NCBI GenBank assembly: GCA_030540405.1
Contig: JAUNWH010000006.1
Location: 20,065 to 84,064, forward strand
Length of the DNA: 64,000 bases
Reading direction: 5' to 3'
DNA from: Spirochaetales bacterium
GTDB taxonomy: Bacteria; Spirochaetota; Spirochaetia; Treponematales; Treponemataceae
Below, piece after piece: positions 1 to 64,000 of this stretch. The first letter of the stretch is position 1. Each line of letters opens with the position of its first letter. Below the pieces are notes generated by a model. It was not told the origin of the DNA. It saw nothing but the letters and a program-made list of their open reading frames with translations, and made no database searches. The position numbers and the translations under genes are program-made.

Positions 1-546
1 AAATCTTTTTTTCTATACGGAAACCACACACACAATATGTGCGACGCGCTTATTCCCACATTTGTTTCTTTTCCAAAAAGCGTCTTTGTAATTGTCCACC
101 CGAACAATATTTCCATGCCGGTGCTTGGAGCAATAACGCCAAGCCTTGGAGCAATTCCTTTGCCGGACGACATTAATTCAACAAAAAATTTTCTGCATTG
201 CATTGAAACAAGAGTCAGGCAAAACTGCGCGGTTGCAATTTACCCGGAAGCACATATCTGGCCGTTCTACACAAAAATCAGGCCGTTCACTTTCCTTTCA
301 TTCCGTTATCCGGTTCAATACGAAGTTCCGTCTTTTTGCTTTACAAATGTCTATACAAAGCGGAAATTTTCTAAAACGCCCAAAATTACAACTTATGTTG
401 ACGGACCTTTTTTTGCAGACAAAAATCTTTCTATAAAAGAGCAGCGTGAAGACCTTAGAAATAAAATTTTTTCAGCAATGACAGAAAGAGCAAAACTGAA
501 CAACGTGGAAGTCATAAAATACATAAAAAAAGAAAGCCAAAAATAA
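1..546 (+). CDS. PlsC-type acyltransferase, 5' end outside the window
   Basis: The reading frame is open from the first base, so the start lies upstream of the window; the first ATG at 37 is probably internal. The visible part encodes a 1-acylglycerol-3-phosphate-type acyltransferase. A His/Asp block (NHTHNMCD) sits at the left edge and the IYPEAHIWP block about 70 residues later matches the glycerolipid acyltransferase EG motif. Such enzymes move an acyl chain to a lysophospholipid or glycolipid at the inner membrane. The spacing in the first block is H-X5-D rather than the usual H-X4-D. Two glycosyltransferase genes, one carrying its own PlsC domain, follow directly, so a role in glycolipid or outer-surface lipid synthesis is inferred. 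Confidence 0.75.
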   Translation, partial: KSFFLYGNHTHNMCDALIPTFVSFPKSVFVIVHPNNISMPVLGAITPSLGAIPLPDDINSTKNFLHCIETRVRQNCAVAIYPEAHIWPFYTKIRPFTFLSFRYPVQYEVPSFCFTNVYTKRKFSKTPKITTYVDGPFFADKNLSIKEQREDLRNKIFSAMTERAKLNNVEVIKYIKKESQK

Positions 547-594
547 ATGCAACTTTAGAAGGAATTTTGTATCCTATTATAGTAAGGATAAAAA

Positions 595-1431
595 ATGATT
601 AATATTCTTTTCTGCGGAAACAGCAAAGTTTTTGACGGCATACTCACCTGCTCTCTTTCTATTTTAAAGCGCACAGAAAAAAAAGAACCATTTAAATTTT
701 TTGTCTACACAATGGACTTGCAGGATTTGAATGAAAACTACAAGCCTATTTCTTCCGCGCAAATTTCATTTCTTGAAAATGTAATAAAAGAATACAACGC
801 AGAAAATTCAATAGAAAAAATCGATGTAACAGATTTATACAACAAAGAATTCCGCGGCTGCCCGAACGAGCAATGCTATTGCTCTCCTTACACTTTGCTT
901 CGCCTTTTTGCAGATTTAGTTCCCGGAATGCCTTCAAAGTTTCTTTATCTTGATGCGGACATTCTTGCAAACCGGGATATAACTTTGCTTTACAATATCG
1001 ATGTTTCAAATGTTGAATATGCAGCGGCGAATGACCACTACGGAAAATATTTAATAAATCCGCGCTATATAAACGCTGGAGTTCTTCTATTTAATATGGA
1101 GCTTTGCAGAGAAACTGAAATCTTCAAAAAATCCCGCGAGTTGATAAAGACAAAAAAACTTATCTTTGCAGATCAAAGCGCGCTTATAAGAAGCACAACA
1201 AAAAAGAAACTTATAGCACAAAAATTCAATGACCAGAAATTTCTGCACAAATGGACAGTGCTCCGTCATTTTTCACAGCGGCTTTTTTATTTTCCGTTTC
1301 CGCACATTGCAAATATAAAGCAGTGGGACGTAACCAATGTTCATAAAGTTTTCAAGTATTTTCAATTTGATGATATATTATTTGAATACATTTACTTAAA
1401 AGAAAAATTTAAGAGAGAATTCCATGAATAA
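595..1431 (+). CDS. GT8 family glycosyltransferase
   Basis: 278 aa. The YLDADIL segment in the middle is the DXD metal and nucleotide-sugar binding motif of glycosyltransferase family 8, the family of LPS galactosyl- and glucosyltransferases and glycogenin-like enzymes. The segment ending NAGVLLFNMELC is the usual second GT8 signature. It is soluble, with no signal peptide. A purine-rich stretch (AAGGATAAAA) precedes the ATG. The stop overlaps the start of the next gene by 8 bp, so the two are co-translated. The sugar and acceptor cannot be read from sequence; the acyltransferase neighbours suggest a lipid-linked acceptor. Confidence 0.85.
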   Translation: MINILFCGNSKVFDGILTCSLSILKRTEKKEPFKFFVYTMDLQDLNENYKPISSAQISFLENVIKEYNAENSIEKIDVTDLYNKEFRGCPNEQCYCSPYTLLRLFADLVPGMPSKFLYLDADILANRDITLLYNIDVSNVEYAAANDHYGKYLINPRYINAGVLLFNMELCRETEIFKKSRELIKTKKLIFADQSALIRSTTKKKLIAQKFNDQKFLHKWTVLRHFSQRLFYFPFPHIANIKQWDVTNVHKVFKYFQFDDILFEYIYLKEKFKREFHE

Positions 1432-3235
1432 AAACAAAACAATTCCTGTATTTTTTGCCTGCGATGAAAATTTTGTAAAGTTCACGGCAGTTACTATAAA
1501 TTCACTGATTGCAAACGCATCAAAAGAATTTTTTTATGACATTCACATTCTATGCACAAAAATCAGCAAAGATAAAAAGCAAAAAGTAATAAAACTTGCA
1601 AACGAAAATTTTAAAGTTCATTTTGATGACGTTACAAATTATTTAAAGTCAATCAGCTACAGGCTTCCAATCCGCGACTATTATTCAAAGACAACATATT
1701 ACAGGCTTTTTATTTCAGAAATGTTCCCGGAGATAGACAAGGCTCTTTATCTTGACAGCGACATGATTGTGCTTGGCGATGTTTCTGAACTTTACAACCA
1801 GGACATTGGAGAAAACTACGTTGGAGCTTGCAATGAGCAGGCAATGGTTCAAACTGATGTCTACGGAACTTATGTTGAAAAGTGCATCGGACTTGACCGC
1901 AACAAATATTTCAATGCGGGAATGCTCCTTATAAATTGCGCGCAGTTCAGAAAACAAAAAATCCTCGATCAGTTTATAAGGCTTCTGCACGAATATTCTT
2001 TTGTTGTAACGCAAGATGAAGACTATCTGAATTTTATTTGCAAGGACAAAGTTTTTTGGATTGAAAATTCTTGGAATGTTGAAACTTACGGAAAAATAAA
2101 ATATTCAGAAGCAACAGCAAAAATAATTCACTATCTTATGGTCGGAAAACCTTGGCATTTTAAAGATGTTCCGTTTGCAGAAATTTTCTGGAACTACGCA
2201 AAGCAAACTCCATTCTATGAAGAAATAAATTCAGTGCTTAAAAACTACACGGACGGGCAGCGCAAGAACGACTACGAATCTGTTGACCGGCTTGCAAAAC
2301 TTGCGGAATCAGAAACAAACCGTCCGGACAATTTTTTAAAGCGAAGAATGATTCTTGAACAAAAATCAAGAGAAGAAAAAATTCAAGAAAAAAATTCTGC
2401 AATTCCAAAATCGCAAGACCGTTTAAGAATTCTTGCAAAAATCGCAGAATACGAAAAGCAAGGAAGATTCGCAGAAGACGTTGAAGACGATCCGCCATCA
2501 CGACAAATTCAGCCGGGAGAAGTTGACTACCAGCAGAAAAAAATTTCCAGCAAAATAAAATCATACTTTGCATTCAATGCCGCAAGAAAATTCTTAAACA
2601 AAATGCTAAAGACAAAGCAAATTATAATCAAAGGAATTGAAGGAAAAGAAAATATTGAGCTGCTGAACGGAGGCACAATAATTACGTGCAACCATTTTAA
2701 TCCGCTGGACAGTTTTGCAATTCAATATGTCTACGATGAAATCAAAAAGCAAAAAAGAAACGGAAAATTTTTCAGAATTATAAAAGAAGGAAACTACACA
2801 AGTTTTCCCGGATTCTATGGAAAATTAATGCGCAGCTGCAACACGCTTCCTTTAAGTTCAAACTGCAAAACAATGAACGAATTTCTTTTGGCTGTAAAAA
2901 ATCTTTTGTCCGCCGGAAACTACATTTTGATTTACCCGGAGCAGAGCCTTTGGTGGAACTACAGAAAACCAAAGCCGTTGCGCAAAGGAGCATACACGCT
3001 TGCAGTAAAAAACAACGCCGCGGTTCTTCCAGTTTTCATAACGATGCAGGACAGCGATATTGTTGACAGCGACGGATTTTTTGTGCAGGAATATACAATT
3101 CATATTTGCAAGCCGATTTTTCCAAACCCTGAAATTTCAAGAAACGAAAACATTGAATTTATGATGAATGAAAATTATTCCGCCTGGAAAAAAGTTTACG
3201 AGGAGACGTATAAAATCCCGTTAAGATATGAATAA
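1424..3235 (+). CDS. GT8 glycosyltransferase fused to PlsC acyltransferase
   Basis: 603 aa. Residues about 5-280 are a second GT8 domain with the DXD motif in ALYLDSDMIV and the NAGMLLIN signature. A charged, Lys/Glu-rich linker covers roughly 280-370. Residues about 380-600 are an acyltransferase domain with NHFNPLDSF (H-X4-D) and IYPEQSLWW. One chain could therefore both glycosylate and acylate an envelope lipid. The start overlaps the preceding GT8 gene by 8 bp and its end overlaps the next gene by 8 bp, which indicates one operon. Both catalytic motifs look intact. The fusion is seen directly; the pathway is inferred. Confidence 0.85.
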   Translation: MNKNKTIPVFFACDENFVKFTAVTINSLIANASKEFFYDIHILCTKISKDKKQKVIKLANENFKVHFDDVTNYLKSISYRLPIRDYYSKTTYYRLFISEMFPEIDKALYLDSDMIVLGDVSELYNQDIGENYVGACNEQAMVQTDVYGTYVEKCIGLDRNKYFNAGMLLINCAQFRKQKILDQFIRLLHEYSFVVTQDEDYLNFICKDKVFWIENSWNVETYGKIKYSEATAKIIHYLMVGKPWHFKDVPFAEIFWNYAKQTPFYEEINSVLKNYTDGQRKNDYESVDRLAKLAESETNRPDNFLKRRMILEQKSREEKIQEKNSAIPKSQDRLRILAKIAEYEKQGRFAEDVEDDPPSRQIQPGEVDYQQKKISSKIKSYFAFNAARKFLNKMLKTKQIIIKGIEGKENIELLNGGTIITCNHFNPLDSFAIQYVYDEIKKQKRNGKFFRIIKEGNYTSFPGFYGKLMRSCNTLPLSSNCKTMNEFLLAVKNLLSAGNYILIYPEQSLWWNYRKPKPLRKGAYTLAVKNNAAVLPVFITMQDSDIVDSDGFFVQEYTIHICKPIFPNPEISRNENIEFMMNENYSAWKKVYEETYKIPLRYE

Positions 3236-4073
3236 AATTCTAAAAATATTATTGAAGAAAAAATTTATTGCAGTTCTTCTTGCGATATTTTCAGTTGGAT
3301 TTTTTACAGCGCAGGAACTTTCAGAAAATGCAAAAATTCTCATTGATGATTTTTTTAATTTGAGAATGAATCTTTCTGTATATGATAAAAACGACACGGA
3401 CTCAATTATTTTTGCAATAGAAAATTTTCCAAAAGAGAATGAAGGGAAAATTTCTTTATGCAATGAGCAGGAAAAAATCATTCTTGAAAATTTTTTTGTA
3501 ATGGAAAAATACAATTATCTTTATGAAAAACCGGGACAAGCTAAAATCCAGCATGAATTACTTGGAAAGCAGCTTGAAAAAATTGAGCAGTTTATAAGAG
3601 AAAACAACGGCATTTTTTTAAATGAATATTTTTACTGCACGCAGGCAGACGTAACTTCATGTTACATGGGCTATTCAATTGGCGATGTTTTAAAATACGG
3701 AGCGAGCGTCAAACCGTTGTACGAAAAAGCATTGGAAGCAAATCCTAATTTTTCTTATGCGCTCACAAACATAGGACAATGGTATTACTTTGCTCCAAAA
3801 ATCGCAGGCGGCTCAAAGAAAAAAACTCTTGCGTATTTTGAAAAAGCGCAAGCAAAAGCTTCAACTTCTGCGCAAAAATATTTTGCCGATATTTTTTTAT
3901 CACAGCTTTTATTTGAAAACAAGCAGTTTGAAAAATGCAAGAAACTTTTAGATGAAGCACAATCATTTTGCCCTCAAAGCAATTATATAAAAAAAATCCG
4001 CAGAGCAAATGAAGATGGGCTTTCGCTTTATGAATACAACAAGAAAAAATCTCCGCTGAATGAGAAAAACTAA
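3228..4073 (+). CDS. Exported TPR-like protein
   Basis: 281 aa. The N-terminus has Lys-rich residues followed by a hydrophobic core (AVLLAIFSVGFF) and TAQ, a signal peptide that would target the periplasm. Residues about 150-260 contain helical repeats of tetratricopeptide type, for example the stretch around YEKALEANPNFSYAL and a later AYFEKAQAKA. No catalytic motif is visible. It overlaps the GT8-PlsC fusion by 8 bp and is the last gene of that operon. A scaffold role for envelope assembly is possible but not shown. Confidence 0.7.
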   Translation: MNKILKILLKKKFIAVLLAIFSVGFFTAQELSENAKILIDDFFNLRMNLSVYDKNDTDSIIFAIENFPKENEGKISLCNEQEKIILENFFVMEKYNYLYEKPGQAKIQHELLGKQLEKIEQFIRENNGIFLNEYFYCTQADVTSCYMGYSIGDVLKYGASVKPLYEKALEANPNFSYALTNIGQWYYFAPKIAGGSKKKTLAYFEKAQAKASTSAQKYFADIFLSQLLFENKQFEKCKKLLDEAQSFCPQSNYIKKIRRANEDGLSLYEYNKKKSPLNEKN

Positions 4074-4239
4074 ATTCAGTTAGTTTTACATTACTTCCCT
4101 ATTTCGATTTTTTCCAGTAGACTATGCTTTCTTGCCATCAACCAGATGAGCAGGAAAGAATTTCGTATGAAGTTCTAATTCTACTTTTTTAATGAACAGA
4201 TTTTTTTACCTAATAAAAGCCTGTTCAAAGGATATTGAA

Positions 4240-5289
4240 ATGAAGAAATTCAATGTCGCTATTTTTAGCATGGCCGCTTTTGTCCTTTCAATTTTTTCTT
4301 CCTGCTCAAAAGAAAAAAAAGAAACTTTCAACCTGTACAACTGGAGCTATTACACGCCTGATTCAGTTCTTGAAAAATTCGCGAAAGAATACAACTGCAA
4401 AGTAAAAGTTGACTATTTTGATTCAAATGAAATGATGTATGCAAAGCTCCGCGCCGGCGCAAAAGGCTACGACCTGACAATTCCATCTCAAGACTACACT
4501 TCAATTATGATAAAACAGGGAATGGTTCAGAAAATCGATCACTCGCAGTTCCCGAATTCAAAATATATAAATCCTGAAGCACTTGAAAAAGCAAGCGGAT
4601 ATGATCCAGACATGACTTGGAGCGTTCCATATTGCCTCGCAGCTTCTGGAATTTCTGTAAACAAAACAAAAGTAAAAGACTATGAAAAGTCATTCGATAT
4701 TTTTTCACGCACAGATTTAGCCGGACACATGACAATGATGGACGACATGAGAGTTACAATGGGAAGCGCGTTAAAGCACCTTGGCTACTCGCTGAACACA
4801 ACAGACGACAAAGAGCTTCGTGAAGCTGCAGATTTAATTATAAACAAGTGGCGCCCAAATCTTATAAAGTTTGATGCGGAAGGCTACGGAAAATCATTTG
4901 CTTCAGGAGACTTTTGGGTTTGCGACGGCTATGCGGAAATCGTATTTGCTGAAGTTCCAGAAGACAAGCACGATGAAGTAATTGATTTCTTTGTTCCTGA
5001 ATGCGGCTCTGCTGCATACCTTGATTCAATGGTAATTTTAAAAGACGCCAAGCACTATGATCTTGCAATGAAATTTATTGACTTCAGCCACCGCCCGGAA
5101 ATCTACGCGGAATTCTGCGACGCTCTGAAATTTCCTGCTTACATAAACAAGGAAGCTGCAAAGTACACAAAGAAAAAACCAATGTATCCAGTTGAAACAC
5201 TTGAAAAAGTTGAACTCAAAATGGACGTAGGCGAAGCCCTTTCAAAATACGATGCGCTCTGGCAGGAAATAAGATTTTCCGCAGAATAA
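4240..5289 (+). CDS. potD: Polyamine ABC-transporter binding lipoprotein (PotD family)
   Basis: 349 aa from the ATG at 4240, chosen because AAAGGATATTGAA lies just upstream and the signal peptide begins there; an upstream in-frame ATG at 4192 would bury it. The signal peptide ends in a spirochete lipobox (IFSSC), so the protein is lipid-anchored. The mature part opens with NLYNWSYYTPDSVLEKF, the usual start of PotD/PotF spermidine-putrescine binding proteins, and DLTIPSQDY is a typical ligand-lobe segment. No potABC genes are adjacent, so the permease must be elsewhere. Substrate within the polyamine/opine class is not certain. Confidence 0.85.
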   Translation: MKKFNVAIFSMAAFVLSIFSSCSKEKKETFNLYNWSYYTPDSVLEKFAKEYNCKVKVDYFDSNEMMYAKLRAGAKGYDLTIPSQDYTSIMIKQGMVQKIDHSQFPNSKYINPEALEKASGYDPDMTWSVPYCLAASGISVNKTKVKDYEKSFDIFSRTDLAGHMTMMDDMRVTMGSALKHLGYSLNTTDDKELREAADLIINKWRPNLIKFDAEGYGKSFASGDFWVCDGYAEIVFAEVPEDKHDEVIDFFVPECGSAAYLDSMVILKDAKHYDLAMKFIDFSHRPEIYAEFCDALKFPAYINKEAAKYTKKKPMYPVETLEKVELKMDVGEALSKYDALWQEIRFSAE

Positions 5290-5360
5290 AAAATATTTTT
5301 TATGTCATTTTCATGCTTGACCTAAAAATCCTAAATGTGTATTTCAACCATTTAAGTGTC

Positions 5361-5384
5361 ATTCCCGTGCATCGACACGGGAAT
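5361..5384. repeat. Palindromic intergenic repeat (ATTCCCGTG family)
   Basis: A near-perfect inverted repeat, ATTCCCGTG then six bases then CACGGGAAT, lies between potD and pstS. The same stem recurs at 11437, 13619 and 14764, in slightly altered form at 13540 and 14665, and with other stem sequences nearby. It is a REP-like element and might form a hairpin in RNA. Confidence 0.8.
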
Positions 5385-5457
5385 CTGTTGCAAACTTACC
5401 GTGTTAACACAAAAAGTTAATGCGGCAATTAAAAATAAAATTCACTTCTATTAAAAA

Positions 5458-5485
5458 TTAACACAATTCTAACAATTCAATAACC
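5458..5485 (+). promoter_or_regulatory. Candidate Pho box upstream of pstS
   Basis: Three direct hexamers, TTAACA (5458), CTAACA (5469) and ATAACC (5480), recur at exactly 11 bp. This is the arrangement bound by PhoB/PhoP response regulators. It lies 66 bp before the pstS ATG, and a phoB-phoR pair with the same repeats upstream is present at 17047-19166. Confidence 0.65.
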
Positions 5486-5550
5486 TTCAAAAAACACAGC
5501 CGCTTTAGATTTTTCATCGTAAAACAAAAAACCGAACGGAGGTTTGAACT

Positions 5551-6429
5551 ATGAAAAAGACTATGTATGCTGTGGTCAGCGCAATCGCATTGGCAGTTTT
5601 AGGCGGAACATTATTTGCCGCTCCTAAAAAAGACAAAAACTTCGGAAAGAAAAGTGTTGTACTTATAAGCCGCGAAGAAGGAAGCGGAACAAGAGGAGCA
5701 TTTGTTGAGCTTTTCGGAATTGAAATGAAAAACGCAGAAGGCAAAAAAGTTGACTTCACTTCTGAGGAAGCTGACATAACAAACAGCACAGAAGTAATGC
5801 TCACTTCAGTTGCAGGAAACAAATACGCAATCGGTTATGTTTCTCTCGGCTCGCTGAACAAAACTGTAAAGCCGCTTAAAATTGAAGGCGTGTCTCCAAG
5901 CGTTTCAACTATCAAAAACGGAACTTATAAAATTTCCCGCCCGTTCAATATCATAACAAAAGAAACTGGACTTTCAGAAAACGCTTCTGATTTTATCCGC
6001 TTCATTCTTTCAAGCGACGGACAGGCAATTGTTGAAGCTAATGGCTACATCAGCGCAGTGCAAAATCCAGCGTATATTGCAACTGGCAAAAAAGGAAAAA
6101 TCACAGTAGCAGGTTCTTCAAGCGTAACTCCTGTAATGGAAAAACTTGCTGAAGCATACGAAAAACTGAATCCAGAAATCAAAATTGAAGTCCAGATGTC
6201 AGACAGTACAACCGGCGTAAACAGCGCGCTCAACGGTGTCTGCGAAATCGGAATGGCAAGCCGCGAATTAAAAGACAGCGAAAAGGCAAAAGGCGCGCTT
6301 GAAACAAAAATTGCAATCGACGGAATCGCGGTAATTATCAACAAGGAAAACCCAACAGAAAGCGCATCGATTCAGTCAGTCAAAGATTTGTACATCGGAA
6401 CAATTTCAAAATGGGGCGATGTAAAATAA
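5551..6429 (+). CDS. pstS: Phosphate ABC transporter, periplasmic phosphate-binding protein
   Basis: 292 aa. A signal peptide (hydrophobic VVSAIALAVLGG, cleavage after LFAA) sends it to the periplasm. The mature protein repeats the PstS signature twice: ISREEGSGTRGAF near the start and ITVAGSSSVTPVMEKL near residue 190, followed by MSDSTTGVNSALNG. These Ser/Thr/Arg-rich loops bind phosphate. The order of the two lobes differs from the E. coli protein, as in many two-lobe PstS relatives. A strong ribosome site (CGGAGG) precedes the ATG. It heads the pst operon and has Pho-box repeats upstream. Confidence 0.92.
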   Translation: MKKTMYAVVSAIALAVLGGTLFAAPKKDKNFGKKSVVLISREEGSGTRGAFVELFGIEMKNAEGKKVDFTSEEADITNSTEVMLTSVAGNKYAIGYVSLGSLNKTVKPLKIEGVSPSVSTIKNGTYKISRPFNIITKETGLSENASDFIRFILSSDGQAIVEANGYISAVQNPAYIATGKKGKITVAGSSSVTPVMEKLAEAYEKLNPEIKIEVQMSDSTTGVNSALNGVCEIGMASRELKDSEKAKGALETKIAIDGIAVIINKENPTESASIQSVKDLYIGTISKWGDVK

Positions 6430-6512
6430 CCCTTATGGCTTAAACAAAAAATTGCAGTGCAAATCCAGTTCGGACAAGCGCTGCAATTCAACTCTTTTAA
6501 AAGCAGTAAAAT

Positions 6513-7364
6513 ATGAAAAACAAATATATAGAACAGACAATGCGATTCGTTTTTCTTGCGGCGGCTTGCGTTTCAATTGCGGCCACAATCACAATCTGCA
6601 TTTTTCTGTTTGCAAACGGCGTTCCTGCCATGCTTAAAATCGGACTGAAGAATTTCATCTTTGGTTTAAAGTGGAAACCTTCCATTGACCTCTACGGAAT
6701 TTTCCCGATGATTGTAGGCTCGATTACGGTAACGCTTGGCGCATTGATTTTGGGAGTTCCGCTCGGACTTTTTACAGCGGTTTTTCTTGCACGCTACTGT
6801 CCAAAGCAGATCTACAATTTTTTTGAAAGCGGCGTAAAACTTCTAGCGGGAATTCCTTCCGTTGTCTACGGTTTCTTCGGACTTACAGTCATAGTTCCTG
6901 CAATCAGAAATACATTCGGCGGAAACGGAACTTCAATTCTTGCCGCTTCGATAGTCCTTGCGATAATGATTCTTCCAACAATAATAAGCGTAAGCGAATC
7001 TTCAATACGAGCAGTGCCTTCACTTTACTTTGAAGGCTCTCTTGCATTAGGGGCTTGCAAAGAACGCAGCATTTTTCTTGTTGAGCTTAAGGCGGCAAAA
7101 AGCGGAATTATGGCTGGAATAATTCTTGGAGTTGGACGTGCTGTTGGAGAAACAATGGCAGTTATCATGGTCGCAGGAAACCAGGCGATTCTTCCACGAA
7201 GCCTTGTAAAAGGAATCAGAACGCTCACAGCAAATATTGTTCTTGAAATGGGATACGCCGCAGACTTGCACAGAGATGCTCTCATTGCAACTTCTGTAAT
7301 TCTGTTTATTTTCATTTTGATTATCAACTTGTGCTTTTCACTCTTAAAAGAAAAAAAGGAGTAG
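6513..7364 (+). CDS. pstC: Phosphate ABC transporter permease PstC
   Basis: 283 aa integral membrane protein with about six transmembrane helices. Residues around GIPSVVYGFFGL and the later LGACKERSIF and GRAVGETMAV segments are hallmarks of PstC/PstA permeases; the second is the EAA-type loop that docks onto PstB. It pairs with PstA to form the channel for phosphate taken from PstS. The start ATG is 83 bp after pstS. A structured insertion separates it from pstA. Confidence 0.92.
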   Translation: MKNKYIEQTMRFVFLAAACVSIAATITICIFLFANGVPAMLKIGLKNFIFGLKWKPSIDLYGIFPMIVGSITVTLGALILGVPLGLFTAVFLARYCPKQIYNFFESGVKLLAGIPSVVYGFFGLTVIVPAIRNTFGGNGTSILAASIVLAIMILPTIISVSESSIRAVPSLYFEGSLALGACKERSIFLVELKAAKSGIMAGIILGVGRAVGETMAVIMVAGNQAILPRSLVKGIRTLTANIVLEMGYAADLHRDALIATSVILFIFILIINLCFSLLKEKKE

Positions 7365-7530
7365 CAGATGAAAACTACCAAAAATGTCGTCAGTTTTCAT
7401 CTTTTAAAGTTTGCGTTGCAAACTTTTTTATCAACTGCAATTTCTCACTACGTTGCGAAATTGCATAAAAACTCAAATCGAAAGTTGAAACTTTCTCATT
7501 GATTTTTTATGGGAGTAGCAGATGAAAACT
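7358..7530. repeat. Hairpin-rich insertion flanked by a 19-bp direct repeat
   Basis: The 19 bases GGAGTAGCAGATGAAAACT occur at 7358-7376 and again at 7512-7530, so the ribosome site and first codons of pstA are duplicated around a 135-bp insert. The insert has three hairpins: AAGTTTGC/GCAAACTT near 7406, GCAATTTC/GAAATTGC near 7437-7464, and GAAAGTT/AACTTTC near 7481. A 44-codon frame starts at the first copy (7368-7502) and mimics the pstA start. It looks like a small mobile element with target duplication that may tune pstA expression. Confidence 0.65.
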
Positions 7531-8358
7531 TCGCAAACATTTCAGTCAAAAGTTCTAAAGTCATTTGTGCTTGGAGCCGGAATTTTTACAATTGCAATTT
7601 CATGCGGAATCGTAATCTACATTCTTGCAAGAGGAATTCCAAATCTGAACCTGTCGCTTTTCAGCATAAAGTACACAAGCGAAAACAGCTCGCTTTTTCC
7701 GGCATTGATAAATACTCTTTCAGCAACAGCGATAACGCTCGCAATAGCAGTACCAATTGGAATCGGAGCTGCAATCTATTTAAGTGAATACGCATACCGC
7801 GGAAGCAAAATTGTAAAGGCAATCAGGCTTGCAACAGAAACATTGTCTGGCATTCCTTCAATCGTGTACGGACTTTTCGGATTTTTGTTTTTCGTAACTT
7901 TTCTGCACTGGGGATTTTCTCTGCTTGCCGGATGCTGCACGCTTGCAATTATGATTCTCCCGGTAATCGTGCGCACAACAGAAGAAGCGTTGCTTTCTGT
8001 AAACGACAGCTACCGTGAAGGAAGCTTTGGACTTGGAGCAGGAAAGCTACGGACAGTATTCTGCATCGTTCTGCCTTCCGCAGTTCCAGGAATAATTGCG
8101 GGAATTGTCTTGGGCACAGGACGCATCGTTGGAGAAACAGCAGCTTTAATTTACACAGCAGGAACAGTCGCACGGATTGCAGGCGGAATGCAAAGCGGAA
8201 GAACTCTCGCAGTCCACTTGTATGCGCTTTGGAGCGAAGGGCTTGCAACAGGCCAGTCTTACGCAACAGCAGTAATTCTTCTTGCCATAGTTTTAATACT
8301 GAACTGGCTAAGTTCTCTTCTTGAAAAAATAATCACAAGGAAAAACAAAAATGACTAA
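7522..8358 (+). CDS. pstA: Phosphate ABC transporter permease PstA
   Basis: 278 aa membrane protein with six predicted helices. It has the same family marks as Pst[16 protein letters not shown], the cytoplasmic docking loop around [10 protein letters not shown], and [15 protein letters not shown]. It forms the heterodimeric channel with PstC. The start ATG at 7522 follows GGGAGTAGCAG, the downstream copy of a duplicated leader. Its stop overlaps pstB by 8 bp, so permease and ATPase are co-translated. Confidence 0.92.
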
Positions 8359-9106
8359 AACCAAAATATCAGTCCAAGACTTAAATTTATTCTACGGAAA
8401 TTTTCAGGCACTTTATAACGTGAACCTTGAAATTCCTGCGAACATGGTTACAGCATTCATCGGACCAAGCGGCTGCGGAAAATCAACTCTGCTCAAAACT
8501 TTCAACAGAATGAACGACCTCGTTGTTGGCTGCAGAACAGAAGGCAAAGTTTTAATAGACGATGAAAATATTTTTGAAAACATAGACGTAAACCTGCTCA
8601 GAAAAAAAGTCGGAATGGTATTCCAAAAGCCTAATCCGTTTCCAATGAGCATTTACGACAACATCGCTTACGGTCCGCGCACACACGGAATAAAACGCAA
8701 AAGCGACTTGGACAACATTGTTGAAAAAGCCCTTGCAGATGCGGCAATCTGGGACGAAGTAAAAGACAGGCTGAACAAAAGCGCGCTAGGACTTTCCGGC
8801 GGACAGCAGCAGCGTCTTTGCATTGCCCGTGCGCTTGCAATAGAACCAGAAGTGCTTTTGATGGATGAGCCAACAAGCGCACTAGATCCAATCAGCACAA
8901 GCAAAATAGAAGACACAATCGCCGAGTTAAAAAGCAAATACACAATTGTAATTGTAACCCACAATATGCAGCAGGCAACCCGCGTAAGCGACTTAACGGC
9001 ATTCTTCCTGCTTGGAAAAGTGATTGAATACGGACAGACAGAGCAGATATTCAGCTCACCAAAAAACAAAAAAACGGAAGACTATATCACGGGAAGATTC
9101 GGCTGA
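8351..9106 (+). CDS. pstB: Phosphate ABC transporter ATPase PstB
   Basis: 251 aa, the usual PstB length. Walker A is GPSGCGKST near residue 35, the ABC signature LSGGQQQRL near 145, Walker [13 protein letters not shown] near 165, and the switch histidine in VIVTHNMQQ. It energises phosphate import through PstC-PstA. Its start overlaps pstA by 8 bp. All motifs are intact. Confidence 0.95.
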
Positions 9107-9152
9107 TATTTTTTCAGAACAGAAAAGCAGAAATTTCTACAAGAGGAAAAAG

Positions 9153-9812
9153 ATGAGAAACAACTTTAACTTGCAGCTAAATGAACTGCACGAAGACTTA
9201 AAAAAAATGGGAACACTTTGCGAAGACTGCATAACGTTTGCAACCCAGTCGCTTCTCCTTGGAGACACTCAGCTTGGAGAGCGCGCAATTCAGGCGGAAA
9301 AGCAGACAGACATAATGGAAAAAGAAATTCAAAATCTTTGCATGAGAATTCTTTTGCAGCAGCAGCCGGTAGCAAGCGACCTTAGAACAATAAGCGCGGC
9401 AATCAAAGTAATCACCGACATGGAAAGAATCGGAGACCAAGGAAGCGACATTGCGGAACTGATAAAGAAAACACAGATTCCATTTGAAGCCTTCAACTCG
9501 CACATTGCGGCAATGGCAGACTGCATAATCCGCATGGTTACAGGCAGCGTGGAAAGCTTTATCAAGCAAGATGTAAAACTTGCCAAGCAAATTGCAGACC
9601 TTGACGACCAAGCGGACGACCTTTTTATACAAATCAAAAACGACATTCTGGACATGATGTCTGGAAAAACAAAGCACGACCGCGCATTCGGAGAAAAAGC
9701 TCTCAACACATTGATGATTGCAAAATACCTTGAGCGCATTGGCGATCATGCTGTAAACATAACCGAATGCACACTGATGGCAGTAGGCCCGCAGAATGCG
9801 CAGCAGGAATAA
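9153..9812 (+). CDS. phoU: Phosphate-signalling protein PhoU
   Basis: 219 aa from the ATG at 9153, which follows a purine-rich ribosome site (AAGAGGAAAAAG). A longer in-frame option begins inside pstB and is rejected because PhoU proteins start with this FNLQLNELHEDL-type segment. Two repeats of three helices carry the metal-binding E/DXXXD motifs: IGDQGSDIAELI near residue 95 and IGDHAVNITECT near 200. PhoU links the Pst transporter to PhoR and damps phosphate-starvation signalling. A clear terminator follows. Confidence 0.93.
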   Translation: MRNNFNLQLNELHEDLKKMGTLCEDCITFATQSLLLGDTQLGERAIQAEKQTDIMEKEIQNLCMRILLQQQPVASDLRTISAAIKVITDMERIGDQGSDIAELIKKTQIPFEAFNSHIAAMADCIIRMVTGSVESFIKQDVKLAKQIADLDDQADDLFIQIKNDILDMMSGKTKHDRAFGEKALNTLMIAKYLERIGDHAVNITECTLMAVGPQNAQQE

Positions 9813-9842
9813 AAACAAAATCTGAAACACTGCCCCAACAAA

Positions 9843-9870
9843 AAAATCCCCGGACGACCGGGGATTTTTT
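9843..9870 (+). terminator. Rho-independent terminator of the pst-phoU operon
   Basis: The perfect stem ATCCCCGG/CCGGGGAT with loop ACGA is followed by six Ts, 34 bp after the phoU stop. Confidence 0.9.
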
Positions 9871-9886
9871 GTTTTTACATTTAATA

Positions 9887-10116
9887 TCATTGCCGCACAT
9901 CGACACTACGATGTTTGTTATAGAAAACTCGGTCAGCAATCACTAAACATAAGATTGTCGGATCAAGTCCGACAATGACAAGAATAAGGTTTGTCATTAT
10001 TGAGCTTGCACTTATGTCATTATCCGGCTTGACCCGCGACGTTTGCGAAGCAAACTCGGTTAATAATCTTTTATGAAAAAACAGTAAGCGCAAATTCACT
10101 GAAAGTTTATTTCAAG
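9887..10116. repeat. Intergenic REP-like palindromes between phoU and the porin-like gene
   Basis: This gene-free stretch holds several inverted repeats. ATTGTCGGA/TCCGACAAT spans 9954-9976. A hairpin built on GTTTGCGAAGCAAAC lies near 10043, and a decayed relative (GATGTTTGTTATAG..) near 9910; its inverse recurs at 14541-14567. No open frame with a plausible start was found. Confidence 0.6.
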
Positions 10117-10133
10117 CTAACAAAAATCAAACA
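10117..10133 (+). promoter_or_regulatory. Weak candidate Pho box before the porin-like gene
   Basis: CTAACA (10117) and CAAACA (10128) are spaced 11 bp apart, like the stronger repeats before pstS and phoB. It would put the outer-membrane protein at 10230 under phosphate control. Only two imperfect hexamers are visible. Confidence 0.35.
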
Positions 10134-10229
10134 TAGAAAATTTATTTTTCTGCCAGCAAAGAAAAAAAATCTGCAAGAAAAAAACATTGCAGATTTCAAC
10201 AAGCAAATCTTTAAGATAGGAGTTATCTT

Positions 10230-11345
10230 ATGAAAAAACTTTTGGCTGCATCCGTTGCAGGAATTCTTGTATGCGCATCAGTTTTCGCGCAGAAAGTTTC
10301 GCTCACAAACACATTCGGAGCAAATGACGACAACACAGGAAACGGAGACTTCCTTGAGTTCAACAGAAAAGTAAAAGACAACGGCGACTTTGACAACGGA
10401 TTTGAAAACGAAGAAGCCCACGTGGACAACAGGCTTCAGCTCGACTTCTCTTCTGAAAAACTTGACGGAAGAGTCCGCATGGAAACTTACGGACTTAAGC
10501 TCAACGGAAAAGAATCCACAACAAGACTCCGCGGCTTTGTTCGCTTTTCACCATTTAAGCAGATTGGACTTGCAATTGGAAACGAGTTCTTTACAAAAAT
10601 CACAACAGACGCAGCTTACCTTGGAGCGGCAGACGACACGCCAAAATGGGGACGCATGGCTGAAAACGGATTCGCAGTTGTAGCTCTCCCAGTTGAAGGT
10701 CTTAAAATTTCCGGCGGAATCAGAGGAAACACAGAATACGACAACAATGACAAATACCGCCTTGACTTTGGAGCGCAGTACGCGGCAAAAGACCTTGTAA
10801 CTTTCGGAGCAACAGCAAAAAGCGTAACTAACGACGACCGCACATTCGGCGTGTTCGCTGGAATCAACAGCATCCAGAATATGATGCTCAACCTTGGCTT
10901 TGTGTACAACGCAAACGACACAGACTTCATTCCAGAGAAAACAAAATACGCGCTCACATTCTCGGCAGGATATGAAATGAAAGACCTTGGATTTTCACTT
11001 TACGCCGATGTTGTTTCAGGACTTTCAAGCAAGTACATCGACAAGGACTACAAGACAAGCGACTGGAAAGATGACAACGGCGACAAAGGCATTCCGTTCC
11101 AGGCAAAGTTCCTTGCAAACTACGCTGTAACAGAAGCAACAACACTTTCGCTCGCAGTAACAGAAGCAACAATGATTGGCTGGGACGACGCATACACAAC
11201 AACAGTTTATCCTTACGCAACATTCGCTCTCCCAGAAAACATGGGCGACCTTGACATGGGCGTAAGAATGGGCATCACCAGCGACGGACTTACAAAGTTC
11301 TCTATCCCGTTCAGCTGGAAATGCAAGTTCATAAACAAGAAGTAA
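10230..11345 (+). CDS. Putative outer-membrane beta-barrel (porin-like) protein
   Basis: 371 aa. A signal peptide (LLAASVAGILVCASVFA, cut before QKVSL) is followed by a chain of short alternating polar/hydrophobic segments rich in Asn, Asp and Gly, typical of a beta-barrel with long loops, e.g. RLQLDFSSEKLDGRVRMETY and KYALTFSAGYEMKDLGFSL. There is no transmembrane helix after the signal. A ribosome site (ATAGGAG) precedes the ATG. It stands alone behind the pst operon with a possible Pho box, so a phosphate-inducible porin is an inference. I do not recognise a named family. Confidence 0.65.
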   Translation: MKKLLAASVAGILVCASVFAQKVSLTNTFGANDDNTGNGDFLEFNRKVKDNGDFDNGFENEEAHVDNRLQLDFSSEKLDGRVRMETYGLKLNGKESTTRLRGFVRFSPFKQIGLAIGNEFFTKITTDAAYLGAADDTPKWGRMAENGFAVVALPVEGLKISGGIRGNTEYDNNDKYRLDFGAQYAAKDLVTFGATAKSVTNDDRTFGVFAGINSIQNMMLNLGFVYNANDTDFIPEKTKYALTFSAGYEMKDLGFSLYADVVSGLSSKYIDKDYKTSDWKDDNGDKGIPFQAKFLANYAVTEATTLSLAVTEATMIGWDDAYTTTVYPYATFALPENMGDLDMGVRMGITSDGLTKFSIPFSWKCKFINKK

Positions 11346-11372
11346 AAAACACTTGACCATGTCCATCTTGTC

Positions 11373-11460
11373 ATCCTCCGGCTCGACTGGAGGATCTTGT
11401 CATTGTCGGACTCGATCCGGCAATCTCCTGCAACAGATTCCCGTGTCGCTGCACGGGAAT
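11373..11460. repeat. Three tandem REP-like hairpins
   Basis: Three palindromes follow each other: ATCCTCC..GGAGGAT (11373-11395), ATTGTCGGA..TCCGGCAAT (11402-11424) and ATTCCCGTG..CACGGGAAT (11437-11460). Stem sequences differ but pairing is preserved, so the fold seems to be what is conserved. Confidence 0.75.
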
Positions 11461-11590
11461 GACAAAGGAATCAAGTGCGAGAATGACACAAAACAAACTT
11501 TTTTCAGTTTTTTTGCCGTTTAAGTTGTCATTTCAAATAAACTCACTATAATTATAGATATACAACAAATCTATTTTTCATGGAGACAAA

Positions 11591-13524
11591 ATGAAAATCA
11601 ACTTCCATTCCACTACCCCCCCCGTGCGGCAGTAGCCTGCATTCTTGCACTTAGCCTTTTCCTTTGCACAAGCTGCATGACCGAAGCTGACAGCGGCTCG
11701 GACGACGACAGCGGACAAGTAACAACGCCTGTAGAAAATCCTTCAAATCCAAGCAACCCGGACAGCGGAAGCACAAATCCCGAAACACCAAAAGCAACCT
11801 ACACCGTAACTTTTGACGCGAACGGCGGAACTGGCGAGATGAATCAGCAGACCGCAGAATCAGGAACGGAAATCGAGCTTCCGGAAAGCACATTCACAAA
11901 AGAAGGCTACATCTTTGCAGGCTGGGCGACATCCGCCGACGGAGACGTTTCTTATTCCGACAAAGCAAAAATCACCGTAACCGGCAACATCACGCTCTAC
12001 GCAAAGTGGGGAATGACAGCCGCTGCCGCAATTGATGAAATCAAAAATTTTAAAAGCAGCGAAGAGCACACAGTTACCGTTGCGGGTACAATCACTGCGG
12101 ACGACCTTACTGCGATAAAGGAAGCAATCAACGGAAACGCAAACAAGCCAAAAATCATTCTTGACCTTGGCGGCACAACCGGGTTAACGGAAATTCCAAG
12201 TATGGCGTTCTATAATTGCTATTTAATAAGTGTGAATATTCCAAACGGAGTTACTTCTATTGATTATGGTGCATTTGCTGATTGCTACCGTTTAACAAGT
12301 GTTGCAATTCCTAATAGTGTTACTTCTATTGGTGAGAATGCGTTCAGTACCAGCGGACTAGCAAGTGTTATAATTCCTAATAGTGTTACGTCTATCGGGA
12401 AATATGCGTTCTCCCATTGTACAAGTTTAACAAGTGTAACAATTTCGGAGAGCATTACTTCTATCGGTGAAAGTGTGTTCGAATATTGCCCCCTTTTAAC
12501 AAGTGTAACAATTCCAGACAGTGTTACTTCCATAGGGGATAGTGCGTTCAGTTTGTGCGGAAGTTTGACAAGCGTAACAATTCCGAACAGCGTTACTTCC
12601 ATAGGGGATAGTGCGTTCAGTTTGTGCGAAAGTTTGACAAGCGTGAACATTCCTGACAGTGTTACTTCCATTGGTATGAGTGCGTTCTATGGCTGTAGCA
12701 AATTGACAAGCGTAACAGTTCCAGACGGTGTTGCTTCTCTCGACGGCACATTCTCTGGTTGCAGCGGTTTGACAACTGTTACAACTCCAAAAAGCATTAC
12801 ATCCATCGGCTTTGCTACATTCTATCAGTGCGGCAGCCTAACAACAGTAAACTACAAGGGTTCAAAGGAAGACTGGGATAAAATCACCATCGAACCCACA
12901 TACAACGACGACCTTCTTAACGCCGCGCTCATCTGCATGGGCTCAGACCCTAAGGAAGTCTACACTCCAGCCGACAAAGCCGCAGCAGCAATCGCAACTT
13001 TGGAAGGCGGAACTTGGGCAAATCCTAATGTCTATACAATAAAAATTACCGATAAAACATTGACTGCGGAACAACTGAAAGAAATAGGAACGGCGATAGA
13101 CACAAGAACGACTAACTGGTGCGGATCCATCAGCCTTGACCTTTCTTCCGCAACTGAACTTACAGAAATTCCAGATAATGCTTTTCGTCAATCCTATTTA
13201 AGCGGATTAATTCTGCCGGATTCATTGGAAGCTATCGGAATGGCTGCTTTTCAAAATAATGAATTTGAAGAAATTGTAATTCCTGACAATGTAAAAACTA
13301 TTGAGGACGGTGGTTTTATGGGCTGTTCAAGTCTTAAAATAATAACGCTTCCTGCAAGACTTGTTTCCATCGGTGCTTCCGCATTCGCAGGTTGTGCCAG
13401 CCTGAAGACCGTAAACTACAAAGGCACGCAGGCACAGTGGGCGCAAATCAAAATCGATAATTACAACGAAAAACTCACCGGCGCAAAGATAATCTGCACG
13501 GACGGAGACTACACCGGGGAGTAG
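11591..13524 (+). CDS. BspA-like leucine-rich-repeat lipoprotein, out of frame at a poly-C tract
   Basis: The ATG at 11591 with GGAGA upstream starts a signal peptide whose frame breaks at a C8 run (11616-11623) and stops at TAG 11633. Reading on one frame over gives a good lipoprotein signal (ACILALSLFLCTSC) followed by about 615 residues. These are a Ser/Asp-rich linker, an InlB B-repeat-like segment (YTVTFDANGGTGEMNQQ.. to ITLYAKWG), then BspA-type repeats of about 23 residues (SLTSVTIPNSVTSIGDSAF) in two blocks at about 170-400 and 490-600. One extra C (C9) would restore the frame. Either the gene is phase-variable and off here, or the tract was misread. The ATG at 11677 would give an unexported product. 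Confidence 0.75.
11616..11623 (+). repeat. Poly-C tract (C8), candidate phase-variation switch
   Basis: Eight Cs lie inside the signal-peptide coding part of the lipoprotein gene. With eight the frame is closed; with nine it is open into the lipobox. Confidence 0.65.
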
Positions 13525-13539
13525 GCTCATCGGGCAGAG

Positions 13540-13642
13540 ATTCCCGCATCAAGTGCGGGAATGACAATAAAACTGCTTTGTCATTGCCGGGCATAGACCC
13601 GGCAATCTCCTGCAACAGATTCCCGTGTCGCTGCACGGGAAT
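13540..13642. repeat. Three tandem REP-like hairpins
   Basis: ATTCCCGC..GCGGGAAT (13540-13562), ATTGCCGGG..CCCGGCAAT (13582-13605) and ATTCCCGTG..CACGGGAAT (13619-13642) occupy the gap after the lipoprotein gene. They belong to the same family as the set at 11373-11460. Confidence 0.75.
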
Positions 13643-13743
13643 GACAAGAAAACCCTTTAGGCTTTTTATACATCTGGCATAAATTTTCAGTAGTTAAGTT
13701 AAAAAATTTCAGATATAATAAGGCGAATAAAAGGAATCAAGAA

Positions 13744-14016
13744 ATGAGCAGCACCGCATATCTGGCAAACGAAAGAAACTACACGCTTTTTACATTCGGA
13801 GACACGCGCCTAAAGTTCATCGGTCCGTATTCGCTTGAAAAATACGAGAAAGTCGTCTCCTGGGATAACGGCTATCTGGTCGTAATGGCAAAATACACGC
13901 ACAACAAAGAAGCCGAAGAAGAATACATTGACTTGATTCCAATTCTTGAAGACCTGTGCATGGATTCCGAAAAATTTCTAAAGCCAATCAAATCTGTAGA
14001 GGTGAAATATGCTTGA
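13744..14016 (+). CDS. Small protein of unknown function (first of three)
   Basis: 90 aa, soluble, acidic, mixed alpha/beta in character, with no signal peptide and no motif I recognise. GGAATCAAGAA precedes the ATG. It overlaps the next gene by 8 bp, so the three small genes at 13744-14517 form one unit. The general size and layout recall DUF2442/DUF4160-type small gene pairs, but I cannot establish membership. Confidence 0.6.
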   Translation: MSSTAYLANERNYTLFTFGDTRLKFIGPYSLEKYEKVVSWDNGYLVVMAKYTHNKEAEEEYIDLIPILEDLCMDSEKFLKPIKSVEVKYA

Positions 14017-14230
14017 TATATCAAAAATCGCCGATGAAGCGGACGTAATCATAAGCGGATTCGCAGTAAAAGAAAAAGAAGATGGATTTTATGTCTACAA
14101 TCTGAACAATGCCGAAGGCGTCGCGCTTTTTACAAAAGACGGAACTTTAGCCGAGACAAACATGGACGACATAGAACTTGCAATGGCAAAGAAAAATCTG
14201 CTCGAAAGCAAGAAATATATAGGAGCCTAA
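14009..14230 (+). CDS. Small protein of unknown function (second of three)
   Basis: 73 aa, acidic, soluble. GAGGTG lies just before its ATG. It overlaps the preceding gene by 8 bp and ends 5 bp before the next. No domain is recognisable. The tight coupling implies a joint role with its neighbours. Confidence 0.6.
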   Translation: MLDISKIADEADVIISGFAVKEKEDGFYVYNLNNAEGVALFTKDGTLAETNMDDIELAMAKKNLLESKKYIGA

Positions 14231-14235
14231 GCAGA

Positions 14236-14517
14236 ATGCCAAAATACTATCAGTTCAAAGTCGCAAACTGCTTTCTTTATTTCACTTCAAAATGCGTTAT
14301 TGAAGCCATGCACGCGCACGCAAGCAAAGACGGAAAGCTGCAGGAACACGGCTCGGCAAAATTCTTTGTAAAAGGCAACGGAGATTCTGTTATAACAAAC
14401 ACAGGAGACCTGAACGAACGGGAAATAAGAATAATAAAGCTGTTCATAAAAGAAAGATACTTGGAAATGTACGAAAAATGGAGCGAATACAGCCAAAACG
14501 GATTCTACAACAAATAA
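14236..14517 (+). CDS. Small protein of unknown function (third of three)
   Basis: 93 aa. The C-terminal part (NEREIRIIKLFIKERYLEMYEKW) is an amphipathic helix resembling the C-terminal helix of DUF4160-type proteins; that likeness is by eye only. TAGGAGCC at 14219 is the likely ribosome site. It closes the three-gene unit; repeats follow. Confidence 0.6.
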   Translation: MPKYYQFKVANCFLYFTSKCVIEAMHAHASKDGKLQEHGSAKFFVKGNGDSVITNTGDLNEREIRIIKLFIKERYLEMYEKWSEYSQNGFYNK

Positions 14518-14540
14518 TTTTCTATTCACAGATTAGATTC

Positions 14541-14784
14541 CTGACCGAGTTTGCTACGCAAACATCGCAGCATCAAGTGCGGGAATGACATAAAAAAAGT
14601 CAAGCAAGGCAATGACATAAGGCTCTGTCATTGTCGGACTTGATCCGACAATCTCCTGCAACAGATTCCTGTGTCGTGGCACAGGAATGACAAGGGAATC
14701 AAGCAAGGAAATGACACAAGGCTGTGTCATTGTCGGACTCAATCCGACAATCTCCTGCAACAGATTCCCGTGTCGTAGCACGGG
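14541..14784. repeat. REP-like repeat cluster with a tandem ~100-bp unit
   Basis: A hairpin on GAGTTTGCTACGCAAAC (14548) is followed by two tandem copies of a unit holding two palindromes. The first copy is ATTGTCGGA..TCCGACAAT (14630-14652) plus ATTCCTGTG..CACAGGAAT (14665-14688). The second is 14729-14751 plus ATTCCCGTG..CACGGGAAT (14764-14787). Paired changes (CCTG/CAGG against CCCG/CGGG) keep the stems. No gene is seen between 14518 and 14895. Confidence 0.75.
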
Positions 14785-14846
14785 AATGACAAGAAAAGCC
14801 GTTAGGCTTTTACAATCCGTGTGGCAATTTCCCTTTAAACTATTTT

Positions 14847-14874
14847 TTAACACAATCAACACAAAATCAAAACA
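14847..14874 (+). promoter_or_regulatory. Weak candidate Pho box before the EAL-CBS-PP2C gene
   Basis: TTAACA (14847), AACACA (14858) and AAAACA (14869) recur at 11 bp, the phasing of the pstS box. Only the first matches the hexamer fully. Confidence 0.35.
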
Positions 14875-14895
14875 TTGCGCGCTGATAATACCTGT

Positions 14896-16959
14896 ATGAA
14901 CTTTTATGAAATATTGTCTAGCAAGAATCTTTACACTGTTTTTCAGCCGATTGTCTCGCTGGAAACTGGAGACGTCTTTGCTTACGAGGCTCTCACAAGA
15001 ATTGATGAATCTGTTTACATCGGAAGCATAAGAAACCTGTTTAAGATTTCCGAGGACGCAAGCCTTTCCTGGCAGCTTGAAAAAAAGTGCATAAAGTCCG
15101 CGCTTAAAACTGCAAGGGCCCTGGGGCTCAAGCGCAAGCTGTTCCTGAACATAAATCCAAACGTCCTCATGGAAGAAGAGTTTCAGGAAAACTACATCAA
15201 GAGCAAGCTGGAAAAAAACGGAATAGAGCCGTCAAGCATCGTATTTGAAATAACCGGCCAGAAACTCACAGGCTCGGAGCAAAAACTTAGAGACGCTGTC
15301 CTTCACTTTAAAAGCCAGAACCTAAAGCTTGCAATTGACGACATAGGGGAATCCCACGCAGCCCTGAACAGAATCTGCACGCTGAATCCGGACTTTATAA
15401 AAATCAGCATAGACTTGGTTCAGTCTGTCCACAAAGACAAAGTAAAAAAAGAAATCGTAAGAAGCCTGAGCGCGTTCTGCAAAAACTCTGGAATCAAGCT
15501 GATTGCAGTTGGAGTTGAAACAGAAGAAAACCTTGCGGCAATAATGGAGCTTGGCATTCCTTACGCCCAGGGATTTTTTACAGGAAAGCCGGAGCGTATT
15601 TTTAGCAAGACAAGCAAAGAGGCGTTTGTAAGAATAATTTCGTACCAGAACAAAAAAAGCTCAAAGTTCGTTGAAGAAAAAAAGAGCAGCGCAAAGAAAA
15701 AAAATCAGGCAGTCATTCCCACGGAAGGAATAAAGCAAGACAGCCGTCCTATTTCGCAAATCACAAGAAAAGGCATGACGATTCCAGAAACCATGGCAGT
15801 TGCGGATGTTCTTGCGCTCTTTGATGCGAATCCGGAAATTTCAATCTTCACTGTTGTGGACAGCGCAAGCAAAGTCATGGGAATTATTCCGCGCATAACT
15901 CTGTTCAAGGTTCTGGGCACTCAGTATGGATTCAGCATTTATTCCAAGAAGCCCATTTCGCGCCTCATGGTTACGGACTATCTTGCGGTTGAGTTTTTTG
16001 AGCCGGTGGAAGTTGTTGCGTCTAAGGCGGCTTCCCGTGCAGAAGAGCATCTTTATGATCCGATTGTTGTTGAGCAGAATGGAATTTATTTTGGCGTTGT
16101 AATATTCAAGGACTTGCTTGAAATAATTGTTAACGTTGAAGTTCTTGAACGCACACAGGAGCTTAACAAGACAACAAGAAAGCTTTTGGAGCAGGAAGCA
16201 ATGCAGCAGCGCGACTTAAAGCTTGCCGAGATTGTCCAGAAAAGCATTTATCCTAACCGCGCGCCAAAAACTTCCAAGTGGGACTGCGCATATATTTTCA
16301 AGCCCATGTCTTCTGTTTCCGGCGATGTCTATGACTTTTACTATGATGAAAAAGGCAGTTTGAACGGAGCCGCATTGTTCGATGTTTCAGGACATGGAGT
16401 TGCTTCCGGGCTTGTGGGAATTCTTTCAAAGTATCTTGCCAAGGACACTTTCCGCGAAAATAAAAACGAGGAGCTTAGCAAGCTTGTAAAAATTTTCAAC
16501 AAAAAGCTCATAAAGGAAAAAGCGAATGTTGAAAACTACCTTACAGGAATTCTTCTGCGCATAAAAGACAGCAAGATTGAATACGTGAATGCCGGGCACA
16601 CAGACTTGCTCTGCCTGGACAGCAAAAGAAATGTTTCAATTGCGGGTGGCGCGGACGGAAGCTTTAGAGGCTCTTTTCTTGGAATTGAAGGGCTGCCCGA
16701 CAACTTTGAAACCGTAGACATTCCGCTTGAAAAAGACTCTTACTACATAATGTTCACGGACTGCCTTACCGAAAGCCGAAACCTTGCAGGAGACGAACTT
16801 GGCATTGAGCTTCTTCAAAAGATTCTTGCAAAAGCACAAGAAGGAACAAGTGCAAAGCAGCTTTTGGAATATTTAATCGACATATTCGAGGCATTCACGG
16901 AGGCTGTTCCTTTGCGCGACGATCTTACAGTAATTGTGCTTAAATATCTTGGTGAATAA
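14896..16959 (+). CDS. EAL - CBS pair - PP2C (SpoIIE-type) phosphatase signalling protein
   Basis: 687 aa from the ATG at 14896. Residues about 5-245 are an EAL cyclic-di-GMP phosphodiesterase domain: EALTR in place of EAL/EVL, NINPNV, the Glu of FEITGQ, the DD pair in AIDDIG, the Lys of FIKIS and the Glu of GVETEEN are all present, so activity is plausible. Residues about 295-415 form a CBS-domain pair, a likely nucleotide sensor. Residues about 440-685 are a PP2C-family Ser/Thr phosphatase (SGDVYDFY, FDVSGHG, FTDCLTE). No membrane segment. It lies directly upstream of phoB, so cross-talk between c-di-GMP, protein phosphorylation and phosphate control is possible. No clear ribosome site; a TTG start at 14875 is the alternative. 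Confidence 0.85.
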   Translation: MNFYEILSSKNLYTVFQPIVSLETGDVFAYEALTRIDESVYIGSIRNLFKISEDASLSWQLEKKCIKSALKTARALGLKRKLFLNINPNVLMEEEFQENYIKSKLEKNGIEPSSIVFEITGQKLTGSEQKLRDAVLHFKSQNLKLAIDDIGESHAALNRICTLNPDFIKISIDLVQSVHKDKVKKEIVRSLSAFCKNSGIKLIAVGVETEENLAAIMELGIPYAQGFFTGKPERIFSKTSKEAFVRIISYQNKKSSKFVEEKKSSAKKKNQAVIPTEGIKQDSRPISQITRKGMTIPETMAVADVLALFDANPEISIFTVVDSASKVMGIIPRITLFKVLGTQYGFSIYSKKPISRLMVTDYLAVEFFEPVEVVASKAASRAEEHLYDPIVVEQNGIYFGVVIFKDLLEIIVNVEVLERTQELNKTTRKLLEQEAMQQRDLKLAEIVQKSIYPNRAPKTSKWDCAYIFKPMSSVSGDVYDFYYDEKGSLNGAALFDVSGHGVASGLVGILSKYLAKDTFRENKNEELSKLVKIFNKKLIKEKANVENYLTGILLRIKDSKIEYVNAGHTDLLCLDSKRNVSIAGGADGSFRGSFLGIEGLPDNFETVDIPLEKDSYYIMFTDCLTESRNLAGDELGIELLQKILAKAQEGTSAKQLLEYLIDIFEAFTEAVPLRDDLTVIVLKYLGE

Positions 16960-16983
16960 GCGGAGAAAAGCCTGTGTTAAAAT

Positions 16984-17000
16984 TTAACAGAGTTTTAACA
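16984..17000 (+). promoter_or_regulatory. Candidate Pho box upstream of phoB
   Basis: Two perfect TTAACA hexamers at 16984 and 16995 are 11 bp apart, in the gap before phoB. They match the first hexamer of the pstS box, which suggests PhoB autoregulation. Confidence 0.6.
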
Positions 17001-17046
17001 TTCCGAATATTGAAAACCTGTGCGTTTGTTCTATAATGAAACTATT

Positions 17047-17742
17047 ATGAAAATACTGATTGTAGATGACGAAGAGCCAATCCGCGAGCTTATTAAATAC
17101 AATGTTGAAAAGCAAAAGTATGAAACGTTCACGGCGGAAAACGGACAGCAGGCATTGGAGCTTTGCCGCAACAAAAATCCAGACCTCATAATTCTTGACC
17201 TTATGCTTCCAGACATGAGCGGACTTGACATCTGCCGCATTATCAGAAACGACAGCTCCATAAAGAACATTCCAATCATCATGGTTACTGCCAAGACAGA
17301 AGATTCAGACATTGTAACAGGCCTTGAGCTTGGAGCTGACGACTACGTAACAAAGCCGTTCAGCCCGAAAGTTCTGCTTGCAAGAATCCAAAGTGTTCTG
17401 CGTAGAAAGGGAGAATCAATCCGCGCAAATTCAGACGAGGATATAAAAATACGCTCGCTTGTAATTTCGCCTCTCAAGCACAAAGTTACTCAGGACGGAA
17501 AAGAAGTGGAACTTAGCGCAACGGAATTTTCTATTCTTGAATTTCTTGCTCGGCACAAGGGGCAGGTCTTTAGCCGGCAGCAGATTATCAATGCGGTAAA
17601 AGGCTCAAGCTATCCTGTAACAGACCGTTCAATCGACGTTCAGATTTTGGGAATAAGAAAAAAAATCGGAGATAGCCCGGAAAGTTCAAATCCGTTTATT
17701 GAAACTTTGCGCGGCGTTGGCTACAGAATTTGCGAGGAATGA
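17047..17742 (+). CDS. phoB: Phosphate-regulon response regulator PhoB
   Basis: 231 aa from the ATG at 17047, where the receiver domain begins (KILIVDDEEPIREL). The phosphoacceptor is Asp51 in LIILDLMLPDMSG; the conserved Thr (VTAK) and Lys (TKPFSP) follow. The C-terminal half is an OmpR/PhoB winged helix with the VELSATEFSILEFL and RSIDVQILGIRKKIG segments. It should bind the 11-bp-spaced hexamers described here. The stop lies 5 bp before the phoR start. A GTG at 17020 is a less likely start. Confidence 0.88.
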   Translation: MKILIVDDEEPIRELIKYNVEKQKYETFTAENGQQALELCRNKNPDLIILDLMLPDMSGLDICRIIRNDSSIKNIPIIMVTAKTEDSDIVTGLELGADDYVTKPFSPKVLLARIQSVLRRKGESIRANSDEDIKIRSLVISPLKHKVTQDGKEVELSATEFSILEFLARHKGQVFSRQQIINAVKGSSYPVTDRSIDVQILGIRKKIGDSPESSNPFIETLRGVGYRICEE

Positions 17743-17747
17743 TATAT

Positions 17748-19166
17748 ATGCAGAGGACTTTTAAAATCCGCACATTGCTTTTTGTCTTTAACGGACTTTT
17801 GCTTGCATCTGGATTTACCATTTTGCTTTTTGTGTGCCTTTGGGCTTTGGAAAGCACCGCAGTTGATCAGACTGAAGCAAACTTAAAATCGTTCGCGCAT
17901 TCGCTTGCAAAAATAATTCCGCAGGATGAAAAAAACGCGGACACTTTTATAAAAGATCTTACGCATTCAGATAACTCGTTCAGGATTACGCTTATAAATC
18001 AGGACGGAACAGTTGCGGCGGATTCAGTTTCTAATCCAAGCGAAATGGAAAACCACAGCTACAGAAAAGAAGTGCGCATGGCTTTGGCAGGAAAAGAATC
18101 AAGTTCAATTCACACAAGCTCTACAAACGGAAAAAGGTTTATGTACTATGCGATTCCGCTTTCCGCAAACGAATTTTTTTCCGCGCTTAGAATTTCCATG
18201 CCGGTTGAAGAAACTGTGTTCTTTTCGTCTTCCACAAAAAATACTTTTGTAATTTCAACAATTTTGATTTTTGCGCTTGTGCTGCTTGTTTCATTTTATA
18301 TTTCAAGCAAAACTGTACGTCCGATTTTGCTAATGAAAAAGGCAACGGAAGAATACGCAAAAGGCAACTTTGATTTTCACTTGAACATTTCTTCGCCTCA
18401 GGAAATGGCGGAACTTGCGCAGTCGTTCAATTCAATGACAGACAGAATTACGCAGAACATTCAGAGCTTAAAAAAAGTTGAGCAAATCCGAAAAGATTTT
18501 GTTGCGAATGTAAGCCACGAATTAAAAACGCCGGTAACTTCAATAAAAGGATTTACAGAAACTTTGCTTGATGACGGAATCAACGAGCCTGAAACCGCAA
18601 AGCATTTTCTTGGAATCATCAACACGCAATGCGAACGTCTCATAAATATAATAGAAGACTTGCTCACGTTAAGCCGGCTTGAAACAGACAACGGAGTTCT
18701 TGAAACCGTAAAAACAAATCTTGTGCAGATTGCAAAAAAAGCCTGCTCAAATCTTGAAAGCTTAGCAAGTGAAAAGCAAATCAAAATAAATTTCAGTTCA
18801 AGCAAAAAGGAAATTTTTATAAAAGGAAATCCGGGACTTCTTGAACAGGTGATAACAAATTTAATCGACAACTCGGTGAAATACTGTCCAGACAAAAGCA
18901 TTGTTTCCTGCTCCCTTTCTGAAAATTCCGGCAAAGCAAAAATAATCGTGGAAGACAACGGAAACGGAATTCCAGATGAATACAAGGACAGAATTTTTGA
19001 AAGGTTCTACAGAGTTGACAAAGGAAGAAGCCGCGAGCACGGAGGCACTGGACTTGGTCTTTCCATTGCAAGGCACATTGTGAACATCCACGGCGGAACT
19101 ATAAAAGAAACTGGACGACCGGACAAAAAGAAAGGCGCGCATTTTGAAATAGAGCTTCCACTTTAA
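17748..19166 (+). CDS. phoR: Phosphate-regulon sensor histidine kinase PhoR
   Basis: 472 aa from the ATG at 17748, with GAGGA nine bases upstream. One transmembrane helix lies near residues 10-35 and a second near 165-185, enclosing an extracytoplasmic sensor region. A HAMP linker follows, then the HisKA box FVANVSHELKTP with phosphoacceptor His257. The ATPase domain has the N box (NLIDNSVKYC), G1 (DNGNGIP), F box (FERFYRVD) and G2 (GGTGLGLSIA). It is paired with PhoB. A PhoR role rests on the pairing, the Pho boxes and the nearby pst genes. Confidence 0.87.
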   Translation: MQRTFKIRTLLFVFNGLLLASGFTILLFVCLWALESTAVDQTEANLKSFAHSLAKIIPQDEKNADTFIKDLTHSDNSFRITLINQDGTVAADSVSNPSEMENHSYRKEVRMALAGKESSSIHTSSTNGKRFMYYAIPLSANEFFSALRISMPVEETVFFSSSTKNTFVISTILIFALVLLVSFYISSKTVRPILLMKKATEEYAKGNFDFHLNISSPQEMAELAQSFNSMTDRITQNIQSLKKVEQIRKDFVANVSHELKTPVTSIKGFTETLLDDGINEPETAKHFLGIINTQCERLINIIEDLLTLSRLETDNGVLETVKTNLVQIAKKACSNLESLASEKQIKINFSSSKKEIFIKGNPGLLEQVITNLIDNSVKYCPDKSIVSCSLSENSGKAKIIVEDNGNGIPDEYKDRIFERFYRVDKGRSREHGGTGLGLSIARHIVNIHGGTIKETGRPDKKKGAHFEIELPL

Positions 19167-19227
19167 AATATTTCAGCTAAACGCAATTAATTCTGCATAA
19201 AATATTTTTTTTAGTTAATTATATTGT

Positions 19228-19899
19228 ATGCAGAATTACATTTTAGATTGCTCCAAATCCGGCAAGCAGCCAAACATACGAGAACTTACGCTTTTAAATG
19301 GAATTTCCTATCCTGATGACGAAGAGCTTATAATGCTCATTCTGGGAAAAGGCACAAAAAACAATCCAATCGAAAGTCTTGCTGAAAAAGTTACAAAAGC
19401 AATAAATTCCAGCAACGATGAAGAGCTTATTCCCAATCTGAAAAAAATAGAAGGAATGGGAGAAAGCCGCGCGCTCATAATTGCAGCCGCATTGGAGCTT
19501 GGAAGAAGAAGACGCGGAATTTTGCGTTCATCAATAAATGCGCCAAAAGATGTGATTCCGTTTTTGCAGCACTACACGCTCATGCCGACCGAGCATTTTA
19601 TTACAGTTACAGTAAACGGCGCAAAAGAAATTTTAAGCACAAGAGTTGTTTCAGTAGGAACAATAAACAAAGCGCTCATTCATCCACGTGAAGTTTTTGC
19701 AAACGCAGTTTCTGAATACGCATCTGGAATTATCTGTTGCCACAATCATCCGTGCGGACAATGCTATCCAAGCAACGCAGATATTGATTCCACAAAAGTT
19801 CTTCAAAAAGCAGCAAAAATTTTGGGTATTGTATTTATGGACCACATCATAATAACAAAAGAAGACTATTTTAGTTTTTTGGAACACGGAATGCTATGA
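19228..19899 (+). CDS. radC: RadC family JAB/MPN-domain protein
   Basis: 223 aa. The N-terminal half has the UPF0758 helix-hairpin-helix segment (GMGESRALIIAAALELGRR). The C-terminal half is the JAMM metalloprotease-like domain with HNHPCGQCYPSNAD, giving the zinc ligands His, His and Asp. RadC proteins were once linked to DNA repair; their biochemical role remains unsettled. It stands alone after phoR. No good ribosome site is seen. Confidence 0.9.
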   Translation: MQNYILDCSKSGKQPNIRELTLLNGISYPDDEELIMLILGKGTKNNPIESLAEKVTKAINSSNDEELIPNLKKIEGMGESRALIIAAALELGRRRRGILRSSINAPKDVIPFLQHYTLMPTEHFITVTVNGAKEILSTRVVSVGTINKALIHPREVFANAVSEYASGIICCHNHPCGQCYPSNADIDSTKVLQKAAKILGIVFMDHIIITKEDYFSFLEHGML

Positions 19900-19938
19900 A
19901 AGTTGAATTTTGCAATAAAAGTTATTATATTTTTCAGC

Positions 19939-21180
19939 ATGAAACTCTACTCAAAAAAACAGCTTGTTACTTATTCAATTTCAACAGGAATTCTTGCAGC
20001 AGCCGCAGTTTCCTTGTTTTTCACTTTTTTCAAAAATGATTCTTCAAAAAAATCCGGCAAAGAAATTTCAGCAATAGAAAAAACTAAGGCAGAATTAAAA
20101 GAAGAAATTCCGCAGTCATTTGAAGCATTTTCTGTCGCGGTGGAAAACAGTTCATACACGCAGGACGAATCACAAAACATTTCAGTTTACGAAAAATGCA
20201 ACGAGGCAGTTGTAAACATCACTACAAAAGTAATGGGCTACAACTGGTTTTACGAGCCGATTGTGACGGAAAGCGGTTCTGGCTCCGGCTCAATTATCGA
20301 CAAGCGCGGATACGTTGTAACAAATGTCCATGTAATAGAAAAAGCTTCCGTAATTAATATTTCGCTTGCAGACGGAACAACTTACGAAGGAACAGTTGTA
20401 GGACAAGACATAGAAAGCGACATTGCCGTTTTAAAGTTCGAGCCTGCAAAAGGAGCTGACTTAAAAACAATTTCTTTCGGAAATTCTGAAAGCCTCAAGG
20501 TCGGACAAAAAGTTATTGCTATTGGAAATCCATTTGCACTTGAACGCACAATGACAACAGGAATCATTTCAGGGCTTGGTCGTCCAATTCAAAAAAGCGC
20601 AAATGTAATAATCCGAAACATGATTCAAACTGACGCCGCAATCAATCCGGGAAATTCAGGCGGACCGCTTTTAGACAGCCAAGGACGCATGATTGGAATC
20701 AACACAATGATTTATTCTTCCAGCGGATCTTCTGCCGGAGTCGGATTCGCAATTCCAGCAAGTACAGCCCGGCGGGTTGTAAGCGATCTTTTAAAATACG
20801 GAAAAGTAAACCGCGGCACAATGAAACTTTCGCTCGTCCAGAACACAGCCCGAATCGCAAACTTTGCAGGATATGAAATTTCTTCCGGCATGATTGTAAG
20901 CAGCGTAAGAAAAGGAAGCAAGGCGGATCAGGCAGGAATTAAAGGCGGAACTCAAGCTGTACAGTACGGCACTTTTAATCCGCAGACAATTTACCTTGGC
21001 GGCGACATCATAACAGAAATCAACGGAATAAAAATTTCAAAGCTTGCGGACTACTACAGCGCAATCGAAGACAAGGTTCCGGGCGACGTTGTAACCATAA
21101 CTGTTTACCGCAACAGAAAATTTGAAAAGCTGAAAGTAGAACTTGAGCCGTCCAGCAACTCCGCTAATTCAAATATATAA
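19939..21180 (+). CDS. HtrA/DegP-like periplasmic serine protease
   Basis: 413 aa from the ATG at 19939. A single N-terminal hydrophobic helix (residues about 10-30) would anchor it in the inner membrane facing the periplasm. The trypsin-like catalytic triad is His131 (TNVHVIE), Asp161 (ESDIAVLK) and Ser240 (NPGNSGGPLL). One PDZ domain follows (about 295-405). One PDZ and a membrane anchor make it DegS/HtrA-like rather than a two-PDZ DegP. It would degrade misfolded envelope proteins. A terminator-like hairpin lies downstream. Confidence 0.92.
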   Translation: MKLYSKKQLVTYSISTGILAAAAVSLFFTFFKNDSSKKSGKEISAIEKTKAELKEEIPQSFEAFSVAVENSSYTQDESQNISVYEKCNEAVVNITTKVMGYNWFYEPIVTESGSGSGSIIDKRGYVVTNVHVIEKASVINISLADGTTYEGTVVGQDIESDIAVLKFEPAKGADLKTISFGNSESLKVGQKVIAIGNPFALERTMTTGIISGLGRPIQKSANVIIRNMIQTDAAINPGNSGGPLLDSQGRMIGINTMIYSSSGSSAGVGFAIPASTARRVVSDLLKYGKVNRGTMKLSLVQNTARIANFAGYEISSGMIVSSVRKGSKADQAGIKGGTQAVQYGTFNPQTIYLGGDIITEINGIKISKLADYYSAIEDKVPGDVVTITVYRNRKFEKLKVELEPSSNSANSNI

Positions 21181-21258
21181 AAATAAATTGTAATTTTTCA
21201 TAATATCAAATAAGTTATAAAACTGAATGAATAAAAAATACCGAAACGGAAGCGAAAA

Positions 21259-21289
21259 AGCAGAATTGGCGTAATTTGCTGTTTTTTTT
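21259..21289 (+). terminator. Probable terminator after the htrA-like gene
   Basis: AGCAGAATT pairs with AATTTGCT around loop GGCGT with one bulged G, then a run of eight Ts. The rest of the 305-bp gap to uvrB is AT-rich with no recognised feature. Confidence 0.55.
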
Positions 21290-21485
21290 GGCGTATGGCA
21301 TAAAAGGAAATAACAAAGAGTTTCGAATAGAAAATTTTTGTTATTTCTTCCAACAAAAAAAAAATTGCAACCCTAGCCAATTATGATTTTCCGTTGAAAG
21401 TGCAGGTATTTTTTTGTTCTTCTATAATATATTTTGACATAAATAAACAATAGATTTTTTTTTATAGTTTATCTAAAATAAATGC

Positions 21486-23483
21486 ATGAGAAAATTTCAT
21501 GTTGTTTCTCCTTTTGAACCTTCTGGAGATCAGCCAAACGCAATAAAAAAACTTTCCGAAGGATTTTTCCGCGGAGACAAATATCAGACTTTAAAAGGCG
21601 TTACAGGAAGCGGAAAAACTTTCACAATGGCAAAAATAATTGAAGCAGTTCAGCGTCCAACTTTAATTATCAGCCACAACAAAACTCTTTCTGCCCAGCT
21701 TTACAGAGAATTCAAAACATTTTTTCCAGACAATGCCGTAGAATATTTTGTAAGCTACTACGATTATTATCAGCCGGAAGCCTATGTTCCTGCGCGCGAC
21801 TTGTATATAGAAAAAGACGCTTCCATAAATAAAGAAATCGACAAGCTTCGCCTCGCCGCGACTTACGCATTAATGGAACGACGCGATGTAATTATCGTTG
21901 CGACCGTCAGCTGCATTTATGGACTTGGAATGCCTGACCTCTACAAGGAAATGCGGATTCATGTTGAAAAAGGAAACGAGCTTGACACGCACGAAATCGC
22001 ATCAAGACTTATTTCAATTCAGTATGAGCGAAACGACATGATTCTTGAGCGCGGAAAATTCAGAATCAAAGGCGACACAATTGAAATTTTTCCGCCTTAC
22101 ATGGAAACAGATGAAGCCTACAAAATTGAACTTGACTTTGATCAAATTTCACGCATAAAAAGATTCAATGCAATTTCTGGAGAAACAATAGAAGAGCTTG
22201 ACGAGCTTCAGCTTTATCCTGCCAAGCACTTTGTTGTTCCGCGCGACCAGATGGCAAGCGTTACGGAAAAAATTCAGGCTGAACTTGATGCGCGTCTTGA
22301 AGAGCTTCGTTCAGCCGGAAAAATTCTTGAAGCCGAGCGTTTAAAAACACGCACAACTTACGACCTTGAAATGATGAAGGAAATGGGCTACTGCTCTGGA
22401 ATTGAAAATTATTCAGGTCCGATTTCCGGGCGAAAAAGAGGAGATCCGCCTGCAACTTTGCTTCATTATTTTCCTGATGATTTTCTTTGCATGATTGACG
22501 AGGCGCATGTTTCTGTTCCGCAGATTGGAGCAATGTACGAAGGCGACAGGGCACGCAAGCAAAACTTAATTGACTTCGGATTCAGGCTTCCAAGCGCACT
22601 GGACAACCGCCCGCTAAAAATTGATGAGTTCACAAAAAAAATGAATCAGGTGATTTTTGTAACTGCGACTCCACGCCCGGAAGAAATTAAAAAGTCAACG
22701 CAAGTCGTGGAGCAGCTTATCCGCCCGACAGGACTTCTTGATCCAAAAATTGAAGTGCGCCCAAGCGAAGGGCAGATGCAGGATATTTTTAAAGAAGTCA
22801 GCGCGCGCATAAAAAAAGGCGAACGTTCATTGATTCTTACGCTTACAAAAAAAATGGCGGAAGACTTAACAGACTATCTTTCCGAGCTGAATTTAAAAGT
22901 CAAATACATTCATTCTGAAATTGACACTTTCGAGCGCGTTGAAATCTTAAAAAGCCTACGCACTGGAGAAACAGACGTTTTAATTGGAATCAACCTTTTG
23001 CGTGAAGGAATCGACTTGCCGGAAGTTTCGCTGATTGCAATTCTTGATGCAGACAAAATCGGATTTTTAAGAAGCACAACTTCACTGATTCAGATTATAG
23101 GACGAGCCGCACGAAATGCCGACGGAACAGTTTTAATGTACGCAGACAGAATGAGCGATGCAATGAAAGAAGCCATCGATGAAACAAAACGCCGCCGTTC
23201 AATTCAAGAAGCGTACAACAAGGAACACGGAATTGTTCCAAAGACAATCAAAAAGGCAGTTGAAGATATTCTTGAGCATCAAAAAGAAGACGCAGAGCAG
23301 GAAGCAAACATAAAGCTCGAAGCACTTAAAAAGAACACAAATCTTTTTATCGCCCAGCAAAGAAAAAAACTTCTTGACCTGATGAAAAAAGAAATGTCAG
23401 AAGCAGCCGACCGACTTGATTATGAGCAGGCAGCTGTCTTGCGCGACCAGATTATAGAAATAGAAAAAACTTACGGAAAATAA
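21486..23483 (+). CDS. uvrB: Excinuclease ABC subunit B
   Basis: 665 aa, full length for UvrB. Motifs in order: the Q-like GDQPNAI, Walker A GVTGSGKTFT near residue 38, the beta-hairpin region YYDYYQPEAYVP near 95, the DEAH-type MIDEAHVS near 340, SLILTLTKKMAEDL, the helicase motif VI IQIIGRAARN, and a C-terminal UVR domain (LDYEQAAVLRDQI) that binds UvrC. It verifies DNA damage in nucleotide-excision repair. ATG start taken at 21486. Confidence 0.97.
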   Translation: MRKFHVVSPFEPSGDQPNAIKKLSEGFFRGDKYQTLKGVTGSGKTFTMAKIIEAVQRPTLIISHNKTLSAQLYREFKTFFPDNAVEYFVSYYDYYQPEAYVPARDLYIEKDASINKEIDKLRLAATYALMERRDVIIVATVSCIYGLGMPDLYKEMRIHVEKGNELDTHEIASRLISIQYERNDMILERGKFRIKGDTIEIFPPYMETDEAYKIELDFDQISRIKRFNAISGETIEELDELQLYPAKHFVVPRDQMASVTEKIQAELDARLEELRSAGKILEAERLKTRTTYDLEMMKEMGYCSGIENYSGPISGRKRGDPPATLLHYFPDDFLCMIDEAHVSVPQIGAMYEGDRARKQNLIDFGFRLPSALDNRPLKIDEFTKKMNQVIFVTATPRPEEIKKSTQVVEQLIRPTGLLDPKIEVRPSEGQMQDIFKEVSARIKKGERSLILTLTKKMAEDLTDYLSELNLKVKYIHSEIDTFERVEILKSLRTGETDVLIGINLLREGIDLPEVSLIAILDADKIGFLRSTTSLIQIIGRAARNADGTVLMYADRMSDAMKEAIDETKRRRSIQEAYNKEHGIVPKTIKKAVEDILEHQKEDAEQEANIKLEALKKNTNLFIAQQRKKLLDLMKKEMSEAADRLDYEQAAVLRDQIIEIEKTYGK

Positions 23484-23506
23484 ATAGCAGCCTTTTCGGG
23501 GAACTT

Positions 23507-25828
23507 ATGAAAACGAAAAATTTTTTTTTAGCATGTTTTATTATGTCAGTTTTGATTTTGCCAAATTCTTTCTCACAGACAAAGAGAACGCAATCTCAAA
23601 ACGGAAGGGCAATTTCCTTTATTCCAAAATTCGAGCTTAAAATAAATGAAAACAAAATGCCGGGCGCAGTTTCAGGAAAAAGCACGCTGTGCGAAATCAG
23701 CTCTGTTGCCTACGAGCCGAAAGGTCCAATTGAGCCGAACACTTTTTTTTCTGCAACGGTAACTTATAAGGCGACAGGCGAAAATTATTTTACGGAACAG
23801 ACAAAGCTTTCTCCTGTAAATAAGACAAATGCGAAAATCATAAAAAGAGATAAAAGAACGCTCGTCGTAAAATACATAAAAACTCAGCCTCAAAAAGATG
23901 AAGAATCTGTCGCAGCCAAAAGAAACATAAAGCAGGAAAAAGAAATTGAAAAAGAAAAAGCCCTCGCAACTGACACTTCGGAGCAAGAGCAATGGAAAGG
24001 CGCGCCGGCAATTTTGAGACGTACTCCGTTTGAATTTGAAGGCGGAAACGGAACTGCCGAAAATCCGTTCTTAATAAAAACAGCAGAGCAGCTAAACTCA
24101 ATCAGATTCGGGCTTGATTTTCATTACAAGCTGATTTCAGACATCGACCTTTCAAAATGGGGAAACTGGATTCCAATCGGCGGAACTCCGTCTTATGGCG
24201 GCTCACATGGCGGACAAACATATCAAGAAGCGGATGAAGGCGGCGGAAGATTTACAGGCTCGCTCGACGGAAACGGACACGTAATCTCAGGAATGATGAT
24301 AATCGACCATAGAGACGACATCTTTATGGGAACAGATGAAGCAGAACGTTCCTATGCGCTTTTTGCGGAAATGATAGCCCCGAAAGATTTAAAACAAAAG
24401 CAAAACGGCTTTATAAAAAATCTCGGAATCGTAAACTATACAATCGATGTGAGCTACACAAAACTAAAATACAAATGCACGCTCAATGCGGCGGCACTTT
24501 CAACATCGGCGGCAAGCAGAACATTTGAAAACTGCTATTCATCAGGCGGAAAAATCAAAATCCACACAAGGCGAGAAAATGAAGAGGAAACATTTGTGAC
24601 AATTTACGCAGGCGGTCTTGTCTCGTCTGCAATCCACACAAAAGTCATAAACTGCTACAACACATCTCCGCTTATAATCACAACAGGTGACACGGACTAT
24701 ATAAACACACAAATCGGAAGCAAACGGATGGTTATGGCAGGCGGAATCACCGCGCAGACAGCTTACAGCGATTTTATCGGCTGCATGAATTCAGGCGAAA
24801 TTTCAGTTTCTTACGCAAACTGGGGACTTGCTTCCCTTTCTGCAGGAATCGCGGCAAGAGTTACAATCGACGACGCGCCGGAAAACATATACAGTGCGCC
24901 GCCGTCAGGAGCAACAAACATAACAAGCTGCTACAACATCGGAACAATCCGCGGAACTTACGTCGCAGGCGTTATGGGCTACACAGGAACTGACTGCTAC
25001 ATAAGCGACTGCTACAACGCAGGAAATCTTGAAATCGACGAGCTGAACCCAAACAAAGACCCTAACCTGATAATAAAAGCCGACATCGCAGTTCCAATCT
25101 GCAAGATTTTCAATTACGGCAAAAAATACGTTCACGACAATGGAATAAATGTCGTTTCAGGTGAAAGATGGACTGATTCTCAAAAGCTCGGAAGAAAAAT
25201 CCTAAAGGCGATTCCTGAAGACAAGCTCGGAATCAAAAAAAGCGTGCCGGAATCCCCTGTTCAAGTCGGAGATTTTTCAGACGTGATGTCAAACGACATT
25301 TTCGCTCTTTCTGTTCCGTGGGCAGTTGAAAAAGGAATCGCAAAGCCTTCATCAAAAACAAAATTCTCTCCTAACGAGACTTGCACGCGCGGACAAGTTC
25401 TCACTTACATTTATCGCTGGAACGGCTCGCCAAAATCTTCAATAAAAAATCCATTCAAAGATGTAAAGCCAAGCGACAGTTTCTATAACGCGGCTCTCTG
25501 GGCATACGAAAGAGGACTTTTCAAAGGAAACACTCTAAACGGAAACCAGCCTTGCACTCGTGGAGACGCAATCGAATTCTTATGGAAATACGCGAATTCC
25601 TATCCGATGAATCCGGCGGACAATTTTACCGACGTTCCGCGCTCATCAAAATATCATTCTGCCGTCTCCTGGGCTTACTGGATGAGAATTGCGACAGGCA
25701 CAACACAAACAACGTTCGAGCCTGAATCAGCCTGCACAAAAGCGCAAATCGTAACGTTCATTTATAATTTGGAACATTCGCACTTTATGGACTGGCTAAA
25801 AATGATTTTGGAGCAATCTGAGCAATAA
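23507..25828 (+). CDS. Exported beta-helix protein with C-terminal S-layer-homology domains
   Basis: 773 aa. A signal peptide (FLACFIMSVLILPNSFS) is followed by a Lys/Glu-rich region. From about 170 to 560 there is a repeat-rich solenoid resembling GLUG/pectate-lyase-type domains: IKTAEQLNSIRFGLDFHY, FTGSLDGNGHVISGM, and several ENCYSSGG / SCYNIGTI turns. Three SLH units follow at about 590-760 (SVPWAVEKGIAKP, KDVKPSDSFYNAALWAYERG, TDVPRSSKYHSAVSWAY). SLH domains anchor proteins to cell-wall or surface polymers. It is a close paralogue of the gene at 27938. Confidence 0.82.
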   Translation: MKTKNFFLACFIMSVLILPNSFSQTKRTQSQNGRAISFIPKFELKINENKMPGAVSGKSTLCEISSVAYEPKGPIEPNTFFSATVTYKATGENYFTEQTKLSPVNKTNAKIIKRDKRTLVVKYIKTQPQKDEESVAAKRNIKQEKEIEKEKALATDTSEQEQWKGAPAILRRTPFEFEGGNGTAENPFLIKTAEQLNSIRFGLDFHYKLISDIDLSKWGNWIPIGGTPSYGGSHGGQTYQEADEGGGRFTGSLDGNGHVISGMMIIDHRDDIFMGTDEAERSYALFAEMIAPKDLKQKQNGFIKNLGIVNYTIDVSYTKLKYKCTLNAAALSTSAASRTFENCYSSGGKIKIHTRRENEEETFVTIYAGGLVSSAIHTKVINCYNTSPLIITTGDTDYINTQIGSKRMVMAGGITAQTAYSDFIGCMNSGEISVSYANWGLASLSAGIAARVTIDDAPENIYSAPPSGATNITSCYNIGTIRGTYVAGVMGYTGTDCYISDCYNAGNLEIDELNPNKDPNLIIKADIAVPICKIFNYGKKYVHDNGINVVSGERWTDSQKLGRKILKAIPEDKLGIKKSVPESPVQVGDFSDVMSNDIFALSVPWAVEKGIAKPSSKTKFSPNETCTRGQVLTYIYRWNGSPKSSIKNPFKDVKPSDSFYNAALWAYERGLFKGNTLNGNQPCTRGDAIEFLWKYANSYPMNPADNFTDVPRSSKYHSAVSWAYWMRIATGTTQTTFEPESACTKAQIVTFIYNLEHSHFMDWLKMILEQSEQ

Positions 25829-25893
25829 AAATAGAAAAAGTCATTGAACTAAAAAAATGACAAACCGAAAAAAATCAAAATTTGGAGAATAAA

Positions 25894-27879
25894 ATGAAAA
25901 AAACAGCTTTCAGGATTTTTATCTTAACCGGCGTGGCAATTTTTGCTTTGCAGAATTCTTTTGCGCAAAAACGAAGTCCGGCTTACGTCTGGCCAGAAAA
26001 CACAACAGGAGATTATCCTTACTACACGCAGGCGCAGGCGGATTTTTTGTGTTCTGACATAAACCAAACAACGCTTGTAATCACAGATGAAAAAATCAAA
26101 AAAGCAGGAATAAATCCTGACAACAAAGAAAAAATAAGCCGTTATCTTTATGAAACAACAACTCCAGAAGAACGCGCACGAATAAAAACAATAATTCTCG
26201 ATGTTGTCAATCCTGATGCAGAACCATTATTTGCATACAACCACCTTATGAACTGGTCTCATGTTTATCCCCGGAATTTAAAGAATCTGTGGCTTAGTCC
26301 AAAAGTCGATGTAAGAAAATTTCTCAAGGAAGTTAGAGATGTAAAAGCAAAATCAATGTTTGAATCAACAAACACGCCAATGAATTCGTGGGACTGCACG
26401 CTTTACGTTCCTGAAAATCAGCTTCCGAAAGGAATGAGAGGAATTTTTGAAAATCCTGACGACATGCTTTCAAGCTATCTTCTTCTTAGGTTCAGGACAA
26501 AAACTTACACAGGAGATGTTTATTCAGCGGCGAAACTTGGAGACAAGGCGACAAAACTGCATTGCAATAATCACGTTTATAATGAAAGACTTGCCACAAT
26601 CGACAAGCTTTACAAAAAATCAACCTGCAAAAACATCAACAAATATTATTATTCCTGCGAATTCTGCGGAAAATGCGAATACAATCCAAATCATACATTT
26701 TCATACGAACTTTCTGAAGACAAGCCCGAGCCTATTGAAGACGGAAGATTTTACGGACATCATTTTATCGACCATAAAATCACAAAAGAAAATTTCGTCG
26801 GAATAAATTCAAGAGGAGAACGCGTCTACTGGAAATCCTGCTCACAATGCGGAAACAACGTAAAAGACTGCAACAGTTCTCCTAAAGTTTTCAACAGGGC
26901 GACATTTGACTTTGCGCTTGGGACAGGCTTTGACGGAACTTATGAGCAATATATGGAAATTATAACAAAGCAATGGAACACAGTTTATAAAGATGAAGCA
27001 CTAGAAAACGCTTCTCTTGAATTTGACGGACCAACTTCTTTTGCAGTTCTTGATAAAGTTGCAAAGGCAAAAGTCAGCGGCAAGGCAGAAAACGACGTGA
27101 ACTGGGCTTTTCAAAACGACTTGGTTAACGAAAAACTTTTTGGAAACGACTACACAGCAAAAATCACAAAACTGCAATGCGCCTCTCTCGCAGTAAACCT
27201 TGCAGAAAAAGTGTCAGGCAAAGCAATTGTGCCTGCTTCAAAATTAACTTTTTCTGACACGGAAAATATTTACGCAAGAAAAGCCGCTGCGGCAGGAATC
27301 GCAAAATCATCAGGAACTTTCAATCCGAACGCAATTCTAAGCCGTCAGCAAATGGCAACATATTTTTACCGCGCGCTTAAATATGTAAAAAAGAATTCTC
27401 ACATCAAGTACACGCCCTACACTCCAAAGCTTGAAAAATATAGCGACAACGCACAGATTGCAAAATGGGCAAGAGAGCCGATGGGCTTTATGGACACGCT
27501 CGGCTTAATCGAAAAAACTTCAGAAAAGACAATTTCTCCGGAAGCGCCTTGTACAATTGAAAACGCGATTGTTACAGCAAGCAAAAGTTTTTATGCGGAC
27601 AAAATCGGCTGGTATCAGGCACGAACAGTTGTGGAAGCAGATGCAAGATTCTATTCTTCAAACAGAACTGCACAGCATTTCTTGGACTGCGCTCTTTCAG
27701 GAGATGACTGGGGCGGCTGGCTTAAATACGTTTACACAGGCGGAACACGCATCTGGGTTACAGGTCCAAGAGTCGGAAGTTCGAGAGATTACGCAAGGCA
27801 TTATCCTACAAAGAATCCGTATAACGGCGAGACAATATATGTGATTGCAGAAGATTTCTTGCCGATAAAAGCAGATTAA
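25894..27879 (+). CDS. Exported protein with SLH-like domains and Cys-rich segment
   Basis: 661 aa from the ATG at 25894, preceded by TTTGGAG. Signal peptide: IFILTGVAIFALQNSFAQ. Residues about 245-330 hold four CxxC-like pairs (CEFCGKC, CSQCGNN and nearby), which could bind zinc or form disulfides. SLH-like units follow from about 400 (VNWAFQNDLVNEKLFG, RKAAAAGIAKSSGTFNPN). No enzymatic motif is recognised. It lies between two paralogous SLH proteins, so the three likely act together at the surface. Confidence 0.72.
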   Translation: MKKTAFRIFILTGVAIFALQNSFAQKRSPAYVWPENTTGDYPYYTQAQADFLCSDINQTTLVITDEKIKKAGINPDNKEKISRYLYETTTPEERARIKTIILDVVNPDAEPLFAYNHLMNWSHVYPRNLKNLWLSPKVDVRKFLKEVRDVKAKSMFESTNTPMNSWDCTLYVPENQLPKGMRGIFENPDDMLSSYLLLRFRTKTYTGDVYSAAKLGDKATKLHCNNHVYNERLATIDKLYKKSTCKNINKYYYSCEFCGKCEYNPNHTFSYELSEDKPEPIEDGRFYGHHFIDHKITKENFVGINSRGERVYWKSCSQCGNNVKDCNSSPKVFNRATFDFALGTGFDGTYEQYMEIITKQWNTVYKDEALENASLEFDGPTSFAVLDKVAKAKVSGKAENDVNWAFQNDLVNEKLFGNDYTAKITKLQCASLAVNLAEKVSGKAIVPASKLTFSDTENIYARKAAAAGIAKSSGTFNPNAILSRQQMATYFYRALKYVKKNSHIKYTPYTPKLEKYSDNAQIAKWAREPMGFMDTLGLIEKTSEKTISPEAPCTIENAIVTASKSFYADKIGWYQARTVVEADARFYSSNRTAQHFLDCALSGDDWGGWLKYVYTGGTRIWVTGPRVGSSRDYARHYPTKNPYNGETIYVIAEDFLPIKAD

Positions 27880-27937
27880 AAACTTTTGCTAAAAATTATT
27901 TTGGAACAATTAGGTCGAAAATATTATGGAGGAAAAA

Positions 27938-30016
27938 ATGAAAAAATCAATTTTCAAGACCATCATCTTAATCAGCGCGCTTGCGCTTGCAGCAGCTCCA
28001 GTTTTCTCACAGACAAAAAGGAAAACGCAATCACAACAAACGCAACGGCAAAAACAGACAAAAAAAGCTCAATCCGCAGAAACGGAATCATCGCAATCGT
28101 ACTGGGAAGGCGCGCCGGCAGTTTTAAAGAAAACTCCTTTCAAGTTTGAAGGCGGAACTGGCACTCTCAAAGATCCATACTTAATCAAAACTGCAGAGCA
28201 GCTCAACTCAGTCAGAGACGGGCTTAATTATCATTACAAGCTGATTGCCGACATCGACCTTTCAAAATGGGGCAACTGGATTCCGCTCGGCGGAACTCCG
28301 GCTTACGGTGGCTCTTGGGAAAAAAAATATCCTCAAGCAGCAGATGCAGGATGCGGAGAATTCACAGGTTCTTTTGACGGAAACGGCCATGTAATTTCTG
28401 GAATGACAATAATTGATCACAACGACGACATCTTTATGGGAGAAGCCGAGGCAACACGCGCATACGCTCTTTTCGGAGCAATATTTCCGGAAAACAATTC
28501 ATTCATTAGAAATCTTGGAGTTGTGAACTACACAATCGACATCAGCCACACAAAAATGAAATACAACTGCGACCTTCGAGTGGCGGCAATTTCAAACTAT
28601 GCGGCAGGCTTAATCGTAGAAAACTGCTACACTTCAGGCGGAAAAATCAAAGTGCATACAGGACGCGCAGGCAACCAAACCAGCAGAGTATATGTGATGG
28701 CAGGCGGAATGTTCACAGAAATTGAAGACTCAAGAATCACAAACTGCTACAACTCATCTCCAATCATCATAACAACAAGCGACACAGACTACATGAACTA
28801 CAATTACACAACCACAACAAGGGCTCTTGGTGATCTTCGTTCTGCACGGGCTGGCGGAATTGCAATGCAGATGATGTACACGCACATCACAGGCTGCATG
28901 AACGCAGGCGAAGTTACAGTTCCTTACGCAAACTTCGGATACGGAAATTCGCTTGCAGGAGGAATTGTTGGAAAAGTTGTATGCCTTGGCCAGCAGCTCA
29001 TTCACGGTTTGTCTCCAGAAACGGCAAGCACCATAACAAGCTGCTACAATATCGGAAAAATCACAGGAACTTATGCCACCGGGATTTTGGGATTCACAAG
29101 CACCGACTGCTACATAAGCGACTGCTACAACGTGGGTGAGCTTGTTCTTGACGAAGACAATCCGCAAAAAGACTATATTCCAACTTTTAAAGATGACATA
29201 ATAGTTCAAGAATGCAATATTCTTGAATACGGCAAAAAATATGTTCACGACAATGGAATAAAAGTTGTTCATGGCAACAGATGGATAGATTCTCCAACGC
29301 TCGGAAGAAAAATCCTAAAGGCAATTCCAGAAGACAAACTTGGAATCAAGCCAAGCAAGCCGGAAGAAGCAACACAAATTGCAGAATTTACAGATGTAAA
29401 GTCAAGCGACGACTTTGCACGCTCTGCTCCCTGGGCAGTTGAAAAAGGAATTGCAAAGCCTTCGTCAAAAACAACATTCTCTCCAAACGATCCATGCACA
29501 CGCGGGCAAGTTGTTACATACATTTACCGCTGGCAGGGCTCACCAAAAGTTTCAGGAAAAAATCCATTCAAAGATGTAAAGCCAAGCGACACTTTCTATA
29601 ACGCGGCACTCTGGGCTTACAAAAACGGATTTTTAGAGGGAAACACATTCAACGGAAATGCTCCTTGCACAAGAGGCGATGCACTCGAAATTTTATGGAA
29701 ATGCTCAGGCTCAATGGAGATGATTGCGATTGACAACTTTACCGATGTTCCACGCTCATCAAAATATCAGCAGCCAGTTTCCTGGGCATACTACGGCGCA
29801 ATTGCGAAACCAACCTCAAAAACCACGTTCGAACCTGAATCAGTCTGCACAAAAGGCCAGATTGTAACGTTCATTTATCAAGTTGAGCACACAGGCTTAA
29901 AGGACTGGATGGATACAACACAACAAAATGCAAATTCAAGCCAAGTCGATGATATAGTGAATAATGCAATCAAACAAATGGGATTGGAGGATCTTTTAAA
30001 CGGAAATCAGTTCTAG
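27938..30016 (+). CDS. Exported beta-helix protein with SLH domains (paralogue of 23507)
   Basis: 692 aa from the ATG at 27938; an upstream ATG at 27926 overlaps the ribosome site GGAGGA and is rejected. A signal peptide (ISALALAAAPVFSQ) and a Gln/Lys/Ser-rich linker precede a solenoid region nearly identical in layout to the paralogue (IKTAEQLNSVRDGLNYHY, FTGSFDGNGHVISGM). Three SLH units follow at about 510-670. The C-terminal tail after the SLH domains is longer. The pair probably arose by duplication around the intervening gene. Confidence 0.82.
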   Translation: MKKSIFKTIILISALALAAAPVFSQTKRKTQSQQTQRQKQTKKAQSAETESSQSYWEGAPAVLKKTPFKFEGGTGTLKDPYLIKTAEQLNSVRDGLNYHYKLIADIDLSKWGNWIPLGGTPAYGGSWEKKYPQAADAGCGEFTGSFDGNGHVISGMTIIDHNDDIFMGEAEATRAYALFGAIFPENNSFIRNLGVVNYTIDISHTKMKYNCDLRVAAISNYAAGLIVENCYTSGGKIKVHTGRAGNQTSRVYVMAGGMFTEIEDSRITNCYNSSPIIITTSDTDYMNYNYTTTTRALGDLRSARAGGIAMQMMYTHITGCMNAGEVTVPYANFGYGNSLAGGIVGKVVCLGQQLIHGLSPETASTITSCYNIGKITGTYATGILGFTSTDCYISDCYNVGELVLDEDNPQKDYIPTFKDDIIVQECNILEYGKKYVHDNGIKVVHGNRWIDSPTLGRKILKAIPEDKLGIKPSKPEEATQIAEFTDVKSSDDFARSAPWAVEKGIAKPSSKTTFSPNDPCTRGQVVTYIYRWQGSPKVSGKNPFKDVKPSDTFYNAALWAYKNGFLEGNTFNGNAPCTRGDALEILWKCSGSMEMIAIDNFTDVPRSSKYQQPVSWAYYGAIAKPTSKTTFEPESVCTKGQIVTFIYQVEHTGLKDWMDTTQQNANSSQVDDIVNNAIKQMGLEDLLNGNQF

Positions 30017-30036
30017 TTGCTGGATTCAATATAATC

Positions 30037-30252
30037 ATCAGGGCAAACGCATTATAAATAATTTAAGTAAAGTTTACGCGAAGGAACGATTCGTAGGGGC
30101 ACACTCTGATTGTTGCGACCGCGTGAGCAGGCGATTCTATAGTTATTTGCAGCAATCAGCGTGCAGCGCATTATTGCGCGATTTTGAACCATGAAACCGT
30201 GACTGGGAGCCAGTTTTATGCTGAATACATTTATAATGCCTTTTGCCCTGAT
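30037..30252. repeat. MITE-like element with terminal inverted repeats
   Basis: ATCAGGGCAAACGCATTATA.. at 30037-30059 is matched in inverse by 30229-30252 with one substitution and one single-base indel. The 216-bp element contains no gene and has internal pairing (TGATTGTTGC with GCAGCAATCA). It ends 14 bp before the hairpin upstream of the IS. Confidence 0.65.
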
Positions 30253-30265
30253 ATAATCATGTCAA

Positions 30266-30306
30266 GCATTTTTTTTGAAAATAGATGTTTTTTTCAAAAA
30301 AAATGC
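30266..30306. terminator. AT-rich perfect hairpin upstream of the transposase
   Basis: GCATTTTTTTTGA (30266-30278) is exactly complementary in inverse to TCAAAAAAAATGC (30294-30306). It could block transcription entering the IS from outside, or be part of the IS left end. Confidence 0.55.
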
Positions 30307-30375
30307 CGATATACTTAACTTTTGTACATTCTTAACCGAGAATCGCAATGCGGAAAACATTTTTAGGGGTTGCCT

Positions 30376-31639
30376 ATGTCTCAAGAATACCTTGCATTGC
30401 AGGAACGCAAGCGGAAATGGATTCCACTTGCGTGCATCGGAAAATGCTCTATTTCACAAGCATCTAAAAGAATTGGTATTACGCCAAATTCAGTGTCTGT
30501 TTTAAAACGCCGTTACCGACTTTACGGAGATTCAATATTTGTTAATGGACACAAAGGAAAGTCTTATCAGAAAAAGAAATATAGTGACGAACTAAGGAAA
30601 AAAATTATTTGGCTTTATCTTGAATATTGGAACGATTGCAACTTTGCCACATTTAAAGACAGGTTAAAAGAATATCATAAAATCAAAATCGGGATCATTA
30701 CACTTACAAAAATTCTAAATAAAGCTGGTATAAAATCACCAAAAGCACATTCAAAAGGCAAGAAAAAGAAACATTTACCACGAAAAGAACGCCCTTGTAC
30801 TGGAGAATTACTGCAATTAGACGCTTCTGAACATGACTGGCTTATGAACGGCGAAAAAAATAACACTTCACGGGGCTGTAGATGACGCTACACATGAACC
30901 AACAGGCCTTTACTTCTGCCGGAATGAATGCAGGTTAGGTTACAGCGAAGTTTTGCGACAAACCCTTACATTACAAGGAAAACCAGAAGCTGTTTACATC
31001 GATAGACACGCGGCTTTTGTGAAAAATACACGAAAAAAAGACAAAACGCTGGAAGAGCGGCTTGAATACAGCAAGGAAGAAGAAACGCACTGGACGGAAA
31101 TATGCAATGAGCTGAACACTCAAATAATTTTAGCCCTATCCGCAGAAGCAAAAGGCAGAATTGAACGATTCTGGGAGACCTTACAAGGTCGTTTGCCGCA
31201 ATTATTCAGATTTCTAGGCATAGATACGATTGAAAAAGCAAATGAATTCATGCCGACCTACATAAAAATGTACAAAGAACGCTTTGCTGTTCCCCCACAG
31301 GATGAAAAATCACACTACAAACCCGCAAATATGACAGAAAATGAGCTTGAATATTTACTTTCCGTGAAGTTCCAGAAGAAAACACGATGGAATGGAGAGT
31401 TTATTTTTCACGGCTTTTTGTTTCACCTTGAAGCCCCTAGGGCCGCTTGCCGAGATTTTACATTATGCCTTTCTGAAAAAACAGGAATCTGGGCGTTTAT
31501 GGACGGCAGATATTACCCCGTTACCCTTGCAGAACCGCTTACAGACTGCGTTGGTGACCCGATGCCGCAGGTTGAAAAAGATTTGATTGAACGGTATTTG
31601 CTGAAATCTACACGGGTACAGCGTTACGATTTTGGGTAA
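30376..31639 (+). pseudogene. DDE transposase with a one-base frameshift at an A7 tract
   Basis: The first frame (30376-30885) holds a helix-turn-helix region (SQASKRIGITPNSVSVLKRR) and the first catalytic Asp in LLQLDASEHDW. The rest (in frame to 31639) holds the second Asp (VYIDRHAAF) and the Glu (AKGRIERFWETLQ), giving a DDE integrase core of the ISNCY/IS1202-like kind. The frames join at A7 (30854-30860): removing one A restores a single reading frame. This may be a decayed gene, a sequencing slip or a slippage site. I could not identify convincing terminal inverted repeats. The IS sits at the host-prophage border. Confidence 0.75.
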
Positions 31640-31691
31640 AGGTAATTTTTTCATCTAACGGCAACATTGCGGCGCGTAGGCTGTTGATTTT

Positions 31692-31996
31692 GGTAAAAAA
31701 ATAATTTTACCGAAAAAAGAAAATTGAAAAATCAAACTTCTCAATCTTTTTTTCATTTTTTTTACCTTCAATACTTTGCAAATAACTTTACTTTTTAAGT
31801 GTTTATAATACAACGATTTACTAATTTTTTTATGGTAAAATGGTAAAGTAATTTATATTACTTTGTAAAAGTTTTTTTAAGAATAAAAATTTTAATGAAT
31901 AAAAAATTTTATTCCAGAAAAAACTTTAGAAACTCTTGCCAAAAATCTTTTACCACTTTACCGTCAAAATATTTAATTGTTTTACCAATAGTTACC
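31692..31996. repeat. Cluster of GGTAAA/TTTACC boxes at the prophage left edge
   Basis: GGTAAA occurs at 31692, 31834 and 31842; TTTACC at 31706, 31761, 31949, 31957 and 31981; GTTACC at 31991. The doubled box GGTAAAATGGTAAA (31834-31847) is mirrored by TTTACCACTTTACC (31949-31962). The 31692/31706 pair forms a hairpin. The 529-bp stretch from 31640 to 32168 has no convincing gene. Operators, iterons or transposase-binding ends are all possible. Confidence 0.5.
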
Positions 31997-32126
31997 AATC
32001 CGCAATAAAAAGAAAAACAGTTCAAAGGTACTGGGAAGCCCCCGTACCCGTCCGCAATTATTCGGCGGCGAGTCCGTTTTGTTATTTGTGTGCCATGTTC
32101 GGTGGTGGGTTTACAAAAAATTTACA

Positions 32127-32160
32127 CGGTATAGCGAGTTATATTGTCAAGATTTACAAT
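32127..32160 (+). promoter_or_regulatory. Phage promoter motif, copy 1 (before terS)
   Basis: CGGTATAGCGAGTT at 32127 is followed after 17 bp (counted from the GCGA end) by TACAAT (32155-32160). The terS ATG at 32169 is only 8 bp further. The same layout recurs four more times in the prophage. Confidence 0.65.
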
Positions 32161-32168
32161 TTTATGTA

Positions 32169-32933
32169 ATGGAAGTAAAAGCGGCGGAATTCGCGCGAAT
32201 GGCTGGCGTTTCGCGCATGGCCATAAGTGGGAAAATTAAAAATGGTACTCTTATTTTAAACAGCGGCGGAAAACTCGACACTGACAACCCGCTGAACCGC
32301 GCGTATTTGGATAAACACAGAGATAAGCAGAAAGCGGCTCTGCAAGCAAAAGAAATTGAGCGGACATTGAACCAGGCGGCAGAAGAAATTGAAAAACAGC
32401 CTTCCGCAACAGCTCTTCCCTTGCCGGAACGGAGCGGAAGCAACAGCGCAATACAAAAGCGGACACAACGCAGCCCTGCGGCATTGCTGAATATGACGAT
32501 TGGCGAGCTGATAAAAAACTACGGCGATATTAAGAGCGTTGGCGAATATGCAAAAATTTTGCGGGACCTTACCGCCGCCGATGAGCGCGAGCAGAAAACA
32601 CAGGAAAGAAGAATGCTGCAAGTTCCAAAAGACTTTGTAGTTTCGCGTTTATTCAGCTTTATAGACCAGCTAATAAATAAATTGCTGGACGTGCCGGAGG
32701 CTGTGAGCGACCAGGTTGTGGCCCTTGCATTATCAGCTGACGAAGGCAAGAAGCGGCAGGAAGTTATAAATGTTTTGAGCGACAATTTAACGCGGTGTAT
32801 TGCCGGATGCAAGGAACATATTATTGCAGAGCTGAACGGCTTAAAAGGCAAATACGACAAAACAGAAGATGATTCAGTGGCAGTGATTGCGGACATTTCC
32901 GACAAGCTGGATTCTTTGTCAGGCGGCAAATAG
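32169..32933 (+). CDS. Phage terminase small subunit (Nu1-like)
   Basis: 254 aa from the ATG at 32169. Upstream in-frame starts are rejected because they lie before the promoter motif. The N-terminus is a winged-helix DNA-binding segment (EFARMAGVSRMAISGKIKNG) like lambda Nu1, then a charged linker and helical C-terminal region. Small terminases recognise the packaging site and load the large subunit. The large subunit here is of the lambda GpA type and lies about 1.2 kb downstream. Confidence 0.75.
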   Translation: MEVKAAEFARMAGVSRMAISGKIKNGTLILNSGGKLDTDNPLNRAYLDKHRDKQKAALQAKEIERTLNQAAEEIEKQPSATALPLPERSGSNSAIQKRTQRSPAALLNMTIGELIKNYGDIKSVGEYAKILRDLTAADEREQKTQERRMLQVPKDFVVSRLFSFIDQLINKLLDVPEAVSDQVVALALSADEGKKRQEVINVLSDNLTRCIAGCKEHIIAELNGLKGKYDKTEDDSVAVIADISDKLDSLSGGK

Positions 32934-33024
32934 TGAATCTTACAATCAGCGTATTGGCTGTGAACCATACAGAAATTAGGGGGACGCTTTAAGATTGAGA
33001 AGGATAATAGAAAAGGACAGAGGC

Positions 33025-33267
33025 ATGAAAAACGGAAAAATCATCAACTGTGAAAACATCGACTTCGTGCTGGGCGAACTTTCGGATGGCGAGCGCGACA
33101 AGCGCGAGATAGAACAGCGCATTTGCCAGTTCTGCGCCCGGAAAGGCGTGATAATACGCTCAGACTCGTTCATGTACTTGATTAACGCGATGACATGGAA
33201 TTTTCCCCTGTATGAGAGCGATGACGGTCTGAGAATCGGACTTTTAAAAAAGGAGGCGCAAATATGA
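33025..33267 (+). CDS. Small phage protein of unknown function
   Basis: 80 aa from the ATG at 33025, with AAAAGGACAG upstream. No domain recognised. It belongs to a run of four small coupled genes between terS and the HU-like gene; its stop overlaps the next ATG (ATGA). Confidence 0.6.
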   Translation: MKNGKIINCENIDFVLGELSDGERDKREIEQRICQFCARKGVIIRSDSFMYLINAMTWNFPLYESDDGLRIGLLKKEAQI

Positions 33268-33440
33268 CTCTAGACGAGGCTATCAAGCATCTCGACGAGA
33301 CGCTCGCCAACAAGAAGGACTGGAGCTGCGAGAAGTGCAAAGACGAGCATATCCAGCTGAGGAAATGGCTTGCCGAGCTGAGGTCGCTTAAAGGCAAATA
33401 CAACGCTCTTGCGGACAGATACAACAGGCAGGAGGATTAA
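33264..33440 (+). CDS. Small phage protein with a CxxC pair
   Basis: 58 aa. It starts at 33264 behind AAGGAGG and overlaps the previous stop by 4 bp. The segment WSCEKCKDEH has a Cys-x-x-Cys pair, and the rest is helical and charged. Function unknown. Confidence 0.65.
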   Translation: MTLDEAIKHLDETLANKKDWSCEKCKDEHIQLRKWLAELRSLKGKYNALADRYNRQED

Positions 33441-33587
33441 ATGGGTTCTAGCCAAAACAGAAAAATGTACAGGCGGAACAGACGGGAAGCCCTGCGGCAT
33501 TACCGGGGATTCTGCGATTACATAAACAAGCAGAAGTTTATGAGGCGGCTGTTTTTTGCGTTTCATGTTATAAGGGGGAATCTATGA
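33441..33587 (+). CDS. Small, very basic phage protein
   Basis: 48 aa, starting directly after the previous stop with GGAGG upstream. It is strongly Arg/Lys-rich (MYRRNRREALRHYRG), suggesting nucleic-acid contact. Its stop overlaps the next ATG. Function unknown. Confidence 0.6.
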   Translation: MGSSQNRKMYRRNRREALRHYRGFCDYINKQKFMRRLFFAFHVIRGNL

Positions 33588-33820
33588 TTATTGACCAGAG
33601 GAACACAAATGCGGTTATACAGGCATTATGCAACAGAGGGCTGCAGGAAAAATCCCGGAAGCTGTTTGTCGAGTCTTCCCTGCCGGAAGTTGATTTGGAA
33701 AGCCTGCAAAGACAGATTGCAGACTTGAAGAACGATCTGGATATTTTCAGCCGTGACATTGCGGAAGTTGAGCAGGATTACAAGGACGGAAAGTATGGAC
33801 AAGAAAATTGTAAGGGCTGA
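33584..33820 (+). CDS. Small phage protein, coiled-coil-like
   Basis: 78 aa. ATGA overlap with the preceding gene and AAGGGGG upstream support translation. The C-terminal half (LESLQRQIADLKNDLDIFSR) looks like a short coiled coil. It overlaps the HU-like gene by 26 bp. Function unknown. Confidence 0.6.
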   Translation: MIIDQRNTNAVIQALCNRGLQEKSRKLFVESSLPEVDLESLQRQIADLKNDLDIFSRDIAEVEQDYKDGKYGQENCKG

Positions 33821-34106
33821 TTTAGCCGAAGATTTGTACAGCGCTTATGGCGGCAGAATCAGGCGCGAGGATGCGGCGCGGATTGTCGGCCATATTTTTT
33901 TGAAAATGAAAAGCGAAATTGCGGACGGCAACGCGATAGAAATACGCGGCTTCGGCACGTTCTACGCAAAAAAGCGCAGCGGCAGGAAAAATGTAAGAAA
34001 TCCAAAGACAGGCGAGACAAAAGACGTTCCGCCACATTATGCAGCCGTATTCAAACCGGGCATGGAGCTTAAAAAGACAATGCGTGAAATTAAGGCGGAT
34101 TTGTAA
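33795..34106 (+). CDS. HU/IHF-family DNA-bending protein
   Basis: 103 aa from the ATG at 33795. The signature IRGFGTFYAKKRSGRKNVRN with the DNA-intercalating arm (NPKTGETKDVPP) is diagnostic for HU/IHF. IHF takes part in lambda-type DNA packaging and recombination, which suits its place between terS and terL. A phage palindrome follows directly. Confidence 0.88.
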   Translation: MDKKIVRADLAEDLYSAYGGRIRREDAARIVGHIFLKMKSEIADGNAIEIRGFGTFYAKKRSGRKNVRNPKTGETKDVPPHYAAVFKPGMELKKTMREIKADL

Positions 34107-34122
34107 CTACTCACGTGAGTAG
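34107..34122. repeat. Phage palindrome, copy 1
   Basis: CTACTCACGTGAGTAG lies between the HU-like gene and terL. It is a perfect palindrome with no T tract after it. Confidence 0.8.
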
Positions 34123-34133
34123 CCGGGCGGATT

Positions 34134-36119
34134 ATGGCACAGGTCAGAGTTACATTTGACGACATAGATTTTTTAATTGAGCAGTTCTCAAAACTAACGG
34201 CACAGCGAAGCTACAGGAAGCCGTCTGAATACATTGAAAGCGTGAGATACATTGACCGCGCGCTTTCTCCCTTTCCAGGCAAATTCAGCTATGACAAGTT
34301 TCCGTATTTTAGGGAAATTGTAGACCAGTTTGCGCCGGATTGCCCGACAAGGCGTGTTTATGTTATGAAGGGAAACCAGGTTGGAGCTACAACAGGACTA
34401 CTTGAAAGCATAATGATGTATTACATTGGCGAAAATCCTGCGCCGCAGCTTTATGTTTTGCCGGACGAAATGATGGCCCGTGATGCCGTAAACACTAAAA
34501 TTGACCCGACAATAGACAACTGCGGATTGAGAAACCTTATTTTCAGCCAGACAAGAAAAGCGGCTGGCGCAAAGAATACAGGTGATACAGGATTAAAAAA
34601 GGAATATCCGGGCGGATATTTACACGCCGTTGGAGCCGGAAGCGGAAACCGTTTCAGAAACTTTTCCTACAAAATTGAACTTGTGGACGAAGCGGACGGA
34701 ATGCAGGCAAAAGTAAAAGGCGAAGGTTCGATTTATGATTTGGCGGTTGCACGTCTGGATGCCTACCCTACGAGCAGCAAACTTTTTATCGGTTCAACAC
34801 CAACAGAAGAAAGAAGCAGCTTGATTGCAAAACTTTTCAGAAATGGAACAATGAAATACTTTTACGTTCCGTGCAAGTTTTGCGGCGAAATGCAGAAACT
34901 TGAATGGGCGGTCTGGAACGAAGACAAAACGGAACAGATAGGCGGCATTGTTTGGGAGAACAACGAAAACTTTGAGCCGATTTTAGAGACTGTCGGCTAT
35001 AAATGCCCGTATTGCGGCGGCATTATGAAAAACTACGACAAGGCAGTTATTGTTACTAAAGGTGAATGGCGGGCAAGTCAAAAGCCGATTCAGCCAAATA
35101 CAGAAAGTTATCACATTACAGCTTTGTACAATCCGCCGGGAATGTTTTCTTGGGAAGATTACGTTAGCCAGTGGGCGGGATGCTGGGATATTAAGGCAAA
35201 CAAGGTGCGCGACAAAGAACGCTACAGAGTTTTCCGCAACCTAAAACAAGGGCTTACTTTCCAGGAACAGAACGAGCAGATCAAGTATGAAAAGGCAGTC
35301 TTGCACAGACGTTTTGGTTTTGCGCGCGGCACGATTCCAAACAGGATGGCGCGAGAAGAAGCCGGAAGCCCGATTCTTATTCTTGTGTGTGCGGTCGATG
35401 TTCAGAAAAACGGCTTGTATGTTGACATAAAGGGCTTTGCCATGAACGGCGTTACATACACGATAGACTTTAAGTTTATTGAGGGTGCAACAGAGCAATT
35501 CGGCGGCCCGTGGGATGAGCTGGAACAGATTATTGAAAACGGCATTTTTACCGACGAAGACGGCTTAAACTACCGCATTGCAATGACGCTTGTTGATTCC
35601 GGCCATTATACGGATTGGGTTTATTCCTTTGTGGCACGGTTTACGGCGGGTGTTTATGCTTCAAAAGGCATGGACTGGATCAAGGGCGGTGAAACTTACC
35701 AGCTTTTCAGCCGGGCAACGCTTGACCGAATAGGTTTGCCGCTTGCATACCATGTAAACACGGGAAAACTTAAAGACCGAATTTCAAACAGTATGAACGT
35801 CTTACGATGGAACGAAGGCGAGATGCAGCCGGCGTGGTTTCCGAACTTCCCGGAAAACTTTAGGGATGATTACTTTAAAATGTTTGAAGCGGAAGAAAAA
35901 GTTGAGGTCATAGACAAGAACACGGGGCAATGGCTAAAGACAATCTGGCGGGCAAAATTTGGCGCGCCCAACCACGGCTTTGATACATACGTTTACGCGT
36001 TGGCCGCTTTGGAGATTCTGGCAGATGACATTTGCAGAAGCGAAATCGGACTAAAGGCTTTGGATATGGGCGTTTTCTGGCGGTATGCAAAACAGAATCT
36101 TATTCCGAGGGAAAAATAA
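34134..36119 (+). CDS. Phage terminase large subunit (GpA family)
   Basis: 661 aa, typical for lambda GpA-type terminases. The N-terminal ATPase has a deviant Walker A in VMKGNQVGATTG and an acidic Walker B-like segment in ELVDEADG. CKFCGEM and CPYCGG give two CxxC pairs, as in GpA proteins. The C-terminal nuclease region includes CAVDVQKNGLYVDI and VDSGHYTDWV. It drives DNA packaging and cuts the genome ends. It should pair with the TerS at 32169. Confidence 0.92.
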   Translation: MAQVRVTFDDIDFLIEQFSKLTAQRSYRKPSEYIESVRYIDRALSPFPGKFSYDKFPYFREIVDQFAPDCPTRRVYVMKGNQVGATTGLLESIMMYYIGENPAPQLYVLPDEMMARDAVNTKIDPTIDNCGLRNLIFSQTRKAAGAKNTGDTGLKKEYPGGYLHAVGAGSGNRFRNFSYKIELVDEADGMQAKVKGEGSIYDLAVARLDAYPTSSKLFIGSTPTEERSSLIAKLFRNGTMKYFYVPCKFCGEMQKLEWAVWNEDKTEQIGGIVWENNENFEPILETVGYKCPYCGGIMKNYDKAVIVTKGEWRASQKPIQPNTESYHITALYNPPGMFSWEDYVSQWAGCWDIKANKVRDKERYRVFRNLKQGLTFQEQNEQIKYEKAVLHRRFGFARGTIPNRMAREEAGSPILILVCAVDVQKNGLYVDIKGFAMNGVTYTIDFKFIEGATEQFGGPWDELEQIIENGIFTDEDGLNYRIAMTLVDSGHYTDWVYSFVARFTAGVYASKGMDWIKGGETYQLFSRATLDRIGLPLAYHVNTGKLKDRISNSMNVLRWNEGEMQPAWFPNFPENFRDDYFKMFEAEEKVEVIDKNTGQWLKTIWRAKFGAPNHGFDTYVYALAALEILADDICRSEIGLKALDMGVFWRYAKQNLIPREK

Positions 36120-36123
36120 AAAA

Positions 36124-36880
36124 ATGAGAAGACAAGTTGCATATAACATGGACTGCATGGACTTAATGAAAATGCTGCCGGATAAAGAATTTGATTTGGC
36201 GATTGTTGACCCGCCCTATGGGGGAGGGGTACACGCCGCTTGCGGCGGACGGTTTGACCGATACGAGCCAAAAAAGAAAAAGGCAGAAGCAACGCCGTAC
36301 AGGAAGTGTCTTTAGCAACGCCGAAGAAATCAAAGTAGAAAGAACAGGCGGAACATGGGCTGCAAAATACGGAAGCAAAGTTGCGCAATGGGATATTGCG
36401 CCGGATGATGAATATTTCAAAGAGCTTTTCAGAGTGAGCAAAAGGCAGATAATCTGGGGCGGAAATTATTTCAATCTGAGTGCAAGCCGCTGTTATTTAG
36501 TCTGGAGAAAAAGCAACATTCCGACAAAAGGCTTTTCGCTTGCGCCTGTTGAACTTGCATGGACAAGTCTAAACGAAAACGCGGCTTATTTTGAGTGCGG
36601 TTCAAACGGCGCAGAAGACGGAACGAGAATTCACCCGACACAAAAGCCGATTGCGCTATACACATGGATTTTGCACAGGTTCGCAAAACCCGGCGACAAG
36701 ATTTTAGATACCCACTTAGGCAGCGGTTCAAGCAGAATTGCGGCGCACGAAATGGGCTATGATTTTGTGGGATGCGAAAAGGACGCTGAATATTTCCTTT
36801 TGCAGGAAAAGCGTTTTAAAAGCTGGATTGCACAGCAAAGCCTTTTTGAAATGGACGGCGGGCAGCCAGTTTTATTCTAA
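36124..36880 (+). pseudogene. DNA methyltransferase (N6/N4 type), frameshifted
   Basis: The ATG at 36124 opens with a short motif (YNMDCMDLM), then the catalytic DPPYGGG. The frame stops at 36315. The rest of the enzyme continues one frame over to 36880, with the target region and the AdoMet motif LDTHLGSGSSRIAAHE. The junction lies between about 36240 and 36310, possibly in the A6 run near 36270. Such orphan phage enzymes methylate adenine or cytosine to evade restriction. One indel appears to inactivate it; a sequencing slip is not excluded. Confidence 0.75.
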
Positions 36881-36890
36881 AAAAATGAAT

Positions 36891-36916
36891 GGCAACTACT
36901 CACGTGAGTGGTTGCC
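36891..36916. terminator. Phage palindrome, copy 2 (terminator-like)
   Basis: GGCAACTACTCACGTGAGTG.. folds into a 26-bp palindrome followed by ATTTTTAATG. It lies between the methyltransferase and the converging hicB gene, so it may stop transcription from both sides. Confidence 0.7.
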
Positions 36917-36928
36917 ATTTTTAATGCT

Positions 36929-37321
36929 TTACGCGGTTATTGTTGCAGTAATACCAAGTTTTTTATACAAGGATTCCTGCAATGTTTGACTAAAATTGAT
37001 TGCTGCTTTTTCAGCGCGAGCGGAAAGCCATTCTGGAAGAGTTACATTTTTTCTTACAAACTTGCCGCTGTTTGATATATCGCAGGAAATGTAAGTTGAA
37101 AAATCACCTTCCTTTGCATGAATACTTGTGATTGTACTCGCTTCTGGAAGATTGCCGCCTTTTTCAAGAACTGAAATGACATAACCTTCAAGTGCTTCTT
37201 TTGCGTTTTCCACAATCTCTAATTCTGTATCACCCTGCGAGAAGCAACCGTCTAAATCTGGAAATTCACACCAATAGCCGCCGTCTTCAAAGTGGCAGAT
37301 TGCCGGATAAACAATATTCAT
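36929..37321 (-). CDS. hicB: HicB antitoxin
   Basis: 130 aa. The N-terminal HicB fold is clear (YWCEFPDLDGCFSQGDTELEI, then ENAKEALEGYV) and the C-terminus is a ribbon-helix-helix-like DNA-binding part (NVTLPEWLSARAEKAAINFS). It neutralises HicA and represses its own promoter. AAGGAG precedes its start. It lies downstream of hicA on the minus strand, opposite to the phage genes around it. Confidence 0.9.
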   Translation of the reverse strand: MNIVYPAICHFEDGGYWCEFPDLDGCFSQGDTELEIVENAKEALEGYVISVLEKGGNLPEASTITSIHAKEGDFSTYISCDISNSGKFVRKNVTLPEWLSARAEKAAINFSQTLQESLYKKLGITATITA

Positions 37322-37336
37322 AAATCTATACTCCTT

Positions 37337-37352
37337 GCGGGCTTGCGCCCGC
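37337..37352 (-). other. Hairpin between hicA and hicB
   Basis: GCGGGC and GCCCGC form a perfect 6-bp stem around a 4-base loop, just before the hicB ribosome site. It could alter the toxin:antitoxin ratio at the RNA level. Confidence 0.5.
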
Positions 37353-37360
37353 TTTTGCTT

Positions 37361-37537
37361 TTACTTTAGGCCTGCTTTTTTTAGGATTGCGGTTTCTAAC
37401 CCTTTTTTCAAATCCTTGCCGTGGATCGGCAGGGATATTGTCTGTTTGTCTTTTATCAAGATGTAGTGGCTGCCGTTTATTCGGTCTAGCAACCAGCCAT
37501 TTTTTTGTAAAAGACTTAAAAGCTCCTTGTCTTTCAT
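37361..37537 (-). CDS. hicA: HicA mRNA interferase toxin
   Basis: 58 aa from the ATG at 37537 (minus strand). It is a dsRBD-like HicA with catalytic His24 in NGSHYILI and the IPIHGKDL-type segment (LPIHGKDL). HicA cleaves mRNA until bound by HicB. No ribosome site precedes the ATG; the -10 hexamer ends 6 bp before it, implying a leaderless mRNA. A GTG at 37555 would lie within the promoter. Confidence 0.88.
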   Translation of the reverse strand: MKDKELLSLLQKNGWLLDRINGSHYILIKDKQTISLPIHGKDLKKGLETAILKKAGLK

Positions 37538-37543
37538 ACTTAT

Positions 37544-37572
37544 AATATAATACACATTATGCGTATTATCAA
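37544..37572 (-). promoter_or_regulatory. hicAB promoter and operator
   Basis: On the minus strand TTGATA (37567-37572), 17 bp and TATATT (37544-37549) form a sigma-70-type promoter. A near-perfect 21-bp palindrome (TAATAC..GTATTA, 37548-37568) covers the spacer and is a natural HicB operator. Confidence 0.7.
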
Positions 37573-37603
37573 GAGGAAAAACAAAAATATTTGCAAAAAA
37601 AAA

Positions 37604-37623
37604 GACTACTCACGTGAGTAGTC
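37604..37623. terminator. Phage palindrome, copy 3 (bidirectional terminator-like)
   Basis: GACTACTCACGTGAGTAGTC is flanked by A runs on both sides of the hairpin: nine As on the left and nine on the right after one G. It sits upstream of hicA, so the TA pair is enclosed by two copies of the palindrome. Confidence 0.65.
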
Positions 37624-37633
37624 GAAAAAAAAA

Positions 37634-37756
37634 CTAAATAATCGGCTGGCCAGTTGCGTTGTCGATAAACTTTATTTCAAGGTGAGAATCCAAAGCGGCG
37701 GCGATTTTTTCCAAATCTTCGTTGCTAAATAAGCCAGAGAAAGAAACCGCTGGCAG
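37634..37756 (-). pseudogene. Possible C-terminal gene fragment
   Basis: A 40-codon open frame without a start, preceded by a stop, reads like real protein sequence (FSNEDLEKIAAALDSHLEI then IKFIDNATGQPII). It may be a relic left by recombination. It overlaps the methyltransferase relic by about 20 bp on the other strand. Confidence 0.3.
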
Positions 37757-38348
37757 CTACAACAATGCGCCGGATTGAATACGGCATTAAAGAATTCTGG
37801 GGAGATGCAGCAGTTCCTTTTATTGCCCGGCTGTACGGGCAGTCAAAAGCTGAAAGCATAGAAAAACCTCTTTCAACGATTTCTTGCAGCGGCGCACATC
37901 ACATGCTTATTACACCCTTTTTATGCAGATACAACAAAGGAAACAACAGAGTTCATTCAATCAATGAGCCAGTGCCTACTTTGGACTGTTCAAACAGGAA
38001 ACTAAGCGAGCCACTTTCTACAATCTGCACAAAACAGGAACATTGCCTGGTTTCGCCAATGTTGATTCAGTATTACGGAAATGGCCATGCAGTTTCATTA
38101 AAAGAGCCGATTCCAACACTTACAACAAAAGACAGATACGCACTTATTGGAACTGATAAATACGGAATTGAACTAGGCTTTAGGATGCTGCAACCGAAAG
38201 AGCTTGCGGCGGCTACAGGATTCCCCGAAGACTATATTTTTACAGGACAAAAGTTGATGTTGTCAAGCAGATAGGAAATGCCGTTCCGCCTAATTTTGCA
38301 CGGGCGTTGTTCGGTCAGATTCTCAAAGAATCAACAAATGAAAAATGA
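37738..38348 (+). pseudogene. C5-cytosine methyltransferase relic (C-terminal part only)
   Basis: Homology begins near 37738 (PLAATTMRRIEYGIKEFWG) and covers the target-recognition and C-terminal parts seen in phage Dcm-type enzymes (EPLSTICTKQEHCLVSPML, TATGFPEDYIF-like AAATGFPEDYIFTG). The catalytic PCQ and ENV motifs are missing. A frameshift near 38255 separates the end, which carries motif X (VVKQIGNAVPPNFARAL) and stops at 38348. It is non-functional. Confidence 0.75.
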
Positions 38349-38382
38349 TTGACACTTTTCTAGTTATGGATAGAATAAAGGC

Positions 38383-38586
38383 ATGACAGAGGCAGATGGC
38401 GAAAAGATTAAAAAGAGCGGACGCGGCGGGGCAAGACCTGGAGCAGGAAGAAAACCTACAGGGTCGCTTAAAATCCAAATCCGGGTAAGTTCGGAAGAAA
38501 TGGAGCTGATAAAAAAGACTGCGGCTGAAAATGGAATTGCAACGGCGAAATTCTGTAAAAATGCGGTTATGGAAAAAGTAAGATAG
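38383..38586 (+). CDS. Small basic protein with ribbon-helix-helix-like C-terminus
   Basis: 67 aa. The Gly/Arg segment GRGGARPGAGRKPTG is common at the start of small mobile-element DNA-binding proteins; the following IQIRVSSEEMELIKKTA fits a ribbon-helix-helix fold. No strong ribosome site. Possible phage regulator. Confidence 0.6.
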   Translation: MTEADGEKIKKSGRGGARPGAGRKPTGSLKIQIRVSSEEMELIKKTAAENGIATAKFCKNAVMEKVR

Positions 38587-38672
38587 TTTTTGACTGTTGA
38601 TTATTTGTTGAAAACTTAACTAAACGGCGGTATTCAGATGTTTTAAGCCGTGGACAAATCAAACTTTTTGAA

Positions 38673-38745
38673 GGGCTATTACTCACGTGAGTAGTAGCCC
38701 TTTTTCTTTTTTCGGTATAGCGACAATTCAAAATCCTGCTATTCT
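38673..38745 (+). promoter_or_regulatory. Terminator-promoter cassette, copy 1 (phage palindrome 4 plus promoter motif 2)
   Basis: A palindromic hairpin (GGGCTATTACTCACG..AGCCC, 38673-38700) with a T-rich tail is followed by CGGTATAGCGA (38713-38723) and TATTCT (38740-38745). The ATG at 38752 is 6 bp after the -10. The first 51 bases are repeated exactly at 39616-39666. Confidence 0.7.
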
Positions 38746-38751
38746 GTAATC

Positions 38752-39420
38752 ATGGCAACGAAAATATTTTCTTCACTAAAAGAAGTTACAGAAGATGTCA
38801 ATAAAAGATTTGTCAAAGCAGGAATAAACACCGTAAACATTGTAGCAGCCACGGCACGAAATAATGCAATTCGGAATATACAAAGCAACTTTACACTGCG
38901 CAATAATTTCACTGTATCCGGCGTAAAATTCACAAAATGCGGGGCAAATGTAAAAACTTTGTCTGAAATTTCTTCGGAAACCGGCATAGATGAAAGACGC
39001 GGTTATATGGCAAGACAGGAAGAAGGGGGCGTGAGAAAAAGCTCTTCTGGGGCCAATCTTGTTATTCCGCATACAAGAGCAAGAAAAGGACAAAGCAATT
39101 CAGGGCTTATTTCTTCCCGTTACAAATACGCCACCATTAAGCAAAATTTAAAAAGACGGCAAGACGGTTCTAAAATGGCACTTGCGGTTGCAGCGTTTAA
39201 CGCTGCACAAAATAGGGGCTTTATAAGAATTGACAACACTATTTTTCAAGTTTCAAAATTTGAGCCAAAGGGTGACAATCGAATGTTTATTGCAAAACCT
39301 GTATTGAATTTAAAATTTAATTCAACTGTCACGCCTAAAAAAGAATGGCTAAGACCTGCCAGCGAAAAAGCGGCAAATCTTATGCAGAGAATCTTTAACA
39401 GTGAGATGGATAAACTTTAA
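38752..39420 (+). CDS. Phage protein bounded by duplicated cassettes (candidate moron; tail-completion-like)
   Basis: 222 aa. The pattern YMARQEEGGVRK..NLVIPHTRARKG, with basic N-terminal helices, recalls minor virion/tail-completion proteins of Mu-like phages, but I cannot name the family. A truncated paralogue is at the right end (63339-63854, minus strand). It has its own terminator-promoter cassette upstream and an identical one downstream, and no ribosome site. This layout fits an independently expressed gene inserted into the late region. Confidence 0.65.
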   Translation: MATKIFSSLKEVTEDVNKRFVKAGINTVNIVAATARNNAIRNIQSNFTLRNNFTVSGVKFTKCGANVKTLSEISSETGIDERRGYMARQEEGGVRKSSSGANLVIPHTRARKGQSNSGLISSRYKYATIKQNLKRRQDGSKMALAVAAFNAAQNRGFIRIDNTIFQVSKFEPKGDNRMFIAKPVLNLKFNSTVTPKKEWLRPASEKAANLMQRIFNSEMDKL

Positions 39421-39518
39421 TTTTTTAAGCTGTTTACAATTTTATTGAAAACAGCGTCTTTTTCAGAAGTTTGTTTATCAATGCCATACAACCGTGAAAC
39501 AACCTTTTCAAAGTTCAT
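39417..39518 (-). CDS. Possible small ORF, convergent
   Basis: 33 codons from an ATG at 39518 on the minus strand, with GGAAAGAAGAAGAG upstream. The peptide (MNFEKVVSRLYGIDKQ..) reads like real protein and overlaps the preceding gene's stop by 4 bp. It may be a relic of a longer gene, as similar sequence continues upstream of the ATG to a stop. Confidence 0.35.
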   Translation of the reverse strand: MNFEKVVSRLYGIDKQTSEKDAVFNKIVNSLKN

Positions 39519-39615
39519 ACACTCTTCTTCTTTCCAGGTGCTTTTTACAGTATTTTAGATTATTTATCAATAACTTTTATTCAAAAAAAATATTTAATGC
39601 ACCTGCTTTTTTCTA

Positions 39616-39690
39616 GGGCTATTACTCACGTGAGTAGTAGCCCTTTTTCTTTTTTCGGTATAGCGAGTTTGAGCGGGTGGCGGTTATTCT
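39616..39690 (+). promoter_or_regulatory. Terminator-promoter cassette, copy 2 (phage palindrome 5 plus promoter motif 3)
   Basis: The 51 bases at 39616-39666 are identical to 38673-38723. CGGTATAGCGAGTTT (39656-39670) is followed after 18 bp (from the GCGA end) by TATTCT (39685-39690), 7 bp before the ATG at 39698. Confidence 0.7.
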
Positions 39691-39697
39691 TGAAAAT

Positions 39698-40006
39698 ATG
39701 TTATTACCGGGCGCAGAAAAATACCTTAACAAGGACAGTCACGATTTATGGAAAGACCAGCTTGCAAACGACAGGCTGATTCTGGGCGAGATTGACGCGG
39801 CCATTGCTTATTTTAATTCACCGGAAGGCGCGGACGGAATCGCCGAATACACGATTGACACCGGGCAGGACAGGCAGACGGTGAAAAGAACTGATATTAG
39901 CAATTTAATGAGCTGGCGGTCAAAGCTGATTACAGAGATTGCACAGCTTGAACGGTCGCTGGGCATGAACGGATGCGCGGCACGGCGCATTGTTCCGGGG
40001 TATTAA
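39698..40006 (+). CDS. gpW-like head-tail joining protein
   Basis: 102 aa from the ATG at 39698. A GTG at 39677 lies upstream of the -10 and is rejected. The helical sequence with DLWKDQLANDRLILGEIDAAIAYF-type repeats and the position directly before the portal match lambda gpW, which joins the portal to the tail. No ribosome site; leaderless translation is implied by the promoter position. Confidence 0.6.
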   Translation: MLLPGAEKYLNKDSHDLWKDQLANDRLILGEIDAAIAYFNSPEGADGIAEYTIDTGQDRQTVKRTDISNLMSWRSKLITEIAQLERSLGMNGCAARRIVPGY

Positions 40007-40007
40007 A

Positions 40008-41660
40008 ATGATTGAGAAGACACTTGATAATTACAACCTGTATTTAATGGATTTAGCGCAGGATGCCTGGAACGGTTCAAAGTTTGAAGGAAGTTTCGGG
40101 CCAATTACTGATTTTGCTTTTGTTGATTACTGGACGCTGCGCAAGCGTTCCTTGCGTTTATTCAAAGAAAACCTGTATGCAAAAGGTATTATCCGCCGTT
40201 TAATTTGGAATGAGATTCACACGGGGCTTGTTGCTGCCCCTATGCCTGTTGGGTCTGTTATCTGGTCAAAAAAGAGCGAAGACGAACAGGAAGAAAAAGC
40301 CACTGATTACGCAGAAAAGTTTTCCACAGAGTTTGATTTATACGCTTCTACCCCGGCGGTTTTTGATTGGGGAAAAAAACAGAATTTTGGAGCGTTCCAA
40401 GAACAAGTTCGTTTTGAAAGTCTTGTATGCGGTGACGGCATTATTATTTCCAGAATCGACAACAAAACAGGCTTGCCGCGCTGGCAGTGGGTAAACGGCG
40501 ACAACATAAGAACGCCGGACAACTATTCGCCAAAGGGCGGAAATTTCATCAAGCACGGCGTTGAGTTTGACAAATACGGAAAGAAGGTCGCTTTTCACAT
40601 TCGCACGGAAATTAACGGCGATATTCATTTTGAGCGCGTACCGACAAGGGGCGAAAAATCGGGGCGGCTTATAAGCTGGATGGTTTACGGCAGCGAAACA
40701 CTTTTGGACGATACGCGCGGCGAGCCTTTTCTTGCAGACACTCTTTACATGCTCAAAGAACTTGACCGCTACCGCGATGCAGAAACACGGGCTGCGGTCA
40801 TTAACGCAATGCTTGCTTTCTTTGTGGAGCGGTCGCAGGAAAGTACAAAAGGTGCGCGGCCTAGTGACGGCCTGGCAAGATTGCGCCCTACAGTGGGAGC
40901 AGGCCCGGCAGAACCAGAAAACTACAATCCGATTCCAGACAAAAAACTTGGCGATGACTTACGGGAAATGAGACCCGGAACTTTTTTTGACGATTTAGAT
41001 CCGGGGCAGAGGATTGTAAGCCCTGCAACAAACCGCCCGAATGTGAATTACCGCACTTTTGAAGAAGCGATTCTTTCCGGGCTTGCATGGACGCACGGAA
41101 TACCGCCGGAAATCTTAATGCTGAAATTTGGCAACAACTATTCAGCTTCAAGACAAGCAAACAATGAATTTGAAGTTTATCTTAGCCGCCAGATAAAAAA
41201 GAATGCGGATGCTTTCTGTCAGAATATTTACAACGCTTTTATCACGCAGGCGATTTTGCAGGGGCAGCTTGACGCGCCGGGATTCTTACAGGCTTACGGC
41301 GATGTTACAAAGTGGCGTGTTGTTTCGGCATGGACACAATGCACATGGCTTGGACTTAGCCGCCCTAGCGTTGACCGTGAAAAAGAAATTAGAGCCAGCC
41401 AACTTGCCGTTGACAACGGATTTTCTACTTTTGACAAGGAAGCGTTACGCAACAGCGGCATGACGTTAAAACAGGTTTTGCAACAGCAGAAAAAAGAGCG
41501 AGCTTTGATGAAGCGCACGGGCTTTATTCCGCATGTGGACGAAAACAACAACGGAGAGCCAGCCTACACCAACATTGACGCGGAAACAATCAACGATGAA
41601 AGCGAACTGAACGGCAGTACAAGCCCTTCTTCTAACGGCGGTACAGGGAGCAAGGAATGA
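40008..41660 (+). CDS. Phage portal protein (lambda gpB family)
   Basis: 550 aa from the ATG at 40008, one base after the previous stop. Conserved lambda-portal segments are RRLIWNEIHTGLVA, VCGDGIIISRID, HGIPPEILMLKFGNNYSASRQAN and LAVDNGFSTFDKEA. Twelve copies form the ring through which DNA enters the capsid. Its stop overlaps the next ATG. Confidence 0.9.
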   Translation: MIEKTLDNYNLYLMDLAQDAWNGSKFEGSFGPITDFAFVDYWTLRKRSLRLFKENLYAKGIIRRLIWNEIHTGLVAAPMPVGSVIWSKKSEDEQEEKATDYAEKFSTEFDLYASTPAVFDWGKKQNFGAFQEQVRFESLVCGDGIIISRIDNKTGLPRWQWVNGDNIRTPDNYSPKGGNFIKHGVEFDKYGKKVAFHIRTEINGDIHFERVPTRGEKSGRLISWMVYGSETLLDDTRGEPFLADTLYMLKELDRYRDAETRAAVINAMLAFFVERSQESTKGARPSDGLARLRPTVGAGPAEPENYNPIPDKKLGDDLREMRPGTFFDDLDPGQRIVSPATNRPNVNYRTFEEAILSGLAWTHGIPPEILMLKFGNNYSASRQANNEFEVYLSRQIKKNADAFCQNIYNAFITQAILQGQLDAPGFLQAYGDVTKWRVVSAWTQCTWLGLSRPSVDREKEIRASQLAVDNGFSTFDKEALRNSGMTLKQVLQQQKKERALMKRTGFIPHVDENNNGEPAYTNIDAETINDESELNGSTSPSSNGGTGSKE

Positions 41661-42082
41661 ACGGCATGGAAGATTTGATTATACAAGAGCCGGAAGACAA
41701 GGCACTTGAAGCAATGGAAAAACAGCAGCTTGTAAGCGTGATTATTGACCAGCAGAAGGAACTTAACAGGATTCGCGGGCTTCTGGAACTTGAAAAGAAA
41801 AATTGCGAGCGATTCAGAAACGGTTATTACATGCTTGCGCACTTTGACTGGATAATTACAAACGAACGTCTTAAAAAAGAATGGCGGAACGCGAAAATAA
41901 CACCGCCTTCTGATAGTTCTATGAAATGGGTTTGCAGTTTTGGCAGTGTGGAAACAGCGGCTTTTTATGACGGTGAATGCTGGTGGACTGAAAAGCACGA
42001 AAAAATCAATGTGAAGGTGTGGCAGCATTTGCCGCATTATTCTGAGAAGACAGGAGAGGACAAGGAATGTGGGATGCGGTAG
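41657..42082 (+). CDS. Phage protein of unknown function
   Basis: 141 aa, ATGA overlap with the portal gene. An N-terminal helical part (EKQQLVSVIIDQQKELNRIR) is followed by a Trp-rich part (MKWVCSFGSVETAAFYDGEC, WWTEKHEK, VWQHLPHY) that slightly resembles DUF551-type phage proteins. No assigned role. Confidence 0.6.
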   Translation: MNGMEDLIIQEPEDKALEAMEKQQLVSVIIDQQKELNRIRGLLELEKKNCERFRNGYYMLAHFDWIITNERLKKEWRNAKITPPSDSSMKWVCSFGSVETAAFYDGECWWTEKHEKINVKVWQHLPHYSEKTGEDKECGMR

Positions 42083-42552
42083 CAAAGGCTTTGACAAACG
42101 AGAACACCTGGATGGTGCTTGTATTTCTTGCCACGGTCATTGTTCTGATTGCGGTTCTTGCAAAGGTAGGTCTGATAACAGTTCACACAAAGGCCGTGAA
42201 AATCGGGAGCGATGAGAACGAGCGGAACATCATCCGGCGGCAGGTTGACTGGACGCATTTATTCATTACGAGCCTTGAGGCGAAAATCCAGACCGACAAA
42301 ACGCAGTATGGCGGCTATTTTACAAAGTACGTGCTTGAATGTGTCTATGACGAGATTGTGAAGTGGATCATGCAGAACCACATCACAACAGCGGCGGACT
42401 ACATAGAAGTGAAGCAGGAGACAATCTGTGCGATTGTGTACAGCATGGGTGTAAGGGACGAGTTCAAGACAAAGGAATTCAAGCAGCGCATGTGCAACTG
42501 GACACGCGAGGTGATAGAGCGTCTGGTTCAGATCCGGGGTGTGTACAAATAA
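42067..42552 (+). CDS. Phage membrane-anchored protein of unknown function
   Basis: 161 aa. One N-terminal transmembrane helix (TWMVLVFLATVIVLIAVLAK) precedes a soluble, mostly helical domain. It overlaps the preceding gene by 16 bp. It precedes the lysis block, so a regulator of lysis is possible but unproven. Confidence 0.6.
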   Translation: MWDAVAKALTNENTWMVLVFLATVIVLIAVLAKVGLITVHTKAVKIGSDENERNIIRRQVDWTHLFITSLEAKIQTDKTQYGGYFTKYVLECVYDEIVKWIMQNHITTAADYIEVKQETICAIVYSMGVRDEFKTKEFKQRMCNWTREVIERLVQIRGVYK

Positions 42553-42557
42553 GGCGG

Positions 42558-42579
42558 CGACTACTCACGTGAGTAGTCG
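42558..42579. repeat. Phage palindrome, copy 6
   Basis: A perfect 22-bp palindrome centred on ACTCACGTGAGT, between the membrane protein and the lysis genes. No T tract follows. Confidence 0.8.
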
Positions 42580-42623
42580 GGATTCCGGGACAGGTTCGGA
42601 ATAAAAGAAAGAGAGGTGAAAAA

Positions 42624-42917
42624 ATGAGCGAAGAAAAAGAAACTGAATCTGAAGAAAAATCCAGCAAGTTCCAGAGTAGAAAATTCCTTGTATGGATGAT
42701 CTGGGGAATAATTACTTTAATAACGGCTGTTGTTGTTGTGATTTGTTGTGTAAAAAAACTTATTGAAGCACAAACTGCAATCGAGCTTTTACAGGCTGTA
42801 ATACAAGATTTTTTCTACATTTCGCTTTTATATCTTGGTGTAAATGCTGGTCAGAAAATAGGCTTTGCCGTAAGCGATGCCATTGCAAACAAATCTTCAA
42901 ATGGTGATGAAAGATGA
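42624..42917 (+). CDS. Holin-like membrane protein
   Basis: 97 aa. A charged N-terminus is followed by two hydrophobic helices (LVWMIWGIITLITAVVVVIC and a second near IQDFFYISLLYLGVNAG) and a short polar tail, the size and shape of class II holins. AGAGAGGTG precedes the ATG. It is the first gene of a lysis block with spanins and an endolysin. Its stop overlaps the next ATG. Confidence 0.65.
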   Translation: MSEEKETESEEKSSKFQSRKFLVWMIWGIITLITAVVVVICCVKKLIEAQTAIELLQAVIQDFFYISLLYLGVNAGQKIGFAVSDAIANKSSNGDER

Positions 42918-42973
42918 TTGGGCTGATTTTAGGAATTATTCTTTGTGTTTTTTTTTGGCTTCTTTGCAATTAG
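42914..42973 (+). CDS. Tiny hydrophobic peptide, possibly frameshifted at T9
   Basis: 19 codons, all hydrophobic (MIGLILGIILCVFFWLLCN), ATGA-coupled to the holin-like gene. At a T9 run (42948-42956) the +1 frame continues as a membrane segment with a basic tail (AIRAMVLNYEEHERRRLRRK) to a stop at 43038. So a roughly 41-aa membrane protein may be made by slippage, or a one-base change has split it. Confidence 0.4.
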   Translation: MIGLILGIILCVFFWLLCN

Positions 42974-43032
42974 AGCAATGGTGCTAAATTACGAAGAACA
43001 CGAAAGAAGAAGGTTAAGAAGGAAAAAGGAAA

Positions 43033-43314
43033 GTGATTAAGTTTTTTTTGATTTTAACGGCGGTGCTTTTCGTTGGGATTTTGTTGATTTTCTTTTTGTG
43101 GCGGTCTGAAAAAACAAAGCGAAAAGAAACACAGGGCAAACTTAACAGCGCAAACAAAGAGCTTGCAAAGGCGATTGCTGAGCAGGCAAAACTTGAAAGC
43201 ACGATTCAGATTTTAAGAAAAAACAGGAAGGAAGCGGATGAAAAAATCAATAATCTGCATGACGGCGATGCTCTTGGTAATGCTATTAATGGGCTGCACA
43301 AGCACAAAAATTAA
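43033..43314 (+). CDS. Inner-membrane spanin (Rz-like)
   Basis: 93 aa. One N-terminal transmembrane helix (FFLILTAVLFVGILLIFFLW) is followed by a long coiled coil with many Lys, Glu and Gln residues (NSANKELAKAIAEQAKLEST). This is the i-spanin form. The o-spanin gene begins inside it in another frame. Together they fuse inner and outer membranes at lysis. Confidence 0.75.
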   Translation: MIKFFLILTAVLFVGILLIFFLWRSEKTKRKETQGKLNSANKELAKAIAEQAKLESTIQILRKNRKEADEKINNLHDGDALGNAINGLHKHKN

Positions 43315-43525
43315 GTACGTCGAAAAACCTTATTTGCCGGAACTGAACTTTCCTTTTTTTCCAGAATTGTACGGCGATGTAAGAAACCCGGACGACACGG
43401 TTACAGTGCCGGGTGAATGGATTATACAACTTAGGGAATTTCAGATTCATTACGAAGAAACAGAAAATGATTACAACGATTTGAAAGCGTTGTATGAAGG
43501 CAGTTCTGAAGAAAAAGCAAAATAA
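43238..43525 (+). CDS. Outer-membrane spanin lipoprotein (Rz1-like)
   Basis: 95 aa. The signal peptide ends in lipobox LLMGC, and the short mature part is Pro-rich near its start (EKPYLPELNFPFFPEL). It starts inside the i-spanin gene (77-bp overlap, other frame), the nested layout known for Rz/Rz1. GGAAGGAAG just upstream serves as ribosome site. Confidence 0.78.
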   Translation: MKKSIICMTAMLLVMLLMGCTSTKIKYVEKPYLPELNFPFFPELYGDVRNPDDTVTVPGEWIIQLREFQIHYEETENDYNDLKALYEGSSEEKAK

Positions 43526-43538
43526 AGTGAGGTGAAAA

Positions 43539-43946
43539 ATGGCTATCAGTTTGACGCAGTTTATTAAAAAGCATCTTGGAACAAAAGTTGATTTTGACGG
43601 ATATAACGGCCCGCAATGTACAGATCTTGCAAGACAGTATTACAGCGAGGTTCTGGATGTTCCGCAATTTCCAGCATTAGGCAAAAACGGCGGCGCAAAA
43701 GACATTATTAAAAATCCTGGCAAGCTGAAAGTCATTAAAGAAGATGTGCTTGCGGATTATTCCAGCGGCGACGTTCTTGTCTGGGGAGCGAGCAAAACAA
43801 ACGAATACGGCCATGTTGCCATTCTTGTTTCAATCTACAACACAAAATATTTTATTGTTCTGGAACAAGACGGATTCAAACAGGACGGCTGCAAGCTGGC
43901 ATTCAGAAGCCGTGAAAATCTTTTGGGCGGTTTGTACAAAGCTTAG
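43539..43946 (+). CDS. CHAP-domain endolysin
   Basis: 135 aa. The catalytic Cys27 lies in GPQCTDLARQYY and the His in NEYGHVAIL, with SSGDVLVWG between them, the order of CHAP amidase/endopeptidases. There is no signal peptide, so export depends on a holin. GTGAGGTG precedes the ATG. It would cleave peptidoglycan at lysis. Confidence 0.85.
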   Translation: MAISLTQFIKKHLGTKVDFDGYNGPQCTDLARQYYSEVLDVPQFPALGKNGGAKDIIKNPGKLKVIKEDVLADYSSGDVLVWGASKTNEYGHVAILVSIYNTKYFIVLEQDGFKQDGCKLAFRSRENLLGGLYKA

Positions 43947-44006
43947 GCAATTACGGGCGTTGCCTGTAAATAATAAAAAAATGCCCTAAATGGGCAGGGG
44001 GTAAAA

Positions 44007-44357
44007 ATGAAAAAGAATATTTTTCTTATCATTGGTTTACTGATGGTTGTTGCAGGTGTCACTATTGCGTACTTTGCAAAATTTGAGTTTGCCGACATGA
44101 CAAGTTTTGCACTTACAATGTTTGGCGCAGGGATTGCCACTTCACAGCTTTGGCAGAAACGCGACAAGACACAGAAAACATGGCTTGCAGTTCTTGCGGT
44201 CAGCTTGGTGGGCGTTGGTGCATATCTGCTTGGATTCGGTGGGTTCAACAAGGAGACGATGACAACTGTAATCACTATGGTTTTTGGTCTTGTAGGAATT
44301 ATTGCCGGACTTATTATTACTGCCATTCAGTCAAAGAACGCAAAGCAAATCGACTGA
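44007..44357 (+). CDS. Second holin-like membrane protein
   Basis: 116 aa with three hydrophobic helices (IIGLLMVVAGVTIAYFA; WLAVLAVSLVGVGAYLLGFG; MVFGLVGIIAGLIITAI) and a short basic end. AGGGGG precedes the ATG. It closes the lysis block and is followed by a terminator. It could be a holin or antiholin. Confidence 0.6.
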   Translation: MKKNIFLIIGLLMVVAGVTIAYFAKFEFADMTSFALTMFGAGIATSQLWQKRDKTQKTWLAVLAVSLVGVGAYLLGFGGFNKETMTTVITMVFGLVGIIAGLIITAIQSKNAKQID

Positions 44358-44373
44358 TTTTTTTTACTTGCAG

Positions 44374-44400
44374 AGCCGTTCCCTTTTGGGGCGGCTTTTT
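44374..44400 (+). terminator. Terminator of the lysis block
   Basis: AGCCGTTCCC pairs with GGGGCGGCT (with G-U pairs) around TTTT and is followed by a T run. Promoter motif 4 starts 28 bp later. Confidence 0.8.
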
Positions 44401-44427
44401 GCATTTTCATTAAAAAAAATATTTTTT

Positions 44428-44461
44428 CGGTATAGCGAGTTTATTTAAAGACAAGGAAAAT
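44428..44461 (+). promoter_or_regulatory. Phage promoter motif, copy 4 (before the head protease)
   Basis: CGGTATAGCGAGTTT (44428-44442); a weak -10 (GAAAAT, 44456-44461) lies 17 bp after GCGA and 6 bp before the ATG at 44468. AAGGA at 44453 could act as a ribosome site instead, so leaderless use is less certain here. Confidence 0.6.
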
Positions 44462-44467
44462 TAAACT

Positions 44468-45565
44468 ATGTTTGAACTGTTGATAGACAAGCAGATTGGT
44501 GAAGGATTTTTTACAAGTGGCATTACTCCAGATTATGTAAGAAGCGAGCTTGCAAAAGCTGGGGCTGGCGAGAATGTACGCATTACAATCAATTCACCGG
44601 GCGGTGATTTGTGGGATTGTATCGCCATCTATAATGTTATCCGCGACTTTGCAAGAAACCACAGCGATATTCAAATTACAACCTACATACAAGGTATGGC
44701 AGCGAGCGCAGCAAGCGTTATTGCACTGGCCGCCCATTCCGTTTCTTCTAAGAATAAAATCATTGTTGAAAATAACTCAATTTACATGATTCACAACAGC
44801 TGGAGCGTTGTAAGTGGTGACAGAAACGATTTGCGCACAAGCGCAGACGCTATGGAGCGTACAGACGATTTGATGGCGGCTGTTTACAGCGGCAGAACAG
44901 GAAAGAAAGTTTCTGAAATGAAAAATCTGATGGACGCTAAAAGCTGGTATTTTGGCAAAGAAATTGTTGAAGCCGGATTTGCGGACGAAGTGATTGAAAA
45001 CAAGAGCGAAGAAAAGCCGGAAGATTTTATTGCGGCAAAAAACATCTTTATTGTAAAAGCACAGACTTATGTTTTGGAAACTCAAAACGCAATGAAAAAA
45101 AATGCAGATAAAATGCAGGGGGCAAGCGCAAAGATTGCTGCCTGTTTGAAATTGGAAAGCGCGGGCGGCGCAAATAGCAGGCCCGACAAAAATAATATGG
45201 AGGGCTGCAAAATGACAGCTGAAGAACTTAAAAAGAGCAATCCCGATGTTTATGCGGCGATTGTTGCAGAAGGCGAAGCTAAAGGCGCAAGCGAGGAACG
45301 CGAACGCGCAAGCCGTCTTTTAGCTATGGGTGAAAAATGCGGTTGCACTGATTATGCCCTTGAATGTATCAAGAATAACGCCAATCCTACTGATTCGGCA
45401 GTTATTGATGCATTCATGGACAAAAAGCTTGCCGCACAGGTTGTTGCTGCACAAACGGAAGATGAAAAAAACATTCCGGAAGTTGTGCCGCCAAAAGACA
45501 GCACACAGAGAGACAATGCCGCTGTAATGGCTGCGTTTGACAAAGAATTAGGAGGACAACTGTAA
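44468..45565 (+). CDS. Head maturation protease (ClpP/SppA fold) with C-terminal scaffold
   Basis: 365 aa. Residues about 1-190 are a ClpP-like serine protease: INSPGGDLWD, catalytic Ser in GMAASAASVIA, His in YMIHNSW. Residues about 200-365 are helical and Ala/Glu/Lys-rich, like a lambda gpC/Nu3 scaffold. The stop overlaps the decoration gene ATG by one base. An internal start with a strong ribosome site lies at 45212. Confidence 0.88.
   Translation: MFELLIDKQIGEGFFTSGITPDYVRSELAKAGAGENVRITINSPGGDLWDCIAIYNVIRDFARNHSDIQITTYIQGMAASAASVIALAAHSVSSKNKIIVENNSIYMIHNSWSVVSGDRNDLRTSADAMERTDDLMAAVYSGRTGKKVSEMKNLMDAKSWYFGKEIVEAGFADEVIENKSEEKPEDFIAAKNIFIVKAQTYVLETQNAMKKNADKMQGASAKIAACLKLESAGGANSRPDKNNMEGCKMTAEELKKSNPDVYAAIVAEGEAKGASEERERASRLLAMGEKCGCTDYALECIKNNANPTDSAVIDAFMDKKLAAQVVAAQTEDEKNIPEVVPPKDSTQRDNAAVMAAFDKELGGQL
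45212..45565 (+). CDS. Nested scaffold protein (Nu3-like), in frame with the protease
   Basis: 117 aa from an in-frame ATG at 45212 preceded by GGAGGG with a 7-base gap. The product (MTAEELKKSNPDVYAAIVAE..) is the helical C-terminus alone. In lambda, scaffold Nu3 is made in just this way from within gene C. Assigned by layout and ribosome site. Confidence 0.6.
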   Translation: MTAEELKKSNPDVYAAIVAEGEAKGASEERERASRLLAMGEKCGCTDYALECIKNNANPTDSAVIDAFMDKKLAAQVVAAQTEDEKNIPEVVPPKDSTQRDNAAVMAAFDKELGGQL

Positions 45566-45969
45566 TGGGAAACATCACAGGCAATAGCCAGATCATCAAC
45601 CACGGGCCGGATGACTTGTTCATTGGCGACAATGAGTTTGCAAGCGAAGTTCTTTCTCTTGCGGCTGCTACAACTGCAAAAGACGGTTATGTTCTTGTGC
45701 GCAACGGTACAAGCGGAAAACTTGAACTTGCAGATGCTGTAAGCGGCCAGTGTTTCGTTCTTGCTACACGCGACGACCTTGTAAACACAAACACAAGCGG
45801 CGGTGCTGCAATGGACTTTTATGTTCGCGTTTGTATTGCTGGAAAAGTCAAGAAAAGCGGCGTAACTGTTGCCGGAACAGCTTTGACTGCTGCACAGGCA
45901 GACACTTTAAGAGCAAGCGGAATTCTTGCCCTTGATGTTACAAATATCGGAAAACAGGACAACCAGTAA
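45565..45969 (+). CDS. Head decoration protein (lambda gpD-like)
   Basis: 134 aa. The sequence GYVLVRNGTSGKLELAD, then a beta-rich core, and its place between protease and capsid genes match head decoration/stabilisation proteins. TTAGGAGGA precedes the ATG. It binds the capsid surface after expansion. Confidence 0.78.
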   Translation: MGNITGNSQIINHGPDDLFIGDNEFASEVLSLAAATTAKDGYVLVRNGTSGKLELADAVSGQCFVLATRDDLVNTNTSGGAAMDFYVRVCIAGKVKKSGVTVAGTALTAAQADTLRASGILALDVTNIGKQDNQ

Positions 45970-45999
45970 CGGTTGTTCTTACCAACAGGAGAAAAACAA

Positions 46000-47085
46000 A
46001 TGGACTTTTTAAAAAGAGTTTTGAAAATGTTCACAGATGACGCGCGGATGCAGAAGCGCGGATTCTTTACAACCTTCTTCAAGACAACTGAAGAAGATTA
46101 TACAAACGCAGAATACGTTGAAATCGACATTGAACGCAGCGGAAACAAAGTTGCGCCAGTTCTGAAAGACCACAGAACAGGCGGTGTTATTGTTGACGAC
46201 GATATTTTTACAGAAAAACGGTTTAAGCCGCCTTATTCTTGTTTGAAACAGCCTGTTCCGCTTTATGACCTTATGCAGCGTCAGCCGGGCGAAAGAGACG
46301 ATGACGCAACTATTGGTTCATGGTTCGCACGCCTTGTCGCAAAAATCAAGAAGGCACTTTCTAAATTCCATCGTATGTTCAAAGAACAGATTGAATTGCA
46401 GTGCGCACAGATTATGCAGACAGGTATTGTTCAGCTTTCAGACGAAAACGGAAATATCGTTTATGACCTTGACTTCAAGATGAAGTCAAGCCACAAGCCT
46501 ACAGTTTCTGTTGCATGGAGTTCTTCAAACGCTGCCCCTCTTGCGGATTTGGAAGCACTTTGTGACGCTATCAACGATGACGGAAAAAGCGACCCTGCCA
46601 TTGCGATTTTCGGACGCAATTCATGGAACTATGCAATCAAAAACCAGGATTTCAAGGATGCCGTTAAAAAGGACGGCATGAACTTAGGCCAGCTTTCACC
46701 AGCCTTGAAAAATCGCGGTGGCCGTTACATGGGCTATGTTGACGTTGGTTCTTACCGCCTTGAACTTTGGGTTTATAACGACAGCTACGAATCTTTCAAG
46801 GGTTCAACTCTTGCAAAGTTTATGGGCGCAGACAAGGTTATTGTTACTGCCGCTGTTGAAGATTTGGACTTCAGAATTGTATTCGGCGGAGTGCCGACAG
46901 CCGGCATGAAAGAACCGTTTGCAGCCATTGTTCCGGCAGAAGTTACTTATGACGGTTTTGCACGCATTCATAACCGCGTCTGGTACGATGAAAACGGCGA
47001 TACATACACTGCTGAAAGCAAGATGCGCGCTTTGGCTATTCCAGTTTCCATTGATAAATTCGGTTGTTTGACAACCACAGTTTAA
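46000..47085 (+). CDS. Major capsid protein (lambda gpE family)
   Basis: 361 aa from the ATG at 46000, with CAGGAG upstream; an earlier in-frame start at 45973 is less likely. The features IERSGNKVAPVLKDHRTGG, YSCLKQPVPLYDLMQRQPGE and FGGVPTAGMKEPFAA match gpE-type capsids. It builds the shell around the GpA-packaged genome. Confidence 0.85.
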   Translation: MDFLKRVLKMFTDDARMQKRGFFTTFFKTTEEDYTNAEYVEIDIERSGNKVAPVLKDHRTGGVIVDDDIFTEKRFKPPYSCLKQPVPLYDLMQRQPGERDDDATIGSWFARLVAKIKKALSKFHRMFKEQIELQCAQIMQTGIVQLSDENGNIVYDLDFKMKSSHKPTVSVAWSSSNAAPLADLEALCDAINDDGKSDPAIAIFGRNSWNYAIKNQDFKDAVKKDGMNLGQLSPALKNRGGRYMGYVDVGSYRLELWVYNDSYESFKGSTLAKFMGADKVIVTAAVEDLDFRIVFGGVPTAGMKEPFAAIVPAEVTYDGFARIHNRVWYDENGDTYTAESKMRALAIPVSIDKFGCLTTTV

Positions 47086-47095
47086 GAGGTAAAAC

Positions 47096-47416
47096 ATGGC
47101 AGCGACTAAAGTTTATGAGATTGCTGATGGCACAGCCATCACATCAAAAGGTGTAATTCTTGTTGAAGGACAGGAAGTTACAAAAGACGATTTTCTTTCT
47201 GAAGAAGTTTTTAACAAGCTTGTAAAGGCAAAGAAAATCGTACAGGTTACAAGCACTGGCAAAAAACCTGCAAGCACTGACAAAGCAGCTTCAAACCCCA
47301 CTTCTTCTACAGGTGCCGTAGATACTGAAGCAGAGGACACAAACCCTAAATCTGATTCCAAAGACGATTCAGACAAGGGCGGCGACGCAGGCAACAATGC
47401 CAGAGACGCACAGTAA
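47096..47416 (+). CDS. Phage head-region protein of unknown function
   Basis: 106 aa. A compact N-terminal part (GVILVEGQEVTKDDFLSEE..) is followed by a disordered Ser/Asp/Lys tail. AGAGGTAAAAC precedes the ATG. By position it corresponds to the small gene after the capsid in Mu-like phages (Mu gp35 place). Confidence 0.55.
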   Translation: MAATKVYEIADGTAITSKGVILVEGQEVTKDDFLSEEVFNKLVKAKKIVQVTSTGKKPASTDKAASNPTSSTGAVDTEAEDTNPKSDSKDDSDKGGDAGNNARDAQ

Positions 47417-47418
47417 AA

Positions 47419-47805
47419 ATGGGTTTAAGAGAACTTGCGCAGAAGGATGCGGCCCACACGATTGAGGGCAAGCAGGCCGGAAACACTGTCTTTACTCTTA
47501 GCGACAAAGCCGGGCATTCGTGGGATATAACCGGGTTTGTTGGAGACATCGGCTATTCTGTTGATACAGAGGGAAACCGTGTCGCAGGGCGGACAGTGTG
47601 CGCAAGTTTTCTGGCAAACCGCGTGCAAATTGGCGGCAAAACCGTAAGCCCTGCCCCCGGCTGGAAACTTGTTTACAGGAATCTGGACGGAGAGACGCAG
47701 GAAAGCAATGTTGTTTTTGCAGAGCCGGACAGAACGATTGGGATTGTCCGGGTATTTCTTAGCTTGGATATGAGCGGAACGGAACAGGCAGTGAATAATG
47801 ATTGA
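47419..47805 (+). CDS. Phage connector-region protein
   Basis: 128 aa, beta-rich, no known motif. Starts 2 bp after the previous stop and overlaps the next gene by 8 bp. Position matches the head-tail connector gene of Mu-like phages (Mu gp36 place). Role inferred from order only. Confidence 0.5.
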   Translation: MGLRELAQKDAAHTIEGKQAGNTVFTLSDKAGHSWDITGFVGDIGYSVDTEGNRVAGRTVCASFLANRVQIGGKTVSPAPGWKLVYRNLDGETQESNVVFAEPDRTIGIVRVFLSLDMSGTEQAVNND

Positions 47806-48433
47806 ATGCGAGTGCAAAGAGCTTTTGAGCGAGCCGGATAACATCGAATATATCCGCGACCGGATAGGGGCAATTTTAAGCGCAGAACTTACCAATCAGT
47901 TTGCGCTTGCACAGGAAGCAGCCGACCCTGCCGCCCGTGACTACAATATTGGTGTTTACATTGAAAATGACGACCCCTTGCAGCTTATTGACGCAGGGGC
48001 AAGTCCTTTTCCACTTGTGAATCTTTCTTTGGTAAGCACGGAAAAGGACAGCGGAAGCACAAGCATAAACAAGCACAACATGAGCGCAACTTTTTTACTT
48101 GATGTTTATGCTACGGGCAACACAGAAAGCGGAGAGAATGCGGCCATGCGTGCAAGCCTTAAAGCCTGGAAAGCAGCGCGTATTGTTAGAAACATTCTTT
48201 GCGCTGAAAACTACGCATATTTTAAGATGCGCGGGATTGTGAGCGGGCGCGACATTGTGAAGTTTGAAGCGGGAAACCCGGCAAACGCAAGCGCAGCTTT
48301 GAGAGTGAAAATCGTACGCATTACTTTGAATGTGGATTACATAGAGGGTGTGGCAATCAGCGAGGGTGAGGAACTTGAACTGTTTGAGGCAAAAATAAGC
48401 GACAAAGACGGCAGAGTGCTTGTCGAATTCTAA
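47798..48433 (+). CDS. Probable tail-terminator protein (Mu gp37 position)
   Basis: 211 aa. The segment STSINKHNMSATFLLDVYATG and the long beta-rich fold resemble phage gp37/tail-terminator proteins. It lies directly before the sheath gene, as in Mu. Its start overlaps the preceding gene by 8 bp. Confidence 0.55.
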   Translation: MIECECKELLSEPDNIEYIRDRIGAILSAELTNQFALAQEAADPAARDYNIGVYIENDDPLQLIDAGASPFPLVNLSLVSTEKDSGSTSINKHNMSATFLLDVYATGNTESGENAAMRASLKAWKAARIVRNILCAENYAYFKMRGIVSGRDIVKFEAGNPANASAALRVKIVRITLNVDYIEGVAISEGEELELFEAKISDKDGRVLVEF

Positions 48434-48452
48434 TATAAAAGGAGCAAAGAAA

Positions 48453-49922
48453 ATGGGTGTAAGTCCTAGCACTATTTCAAGAATCACTGGTCTTGAAACG
48501 CATTACAAAAACTTTAACACCGGAAATGCCGCAATGCTGCCGCAACAGCTTGCGATTATTGGACAGGGAAACGACGATGCCGTCTATTCTCTTGACAAGT
48601 ATGAAATTGAAGGAAGCGCAGACGTTGTTGCACAGAAGTACGGCTACGGAAGCCCCCTTCACCTTGCGGCGTTGCAGCTTTTTCCAAAAGCCGGAGCAAT
48701 GGCCACATTCCCGGTTTACATTCTTCCTGTCGCAAAGGGCGCACAGTGGACTAAGGCACAGGGAGAAATCCTTGTAACTGGAGAAGCCACAAAAGCCGGA
48801 AGCGGAACAGTGAGCGTTGGCGGCGTGGATGCGGAATTCAGCGTTGCAAAGGGGGCAAGTGCTTCTGAAACAATGGCTGCAATCGTTTCTGCTATCAATG
48901 CCGTTCTTGAAATGCCAGTTGCTGCGGCTGTTACAGCAGCTTCTGGAGATGTGCCGGAGCATATTACTTTGACCGCAAAATGGAGCGGCGTACTTGGAAA
49001 CAGCATCACCATTGTAATGGACGCTGATTTACCGGGCTTGACCGTGGCAATTACTGCATTTGCAGACGGAGCAGGAACACCCGATGTTACAAGCGCACTT
49101 GAAAAAATCGGTCAGAAATGGATTACATTTGTGCTTTCTACTTTTGATTACAAAGCAGGAAGCATTCTTGATACATACCAGACATGGGGAGAAGGCCGCT
49201 GGAGCGTTTTGCAGAAAATGCCTTGTATTGTTGCGCACGGTTGTACAGACAACTACACAACACGCACTGCAATCACGGACGAACGCAAAAACGACTACAT
49301 TAACTTTTTAATTCCCAGCGTTGGTTCGCCGGAATTACCTTTTGTCGTTGCTGCAAAAGGTCTGCTTAACGATATTATCACAACTGCGGATTCAAACCCG
49401 CCGCAGAATTATAAGGGTCAGCTTACAGGGCTTAAAGCCGGAAGCGATGAAGCACAGGAAAGCCCGCAGATCCGCAACCAGTCCATTCTTAAAGGCGCGT
49501 CAAACAACATTAAGAGCGGAAACGTTGCGGAACTGAACGACATCGTAACATTCTACCATCCGGATTCAGAAGGCAAATATCCTGGCCGCCGCTATGTTGT
49601 GGATGCGGTCAAGCTCATGAACATTGTCTACAACTGCCGCCTTATCACGGAAAGTGACGAGGTCAAGGGCGCGCCGCTTGTGCCGGATTCGCAGGTTACG
49701 ACAAATCCAAAGGCGATAAAGCCAAAGACTGTTAAAGGCTGGCTTGCAAACCTTGCGCACTCTCTGGCATTGAACGCTATTATCAGCGATGAAGATTTTA
49801 CAAAAGAAAATCTTACAGTCGGAATCAACAGCGAAAACCCTAAGCGCGTTGATTACGTGTTTCCGTGCAAACTTTCCGGCAACGTGGAAGTTATCAGCGG
49901 CGATATTTATTTTGGCTTTTAG
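48453..49922 (+). CDS. Contractile tail sheath protein (Mu gpL-like)
   Basis: 489 aa from the ATG at 48453 with AAAGGAG upstream; a start at 48420 would lack a ribosome site. Sheath hallmarks include the N-terminal GLETHYKNFNTGNAAMLPQQ, the variable surface domain around residues 95-200, and the C-terminal PKRVDYVFPCKLSGNVEVIS. It proves a contractile (myovirus) tail. Confidence 0.88.
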   Translation: MGVSPSTISRITGLETHYKNFNTGNAAMLPQQLAIIGQGNDDAVYSLDKYEIEGSADVVAQKYGYGSPLHLAALQLFPKAGAMATFPVYILPVAKGAQWTKAQGEILVTGEATKAGSGTVSVGGVDAEFSVAKGASASETMAAIVSAINAVLEMPVAAAVTAASGDVPEHITLTAKWSGVLGNSITIVMDADLPGLTVAITAFADGAGTPDVTSALEKIGQKWITFVLSTFDYKAGSILDTYQTWGEGRWSVLQKMPCIVAHGCTDNYTTRTAITDERKNDYINFLIPSVGSPELPFVVAAKGLLNDIITTADSNPPQNYKGQLTGLKAGSDEAQESPQIRNQSILKGASNNIKSGNVAELNDIVTFYHPDSEGKYPGRRYVVDAVKLMNIVYNCRLITESDEVKGAPLVPDSQVTTNPKAIKPKTVKGWLANLAHSLALNAIISDEDFTKENLTVGINSENPKRVDYVFPCKLSGNVEVISGDIYFGF

Positions 49923-49938
49923 GCTAAGGAGTTGAAGG

Positions 49939-50316
49939 ATGGCAAAAGCAGGAAGCGCATTTGAAAGCATAACTTTGAACGGAAGAAACTTCACTTGTGA
50001 CAGCGAGAGCGAGCCGGAAGTTGACCTTGCAACTTATTCAAACGAAACGGCGGCAAACACTGACGGAACTTTCCGGATTAAGAAGACACGCAAGGTTCAG
50101 TCTATCAGCGGTGTTGAGATTGCGGTTGACCCCGCGCTTGGCGACCTGGGCTTTGTGAACGACCTGCAGAACAAACTTGAGCCTTTTTCTTTCATGGCTA
50201 CAAGGGTGGACGGCGGCGTTTATTCGGGCGAAGTTACGCTTGTTGACGATGTGAAGTACAAGGAAAAAGACGGAACAATGGAGCTTTCCATTGAGGGAAG
50301 AATCGAAATGCTGTAA
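49939..50316 (+). CDS. Tail tube protein (Mu gpM-like)
   Basis: 125 aa. The start AFESITLNGRNFTCDSESEP and the beta-rich fold are typical of Mu-type tubes, which lie directly after the sheath gene. AAGGAG precedes the start. It forms the inner tube pushed out on contraction. Confidence 0.82.
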   Translation: MAKAGSAFESITLNGRNFTCDSESEPEVDLATYSNETAANTDGTFRIKKTRKVQSISGVEIAVDPALGDLGFVNDLQNKLEPFSFMATRVDGGVYSGEVTLVDDVKYKEKDGTMELSIEGRIEML

Positions 50317-50322
50317 CAAAAG

Positions 50323-50346
50323 CCGACTACTCATGTGAGTAGTCGG
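50323..50346. terminator. Phage palindrome, copy 7 (CATGTG variant, terminator-like)
   Basis: CCGACTACTCATGTGAGTAG.. is a 24-bp palindrome followed by AGATTTTTATTTTT, between tube and chaperone genes. It may lower transcription of downstream genes relative to sheath and tube. Confidence 0.65.
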
Positions 50347-50372
50347 AGATTTTTATTTTTGAGGATAGCAAA

Positions 50373-50804
50373 ATGGCAGAAGAAAAAGCAACGATGAGCG
50401 CAGAGCTTGCAGAACAGGAATTCAACGAATGGGCAGAAAACATGGGCCTTGAAGTTGAAGCGGACGAAAGCAGAAGCGAAATGAACGAAACACTGCTTTC
50501 CAGCGGAAAGAAACTTTTTATTCGTGCGCTTACAAAAGGAAGTGCCGTTATAAACGACAACGGAAACCTTGTTTACACAGTTTCAAGATTCAGCCCGGAA
50601 GGTTACAAATATACAGAGGTAGAAATCAACATTCCTTCACCTAGAGCCTTTGCAGCCGCGGGGAAAAAGGGAAATGACGGAACACAGAAGGCCCTTTCCA
50701 TTGCAAGCAGCATGACCGGGAAAGATACAGGCTGGTTCTTGAATCTTGGCTTGCCGGATTTTAAATTCTTTATGGGGATTGTCGGACTTTTTTTGATGGA
50801 TTAA
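50373..50804 (+). CDS. Tail assembly chaperone, short form (Mu gp41 position)
   Basis: 143 aa, acidic at the N-terminus. TTTGAGGATAG precedes the ATG. Position between tube and tape measure identifies it as the tail chaperone. Near its end is T7G (50788-50795), a slippery site read T TTT TTG, which would shift ribosomes into the -1 frame. Confidence 0.72.
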   Translation: MAEEKATMSAELAEQEFNEWAENMGLEVEADESRSEMNETLLSSGKKLFIRALTKGSAVINDNGNLVYTVSRFSPEGYKYTEVEINIPSPRAFAAAGKKGNDGTQKALSIASSMTGKDTGWFLNLGLPDFKFFMGIVGLFLMD

Positions 50805-51016
50805 CCGTAGCGGTTGCGGTTGAGGGCAAAGAAAGAAAAGTTAAGGCTGCCGCTGGCGTTCCTGTAATGATTAGGGAAATATATCAGAATTACCATCTTC
50901 CAATGAAGCCGGATGAACTTTCATTGGAAGATTTGCTGTTTTGGTACGAACCGTTAATTCCTAGTTTGATTCAGATGCAGAAGGAGTTGAAAAAGAATAA
51001 GAATCGAAACTCTTGA
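50373..51016 (+). CDS. Tail assembly chaperone, long form by -1 frameshift
   Basis: After a -1 slip at 50789-50795 the frame stays open to TGA 51016, giving about 214 aa. The added part (GLTVAVAVEGKERKVKAAAG.. to LLFWYEPLIPSL) is good protein sequence and has no ribosome site of its own. This is the G/GT arrangement of lambda and the gp41/gp42 layout of Mu-like phages. Confidence 0.7.
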
Positions 51017-51251
51017 TTCGGTTTTTGCTGTTTGTCGGTTCTTTCAATTCTAACAAGATGCCAACAAAGCCGATGAAAACACAGATTGCAGGGATAAACC
51101 AAAGTTTTTCAAATCCATGCCCAATAAGGAAGCAAAGAGCTGTGAGCACAAGAAAAAAGACAGTGAATATAATTCCTGCAATAACTACAGCTTTTTTGCG
51201 ACCTTCCAAAAGAGATTTCTGCATGTTTTGCGGTAATTCGTTAAACTTCAT
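50961..51251 (-). CDS. Minus-strand membrane protein inside the tail operon
   Basis: 96 aa. Two transmembrane helices (VVIAGIIFTVFFLVLTALCFL and LWFIPAICVFIGFVGILLEL) follow a short polar N-terminus. It is antisense to the end of the chaperone long form. A consensus promoter ends 6 bp before its ATG, with no ribosome site, so a leaderless lysogeny-expressed product is implied. By size and place it could be a superinfection-exclusion or immunity protein; that is inference. Confidence 0.68.
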   Translation of the reverse strand: MKFNELPQNMQKSLLEGRKKAVVIAGIIFTVFFLVLTALCFLIGHGFEKLWFIPAICVFIGFVGILLELKEPTNSKNRIKSFDSYSFSTPSASESN

Positions 51252-51257
51252 ACTTTG

Positions 51258-51286
51258 ATAATAAGGCGGTTTTTGAAATATGTCAA
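51258..51286 (-). promoter_or_regulatory. Consensus sigma-70 promoter on the minus strand
   Basis: TTGACA (51281-51286), 17 bp, TATTAT (51258-51263), then 6 bases to the ATG at 51251. The -35 hexamer overlaps the start codon region of the tape-measure gene on the other strand. Confidence 0.75.
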
Positions 51287-53601
51287 CTACTTATCAAATA
51301 AAAACCGAATTTTCCATTTTAGACAAGGCATCGCCCGCGCTTTCTACGCTTGGCAAAAAAGGCCAGTGGCTTGAAAAAAATCTTTCCGCTCCACTGTTAG
51401 CCGCTGAAAAGCGTTTTACGGCATTTGAAACAGCAATGAAGCAGGCTGTTGTAGGCGGTTTTGGTGCAGTGGTAACAGCCGCAGCTGTTGCCGTAAAGTC
51501 TGCCATTCCTTTGGGCATGGAGCTTGAACAGAACTTGGGCGGTACAGAAGCGGTATTTGGTGAGTATGCAGAAAGCGTTCAGACACTTGCAGAGACCGCT
51601 TATAAAAATATGGGTCTTTCCGCTTCTGATTACATGGCAACTGCAAACAAAATGGGTTCTCTTTTCCAGGGGTCGGGCTTGGAGCAAGTGCGGGCAATGG
51701 AACTTTCCACACAAGCAATGCAAAGAGCCGCCGATGTCGCATCCGTAATGGGCATTGACACAAGCATGGCTATGGAATCTATAGCCGGAGCTGCGAAGGG
51801 CAATTTTACCATGATGGACAACCTGGGTGTTGCAATGAATGCCACAACTTTGTCTGCATACGCCCTTGAAAAAGGAATCAACTTTAAATGGAACACGGCA
51901 AGCAATGCCGAAAAAGCAGAACTTGCAATGCAGATGTTTTTTGAACGAACAGAACAATATGCCGGAAACTTCGCGAGAGAGGCGGACAGCACTCTTGCAG
52001 GTTCTTTTGGTCGTATGAAGACGAATATTCAAGACATTCTTGCAAAAATGGCACTTGGACAGGATATAAAGCCGTCTCTTGAAAACTTGCAAGAATCTGT
52101 GCTTGCCTTTGCTCACAACATTGTTCCGGCTGTTGTAGCTATTTTGAATCAACTTCCAGATCTTGTTTCGGGCGTGCTTTCCGCAATAGGCCCTGTTATA
52201 GAACAGGCTTTGGGCGACATAAGAAGCCCCTTCGGAGAAATACTTATTGCGGGCTTGAAAGTCATCAAGATGATTTGGGATTTGAAAGTTCCTATCCTTA
52301 CCATTGGCGGGTTATTTATGGCGTGGCACGGCATTGTGGATGTTATTTTTATGATAACAAAAGCAATGAAAGTGTGGGAAATAGGCACAAGAGTTCTTGA
52401 AGGCATACAAGCCGCACACAATGCGGTCTTATGGGGAACTACAGTTGCCATTGAAGCGCAGGGTGGCGCGGCTGTTGCGGCTGGAATAGGAATGAAATTA
52501 TATGCAGTCGGTGCAGGAATTGCATCAGCTGCAACATCAGCATTTTCTACTGCGATGGGATTCTTGAATGCTGTGTTTGTCGCTTCCCCTATAGGCTGGA
52601 TTGTCTTAGCGATTGTCGCCGCAATCGGCTTGCTTGTGGGAATTATTGTTATCTGCGTCAAGCACTGGGATTCCATAAGCGCAGCGTTAAAAAGATTCGG
52701 TGAAGCCGCATTGAATATTCTTTCTACAGTCTGGAACGCGATAACAGGATTCTTTAGCAGGATTCCGCAATTTCTTTCCGATGTATGGAATGCAATAACT
52801 GGATTTTTTACAAATATGTATCATGCGGTTATGAAATTCTTGTTCGGAGATAATGCCGCCGCTATGGAAGAATTCGTAGCGCAAATGATTGAAAAAATCG
52901 GGGCTTTTTTTGCCGGAATTTGGGAAAGCATAACTTCTTTCTTTAGTGGCTTATGGGAAAGTTTAAGCGCATTTTTTGTAATGGTCGGTGAAGGAATAGC
53001 AGGCTTTTTCACCGGAATCTGGGAAAAAATAACAGGCGCGTTTACGGCTGTAATAGAATCAATCGGAGCTTTTTTTTGCACTATCTGGGAGAAGGTGACG
53101 GGATTTTTTGCAATGATAGGCGCAACTGTAGCGGGCTGGGTTGAATCTCTTAAAGCAAACTTGCAGCCACTTTTTGATTTTATAAGCGGACTTTTTGGCG
53201 GGATAGCGAATCTTTGGCAAGGGCTTGTTTCCGTATTCCAGTCAGAAGGGCTTATAGGAGTTTTCAAAAGAATCGGTTCTGCAATTCTTGGATTTGTGCT
53301 TACACCGATTGAAGCAGTTTTAAGGGCTTTAGACTGGGTTCCTGGCATTGGCGACACAATGGGAAGCTGGGCGGACAAAATCGCAGAGATGAAAAGCGGA
53401 TTTGATGCAAACGCAAGTTTTACGGAAAATCAAAACTTGCAGATTTCGCCAACAAAGACCGCCGCCGTTGCAAGCTCTTATTCACGGCAAGAAAACTTCT
53501 CCAATGTGAACATCAGTCTTGCAGAGCAACTGAAATCTGATAATTACGGCATGGTGGCCCCCGGTGTTACAGTCGCAAGGACTGCAAGCGGTTCTTTCTA
53601 A
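51280..53601 (+). CDS. Tail tape-measure protein
   Basis: 773 aa, the longest phage gene. The N-terminal part (YQIKTEFSILDKASPAL; FGEYAESVQTLAETAYKNMG) is the tape-measure domain. Central hydrophobic helices and a run of repeated aromatic units (FFAGIWESITSFFSGLWESL, FFTGIWEKITGAF, FFCTIWEKVTGFF) follow at about 540-620. It sets tail length and passes DNA. No clear ribosome site precedes the ATG. Confidence 0.9.
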   Translation: MSTTYQIKTEFSILDKASPALSTLGKKGQWLEKNLSAPLLAAEKRFTAFETAMKQAVVGGFGAVVTAAAVAVKSAIPLGMELEQNLGGTEAVFGEYAESVQTLAETAYKNMGLSASDYMATANKMGSLFQGSGLEQVRAMELSTQAMQRAADVASVMGIDTSMAMESIAGAAKGNFTMMDNLGVAMNATTLSAYALEKGINFKWNTASNAEKAELAMQMFFERTEQYAGNFAREADSTLAGSFGRMKTNIQDILAKMALGQDIKPSLENLQESVLAFAHNIVPAVVAILNQLPDLVSGVLSAIGPVIEQALGDIRSPFGEILIAGLKVIKMIWDLKVPILTIGGLFMAWHGIVDVIFMITKAMKVWEIGTRVLEGIQAAHNAVLWGTTVAIEAQGGAAVAAGIGMKLYAVGAGIASAATSAFSTAMGFLNAVFVASPIGWIVLAIVAAIGLLVGIIVICVKHWDSISAALKRFGEAALNILSTVWNAITGFFSRIPQFLSDVWNAITGFFTNMYHAVMKFLFGDNAAAMEEFVAQMIEKIGAFFAGIWESITSFFSGLWESLSAFFVMVGEGIAGFFTGIWEKITGAFTAVIESIGAFFCTIWEKVTGFFAMIGATVAGWVESLKANLQPLFDFISGLFGGIANLWQGLVSVFQSEGLIGVFKRIGSAILGFVLTPIEAVLRALDWVPGIGDTMGSWADKIAEMKSGFDANASFTENQNLQISPTKTAAVASSYSRQENFSNVNISLAEQLKSDNYGMVAPGVTVARTASGSF

Positions 53602-53603
53602 AT

Positions 53604-53637
53604 CGGTATAGCGAGTTTATACAAGCGCAAATATCAT
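53604..53637 (+). promoter_or_regulatory. Phage promoter motif, copy 5 (before the gpN-like gene)
   Basis: CGGTATAGCGAGTTT (53604-53618), then TATCAT (53632-53637) 17 bp after GCGA, and the ATG 6 bp further at 53644. It starts 3 bp after the tape-measure stop. Confidence 0.68.
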
Positions 53638-53643
53638 TGAAGC

Positions 53644-54993
53644 ATGGCTTGGAACGATGAAATTCAAGAAGCAGCGTATAACTCACCTAGCGGAAAGCGG
53701 CAGACTTTCATTTATGAGAATGTCAGCCGCGAAACTGATTTAAAAACAGCATCCTTTGTATTCCCGGAACTTGACGGGGCTTTAATCCAGTCTTTAGGAC
53801 TTGGCGGCAGAACTTTTCCTTTAAAATGTATTTTTTCGGGTGCAAGTTGTAATAAGGAAGCAGACAGTTTTGAAAAACTTTTAAGCGAGCGCGGACACGG
53901 AATTCTTGAGCATCCTGTATATGGCAAAATAAACGTTGTTCCGACCGGGAAGATCAAGCGGACGGACAACATTTTAGACGGCGCGAACGAAAGCTGTGTT
54001 GAAGTTACTTTTTCCGAAACTCTTGTGGACAAAGAAGAACCTTCAAGCGAGGTTGCAACGGCGGACAAACTGGATGCCGCAATGGACGAATACGAAAATT
54101 CCGCCGCCGCTGATTTTGCAGGCAACATTTATACAGATTCGATTGAAGACAAAATGCAGCTTCGAGCCGCAATGAAGTCTAATGCTAATTCAACTTTTAA
54201 GGGCGTAGAAAAGATGATTAAAGCTGCGCCAAAAAACAAGAAAAGGGCAAATCTTTTTCAATGGTACGATTCTGCCAAACGGTTTATAAACAGCATAATC
54301 GACAATGTAGACAAAATCGGAACTTTTGCAAATGAAGTGGCAACAACTACGATTAAGATGATTAGGCTGCCTTCACAAATCACGTCAGATGCGTTTTCAA
54401 AGCTTGCTGGCTATCAGTTTATGATTAGAGACATTGCAAACAATGTAAAGGCAGACCCATTCGGAACCAAAGCCGTTACAAATCAATGGGCTGCCGCTAC
54501 GCTTGCATGGGGGAGCATGATAGCGGCTTTAAGCTACGGAGTGGCAAAGACAGCGGCTGAACAAAACTCAAGCCAACCAGAAGAATCAAGCAGTTCAACA
54601 GAGGGGGATTCAGACAGTGATATAAACTGCGGATTTGCGAGCCGTTCGGACGTACTGGAGACCGCAGCACAGATTGCGGCAAGTTTTGCAGAGTACAGCG
54701 CATATATTGATTCACAGAACAAGAAAAACGCTTTTGTTGACACTGGTGAAACTTACGAAAAACTTTTGAATGTTGTTACTTATTCCTTACGGTCTCTTGA
54801 AGAAACTTCTTTTAATCTGCCTGTAACGCGAATAATAACGCTTGACCGCGACAGACAGCTTTTTGAGCTTTTGGCAGAGCTTTACGGAAAGGACGGATTC
54901 AACAAGCAGGATCAGTTCATAAATGACAACAAACTTACAGCTGATGAGATTGTCTTAATTCCTATGGGTCGCAAGGTGCGCTATTATGCCTAA
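53644..54993 (+). CDS. Mu gpN-like DNA circularisation / baseplate protein
   Basis: 449 aa. The N-terminus (WNDEIQEAAYNSPSGKRQTF, then GLGGRTFPLKCIFSG and GHGILEHPVYGKINVVP) matches the DNA-circulation N-terminal domain of Mu gpN. The middle is helical; the C-terminus ends in a hub-binding-like segment. It connects tail tube and hub. It overlaps the next gene by 8 bp. Confidence 0.82.
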   Translation: MAWNDEIQEAAYNSPSGKRQTFIYENVSRETDLKTASFVFPELDGALIQSLGLGGRTFPLKCIFSGASCNKEADSFEKLLSERGHGILEHPVYGKINVVPTGKIKRTDNILDGANESCVEVTFSETLVDKEEPSSEVATADKLDAAMDEYENSAAADFAGNIYTDSIEDKMQLRAAMKSNANSTFKGVEKMIKAAPKNKKRANLFQWYDSAKRFINSIIDNVDKIGTFANEVATTTIKMIRLPSQITSDAFSKLAGYQFMIRDIANNVKADPFGTKAVTNQWAAATLAWGSMIAALSYGVAKTAAEQNSSQPEESSSSTEGDSDSDINCGFASRSDVLETAAQIAASFAEYSAYIDSQNKKNAFVDTGETYEKLLNVVTYSLRSLEETSFNLPVTRIITLDRDRQLFELLAELYGKDGFNKQDQFINDNKLTADEIVLIPMGRKVRYYA

Positions 54994-56275
54994 AGTTCAT
55001 ACTGTTGCAAGCGGCGACCTGCTTTGGAAAATCAGCGTTAAATACTATGGGATTCCTGGAAAGTGGACGGATATTGTAAAGGCAAATCCGCAGCTTAAAG
55101 GACGCAAAACAGCTTCGGATGGTTCGCCAGTCATCCGCATTGGTGACAATCTGATTATTCCAGATACACTGGAACAAAAAGAAAAGAAAGCCCCTATACA
55201 GACAAAACAGACTATTGTTCTTGATGAAAATGCAAAAAAAGACCTTGCGCTTTATTGCGATGGAAAGAAATTCACAGGTTTTACAGGGTACACGGTTGTT
55301 TGTTCAGTCGATACTTTTGACGCTTTTTCTTTTTCTTCGGTGTGGGATTCCGGCAAAAAAGAATTGCGGGATTTATTCAGACCGTTTACTTACAAGGAAT
55401 GTGAAGTTTACTTTGACGGCGATTTGATTTTTAAGGGTCGGCTTTTACCAGCAGTGCCGAACGTTTCGCCGGATTCAAAGACAATAACCGTGCAGGGCTA
55501 TCCGCTTTGCGCAGTTTTGAATGATTCTACATTGCCAGATTCTCTTTACCCGCCGGAATACAACGATTTGGATTTAAAGCAGATAGCAGAAAATATTGCC
55601 GATGCATTCAGCGTAAATGTACAGACTAAAGTTGATGTAGGAGACAGTTTCAAAAGCGTTGAGATTGCGCCGGAAGACAAGATTCTGAATTTTCTTAAAA
55701 AACTTGCAGAGCAAAGGGGCGTTTTTCTTTCCAATGCACAGGACGGTTCTTTGCTTATCTGGAAGCCGGAAGTTGAGGAAGTGAGCGCAACTTTTAAGGA
55801 AGGCGAACAGCCTTTTATTTCATGTGTTCCAACTTTAGACGGGCAGAAAATGTTCAGCCATGTTACAGGATTTACAAAAGTTGATACGGATAATGATTCG
55901 GAAAAATACACATTTGAAAACGACTATCTGATTAAGCACGGCGTTTTGCGCTGCTATTCAAAAGTTATGCAGGACGTGGATTCAGCAGGGCTTGAAAATG
56001 CGGTCAAAGCAATGGCCGGGCGTATGTTTGCCAGCGCGGTTAAATACACGCTTACTGTTGCAGGCCACAGGGATAAAAACGGCAAGCTGTACCGCAAAAA
56101 CATGATGGTCAGTGTTCTTGCGCCGGATGCTGAAATCTACAAGGAAACAAAGCTGCAGGTTGATGAAGTGCAGCTGAAAAGAAGCGAGAGCGAGGGAGAG
56201 CAGACTGTTTTTTCTTTGGTTTTGCCTGGAGCGCGGACAGGTGAATTAGGCGGGAGCTTTGCATGGGAAGAATAG
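54986..56275 (+). CDS. Baseplate hub protein (Mu gpP-like) with N-terminal LysM domain
   Basis: 429 aa. Residues 1-60 are a LysM-type fold (HTVASGDLLWKISVKYYG to IRIGDNLIIPDTL). The rest is a Mu gpP/gp44-type hub (LALYCDGKKFTGFTGYTVVC, AVLNDSTLPDSLYPPEYNDL, FLKKLAEQRGVFLSNAQDGS). In other phages LysM sits in a separate small tail protein, so this is a fusion of two baseplate parts. Overlaps both neighbours. Confidence 0.82.
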   Translation: MPKVHTVASGDLLWKISVKYYGIPGKWTDIVKANPQLKGRKTASDGSPVIRIGDNLIIPDTLEQKEKKAPIQTKQTIVLDENAKKDLALYCDGKKFTGFTGYTVVCSVDTFDAFSFSSVWDSGKKELRDLFRPFTYKECEVYFDGDLIFKGRLLPAVPNVSPDSKTITVQGYPLCAVLNDSTLPDSLYPPEYNDLDLKQIAENIADAFSVNVQTKVDVGDSFKSVEIAPEDKILNFLKKLAEQRGVFLSNAQDGSLLIWKPEVEEVSATFKEGEQPFISCVPTLDGQKMFSHVTGFTKVDTDNDSEKYTFENDYLIKHGVLRCYSKVMQDVDSAGLENAVKAMAGRMFASAVKYTLTVAGHRDKNGKLYRKNMMVSVLAPDAEIYKETKLQVDEVQLKRSESEGEQTVFSLVLPGARTGELGGSFAWEE

Positions 56276-56805
56276 GAAAACATTTAAAGGCTGAAATAGA
56301 AGATTACATTGAACAGGTGATTGAAACACGCTTGAACTACAAACAAACCGCTTTTACCTTTGCCCCTAGCGGTGATGATTCGCCGCCGATTAAAGACGAC
56401 AGAATTATTCTTGTAAGCATAGACGGAAATGGAAAGTTTGCCGCCGTTGGCGTTTTGACAGCTTCGCAAGGCGCAAAGCCAGGGGAAAAGATTTTATATT
56501 CACGCAACGAAGACGGCGAAGTACAGGCGGTTTTGTCGCTTTTGAATGACGGCAAAGTAAAACTTGAAACGCCGGAAGAAGTGAGCCTTGCAGCCGAAAA
56601 AGACTTGAAGGCTGAAAGCAAGGCGAATGTTGAGGTTACGACAGCGCAGAAAATGACACTGAAAGCACAGGAAACGGAGCTTACAGGCGGGATACTTAAA
56701 TGCAAGGGAACTGCATCGCCTAACGGACAAGGCCCTTTCTGTGCAATTCCAGTCTGCCCTTTTTCTGGTGCGCTGCAGTGCGGTTCAGAAGTCAGCGGAA
56801 CATAG
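56263..56805 (+). CDS. Baseplate spike/assembly protein (Mu gp45-like)
   Basis: 180 aa. A beta-rich middle (FAAVGVLTASQGAKPGEKIL) and a repetitive beta-helix-like C-terminus (EEVSLAAEKDLKAESKANVE) match the trimeric spike gp45 of Mu. It overlaps the hub gene by 13 bp. Confidence 0.75.
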   Translation: MGRIGKHLKAEIEDYIEQVIETRLNYKQTAFTFAPSGDDSPPIKDDRIILVSIDGNGKFAAVGVLTASQGAKPGEKILYSRNEDGEVQAVLSLLNDGKVKLETPEEVSLAAEKDLKAESKANVEVTTAQKMTLKAQETELTGGILKCKGTASPNGQGPFCAIPVCPFSGALQCGSEVSGT

Positions 56806-56814
56806 GGGGATTTT

Positions 56815-57048
56815 GTGGCATTAGACGGAAACAAAACAGGAAGCGCGGTTTACAAGTTGATAAAGACAACGAAAGTTTCGGACGAAGCAAGCTGTGAAAA
56901 ATTGTGGCAGAAAATTGTAACAAAGATTTTTGATGACATAAAAAGCGATGCGGAAATAACAATTCCTAGCGGACAAGTTGTTATTGCTGTTGTAGGGCAA
57001 GCAACGGGAACAAAGAACCCGTCGCCTATTCAAAGCGAGATAGAATAA
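56815..57048 (+). CDS. Small baseplate-region protein
   Basis: 77 aa, with GTG start at 56815 behind AGGGGG. The segment ITIPSGQVVIAVVGQATGTK ends in a short beta part. Its stop directly abuts the gp46-like gene. Not matched to a Mu gene. Confidence 0.55.
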   Translation: MALDGNKTGSAVYKLIKTTKVSDEASCEKLWQKIVTKIFDDIKSDAEITIPSGQVVIAVVGQATGTKNPSPIQSEIE

Positions 57049-57513
57049 ATGGATTTGAGCAAAACAGAGTTTGCCGGAGATGTACTTTTAAGCGGTGCGG
57101 ATGGCATAGGAAACATTGTTATTGAAGATGAACTTGTTAAAGACTGCCGTAATTTTTCTACGGCTGTTTATTTGTCTTTATTTGGCGGAAACGCAAGAGA
57201 CAGCGCAGGGCGTGAAAATGAAACATGGTGGGGCAATCTTATTCCAGGAACAAAGAAAAATGAAAAGCTGGTTTCTTCTTTTTATGCGATTGTAAACGGC
57301 TTGCCGCTCAATTCAAACAACATAAAAAAGGCGGTAGCAGCTGCAAAAGATGATTTAGGTTGGATGCTTGAAGAAGGAATTGCAGATGAAATTGAGACTG
57401 CAATTTTTGCAACAAACGCAAAAAAAGTGGAACTTACCGTTCATATAACAAAGAACGGAGCGGATATTTTGAAAGATACATACGGCTTTCAATGGCAGGG
57501 TACTTTACAGTAG
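57049..57513 (+). CDS. Baseplate wedge protein (Mu gp46-like)
   Basis: 154 aa. The segments VYLSLFGGNARDSAGRENET and WWGNLIPGTKKNEKLVS are typical of gp46/W-type wedge proteins. It starts one base after the previous stop and lies before the gp47-like gene, the Mu order. Confidence 0.82.
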   Translation: MDLSKTEFAGDVLLSGADGIGNIVIEDELVKDCRNFSTAVYLSLFGGNARDSAGRENETWWGNLIPGTKKNEKLVSSFYAIVNGLPLNSNNIKKAVAAAKDDLGWMLEEGIADEIETAIFATNAKKVELTVHITKNGADILKDTYGFQWQGTLQ

Positions 57514-57523
57514 GAGAAAATAG

Positions 57524-58747
57524 ATGGCATACGAGAATAAAACCGTTGATTATGTTTATAACCTTATACTTACTTCCATGCAGGAAAAGTTTAACAACAG
57601 GTTGCGGCTTTTGCCGAAGGCTTTTTTAATTGTGCTTGCAAAGGTTCTGGCGGCTATTTACATCATTCCGTTCAAGCTGTGTGGCTGGTTCCTGCTCCAG
57701 ATTTTCCCGGACACGGCAAGCTATAACAAAGTGAATGTCTTAGGACATACAATCAGACCGCTTGTTAAACTTGGCGACCAGTTCGGCGTGCAAAGACCTA
57801 TGGAAGGCAAGGCATGGCAGGGAGTTATAATTGTCAGAAGGCTTGCCGAAAACAAGGTTATTGCGCTTGGTACTCAATTAAAAAGCGATATTACAGGGTT
57901 TATTTATTGCGTTTCCGAAAGCGTGGAACTTGACGAAGATGAAAAGCGTGTTGAAGTTTATTGCACTGAAAGCGGTATTGACGGAAACCTTGCGGACGGC
58001 GACATTTTAACTTTTGTAAATCCTATTGATTTTGCAGAGAAAAACGCAACAGTTGCAGAAACTACAGTAACAGGCACGTATGACGAAACGGAAGAGAGTT
58101 ACCGCCGCCGTGTTGTAAACCGTTACAGTACACAGCCGCAGGGCGGAGCTTTGGCAGATTACAGAATCTGGGCTTATGATGTGGCGGGAGTTTTACAAAC
58201 TTATCCGTACAATGACGAAAACTCACCGGGCGGCGTAATTATTTATGTTGCCGGAACTACAGATTTATACCCTACGCGCGTGCCAGATTCTGCGCTTTTA
58301 ATTGCGGTTGGCAAAGCGTGTACTTACGACCCGGACACTGGAGCTGCCAACAGAAAGCCGTTGACAGCAATTCTAGATCCGCAAGGAAACGAAACATACC
58401 CAAATGTAAGGCCTGTGCGAATTACTCGTTTCAATGTGTACATAACAGGTTTTACAGGAGCGACAAGCGAAGATTTTGGCGAATCACTGAAACCAGAACT
58501 GGAGACTTATTTCAACAACAGAGAGCCGTATATAAGAGGTTTAAGCAACGATAACAACCGCACAGATTCTATTCTGCGCAACTCTCTTATCGCAACTGCC
58601 AACAGCATTGCTTTAAGTATAAAAGCAACTTTTGACACTGTAACAATGAATACCAACGGCCCTGTAATAGCTGAATACACACTTGGAAAAGGTGAACTTG
58701 CAGCATTAGGCGACCTTTATATTAACGGGGTGATTTATGAGGGCTAG
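57524..58747 (+). CDS. Baseplate wedge protein J (Mu gp47-like)
   Basis: 407 aa. The segments RPMEGKAWQGVIIVRRLAEN, ETEESYRRRVVNRYSTQPQG and GALADYRIWAYDVAGVLQTY are the baseplate J signature. GGAG precedes the ATG. It forms the baseplate ring that triggers contraction. Overlaps the next gene by 11 bp. Confidence 0.88.
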   Translation: MAYENKTVDYVYNLILTSMQEKFNNRLRLLPKAFLIVLAKVLAAIYIIPFKLCGWFLLQIFPDTASYNKVNVLGHTIRPLVKLGDQFGVQRPMEGKAWQGVIIVRRLAENKVIALGTQLKSDITGFIYCVSESVELDEDEKRVEVYCTESGIDGNLADGDILTFVNPIDFAEKNATVAETTVTGTYDETEESYRRRVVNRYSTQPQGGALADYRIWAYDVAGVLQTYPYNDENSPGGVIIYVAGTTDLYPTRVPDSALLIAVGKACTYDPDTGAANRKPLTAILDPQGNETYPNVRPVRITRFNVYITGFTGATSEDFGESLKPELETYFNNREPYIRGLSNDNNRTDSILRNSLIATANSIALSIKATFDTVTMNTNGPVIAEYTLGKGELAALGDLYINGVIYEG

Positions 58748-59453
58748 TTTTTTAGATGCGATTAAACACCTTCTTCCTAGCGGCCCTGCATGGAACATCA
58801 CAAATAAAACCGATTTACGGCGATTGTTTGAAGCCATTGCGGTTTTGCCGGAAGAACTGCGCACAGAGATTGAAAATGTTTACATGGACTATTTTGCCGA
58901 TTCTACACGCGAACTGAAGAAATGGGAAGATGTTTTCACTGTAATTTTTACGAAAGCAGAATTAGAGCAGCGCAGGAAAGTTCTGTCTTTACTTTGGAGT
59001 ATGAACCAGGGCGGACAAAGCAAAGATTTTTTACAATCGGTTTTACAAGGAATTTTCCCGGAAATCATTGTAGAAGAAAATATCCCGTGCGCAAATCCTA
59101 GACAGGCAAACATTGCTTATTTTTGCGTTTGCGACAATTCGGTTATGGTTTGCGGAAACTCAAAAGCCTGCTGTGATTACCGCGAAGGCGATGAAACTTT
59201 TATTCCTACAATTTTGCGCAACGATACTGCAAGCCCGTATTCAATCCCGAATGACGCGGATTACTGGGCGTTCTGTTTTTATGTATGCAAAAGAGTTGTA
59301 AGAAATTCGCGCAATGAAATTCTTTATATCGAAAAGCTGCAAATTCCAATTCTTTATAAAAACTACATTGAATATCTGATTCTGCGCATTAAGCCTGTGC
59401 ATATTGTTGCGGTAATGGCCGTGGAATGGATAGAGGAGCAAAACAATGATTAA
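58737..59453 (+). CDS. Tail protein I-like (Mu gp48-like)
   Basis: 238 aa. The start FLDAIKHLLPSGPAWNITNK and EELRTEIENVYMDYFADSTR are characteristic of gp48/YmfQ-type proteins that attach fibres to the baseplate. Overlaps both neighbours. Confidence 0.82.
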   Translation: MRASFLDAIKHLLPSGPAWNITNKTDLRRLFEAIAVLPEELRTEIENVYMDYFADSTRELKKWEDVFTVIFTKAELEQRRKVLSLLWSMNQGGQSKDFLQSVLQGIFPEIIVEENIPCANPRQANIAYFCVCDNSVMVCGNSKACCDYREGDETFIPTILRNDTASPYSIPNDADYWAFCFYVCKRVVRNSRNEILYIEKLQIPILYKNYIEYLILRIKPVHIVAVMAVEWIEEQNND

Positions 59454-60027
59454 GATTGACGGCAACTACACAGACTTTAGGGATGACACCGACGAAAAAT
59501 ACCCTTATGGAAAAGCCGTTGCTGCAAGTACGCCAAACAGTACAGACGGTACACCGTGGCGCGTTATGCTGTTTAACGACTTGCACGGCGCGCGCCAGGC
59601 AATTTTTAAAAAGGCATTTGGCGGCACGGAACGCACGCCTTCCAATCAGCCGGATAATATCGAAAATTCAGACTTACTAGATGCACTTTTAAAAATCATT
59701 AGGGATGCTTTTTCTTCCAGGCTTTTTAGCGTGGAAATATCCGGCACAGATGCCGTTATTCCGTGGAACGACTTAAACATTGAATACGATGCGGGAAAAA
59801 CTTACGCCGCGATTGTTACACCAGCCGGAAACTATGAAGAGTTTTTGCCGTTTGGAACTGAATGCAAAGCAGACGGATTGCACATTTACCCCCGCCGTCT
59901 GATTAACGGAAAAGTTGTTCCTGGCACAAGACACAAAAAATGGGGAACAAGAAAGTGGGGAATCGGAAAGTGGAACGATTACGATTCAATGCGCGTAAAC
60001 TTGCAGTTTGCGGAAGTTGAATCATAA
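59446..60027 (+). CDS. Tail-fibre-region protein
   Basis: 193 aa. The N-terminus (NYTDFRDDTDEKYPYGKAVA) and the Trp/Lys-rich end (RHKKWGTRKWGIGKWNDYDS) have no motif I can name. Its place after gp48 is that of the Mu tail-fibre gene, so it may be the fibre shaft or an adaptor for the DGR target protein. Confidence 0.55.
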   Translation: MIKIDGNYTDFRDDTDEKYPYGKAVAASTPNSTDGTPWRVMLFNDLHGARQAIFKKAFGGTERTPSNQPDNIENSDLLDALLKIIRDAFSSRLFSVEISGTDAVIPWNDLNIEYDAGKTYAAIVTPAGNYEEFLPFGTECKADGLHIYPRRLINGKVVPGTRHKKWGTRKWGIGKWNDYDSMRVNLQFAEVES

Positions 60028-60067
60028 AAAAAATAAATTGCGGATTGCCGCAAAAAGGAGTTTAAGT

Positions 60068-60346
60068 ATGGTAGGAATACCGAAGTATTGCCAGACTAAA
60101 AAAGACTGGCAAAATGCTGTTGATTATGCGGTTAAGCATAATACGGGCAAAACAGAATTGTACAGTCGTTTGCAGCATTTGCGCGATGACCACTACATGA
60201 ATGTTTTGAAAGAAGAAAGCAAAGAAAAGCCTGTTGAAGAGCAGACCCCGGAAGACTACGAACCTGTAGACAATCCGGCTGCTGAAAAATACAGGATTGG
60301 AATTACAGACGAAGAAATTAAAAACATGATGGAGGCCCTTAAATGA
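60068..60346 (+). CDS. Small protein directly upstream of the DGR target
   Basis: 92 aa from the ATG at 60068 with AAAAAGGAG upstream. A basic helical half (KYCQTKKDWQNAVDYAVKHN) is followed by an acidic one. ATGA-coupled to the target gene. It could be a fibre assembly or attachment factor; nothing proves it. Confidence 0.6.
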   Translation: MVGIPKYCQTKKDWQNAVDYAVKHNTGKTELYSRLQHLRDDHYMNVLKEESKEKPVEEQTPEDYEPVDNPAAEKYRIGITDEEIKNMMEALK

Positions 60347-61542
60347 GTTTGACTTTATACAAAGACCTTGTTGACGATTGTTCAGTTGCTTGCATTCCAG
60401 AAAGCGGAAATGTTAAATCTGTAAAGGCCTCTTTTTTGGAAAAGCAGAATCCTTTTGAATACGATGCAGACATTTTGAAGTTTGCTGAAGGTGTAGGAAT
60501 TCCAATCTGGAACGGTGAAACATGGATTCAGACAATTAACCGTGAAGAATTCACTTTTGACCCTGCAAGTTTGCTTGATACAGGCAATGAGCTTGAATTT
60601 GGTGTTGATTACTGGGTTTATATCTGCATGGACGGTGGAAGCCCGGAAATTGTTGTTTCTAAAAACGAGAGCTTCCCGGATGGTTCAACAGCTGCAACTT
60701 CCCGCAAAGTCGGACATTTTTATTATGGTTCTATTCGCAAAGTTTCAAATGATGGCTTGTGGATTCCGATTGATTCAGCCGGAAATAAGTTTGGATCAAG
60801 TGGCACAAAATGGCAGGATAACGTAACAGTCGGCATTGTTCCTAATTCAATTTGGGATTTGAAGCATAAGCCTAAAATTTCACATCCTGGACTTGTCGAA
60901 GTGAACGGCATTTGGATGGGTGCATTCCAGGCAAGCGCAGAAGAAGCCTTTTCCTTTATGGGCGGCACAAACGGCTTGCACATAAAGAGCGGAAAACTTG
61001 CTACAAAATACGGTGCAATCCCTGTTACTGGAAGTGAAGGAATGAACCAGTTTACATTCAATGAAATCGCGCATAAACAGGGCTTGCGTTTGCCGCGTTA
61101 TGCAGAATGGCTTGCTGGAGCTTTTGGCAGCCCACAGGGTGAAGATGGTTCAAATAATTATGGTTGGACTAAAACAACCAATACAGGCAGAACTTATACA
61201 GGCGTAGGCATAAACACATCAACAGGTAAGCACGATACTGCAAATGGCGTTAAACCTTATGCAATAAGTGCTTACAATTTGCACGATTGCGCCGGAAATG
61301 TTGCAGAATGGACTTCTGATTATTCAATCAGACAGGATTCTACAAGCTGGAACTGGCAGAACGTTTTAGGTTCCGGCATGGGCCAGGCGTATTTGCCGTT
61401 TGCAGACGGTCTGTCTGCGCTGGTTTGCGGTAGCGACTGGTGCAACGGTGTTCACTGTGGCCCTCGCTCTGTGGACGCGCTCAACTACCCGTGGAACGTC
61501 AGCACGAGCATCGGGGCGCGGCTTGCCTGTGACGCGGCGTAG
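60343..61542 (+). CDS. DGR target (variable) protein, FGE/C-type-lectin-like tail-tip protein
   Basis: 399 aa. The N-terminal third probably attaches to the tail. From about residue 185 there is a formylglycine-generating-enzyme/C-type-lectin-like fold (GIWMGAFQAS, GLRLPRYAEWLAGAFGSP, AYNLHDCAGNVAEWTSDYS), the fold used by many DGR targets including the Treponema denticola one. The last 50 residues are the variable repeat (348-397), ending YPWNV..GARLACDAA. Variable residues are mostly Asn codons in the template. It is the last structural gene of the tail operon and presumably binds the host surface. The stop codon lies in the hairpin at 61533-61547. Confidence 0.9.
   Translation: MSLTLYKDLVDDCSVACIPESGNVKSVKASFLEKQNPFEYDADILKFAEGVGIPIWNGETWIQTINREEFTFDPASLLDTGNELEFGVDYWVYICMDGGSPEIVVSKNESFPDGSTAATSRKVGHFYYGSIRKVSNDGLWIPIDSAGNKFGSSGTKWQDNVTVGIVPNSIWDLKHKPKISHPGLVEVNGIWMGAFQASAEEAFSFMGGTNGLHIKSGKLATKYGAIPVTGSEGMNQFTFNEIAHKQGLRLPRYAEWLAGAFGSPQGEDGSNNYGWTKTTNTGRTYTGVGINTSTGKHDTANGVKPYAISAYNLHDCAGNVAEWTSDYSIRQDSTSWNWQNVLGSGMGQAYLPFADGLSALVCGSDWCNGVHCGPRSVDALNYPWNVSTSIGARLACDAA
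61386..61534 (+). repeat. DGR variable repeat (VR)
   Basis: 149 bp aligned without gaps to the TR at 62017-62165 (offset 631). There are 13 differences, all at TR adenines (nine A to G, three A to T, one A to C), and no difference at the 117 other positions. The last 26 bp (61509-61534) are identical and GC-rich, the expected initiation-of-homology region. Confidence 0.95.
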
Positions 61543-61547
61543 CCGCG
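61533..61547 (+). other. Hairpin/cruciform at the end of VR
   Basis: CGCGGC-GTA-GCCGCG is a perfect 6-bp stem with a 3-base loop, directly after the identical part of VR and containing the stop codon. DGR targets usually need such a stem next to VR for recognition. TR has no such stem. Confidence 0.8.
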
Positions 61548-61597
61548 TTTCTGTTTTCTGCTTATCTGAATATCTGGTTTTCTTTGTGAGGTAACAA

Positions 61598-61984
61598 ATG
61601 GATTTTTTGCAAGAGAAACACCCTGCCGGAAGTGTGTGGAATCTGTTGCTTTTTCAGAAATTCTACGATTTTGATGTGTACTTTGAGCCGATTATAGAAC
61701 GCTTTCCAGCGTTTGAAAAATCGGCTTGGTGCGCACAAATTAAAAACACTTTGATAGACACGATAAAGCTGATCTTGATAACAAACAAAGCCCGTGACAA
61801 AATGCCGGGTTGGTATAAAGTAGACACCAATTTGGAGCTGCTTAAAATCTATATCCGGCGTATGCGTCAAAAGAAATATCTCTCAACCCGAACTTATGAA
61901 ACGGCAGTAAAGCGTCTTGCAGAGATAGGTAAGATTCTAAGCGGTCTTATCAAGGGCATTGGCAACAATGCCTGTAAAAACTAA
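61598..61984 (+). CDS. avd: Accessory variability determinant (Avd)
   Basis: 128 aa, all helical and basic at the C-terminus (KIYIRRMRQKKYLSTRTYET, KRLAEIGKILSGLIKGIG). Length, charge and place between VR and TR match Avd, a pentameric four-helix-bundle protein that binds the DGR reverse transcriptase and template RNA. GTGAGG precedes the ATG. Confidence 0.85.
   Translation: MDFLQEKHPAGSVWNLLLFQKFYDFDVYFEPIIERFPAFEKSAWCAQIKNTLIDTIKLILITNKARDKMPGWYKVDTNLELLKIYIRRMRQKKYLSTRTYETAVKRLAEIGKILSGLIKGIGNNACKN
61955..61972 (+). other. GNRA-type hairpin at the end of avd
   Basis: GGCATTG-GCAA-CAATGCC is a 7-bp perfect stem with a GCAA tetraloop, 45 bp before TR. It may be part of the folded template RNA. 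Confidence 0.5.
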
Positions 61985-62016
61985 CATTTTTACGAAAAGG
62001 CAGCTGAAACAAAATT

Positions 62017-62165
62017 GGCATATTTGCCGTTTGCAAACGGTCTGTCTGCGCTGATTTGCGGTAACAACTGGAACAACGGTGTTCACTGTGGCCCTCGCAC
62101 TGTGAACGCGAACAACTACCCGTGGAACGTCAACACGAACATCGGGGCGCGGCTTGCCTGTGACG
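62017..62165 (+). ncRNA. DGR template repeat (TR) within its template RNA
   Basis: 149 bp matching VR except at adenines. In the VR frame it contains eleven AAC (Asn) codons, the typical design that gives wide amino-acid choice on A mutagenesis. The frame here is only copied, not translated. It lies between avd and the RT gene as in the Bordetella phage DGR. Confidence 0.93.
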
Positions 62166-62283
62166 AATGTAAATTGTTAAGAAAAAGGCATACGCTGTTA
62201 ATCACGGTTACGGCGTAGTGACGATTTATTTTTAACGTCAGTTCGGCTGCCTTTGCATGACATTTGTTGTGCTAAAGTCTTAG

Positions 62284-62318
62284 ACCAGAAAGGCTACGCG
62301 CTTTTCTGGTTATTTTTT
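62284..62318 (+). terminator. Strong hairpin with T run between TR and the RT gene
   Basis: ACCAGAAAGGC pairs with GCTTTTCTGGT (11 bp, one G-U) around TACGC and is followed by TATTTTTT. It may end the template RNA and limit read-through into the RT gene. Confidence 0.75.
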
Positions 62319-62327
62319 AAGTGAATA

Positions 62328-63335
62328 ATGATGGATAAACCTATATTTAGTGAAGTTTACGATTTTGAGAATTTGTATTGTGCAGCTTATGAAACTATAC
62401 AGGATAAAAAGTTTTATCCCGATGAATTAAGGTTTACAAGCAAACTTGAAGAAAATCTGATTGAATTACAGAATCAACTTATCTGGCACACATACAAGCC
62501 GGGCAGTTATTACAAATTTTGGGTTTATGATCCGAAGAAGCGATTGATTTGCGCTCCAGAACTAAAAGACAGGGTTATTCACACGGCTGTTTGCAGGGTT
62601 GTCGAAAAATACATCGACCCGCGCCTAGATTACGATTCTTACGCTTGCAGAAAAGGCAAGGGAACGCTTGATGCTGCAAACAGAGCGGCTTTTTATGCAA
62701 ACAAATATTCTCATTTTGTATATTTTGACATTAAGGGCTTCTTTGACAGCATTCCAATTTTACAGCTTGAAGAAGTTTATCTAAAACGTTTTATAGATGA
62801 TTCTGAAATTATATGGCTGTTGCATACAATTTTTATGAAAGATTGCAACGGCGTAGGCATAAAGAAAGGATGCAGAACAAGCCAGCTTTCAGCAAATGTT
62901 TATTTAAATGAATTAGACCATTTTATCCGGCATACACTTAAAGTAAAGGCGTTTGTCAGATATATGGATGATTTTATTATATTCAGCAATGACGCGGAAT
63001 ATTTGAAATATTGCTGGATTGAAATAGCAAGATTTCTGGAAGAAAAACTTTTCTTGAAACTTAACGACAAAACTTTTATAGGCTTAACTTCACAAGGATT
63101 TGAGTTTGTAGGTTACAGGATTTTTAAGGATTATAAAATTGTGAGAAAAACCGCTTTGGACAGAAGCGCAAAAACCTTAAAATCATGGAAGAATGGCAAA
63201 GTTGACGATTTATCCTTCTATCGGAGTACGGCAAGCCGTGTAGGACATTGCCAGGGTACGGCCGGTTACAAATGGTACTGCGAATATTTATTGAAAGCGT
63301 TGAAAATTGCGTTAATAGACAGAAAAGAAGAATAA
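62328..63335 (+). CDS. DGR-type reverse transcriptase
   Basis: 335 aa. RT blocks: RLICAPELKDRVIHTAVCRV (RT1), FVYFDIKGFFDSI with Asp134 (RT3), GIKKGCRTSQLSANVYL (RT4), YMDD at 212-215 in FVRYMDDFIIFS (RT5) and GFEFVGYRI (RT7). The SQ in RT4 is the mark of DGR enzymes, where group II intron and retron enzymes usually have SP. There is no maturase, RNase H or endonuclease domain. With Avd it copies TR RNA into cDNA while misreading adenines. Starts at either of two ATGs (62328, 62331). Confidence 0.95.
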   Translation: MMDKPIFSEVYDFENLYCAAYETIQDKKFYPDELRFTSKLEENLIELQNQLIWHTYKPGSYYKFWVYDPKKRLICAPELKDRVIHTAVCRVVEKYIDPRLDYDSYACRKGKGTLDAANRAAFYANKYSHFVYFDIKGFFDSIPILQLEEVYLKRFIDDSEIIWLLHTIFMKDCNGVGIKKGCRTSQLSANVYLNELDHFIRHTLKVKAFVRYMDDFIIFSNDAEYLKYCWIEIARFLEEKLFLKLNDKTFIGLTSQGFEFVGYRIFKDYKIVRKTALDRSAKTLKSWKNGKVDDLSFYRSTASRVGHCQGTAGYKWYCEYLLKALKIALIDRKEE

Positions 63336-63338
63336 GTT

Positions 63339-63854
63339 TTAGCTTAGCTTATCCATTTCTTTGTTGAAAATATCCTGCATCATTTGCGCCGCATAATCAG
63401 AAGCAGGTTCAAGCCATGCTTTTTTAGGGGTGTGTGTACCTGGATATTTTAAGTTCAAAATGTGGGTAGACTTAAAAGAAACGTTATCACCGCTTTTTCT
63501 AAAAGATGTAACCTTAAAAATAGAATTGTTCATGCGAATAAAGCCGTGTGTTTTGGCAGCAACAAAAGCACGGGCAACATGAGCAGCTTTCTTGCTTTTA
63601 AAGTTTGTCGAACCATGAACTACAAGCGGCTTTATGGCACTGTAATAATATGAACGGCGGACGGTTTTTAAATTTGAACCACCACGGGCTTTTGTGGTTG
63701 GTATAACCAAATTTCCGTTTGTTCCTCTGTGCGTTCCGCCTTTTTCCTGGCGTTCCATGTATGAGATTCGGTTTGTCGCGCCAGTTTCGCTTTTAATCTG
63801 ATTAAGCGTTTTTACATTTGAAGCGTCCATGTGTCGCCTGTTCGGATGCAACAT
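63339..63854 (-). pseudogene. N-terminally truncated paralogue of the 38752 gene
   Basis: From a possible ATG at 63830 it aligns with the 222-aa protein at 38752 from its residue about 63 to the end (SNVKTLNQIKSETGATNRIS with ANVKTLSEISSETGIDERRG; NLVIPTTKARGG with NLVIPHTRARKG; shared C-terminus ..MDKL). The first 60 residues are absent and replaced by unrelated ParB-like sequence. It converges on the RT gene, 3 bp apart. Probably non-functional. Confidence 0.7.
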
Positions 63855-63982
63855 TCCACAAGGCCAACATCAACGCCCTGTTTTTGCAAAAGTGCAAGCG
63901 CACGCAAACGGCGATGACCGCAAATCAATTCATAAACATTCTTACCCAGGGCAAACGCATGTAAAAACTCTTTCTGATAAAA
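63812..63982 (-). pseudogene. ParB-like nuclease fragment at the right edge
   Basis: An open frame bounded by stops encodes GKNVYELICGHRRLRALALL, a clear match to the ParB/Spo0J signature (YELIAGHRRLRAA). It lacks a start and breaks off where the paralogue begins near 63835. ParB-like proteins occur in the early region of Mu-like phages, so the rest may lie beyond the window. Confidence 0.5.
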
Positions 63983-64000
63983 TTACAGAAAGTGTGAAAT

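What the first reader, a model, noticed from the sequence alone, without database searches (positions are those of the whole stretch)
60343..63335. Complete diversity-generating retroelement at the end of a prophage tail operon
Target gene with VR, avd, TR and RT lie in the order known from Bordetella phage BPP-1. By direct alignment, TR (62017-62165) and VR (61386-61534) differ at 13 of 32 TR adenines and at none of 117 other bases. The RT has YMDD and the DGR-type SQ in motif 4. The system should rewrite the tip of the phage tail and so its host range.
Basis: partly seen in the sequence, partly recalled or inferred. Interest (0 to 1): 0.95.

Follow-up and report, generated by a model that had tools for sequence, protein, structure and literature searches.

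The report
Phage tail-tip mutator in Treponema
A prophage in a probably Treponema-type bacterium carries a complete diversity-generating retroelement whose target gene differs from its template copy at adenines only; the element would likely let the phage keep changing the protein with which it is predicted to grip its host, and two related phage contigs that match base for base over about 15 kb differ in that one stretch alone.

Summary

Relatives add what one genome cannot show. In 26 TR/VR pairs, 353 of 775 template adenines changed but only 16 of 2813 other bases. Two IMG/VR contigs align over 15,556 bp; all 22 mismatches and one 3-nt gap lie in the VR.

One feature departs from the textbook. 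At the residue matching bRT Ile181 (recalled as a promoter of adenine mutagenesis), this RT clade has lysine; the 64 non-Lys loci compared have I, L, V or P. Adenine targeting persists, but A-to-C changes are rarer (18 of 214 versus 182 of 765). Cause is unproven: essentially one clade, and some Ile loci are also low.

This copy lies at a contig end, and about 6.3 kb of neighbouring phage genes are absent relative to its relatives.

The parts
60343..61542 (+). target gene, 399 aa, Mtd homologue (Mtd second domain at residues 76-138, C-type-lectin/FGE fold at 240-395)
61386..61534 (+). variable repeat (VR); 19 codons carry template adenines at non-silent positions
   Evidence: the script's 20th row, codon 398, lies partly outside the repeat and is left out
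61509..61534 (+). 3' end of VR, 26 bases, G+C-rich and identical to the TR end: IMH-like
   Evidence: alignment; IMH role from PMC3240598 passages
61532..61548 (+). perfect 7-bp inverted repeat with a 3-nt loop around the stop codon, like the hairpin/cruciform that BPP-1 uses next to its VR
   Evidence: searches (DNA fold z -4.0; perfect stem of 6 or more in 18 of 26 loci, 1.3% in shuffles; BPP-1 has one too), PMC3240598 passages
61598..61984 (+). avd, 128 aa accessory variability determinant
   Evidence: PF22296 E 4.3e-20, PHROG 3206 E 8.8e-20, NF033474 78.1 bits, cut-off 80
62017..62165 (+). template repeat (TR), intergenic, 32 adenines, 11 AAC codons in the frame of the VR
62166..62320 (+). 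structured spacer RNA between TR and RT: four main covarying helices
   Evidence: fold of 62166-62327 z -3.3; 99.8% of cells paired and 17 of 37 pairs with double changes in 12 sequences; 31 of 37 in 19 sequences
62240..62240 (+). adenine of a conserved TCAG in the spacer, proposed cDNA-priming base (inference)
   Evidence: TCAG in 19 of 19 sequences of A5 but TCGG in L072 and L073; BPP-1 has GTCAG with A at spacer position 56
62283..62311 (+). last spacer hairpin followed by a T run: terminator-like
   Evidence: covarying helix 5
62328..63335 (+). DGR reverse transcriptase, 335 aa, YMDD, motif 4 GIKKGCRTSQ
   Evidence: PF00078 E 9.8e-22, PHROG 1423 E 6.8e-91, tree
62865..62867 (+). codon of Lys180, the position of BPP-1 bRT Ile181
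   Evidence: alignment with NC_005357 brt; numbering, letters
57524..60346 (+). upstream baseplate/tail genes: baseplate J-like (57524-58747), Mu gp48-like (58737-59453, Pfam under its cut-off), a gene with a weak tail-fibre match (59446-60027, E 0.015), and a 92-aa gene without clear match (60068-60346)

Best explanation
This is a complete BPP-1-type diversity-generating retroelement in a contractile-tailed prophage: its reverse transcriptase with Avd is predicted to copy the TR RNA with errors at adenines and to write the copy into the 3' end of an Mtd-like gene, likely changing the phage's receptor-binding tail tip. Shown by sequence: all parts in BPP-1 order, the adenine-only difference, an Mtd homologue as target, and VR-only divergence between otherwise identical relatives. 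Inferred: the structured spacer RNA downstream of TR recruits RT-Avd and supplies the priming adenine; the hairpin at the VR end marks the target; the protein sits at the tail tip and sets host choice. The RT belongs to a Treponema-phage clade with Lys where bRT has Ile181, and that clade still targets adenine.
For: 13 of 32 adenines and 0 of 117 other bases changed. Pooled 26 pairs: 353 of 775 versus 16 of 2813. L029 versus L030: 15,556 bp aligned, 22 mismatches and one gap; the 22 mismatches and a 3-nt insertion are all found in the VR, 20 of the 22 at TR adenines; upstream genes, target 5' part, avd, TR, spacer and RT are 100% identical. L077/L080: 13 differences in the VR window, 3 in the other 3965 columns. 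Mtd by profile and fold; Avd; RT grouped with phage DGR RTs, support 97. Spacer RNA with covariation, refound by model in 8 diverged loci not used to build it and in two more. VR-end hairpin in 18 of 26 loci.
Against: No expression, cDNA or phage particle was seen. This prophage copy may not be viable: relative to L034, 6.3 kb with a primase and part of parB are missing at 63815, about 186 bp before the contig ends; an assembly error is possible. L032, L061, L062, L065 and L081 each have 2-4 non-adenine VR changes, L067 and L068 one each, and L065 (= L030) also a 3-nt insertion. The TCAG is not invariant (L072, L073). The spacer models do not find BPP-1.
Confidence: 0.94

Rival explanations
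1. The element was active but is now stuck in a decaying prophage of this strain: the VR is a fossil of past rounds of writing.
For: About 6.3 kb of replication and partition genes are missing from the contig, joined at an 11-bp near-repeat; the minor-tail ORF 63339-63854 runs on into a parB piece.
Against: The join lies about 186 bp from a contig end and the last 52 bases do not continue the match to L034, so it may be an assembly fault. All DGR genes are open, and close relatives vary in the VR.
Confidence: 0.15
2. The TR/VR difference is ordinary divergence after a duplication, or sequencing error.
For: Two similar copies in one locus.
Against: Adenine restriction, p 2e-10 in the window and 5e-243 pooled (related pairs are not independent); relatives identical elsewhere differ in the VR only.
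Confidence: 0.01
3. The RT is a group II intron or retron enzyme lying next to an unrelated repeat.
For: NCBIfam's best hit is a group II RT model (113 bits, cut-off 300); the RT scores 53 bits with the St85 retron model (cut-off 235).
Against: Far below those cut-offs; no DGR RT model was among the NCBIfam hits; the tree groups it with phage DGR RTs including BPP-1 (a quick tree with a long retron branch); Avd and TR are alongside.
Confidence: 0.01
4. The shortage of A-to-C changes in the Lys clade comes from selection on amino acids, host dNTP pools or shared ancestry, not from the RT residue.
For: Lys is essentially one clade (3 changes on a 122-RT tree). Several Ile loci also have few A-to-C changes (1 of 19 in L260 and in L269; 1 of 17 in L116, 0 of 9 in L123). 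VRs are selected sequences.
Against: The difference stays within AAC codons (16 of 172 changed sites versus 14 of 53, p 0.003) and for adenines before C (2 of 94 versus 36 of 242, p 4e-4 by site, 0.014 by locus).
Confidence: 0.65

Closest known systems
Bordetella phage BPP-1 DGR (NC_005357)
   Same: Order mtd-avd-TR-brt, Mtd fold, Avd, adenine-biased TR/VR pair, hairpin beside the VR, TCAG in the spacer
   Different: RT only 33.5% identical; Lys for Ile181; spacer RNA not matched by the covariance models; other host
Treponema denticola chromosomal DGR (TvpA; PMC4891356 passages)
   Same: Same kind of element in a spirochaete, C-type-lectin-fold targets
   Different: Cellular, predicted lipoprotein targets instead of Mtd; the own genome holds a separate locus of that sort on C42
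Metagenomic phage DGRs surveyed by Roux et al. 2021 (PMC8144416 passages)
   Same: Phage-borne, targets seemingly attachment proteins, active in nature, mostly at least 75% of mismatches at adenines
   Different: Whether this Treponema-phage group was in that survey was not tested; 'Spirochaet' occurs 0 times in its main text
DGR-bearing Vibrio phages ZX4290 and VP58.5
   Same: Top-listed named phage RTs (42% and 38%), A-restricted pairs in both, Avd annotated in ZX4290
   Different: Ile or Leu at position 181, other spacer sequences

Membership tests
Diversity-generating retroelement | TR/VR pair with differences confined to template adenines | tested here: met
   13 of 32 versus 0 of 117; 26 pairs pooled
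Diversity-generating retroelement | RT of the DGR group, SQ instead of SP in motif 4 | tested here: met
   Support 97 for a group of 23 rows (5 phage DGR RTs, the window, 17 unlabelled relatives) without 3 group II and 1 retron RT; GIKKGCRTSQ. The usual I/L/V before the Gly is Lys here
Diversity-generating retroelement | Accessory protein Avd beside the TR | tested here: met
   NCBIfam 78.1 bits, cut-off 80
Diversity-generating retroelement | IMH at the VR 3' end followed by a hairpin/cruciform | tested here: met
   G+C-rich end; hairpin in window and 18 of 26 loci. Need for it taken from PMC3240598 passages
Diversity-generating retroelement | IMH and IMH* nearly but not fully identical (PMC12875486 passages) | tested here: inconclusive
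   Here the last 26 bases are identical and the copies part at once after them
Diversity-generating retroelement | Adenine-mutagenised cDNA and retrohoming | not testable with these tools
   Needs cDNA or amplicon sequencing; VR-only divergence of L029/L030 is indirect support
Mtd family of receptor-binding proteins | Mtd second domain plus C-type-lectin fold with the VR at its C-terminus | tested here: met
Mtd family of receptor-binding proteins | Trimer at the tail-fibre tip that binds the host receptor | not testable with these tools
   Only gene neighbourhood (baseplate genes upstream) speaks for it; the trimer is recalled

The most novel reading that the evidence does not exclude
This phage clade runs a DGR with a re-tuned mutator: its RT has lysine in place of the bRT Ile181 that is recalled to contact the incoming nucleotide, keeps adenine targeting at the same rate as other DGRs, but has largely given up dG misincorporation, so its VRs explore fewer A-to-C changes. 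Together with its covarying spacer RNA, this would make the clade a natural experiment on what sets the DGR mutation spectrum.
Probability: 0.25. Interest if true: 0.7.

Novelty: new member of a known kind. Interest (0 to 1): 0.5.

Why it matters
It places a BPP-1-like tail-tip diversifier in phages of Treponema relatives, with near-perfect natural evidence of activity: two contigs identical over about 15 kb except in the VR. It also offers a natural test of an open question, what in the reverse transcriptase and its RNA makes adenine the mutated base and sets which bases replace it, because a whole clade carries lysine at a residue recalled from work on BPP-1 as a promoter of adenine mutagenesis.

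Tried and rejected
Rfam scan of 61300-63400: no match at E up to 1. Covariance model R1 over 22 sources: no hit in BPP-1, four other phages, C42, L039-L041, L072 or L073, and one stray hit at window 31575-31755 with E 0.14. Model R2 gained L072/L073 but none of the other 16 of 18 sources at a useful E-value. So the spacer RNA is shown for these spirochaete-phage loci only, and the BPP-1 likeness (ACGG in a hairpin, then the A of TCAG 36-37 nt on) is a lead.

First structure model (34 rows) was poor in the VR part (mean pLDDT 73); the 116-row model replaced it.

More distant Lys RTs (P0154, P0149) were sought in viral contigs to replicate the spectrum result: none found; P0176, the likeliest separate origin, was not sought. 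More loci from genomes weakened it: 11 of 30 loci gave a pair; eight further Ile loci (L254, L260, L264, L268, L269, L271, L004, L018) have 24 A-to-C of 153 changes, and one further Lys locus, L252, 2 of 15. L249 and L250 of that call repeat L034 and L035 and are not counted again.

Rows dropped before counts; of 32 loci given, 3 were too short (L069, L084, L085) and 3 only matched themselves (L063, L066, L077), leaving 26; 85 of 102 loci gave a pair; one search dropped 6 identical rows. One search kept only pairs with at least 75% of mismatches at A, so it is not used for adenine specificity. In one search, 5 of the 25 pairs had no RT motif in reach (L062, L068, L080, L083, L086) and are outside its Lys/Ile tables; and one search had sorted them by kinship to the two groups. 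In one search three columns outside the VR for L064/L065 are, I infer, an overhang left by trimming past the 3-nt gap, since searches place all 22 mismatches in the VR.

Papers not held: Handa 2018, Naorem 2017, Handa 2021, Handa 2025. What is said of bRT R74/I181 and of A56 is recalled. Searches with these terms listed no DGR paper holding 'A56' or 'I181'. That Lys at this place is unreported I cannot claim beyond those searches.

Full report
CHECK. The copies stop matching outside these limits. The own genome holds no third copy at E up to 0.001.

HOST. G154, of the same genus, has its RT at C12:163408-164409 with 89% identity, the place and identity of L035, a record titled Treponema sp.. 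Treponema is inferred from that.

RELATIVES. RTs 87-89% identical occur in 7 IMG/VR contigs and in 4 genome contigs of Treponema or Spirochaetales MAGs, and one at 71%. In 390 genomes of the order (own genome included, E up to 1e-40), 5 others carry close relatives: three full-length at 89%, one at 75%, and an 85-residue piece at 94%; three of these look like the records. They lie in three genera of one family, so the phage group is patchy and mobile.

ADENINE TEST. With no adenine filter, 26 of 32 loci gave a pair: 353 of 775 template adenines differ (45.5%) and 16 of 2813 other bases (0.6%). Exceptions: L032 has four non-adenine changes within 13 bases, and L065 (the same contig as L030) a 3-nt insertion and two changes.

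ACTIVITY. L029 and L030 (IMG/VR 3300022661_000159 and 3300018430_000992) align over 15,556 bp with 22 mismatches and one gap; all 22 and a 3-nt insertion lie inside the VR, 20 of the 22 facing TR adenines. Upstream genes, target 5' part, avd, TR, spacer and RT are 100% identical. Not every pair of samples differs: L063 has the same VR as L064 (the L029 contig) over its whole 7294 bp. L067/L068 differ at 19 VR positions and at 23 of 4614 other columns.

RNA. The 162-nt spacer after the TR folds better than shuffles (z -3.3). Over 12 relatives, 99.8% of pair cells hold, 17 of 37 pairs show changes on both sides (shuffles 4.5), and slid controls fall to 36-44% paired. With 19 sequences, 31 of 37 pairs show double changes, but that alignment is fitted to the model. 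A second model then finds L072/L073, not used in building, at 3e-15. TCAG sits in this RNA in 19 of 19 aligned loci but is TCGG in L072/L073. PMC12875486 (passages) states that in BPP-1 the spacer folds, recruits bRT-Avd, and that an internal adenine primes cDNA synthesis; that this is A56 is recalled, and position 56 is the A of a GTCAG in the BPP-1 record. The priming site here is therefore inference.

TARGET MARK. A perfect inverted repeat with a 3-nt loop around the stop codon follows the VR. It differs in sequence between relatives while staying paired (for example ACGCGGC/GCCGCGT, ACGCAGC/GCTGCGT, GCAAACGC/GCGTTTGC). 18 of 26 loci have a perfect stem of 6 or more in the stretch scanned (1.3% in shuffles); misses are L072, L073, L075, L078, L080, L081, L083, L087. 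In L080 and L083 the local alignment had cut the VR short. BPP-1 uses such a hairpin (PMC3240598 passages).

LYS180. Aligned without gaps to bRT, motif 4 reads GIKKGCRTSQ against GIPIGSLTSQ, so Ile181 is Lys. Among the window RT and the 120 best of 2323 hits, 35 have Lys, 84 Ile, 1 Leu, 1 Val, and all 121 keep Arg74. Of 79 loci with a TR/VR pair, 15 have Lys and 64 have Ile, Leu, Val or Pro. The rate at adenines is the same (0.45 in both). A-to-C makes 18 of 214 changes in Lys loci and 182 of 765 in others (per-locus p 4e-5). Within AAC codons it is 16 of 172 against 14 of 53 in the sister Ile group, both groups including loci whose RT was not in reach. For adenines before C it is 2 of 94 versus 36 of 242. 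Against: Lys is almost one clade, some Ile loci are as low, and VRs are selected. PMC12875486 (section 7 read whole) shows that bRT's error profile depends on the next base, with elevated dG before C, which makes the near absence of A-to-C there in this clade worth testing.

STATE OF THIS COPY. The contig ends at 64000. In the relative L034 the cassette is followed on the minus strand by a minor tail gene, a primase, and ParB/ParA-like genes; in the window the minor tail ORF joins a parB piece at 63815, 6.3 kb being absent. Deletion or assembly fault cannot be told apart.

VERDICT. An ordinary, complete and well-evidenced Mtd-type DGR, new as a member, with one real oddity in its RT.

Noticed in passing
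G000 contig C42, locus L097 (TR at C42:11112-11259, RT frame about C42:11286-12392): A second, cellular-type DGR in the same genome: one TR and four VR candidates, on C42 (8543-8688, 10652-10799), C35 (37979-38125, minus) and C77 (1057-1174). Of base mismatches, 23 of 34, 21 of 24, 18 of 22 and 15 of 25 face TR adenines in that order; the two C42 targets are FGE-sulfatase proteins.
   Followed up: partly
window 63815-64000: A minor-tail ORF runs into a parB piece at an 11-bp near-repeat; 6.3 kb missing relative to L034, and the last 52 bases do not continue the match to L034.
   Followed up: partly
L070 and L071 (RT; L071:7989-8990): These two Lys-clade RTs lack YxDD (L071 reads NMDD), yet 14 and 15 of 32 template adenines differ in their VRs.
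   Followed up: no
L034:15129-16803: ParB- and ParA-like genes near a primase, as in phage-plasmids, although the window's copy lies on a contig with chromosomal genes such as uvrB.
   Followed up: no
window 38752-39420 (+) and 63339-63854 (-): Two related 'minor tail protein' genes (PHROG 4688) on opposite strands of the same prophage.
   Followed up: no
window 30370-31639: A transposase-like gene split into two ORFs between chromosomal genes and the phage terminase genes.
   Followed up: no
L030:5625-5776: A VR with an in-frame 3-nt insertion and two non-adenine changes, against an otherwise identical relative: possible slippage during cDNA synthesis.
   Followed up: partly
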